This document shows positions 1 to 6,251 of a stretch of 6,251 nucleotides of DNA, piece by piece (position 1 is the first letter of the stretch; the number at the start of each line of letters is the position of its first letter). Where the stretch lies: positions 1 to 6,251 of the forward strand of contig JAGGXI010000094.1 in assembly GCA_021163155.1 (NCBI GenBank). Direction: 5' to 3'. Source of the stretch: Candidatus Aerophobota bacterium. GTDB lineage: Bacteria > Aerophobota > Aerophobia > Aerophobales > JAGGXI01. The notes beneath the pieces are model-generated. The model saw only the letters and a program-made list of their open reading frames with translations. It searched no databases and was not told where the DNA came from. The translations under genes and the position numbers were made by a program.

Positions 1-1
1 A

Positions 2-169
2 TATTTTCTTTGCACTCCTGCTATAACTACACTGCCAATCAATATTTGGTCTCTTTTAAGAACCGGTCTCTCTCCTGTAGTAGCAGCGGCTTCTACTATA
101 GCAATTTTGATAACATCTGTGGAGCTTCTATTAATTTCAAAATTTGTAGGTTTTCAGGTACTTTATTAA
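2..169 (+). CDS. ABC transporter permease, PotC/PotB-like, C-terminal fragment cut by window edge
   Basis: Only the last 55 residues are present; the 5' part lies outside the window and the TAA stop is at 167-169. The frame contains TTLPINIWSLLRTGLSP followed by a hydrophobic helix of about 20 residues (AAASTIAILITSVELLLI). This is the usual end of spermidine/putrescine-type permeases: a conserved 'TLP-x-x-I-(W/Y)-S-x-(L/I/V)-(R/K)-x-G-(V/L)-(S/T)-P' loop, then the last membrane helix beginning near an 'A-x-(S/A)-T' motif. Such permeases sit in the inner membrane as a heterodimer and import polyamines or similar small cations or acids with an ATPase and a periplasmic binding protein. The recognition comes from remembered family pattern. 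The substrate cannot be told from this piece. The gene may itself be intact upstream, although what follows it is degraded. Confidence 0.72.
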   Translation, partial: YFLCTPAITTLPINIWSLLRTGLSPVVAAASTIAILITSVELLLISKFVGFQVLY

Positions 170-173
170 TAAA

Positions 174-698
174 GGGGTCAGGTCTTCAAACTTCACACAA
201 GTCGATCTTTATTCTAAATTGGGGGATGGAAAATTGTGCACAATAGATATTAAAGGTGGGACAGAGTCTCTTTCAGTACCTGATACCTGTACTATTAAGA
301 TATATCGTCGTATTGTTCCAGGGGAGACAGAAAAGATAGCAATAGAACAAGTGAAAAATTTAGTGGAATCTTTGAATCTTCTATCTAAAGTAGAGATAAA
401 ACTTAGAGATAAACCTGACCCTCAGTAGAGTCTCGATGCCTATGTAGTAGATGAAGAAGAAAAAATAGTCAAAATTATGAAGAAAGTTTGTAAAGATATT
501 ACGGGTAAAATTCCAAATATTGATTATATGGATAGTGTTGGGGGTTTTAATCTTATAACACCAAAGTTGGGTGTACCTACCATTCTTTTTGGGCCTTCGG
601 GAGAAAACCCTCACTCTGCAGATGAGTATGTAGAGATAAATACTGTAGTTGATACAGCTAAAATTATTGCGCTTACCATTTTAGAAATTGTGGGATGA
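174..698 (+). pseudogene. M20-family peptidase/amidohydrolase remnant with in-frame TAG
   Basis: One frame reads through 174-698 except for a TAG at 426-428. The upstream half has LYSKLGDGKL, then IKGGTESLSVPDTC and YRRIVPGE. These match the end of the M20 dimerisation domain, where 'eGG-x-x-x-x-x-VPD-x-C/a' is followed by 'R-R-x-x-P-G-E'. The downstream half has DSVGGFN, GVPTILFGPSG and HSADEYVEI. This is the C-terminal metal-domain end of M20 enzymes such as acetylornithine or succinyl-diaminopimelate deacylases and N-carbamoyl amidases, with the usual 'G-P-x-G-x-x-x-H-x-x-D-E-Y-V'. The N-terminal metal-binding domain with the HxD and EE motifs is absent, and the next upstream stop in this frame is at 147-149. 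No start with a ribosome-binding site precedes the piece. It is therefore a non-functional half gene, with the TAG a second lesion or, less likely, a recoded codon. It lies just after a permease end, consistent with a former uptake-plus-hydrolysis operon. Confidence 0.75.
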
Positions 699-872
699 AA
701 ATAACAGAGAAAATAAAAATAAAAGCAGCTCTTATTTAAATGGCTTGGGGTTTTCGGAGGTAGTCAGACTTTTTGCCTTAAAGGAGCAGAAATTATTTTT
801 TATCCTTCTGCCATAGGTATAAAGAAAGGCATGAATGAATTCTCTTCCCGAGATACTAAGGAGGAGAACTGA
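695..872 (+). pseudogene. nitrilase/carbon-nitrogen hydrolase remnant (internal deletion and frameshift)
   Basis: An ATG at 695-697 overlaps the TGA stop (696-698) of the M20 remnant, the ATGA overlap of a translationally coupled operon. It opens MKITEKIKIKAALI, like a nitrilase N-terminus (first beta strand 'I-x-x-A-L-I-Q'), then hits TAA where a Gln is expected. From 742 the frame reads GLGFSEVVRLFALK and, after a shift at about 780-783, GAEIIFYPSAIG. Together these give the segment that follows the catalytic Cys in N-carbamoylputrescine amidase/beta-ureidopropionase-type enzymes ('F-P-E-x-x-R-x-x-A-L-K-G-A-E-I-(I/L)-F-Y-P-(T/S)-A-I-G'). One missing A in the run at 780-782 explains the shift. 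Roughly the first half of the enzyme, including the catalytic Glu, Lys and Cys, is gone, as is the C-terminal part; reading ends at TGA 870-872. The gene is dead. Confidence 0.68.
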
Positions 873-931
873 TTTTGATGAGAAATTACACCATATTGAC
901 AGCTATCTTTTGCAGGAAAATCCTTTTATAT

Positions 932-961
932 AGTAGGGAACGGTCGCGACCGTTCCCTACT
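932..961. repeat. 30-bp perfect palindrome, copy 1 of a dispersed repeat
   Basis: Arms AGTAGGGAACGGTCG and CGACCGTTCCCTACT pair perfectly, with the dyad centre at CG|CG. A near-identical palindrome lies at 3331-3358, and the next 23 bases of flank (T-T-T-A-T-G-T-T-T-A-T-G type) are also shared with few differences. The repeat unit is thus at least about 52 bp. It sits between the dead operon and the promoter of the oxidoreductase gene. It looks like a REP/MITE-type intergenic element. As RNA it would form a very stable hairpin and could also end transcription, although only a short T-run follows. Confidence 0.85.
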
Positions 962-1025
962 TTATGTTTATGTGATGATTAAGAAACAGCGTCTGCCTAA
1001 AATTATAAGATGAAATACTTTATGA

Positions 1026-1050
1026 AAAGATTTTTGTAAAAAAAATCTTT
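1026..1050 (+). repeat. A/T-rich inverted repeat abutting the -35 box (copy 1)
   Basis: AAAGATTTTT and AAAAATCTTT are inverted arms around a GTAAA centre; the right arm ends inside the TTGACA box at 1049. A repeat of the same design but different arm ends occupies 3513-3541 in front of the second copy of this promoter. It may be a binding site or a curved upstream element, or the remains of a terminator hairpin. Confidence 0.55.
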
Positions 1051-1076
1051 GACAAAAATAAATTATTTTCTATAAT
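1049..1076 (+). promoter_or_regulatory. sigma-70-type promoter of the oxidoreductase gene
   Basis: TTGACA at 1049-1054 and TATAAT at 1071-1076 are both perfect consensus boxes with a 16-base spacer. Transcription would start near 1083, giving a leader of about 65 bases before the ATG at 1150. The same arrangement with the same spacer occurs at 3541-3568. Confidence 0.82.
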
Positions 1077-1095
1077 ATAATTATAATAGAAATTA

Positions 1096-1112
1096 ATTCC
1101 ATAATACGGAAT
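1096..1112. promoter_or_regulatory. possible operator or leader hairpin, copy 1
   Basis: ATTCC (1096-1100) and GGAAT (1108-1112) are inverted around a 7-base ATAATAC centre; outside a single mismatch the arms continue with TT/AA pairs. It begins about 13 bases after the predicted transcription start, a usual place for a repressor site. The same element is at 3583-3599 with one change in the centre. The regulator is not in the window. Confidence 0.5.
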
Positions 1113-1138
1113 AAATAGATTGAATGAACAATATCAAA

Positions 1139-1144
1139 AAGGAG
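1139..1144 (+). promoter_or_regulatory. ribosome-binding site deciding the start at 1150
   Basis: AAGGAG lies 5 bases before ATG 1150. A TTG at 1120 would extend the frame by ten residues, but it lies upstream of this site and inside the shared leader, so ATG 1150 is the better start. Confidence 0.85.
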
Positions 1145-1149
1145 TTTTT

Positions 1150-3231
1150 ATGGAAAAAAAATACACAACATGTCGCTTATGTTCAGTATGTTGTCCCGTC
1201 GTGGTTTCTTTAGAAAATAATAAAATAGTCTCGGTAGAAAGAAAAACAAGTACTCCCTCAATGGAAGAAAATTATTTTTGTCCAAAGGTAAAGGCGGTTC
1301 CTGAAATTGTTTATTCGGCTGACAGATTAAAGACCCCATTAATAAAGAAGAATATCAATGGTAAAGCTGTTTGGAATAAAGCATCATGGGAACAAGCGAT
1401 GGATATTATTGCAAATAAGTTAAATCTTTTTAAACAGAAGTACGGGGCTGAATCCGTAGCCTGGCTAAGAGGTCAAGCGCCGGATTGGGGAGCTACATGG
1501 CACTATGCCATAAGATTGATGAACGCCTTTGGTTCTCCTAACGTTATTGGGGACGGTTCTGTTTGTTATTGGGCACGAGAAATGGCCCATGTCTTTACAT
1601 ATGGAGCAATGACATCTTCTGATTATAAAAATTCCAAATGTATAGTTATCTGGGGGGGAAACGAGAGGGATACCAATCCCTCTGCATACAATAGGATTCT
1701 TTATGCTAAAGAGCAAGGCGCTAAACTGATTGTTATAGACCCAATAAGAACTAAGTTAGCATCTTTGGCTGATATTTGGCTACAAATAAAACCAGGTTGT
1801 GATGGTTTGTTAGCGATGTTAATGATTTATGTAATAATTTCAGAAAATCTTTACGATGCAGACTTTATAAGAGAATGGACAGTTGGATTTAATGAGTTAA
1901 AAGAAGCTGTAAAGAAATATGTGCCTGAAAAAATAGCAGAGAAAATTTGGCTGGATGCAGAGAAAATAAGGGAAGCTGCCCGATTGTATGCAAAGACAAA
2001 ACCTGCCTGCCTTAGCGAAGGCAATGGAGTGGAGATGCATTTAAACACCTCTCAAAATATGAGGTCAATTTTCATTTTAAGAGCATTAACAGGGAATATA
2101 GATAAAAAAGGGGGAGACCGTATACCACAACCGATACCAATGAGAGATATCCGGCTTAACGAGAGACTTCGAGGTGATATTAAGTCTGTAGGCTTTGAAT
2201 ATCCCCTTCTTAATAACTTTCCTAAATGTCCAGGGGGAATCCAGACTCTTCTACCATTAGTCAACTCAATTCTTGATGAAAAGCCTTATCCTATAAAAGC
2301 ACTTATTATACAGGGAGCTAATCCAGCAGTAACTATGGCAAACTCGAAAAGAGTTCGACAAGCCTTAGAGAAACTTGAGTTTGTTGTTGCAGTTGATTTA
2401 TTTATGACCCAAACAGCAAAATTTGCGGATATCGTTCTTCCAGCAACAACTTCCTTTGAGAAGACACAACTAAACTTTAGTTCCATGATAGGAAATCGTG
2501 TTATGCTCCAAAATAAGGTGATCGACTGGTATGAAAATAGCTGGCCTGATTGGAAGATTATCTTTGAATTAGCCAAAAAGATGGGTTATAAAGATGAGTT
2601 TCCCTGGAACACTGTTGAAGAAGCAATTGATTATCAGTTGGAGCCTGCTGGCATTACTGTTGAAATGTTACGCAAGAATCAAAAAGGAATTACTTTTGGG
2701 GAGACAAGGCGCGAAAAATATAAAAATAATGGATTTGATACACGGTCCGGGAAAGTAGAGATTTATTCAGAAATCTTCAAAGAGCATGGTTATTCACCAA
2801 TTCCTGATTTTAAGGAGGATGAGGAAAATCATCTGAGTTTTTATGATAAAAGAGACAATTTTCCTTTAATTGGAATTAGCGGGGCAAGGACAATCAATTT
2901 TGTTCACTCTCAGTTTAGAAACATCCCTTACTTACTGAAACGTGAACCTGAGCCCTTTGTAGACATCCATCCAAAAGATGCAAAAACAAGAGATATCTCA
3001 GATGGGGATACCGTGGTAATCGAAACACCTAACGGTCGAATAAAGATGAAGGCGAAGATATCGGATATTGTTCATCCTGGATTGGTTCGCATTCCATGGG
3101 GATGGGGTGAATTTAATCCTGATTATAATATTAACAGCCTAACGGATGACGGGAAACGAGACCCTGTTACCAGTACTACCTCAAATAGATGCTTTATGTG
3201 TAACGTGGTCAAAGATGTCATAATGAACTAA
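1150..3231 (+). CDS. bis-molybdopterin (Mo/W) oxidoreductase, DMSO-reductase superfamily, acetylene-hydratase/thiosulfate-reductase-like
   Basis: This is a 693-residue protein from ATG 1150. Cys8, Cys11, Cys15 and Cys44 (C-x2-C-x3-C-x28-C) form the N-terminal [4Fe-4S] site. The Mo/W-bis-MGD domains follow, with WGGN near residue 166, KLIVIDPIRTK near 190 and ADIVLPATTSFEK near 425. A C-terminal cap domain of the molydop-binding type ends the protein (DGDTVVIETPNGRIK at about 620-635, then RIPWGWGE). Cys139 in DGSVCYWAREMA is the likely metal ligand. No twin-arginine signal is present, so the enzyme is cytoplasmic. From memory, the segment around 190-260 closely resembles acetylene hydratase (AKLIVIDPIRTK, ADIW, ENLYD, VGF-x-ELK). 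However, the residue after the second cluster Cys is Ser12, where acetylene hydratase has its catalytic Asp. Formate dehydrogenase is unlikely because the conserved His after the Cys/Sec ligand is Tyr here. The gene is single, with no iron-sulfur or membrane-anchor subunit beside it; the electron partner, if any, and the substrate are unknown. Its leader is shared with the methyltransferase operon. Confidence 0.9.
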   Translation: MEKKYTTCRLCSVCCPVVVSLENNKIVSVERKTSTPSMEENYFCPKVKAVPEIVYSADRLKTPLIKKNINGKAVWNKASWEQAMDIIANKLNLFKQKYGAESVAWLRGQAPDWGATWHYAIRLMNAFGSPNVIGDGSVCYWAREMAHVFTYGAMTSSDYKNSKCIVIWGGNERDTNPSAYNRILYAKEQGAKLIVIDPIRTKLASLADIWLQIKPGCDGLLAMLMIYVIISENLYDADFIREWTVGFNELKEAVKKYVPEKIAEKIWLDAEKIREAARLYAKTKPACLSEGNGVEMHLNTSQNMRSIFILRALTGNIDKKGGDRIPQPIPMRDIRLNERLRGDIKSVGFEYPLLNNFPKCPGGIQTLLPLVNSILDEKPYPIKALIIQGANPAVTMANSKRVRQALEKLEFVVAVDLFMTQTAKFADIVLPATTSFEKTQLNFSSMIGNRVMLQNKVIDWYENSWPDWKIIFELAKKMGYKDEFPWNTVEEAIDYQLEPAGITVEMLRKNQKGITFGETRREKYKNNGFDTRSGKVEIYSEIFKEHGYSPIPDFKEDEENHLSFYDKRDNFPLIGISGARTINFVHSQFRNIPYLLKREPEPFVDIHPKDAKTRDISDGDTVVIETPNGRIKMKAKISDIVHPGLVRIPWGWGEFNPDYNINSLTDDGKRDPVTSTTSNRCFMCNVVKDVIMN

Positions 3232-3233
3232 CG

Positions 3234-3321
3234 AATATGGATAGCATTTTCTTATCATAAGATTAAGAGAATTTTTACTCAAAAGCATAAAGAATAATTT
3301 TGAAATCACAGATTCCATATT
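3234..3321. other. A/T-rich gene tail with weak inverted repeats, no clear terminator
   Basis: This stretch follows the oxidoreductase stop. AATATGGA (3234-3241) and TCCATATT (3314-3321) are inverted arms 72 bases apart. Inside lies a short TCTTA-TCA-TAAGA hairpin near 3251-3263, with ATTTTT about ten bases later, which could act as a weak terminator. No open frame or RNA gene is recognisable. Confidence 0.3.
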
Positions 3322-3330
3322 TATTGAGTT

Positions 3331-3358
3331 GTAGGGAACGACCGCGACCGTTCCCTAC
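3331..3358. repeat. 28-bp imperfect palindrome, copy 2 of the dispersed repeat
   Basis: The arms GTAGGGAACG and CGTTCCCTAC are the same as at 932-961, but the centre is ACCGCGAC instead of GTCGCGAC, so two positions no longer fit the perfect dyad. The following 23 bases match the flank of copy 1 with about four changes. It again sits upstream of the promoter/leader cassette. Confidence 0.83.
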
Positions 3359-3381
3359 TGTATATTTATGTAATAATTAAG

Positions 3382-3512
3382 CATCCAAATCTACGCAGTA
3401 AAGTACGGTAGCCGCAACCTTTACCCCGCTAAATAGTAGTAACATCTAATGGGGTTTAGATTGTGCAAAGAAAGATTATTACATAATACCACAGGCTCTG
3501 AGCCTTGCGACT
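3382..3512. other. inserted intergenic segment with several small inverted repeats, present only in copy 2
   Basis: The region between palindrome and promoter is roughly 85-90 bases longer here than in the first copy. It holds GTAAAG/CTTTAC arms (about 3399-3423), ATCTAA-TGGGGT-TTAGAT (3444-3461) and AGGCTC-T-GAGCCT (3493-3505). The mix of small GC-rich hairpins in an A/T-rich background resembles decayed REP-type repeats. I see no open frame, tRNA or riboswitch consensus; a cobalamin riboswitch was looked for because of the corrinoid gene downstream and not found. Confidence 0.4.
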
Positions 3513-3541
3513 ACCATTTTTTTTGTACAAAAAAAAATGGT
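3513..3541 (+). repeat. A/T-rich inverted repeat overlapping the -35 box (copy 2)
   Basis: ACCATTTTTTTT and AAAAAAAAATGGT are inverted arms around GTAC; the last base is the first T of the TTGACA box. Compared with 1026-1050 the outer arm bases differ, but they change on both sides so that pairing is kept. Confidence 0.6.
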
Positions 3542-3568
3542 TGACAAAAATAGATCATTTTATATAAT
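3541..3568 (+). promoter_or_regulatory. sigma-70-type promoter of the corrinoid/methyltransferase operon
   Basis: TTGACA at 3541-3546 and TATAAT at 3563-3568 are separated by 16 bases; transcription would start near 3575. The boxes and spacer are as in the promoter at 1049-1076. Confidence 0.82.
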
Positions 3569-3582
3569 TACAATAGAAATTA

Positions 3583-3599
3583 ATTCCATAATGCGGAAT
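3583..3599. promoter_or_regulatory. possible operator or leader hairpin, copy 2
   Basis: ATTCC (3583-3587) and GGAAT (3595-3599) are inverted around ATAATGC, about 8 bases after the predicted transcription start. It has one centre change from 1096-1112. Confidence 0.5.
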
Positions 3600-3609
3600 A
3601 AATAGGTAA

Positions 3610-3639
3610 ATGAACAATATCGAAAAGGAGGATACATAA
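3610..3639 (+). other. possible nine-codon leader peptide
   Basis: ATG 3610 to TAA 3637-3639 would encode MNNIEKEDT and ends directly before GTG 3640. The same first codons (MNNI, then K/E, K, E) occur at 1124 in the other cassette, where the frame instead runs past ATG 1150. No ribosome-binding site precedes either ATG, so this may only reflect the shared leader sequence. Confidence 0.15.
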
Positions 3640-4284
3640 GTGGACAAAAGAGGGAAATTGGTACAATATGTTAAAGATGGTGATACCAAAAATGCGCTAA
3701 CCTTAGTTAAGGAACTTGCAAGTGAAATAGACCTAAAAGAGATGATAGGTGATTTAACAAAAGGGATGAGGGAAGTGGGAGAGAGTTTTGAAAAATCCGA
3801 AATATTCCTTCCCGAAATGATGTTAGCTTCAGAGGCTCTTATAGAAGTGATGTCGGTCTTAAAACCACTATTTAAAGAAAAAGGCGAGGAAGAGGAGAAA
3901 ATAAAAGTAGTAATGGCAACAGTTAAAGGTGATGTCCATGAAATAGGCAAGAATATAGTTTCACTTGTTTTAAAAGCCAATGGTTATGAAATTGTTGATT
4001 TAGGGAGAAACGTTGACCCACTTAATATTATTAAAGGCGCTGAATCAAATAATGTTAAAGTAATTGGTCTTTCAGCACTTATGACAACAACTATGCCCGC
4101 TCAAGAAGAGCTGATCAAGATGCTAAAAGACAAAGGTGTGAGAGATAAATTTAAAGTGGTAGTGGGAGGAGCTCCTGTTTCTTCAAATTGGGCATCAGAA
4201 ATAGGAGCAGATGGATATGCAAAAGATGCATTCCAAGCGGTATGTTTAATAGATAGCATCTTAAAAGAAAATGGAGGTGAATAG
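3640..4284 (+). CDS. MtmC-like corrinoid (methyl-accepting) protein
   Basis: This is a 214-residue protein starting at GTG 3640, with AAGGAGG at 3625-3631, eight bases upstream. The length matches the 210-220 residues usual for methylamine and methanol corrinoid proteins. Residues 1-85 are the four-helix cap domain (B12-binding 2 type), with the typical EIFLPEMMLASEAL at 54-67. Residues 88-214 are the Rossmann B12 domain, with D98-V-H100-E-I-G103 (His100 is the lower axial cobalt ligand), S145-A-L147 and G176-G177. In this family the cobalt(I) corrinoid takes a methyl group from the substrate-specific methyltransferase and passes it to a second methyltransferase; the protein acts in the cytoplasm. 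The next gene begins one base after its TAG stop, so the two are made together as cognate partners. The partner is MtmB-type, which supports MtmC-like over MttC- or MtaC-like, but sequence alone does not separate these. Confidence 0.92.
   Translation: MDKRGKLVQYVKDGDTKNALTLVKELASEIDLKEMIGDLTKGMREVGESFEKSEIFLPEMMLASEALIEVMSVLKPLFKEKGEEEEKIKVVMATVKGDVHEIGKNIVSLVLKANGYEIVDLGRNVDPLNIIKGAESNNVKVIGLSALMTTTMPAQEELIKMLKDKGVRDKFKVVVGGAPVSSNWASEIGADGYAKDAFQAVCLIDSILKENGGE
4273..4280 (+). promoter_or_regulatory. ribosome-binding site inside the end of the corrinoid gene
   Basis: GGAGGTGA at 4273-4280 lies five bases before ATG 4286. It favours 4286 over an in-frame ATG at 4271, which lies upstream of it and inside the corrinoid gene. 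Confidence 0.85.
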
Positions 4285-4285
4285 T

Positions 4286-5665
4286 ATGGCACCTATAAGA
4301 ATGTGGGAAATATTAAAGAGAGCAGAAACAGGTCAGTTTATAGAGGAAAAAGACTTTCTTATGAAACACTTTATTCCAACTATGAGGAAAGTAATAAAAA
4401 AGTATGAGATTAAATATAACCCTCAAATCCCTGTAACCTCAGATGATGATTTAGCAGATAGGGTTTGGCAGGCAGCATTAGAATTTTTCCTTGAAGTAGG
4501 GATATATCATCAAGACACGCACAGAATAATAAAATTCTCTGAAGAAGAGATTAAAGAGGCACTATTTGCTACACCTCCAGAGTATATGGTTGGTGAGGGT
4601 GCTGATATTAGAAGGTTTGGTTCAAGAAAAATTGAAGATTCAATACCTCCATTTATGTTATTTAGTCCTGATATTACATACGATGAGCATGACCATCTCC
4701 GTGCATGCATAGCATTTTTAAAAGAACCATTATTAGATGGTTTATGTGCACCTATTCTTGATCAATTTATGGGTAGAAAAATTAAATCACCTACTCCTTC
4801 TGAGTTAGGTGGTGCTACAACACATGCAATGAACTTAAGGGAAGCGGCAAGGCTTGTAGGAAGGCCGGGAGTATGGTTTGTAGCCGTTGGAACAGCTGAA
4901 TCGGATATGGCTCAGATAGCTGTAAGCGATGATATGTGGGGAGTAAGGCATACTGATGGAAGATTGGTTGGTGCTATAACTGAATTTATGACCAATAGCT
5001 CAATGTTAAATAAAGCTACCCATTATCAAATGAACGGTAATATTGCTGGTTGTCTTCCAGGAGCCATTTATGGAGGATACGCAGGAGGTGCAGAAGGAAC
5101 TGCAGTTTTGGAGGTAGCATACCATTTAATGGGTTTAATGGTTTATTTTGCTCAATTCATTCAAAATTTCCCATTTCATTTAAGATATGGGTCTAATACA
5201 GGAAGGGAAATGTTATGGATAACGAGCATATATTCTCAAGCAGTCGCAAGAAACACACATCTTGTGCAAACATCAAATGGGTTTGCTAATGCAGGCCCAG
5301 GAACAGAAATGCTATTTTATGAGACTGCAGCTCATGCAATAGCCAGTACTGTCTGTGGAGCAAACTTATGGGAGATAGCTCCAGCCAGAAATAAGATACA
5401 TAATTATGGAACACCTCTTGAATGTAGATTTGCTGCGGAAGTTGGTCACAGTGTGACTAAGATGAATATGACAAGAGAAAAAGCAAATGAAATTGTTAAT
5501 AAGTTGCTCAACAAATATGAAGATAATATACCAACAGCTCCTGAAGGAAAACCATTCCAGCAGCTCTATGATATGAAGGAGCTTATACCTACACAAGAAT
5601 ATCTTAACCAATATTATAAAATTAAAGAAGACGTTGCAAAGATGGGAATTGACTTTATCTATTAA
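4286..5665 (+). CDS. MtmB-family corrinoid methyltransferase lacking pyrrolysine
   Basis: This is a 459-residue protein; archaeal monomethylamine methyltransferase MtmB has 458. Family signatures run the whole length: GIYHQDTHRIIKFSEEEI (72-89), GRPG (192-195), YGGYAGGAE (262-270), LRYGSNTGRE (299-308), NAGPGTEM (335-342), and a C-terminus with YE, APEGK, F-x-x-x-YD, PT-x-EY. In MtmB a TAG codon soon after GRPG encodes pyrrolysine 202. Here the same place is Val199 (GTA at 4880) or Ala200, and no TAG interrupts the frame, which ends in TAA. By alignment with M. barkeri MtmB from memory, three pocket residues also differ: Glu259 is Leu257, Gln333 is about Asn331 and Tyr335 is Phe333. The enzyme should be a TIM-barrel methyltransferase passing a methyl group to the corrinoid protein encoded one base upstream. 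Methylamine is not the expected substrate; a quaternary or otherwise activated methyl donor is a guess by analogy with the non-pyrrolysine MttB relatives such as MtgB. Confidence 0.9.
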   Translation: MAPIRMWEILKRAETGQFIEEKDFLMKHFIPTMRKVIKKYEIKYNPQIPVTSDDDLADRVWQAALEFFLEVGIYHQDTHRIIKFSEEEIKEALFATPPEYMVGEGADIRRFGSRKIEDSIPPFMLFSPDITYDEHDHLRACIAFLKEPLLDGLCAPILDQFMGRKIKSPTPSELGGATTHAMNLREAARLVGRPGVWFVAVGTAESDMAQIAVSDDMWGVRHTDGRLVGAITEFMTNSSMLNKATHYQMNGNIAGCLPGAIYGGYAGGAEGTAVLEVAYHLMGLMVYFAQFIQNFPFHLRYGSNTGREMLWITSIYSQAVARNTHLVQTSNGFANAGPGTEMLFYETAAHAIASTVCGANLWEIAPARNKIHNYGTPLECRFAAEVGHSVTKMNMTREKANEIVNKLLNKYEDNIPTAPEGKPFQQLYDMKELIPTQEYLNQYYKIKEDVAKMGIDFIY

Positions 5666-5684
5666 TCACAAATAGCATAACATC

Positions 5685-5710
5685 GATGAGTCCCCATATG
5701 GGGACTCATC
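5685..5710 (+). terminator. 26-bp perfect palindrome, probable terminator of the methyltransferase operon
   Basis: GATGAGTCCCCAT and ATGGGGACTCATC form a perfect dyad, an 11-pair stem with an ATAT loop, 19 bases after the stop. No T-run follows at once; a T/A-rich tract starts about 15 bases later (5721-5735). Termination or 3' end protection is likely; a protein-binding dyad is the alternative. Confidence 0.6.
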
Positions 5711-5749
5711 AAACCCATAGTAATATATATTTTTCTCCAAAAAGTGGTA

Positions 5750-5780
5750 TTGACAAAAAAGAAGATATATTAATTTTAAT
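5750..5780 (+). promoter_or_regulatory. possible promoter of the binding-protein gene
   Basis: TTGACA at 5750-5755 is followed by AAAAAA as in the other two promoters, but no good -10 lies at the right distance; TTTAAT (5775-5780) would need a 19-base spacer. The ATTCC-N7-GGAAT element of the other two leaders is absent. Transcription would give a leader of about 160 bases. Confidence 0.35.
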
Positions 5781-5886
5781 TAGTAAAAGAGTTATATTTT
5801 TGATAAGGAAAGAGCTAAAAATAAGGCCGGAGGAAGGTGAAGAGTAGGCAGGCTATTAGCTAATAAATAAAAGAAGGCTTTTCAAG

Positions 5887-5919
5887 AAGAGAAATATTGA
5901 AAGATTAATTTCTCTTTTT
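5887..5919 (+). terminator. A/T-rich hairpin with T-run in the leader of the binding-protein gene
   Basis: AAGAGAAAT (5887-5895) and ATTTCTCTT (5908-5916) pair over nine positions with a 12-base loop and run into TTTTT. It lies 28 bases before the ATG at 5948, between the possible promoter and the gene. This is where an attenuator would be; the stem is weak. Confidence 0.35.
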
Positions 5920-5947
5920 GGGATACTTTCAAAAAAGGAGTAACAAT

Positions 5948-6251
5948 ATGAATAAAAAAGCATTACGGATTTTAAGTGTTGTCTTTGTAAGTATCTTTTC
6001 TTTTTTGTTACTTGGTATCTGCAGTGCAAATGCAGCAGAGAAAATATTAGTTTTTGGTCGAAAAAGCGCTTATCAAATAGATCCTGCAATAGCAGGTACA
6101 GATGAAGCCTTTTATACTCTATTTGCTGTATATGACCAACTTGTTACAAGAGATAACAACTTAAAGGTTAAACCTTTATTAGCAACTTCCTGGGAAGTGA
6201 GTAAAGATTACAAAACATATACTTTCCATTTGCGGAAAGGGGTAAAATTTC
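5948..6251 (+). CDS. ABC transporter solute-binding protein, peptide/nickel type (SBP_bac_5), 3' end outside window
   Basis: ATG 5948 follows AAGGAG (5935-5940) by seven bases. The window holds the first 101 residues; a full member has about 500-550. Residues 1-29 are a signal peptide: MNKK, then a hydrophobic core VVFVSIFSFLLLGI, then ANA before AEK, which fits signal peptidase I cleavage. The Cys in LLGIC has Ile at -1 and does not make a good lipobox. The mature start follows the DppA/OppA/NikA pattern: LVFGRKSAYQIDPAIAG, then VYDQLVTRD, PLLATSWEVSKD and YTFHLRKGVKF. Such proteins capture peptides or other small solutes outside the membrane for a permease pair and ATPases, usually encoded next. 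A hairpin separates it from the methyltransferase operon, so it probably has its own transcript. It may bring in the substrate of the neighbouring enzymes, but this rests only on position. Confidence 0.88.
   Translation, partial: MNKKALRILSVVFVSIFSFLLLGICSANAAEKILVFGRKSAYQIDPAIAGTDEAFYTLFAVYDQLVTRDNNLKVKPLLATSWEVSKDYKTYTFHLRKGVKF

Follow-up and report, generated by a model that had tools for sequence, protein, structure and literature searches.

The methyltransferase MtmB requires pyrrolysine (Pyl), since methylamine is a poor methyl donor. Pyl-free relatives of the enzyme have nevertheless been known for years, and in a recent study 1,061 MtmB sequences, with and without Pyl, were placed in one tree (Kashyap et al., 2026; PMC13044021). 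The same study presents MtqB, a Pyl-free MtmB homologue of Methanococcoides methylutens Q3c, which was expressed and found to methylate cob(I)alamin with tetramethylammonium (37 nmol/min/mg), choline (42) and, weakly, methylamine (11), and to be inactive with trimethylamine and glycine betaine. MtqB is supported there by expression, proteomic and in vitro data as the first Pyl-free MtmB to be proven enzymatically, its branch is reported to take in bacteria, and its clade has a Met/Cys/aromatic site. EmtA, the catalytic subunit of an estrogen methyltransferase in the estrogen-degrading Denitratisoma, was described in 2020; it is also related to MtmB and has no Pyl (PMC7448270). MtgB and other Pyl-free MttB enzymes are likewise Pyl-free kin of a Pyl enzyme and demethylate quaternary amines, but they form a separate family (PF06253) with no significant sequence similarity to MtmB.

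The window, which is the whole stretch of 6,251 nucleotides that was analysed, contains a gene pair with the order mtxC–mtxB:

3640–4284, plus strand: mtxC, cognate corrinoid protein of 214 aa with a GTG start and a TAG stop (PF02310, 7.3e-29; PF02607, 3.9e-15; GDVHEIG)
4286–5665, plus strand: mtxB, Pyl-free MtmB-family methyltransferase of 459 aa (PF05369; matches to 1nth and 1tv2; codons checked)

The mtxB open reading frame starts with ATG just 3' of GGAGGTG and ends with TAA. MtxB was matched by the Pfam MtmB profile PF05369 over positions 3–449 of 450 (E 3.8e-95, 319.8 bits against a curated cut-off of 25 bits). The closest solved structure was MtmB1 of Methanosarcina barkeri (1l2q/1nth, 1tv2; E 7.8e-58), on which residues 8–455 of MtxB aligned end to end with residues 11–456 at 27–28% identity, and the MtmB-family motifs, among them GGYAGG and AGPxTEM, were intact. 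Because the protein of M. barkeri reaches 770 bits with this HMM, compared to 320 for MtxB, the latter is a divergent member of the family. NCBIfam gave no match to MtxB, which is uninformative since M. barkeri MtmB itself has none. The first-pass annotation had proposed a full-length, Pyl-free MtmB-family protein paired with a corrinoid protein, and this part was upheld: the coordinates, the length, the named residues and the pairing with mtxC directly upstream were all correct, the best match was MtmB, and neither a TAG nor an intact Pyl pocket was seen. Its view that the family held no characterised equivalent, so that the protein could stand for a new substrate class, is outdated, as MtqB (PMC13044021) and EmtA (PMC7448270) are both Pyl-free.

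In the phmmer alignment, the TAG-encoded Pyl202 of MtmB1 (written as X, or as K in 1tv2) falls on Val199 of MtxB, encoded by the sense codon GTA, and the mtxB frame contains no TAG at all. Three further residues, Glu259, Gln333 and Tyr335, which we take from the M. barkeri MtmB structure to be Pyl contacts, are replaced by Leu257 (CTT), Asn331 (AAT) and Phe333 (TTT), respectively; the residue numbering was checked, and the changes are those named in the first-pass annotation. That annotation had gone on to propose a rebuilt pocket. All four residues do differ, but at this level of identity a chance difference at every one of four chosen positions has a probability of 0.72^4 = 0.27, or about one in four, and a rebuilt pocket is therefore consistent with the data rather than demonstrated by them. 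By strand order, Gly200 of MtmB, two residues before Pyl and hence on the face that carries Pyl, is replaced by Trp197 in MtxB, which could plausibly offer a quaternary nitrogen an aromatic wall. An AlphaFold model built from two sequences had a mean pLDDT of 37.5, too low for a comparison of pocket or fold.

Set side by side with MtqB as described, MtxB is likewise a Pyl-free PF05369 member with a cognate corrinoid protein. MtqB differs in belonging to a methanogen with coenzyme M as the methyl acceptor, and its gene context, as far as that text describes it, is apparently unlike that of mtxCB. EmtA, compared through its description, is also MtmB-related and Pyl-free and has a corrinoid partner, EmtB, whereas it methylates estrogens with S-adenosylmethionine as the ultimate donor. 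The emtC and emtD genes are not found beside mtxB, where a W/Mo enzyme gene lies upstream and a solute-binding protein gene lies downstream, followed by the end of the contig. Placed beside MtqB and EmtA by these descriptions, MtxB is a new divergent member of the described Pyl-free MtmB group, with an informative regulon.

The TAG stop of mtxC lies one base before the ATG of mtxB. MtxC carries the DxHxxG motif as GDVHEIG and scores about 184 bits in the NCBIfam MtbC/pyl_corrinoid comparison, which is under every subtype cut-off, with MtbC as the best NCBIfam match; its structural matches are MttC (7xcn) and MtmC (3ezx). The pair is flanked by two further genes:

1150–3231, plus strand: W/Mo-bis-pterin oxidoreductase-fold enzyme of 693 residues, 5' of mtxCB (PF00384, 3.3e-49; 2e7z, E 1.7e-90)
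5948–6251, plus strand: first part of a gene for the family-5 solute-binding protein of an ABC importer, 3' of mtxB and running off the contig end (PF00496, 1.1e-10)

The best solved relative of the upstream enzyme is acetylene hydratase (2e7z), whose [4Fe-4S] CxxC...C pattern it keeps. We did not name it acetylene hydratase because the catalytic Asp13 of that enzyme is Ser here (CRLCSVCC versus CQSCDINC). Over 96 aa, the downstream protein has 86% identity with a protein encoded downstream of mttC–mttB on contig C114. At 240–700 of the window (plus strand, frame 3), an M20-type peptidase-like remnant was recognised by eye (GGTESLSVPDTC..., ...GPSGENPHSADEY...). It has one in-frame TAG and its 5' end is missing; it is probably a pseudogene, and the TAG is notable in a PylS-bearing genome.

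Analysis of the intergenic regions revealed the same arrangement of elements in front of mtxCB and in front of the oxidoreductase gene:

1049–1076, plus strand: promoter of the oxidoreductase gene, TTGACA-16-TATAAT, 12 of 12 sigma-70 consensus positions
1091–1118, plus strand: predicted operator of the oxidoreductase gene, a sequence twin one base different from the mtxCB copy
3331–3358, no strand assigned: interspersed palindromic element GTAGGGAACG..CGTTCCCTAC, 5' of the mtxCB promoter, with a twin at 932–961
3541–3568, plus strand: mtxCB promoter, TTGACA-16-TATAAT, 12 of 12 sigma-70 consensus positions
3578–3605, plus strand: predicted mtxCB operator AATTAATTCCATAATGCGGAATAAATAG, an ATTCC..GGAAT palindrome with its twin at 1091–1118 and a third site on contig C93

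At both promoters, the near-identical 28-base element around ATTCCATAATRCGGAAT starts within 15 bases downstream. Only one further clear copy was found genome-wide, a perfect palindrome at C93:7344-7364, and a control search of the whole genome with the operator read backward returned 0 copies. The C93 copy has the same layout, following a TTGACA/TATAAT promoter, and precedes an operon for a Pyl-free MttB homologue, an indolepyruvate-type ferredoxin oxidoreductase (IorAB) and a two-part ADP-forming acyl-CoA ligase. The IorAB subunits are under their NCBIfam cut-offs, the alpha subunit only narrowly. Given that the search of C93 for corrinoid domains found none, MtxC may also serve the MttB encoded there. 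Judged by these sequence elements, mtxCB, the W/Mo enzyme gene and the C93 mttB operon are apparently co-regulated, which does not imply a common substrate. Farther upstream on C93 there is a proline-racemase-family gene. The palindromic element GGGAACGGTCGCGACCGTTCCC, which lies 5' of both window promoters, also occurs at C93:845.

The genome assembly (1.83 Mb, 119 contigs, 93% complete) contains two PF05369 genes, neither with internal stops. The second gene (P0002; G000:C39:1244-2614) encodes a Pyl-free paralogue of 456 aa that is 39% identical to MtxB and has its own corrinoid gene upstream; it keeps Glu at the 259 position and differs at the 333 and 335 positions. Ten MttB matches were found, some of them in genes broken at contig ends, together with six methyltransferase-type corrinoid proteins and UroD/MtaA-like methyltransferases; MtbB (PF09505) was not found in the genome. 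A metV–metF–methyl-tetrahydrofolate methyltransferase (MeTr) cluster is present on C69, with MeTr at 355.6 bits (cut-off, 259), and tetrahydrofolate is for this reason the likely methyl acceptor. On C48 (L020), the genes of a complete Opp/Dpp-type ABC importer lie behind mttB–mttC, and after them come an amidohydrolase-family gene and the start of a further mttB, an order that suggests a transport-linked demethylation cluster.

The idea of an organism without pyrrolysine was abandoned, as a bacterial-type C-terminal PylS protein of 277 aa is encoded at G000:C38:16841-17674 (L043), 0.3 kb from the contig end (351.6 bits against a cut-off of 178). Contamination was judged an unlikely source of this contig, since its tetranucleotide correlation to the other contigs is 0.986, compared to 0.82–0.89 for two foreign loci. 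The absence of Pyl from MtxB is thus not due to the want of PylS. No client gene of PylS was found in the genome, and none of the MttB genes covering the Pyl site has a TAG there. Relatives of MtxB were not found in viral contigs, plasmids or phages, and neither the phylum itself nor a sample from the same domain (386 genomes) held another genome with a PF05369 match above the cut-off; two weak PF05369 matches (L003, L004) fell under it and were left out.

On balance, we consider it probable that MtxB is functional without Pyl and demethylates a quaternary amine taken up by the cell, whose methyl group passes to MtxC and on to tetrahydrofolate under a shared, repressor-controlled operator. A choline-, betaine- or tetramethylammonium-like compound would be imported and bound in the cavity of the MtxB TIM barrel that Pyl fills in MtmB. 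By the precedent of MtqB, the emptied barrel would take the quaternary ammonium compound and hold one N-methyl group towards the cob(I)amide that MtxC carries, and direct displacement would yield methyl-Co(III)-MtxC. With its positive charge, the quaternary nitrogen would make the amine a good leaving group, so that MtxB would need no pyrrolysine. From MtxC, the methyl group would be moved to tetrahydrofolate by an AcsE-like methyltransferase and used through MetF/MetV, and a repressor acting at the common palindromic operator would co-induce mtxCB, the oxidoreductase gene and the Pyl-free mttB operon. For this proposal we counted the full-length PF05369 match with intact motifs and a sense codon at the Pyl site, the Pyl-contact residues changed to Leu, Asn and Phe, the adjoining DxHxxG corrinoid protein, and the C39 Pyl-free paralogue with a corrinoid protein of its own. 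The operator in common with the Pyl-free mttB operon, the metV–metF–MeTr cluster, the C114-like solute-binding protein downstream and the importer beside mttB–mttC on C48 point the same way, as does the demethylation of tetramethylammonium and choline by MtqB without Pyl (PMC13044021). Counted against it were the MtxC scores under all NCBIfam subtype cut-offs, the pocket model at pLDDT 37.5, the non-amine substrate and methylating direction of EmtA (PMC7448270), and the IorAB and acyl-CoA ligase genes of C93, which also fit the catabolism of aromatic or amino-acid-derived compounds.

The same methyl route to MtxC and folate could start from a non-amine donor such as a methoxylated aromatic, a methyl thioether, a sulfonium compound or a halide. 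The polar Pyl-contact residues have become less polar in MtxB, the operator also precedes genes for an IOR-type oxidoreductase, an ADP-forming acyl-CoA ligase and a W/Mo enzyme, which are not classical methylamine genes, and EmtA sets a precedent for aromatic rings in the MtmB family. We nonetheless regard such a donor as unlikely, for the known O- and haloalkane demethylases (CdmB, MtvB, OdmB, VdmB) sit in the UroD superfamily, the regulon partner methyltransferase is of the MttB family, and the sole in vitro-tested Pyl-free MtmB found, MtqB, uses quaternary amines. A reversed direction, in which methyl-MtxC gives its methyl group to an organic acceptor as in the EmtA system, appears very improbable. 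EmtA is a Pyl-free MtmB relative, but no sign of emtC or emtD was seen on the mtxB contig, which ends shortly 3' of mtxB, and the many MttB-type demethylation systems, the folate genes and the adjoining solute-binding protein point to methyl consumption.

Whether MtxB is MtqB proper, that is, the ortholog of the Methanococcoides tetramethylammonium/choline:corrinoid methyltransferase, can be weighed on the shared family, the missing Pyl, a corrinoid partner with MtbC as its best NCBIfam match and the bacteria within the MtqB branch (PMC13044021). We rate this identity as improbable: the W/Mo enzyme, the family-5 importer and the IorAB regulon are not described for mtqBC in the text available. 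A Pyl-independent monomethylamine methyltransferase, or a Pyl-MtmB copy undergoing decay, would fit the family membership and the weak activity of MtqB on methylamine (PMC13044021), and the PylS gene makes a Pyl ancestor conceivable. The intact frame, family motifs, ribosome-binding site and perfect promoter, together with an identity of 27–28% which is not that of a recently mutated Pyl-MtmB, leave this explanation only a slight chance.

With the quaternary-amine demethylase as the preferred reading, we also put forward, tentatively and as somewhat less probable than its opposite, that MtxB may represent a third Pyl-free MtmB class, neither MtqB nor EmtA, with a substrate new to the family. 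It would demethylate this substrate within a regulon whose other members are the acetylene-hydratase-like W/Mo enzyme of the window and, from C93, the Pyl-free MttB, the 2-oxoacid:ferredoxin oxidoreductase and the acyl-CoA ligase; the anaerobic catabolism of an aromatic amino-acid betaine is one example of a pathway that such a set could serve.

Pyl-free MtmB proteins bear on how far the fold works without its unusual catalytic residue and on why pyrrolysine evolved. The organism allows a direct comparison, as two Pyl-free MtmB paralogues and several Pyl-free MttB proteins are encoded alongside a PylS gene. The operator in common identifies the genes that would be co-induced with mtxCB, and it therefore provides a concrete route to the substrate of MtxB.
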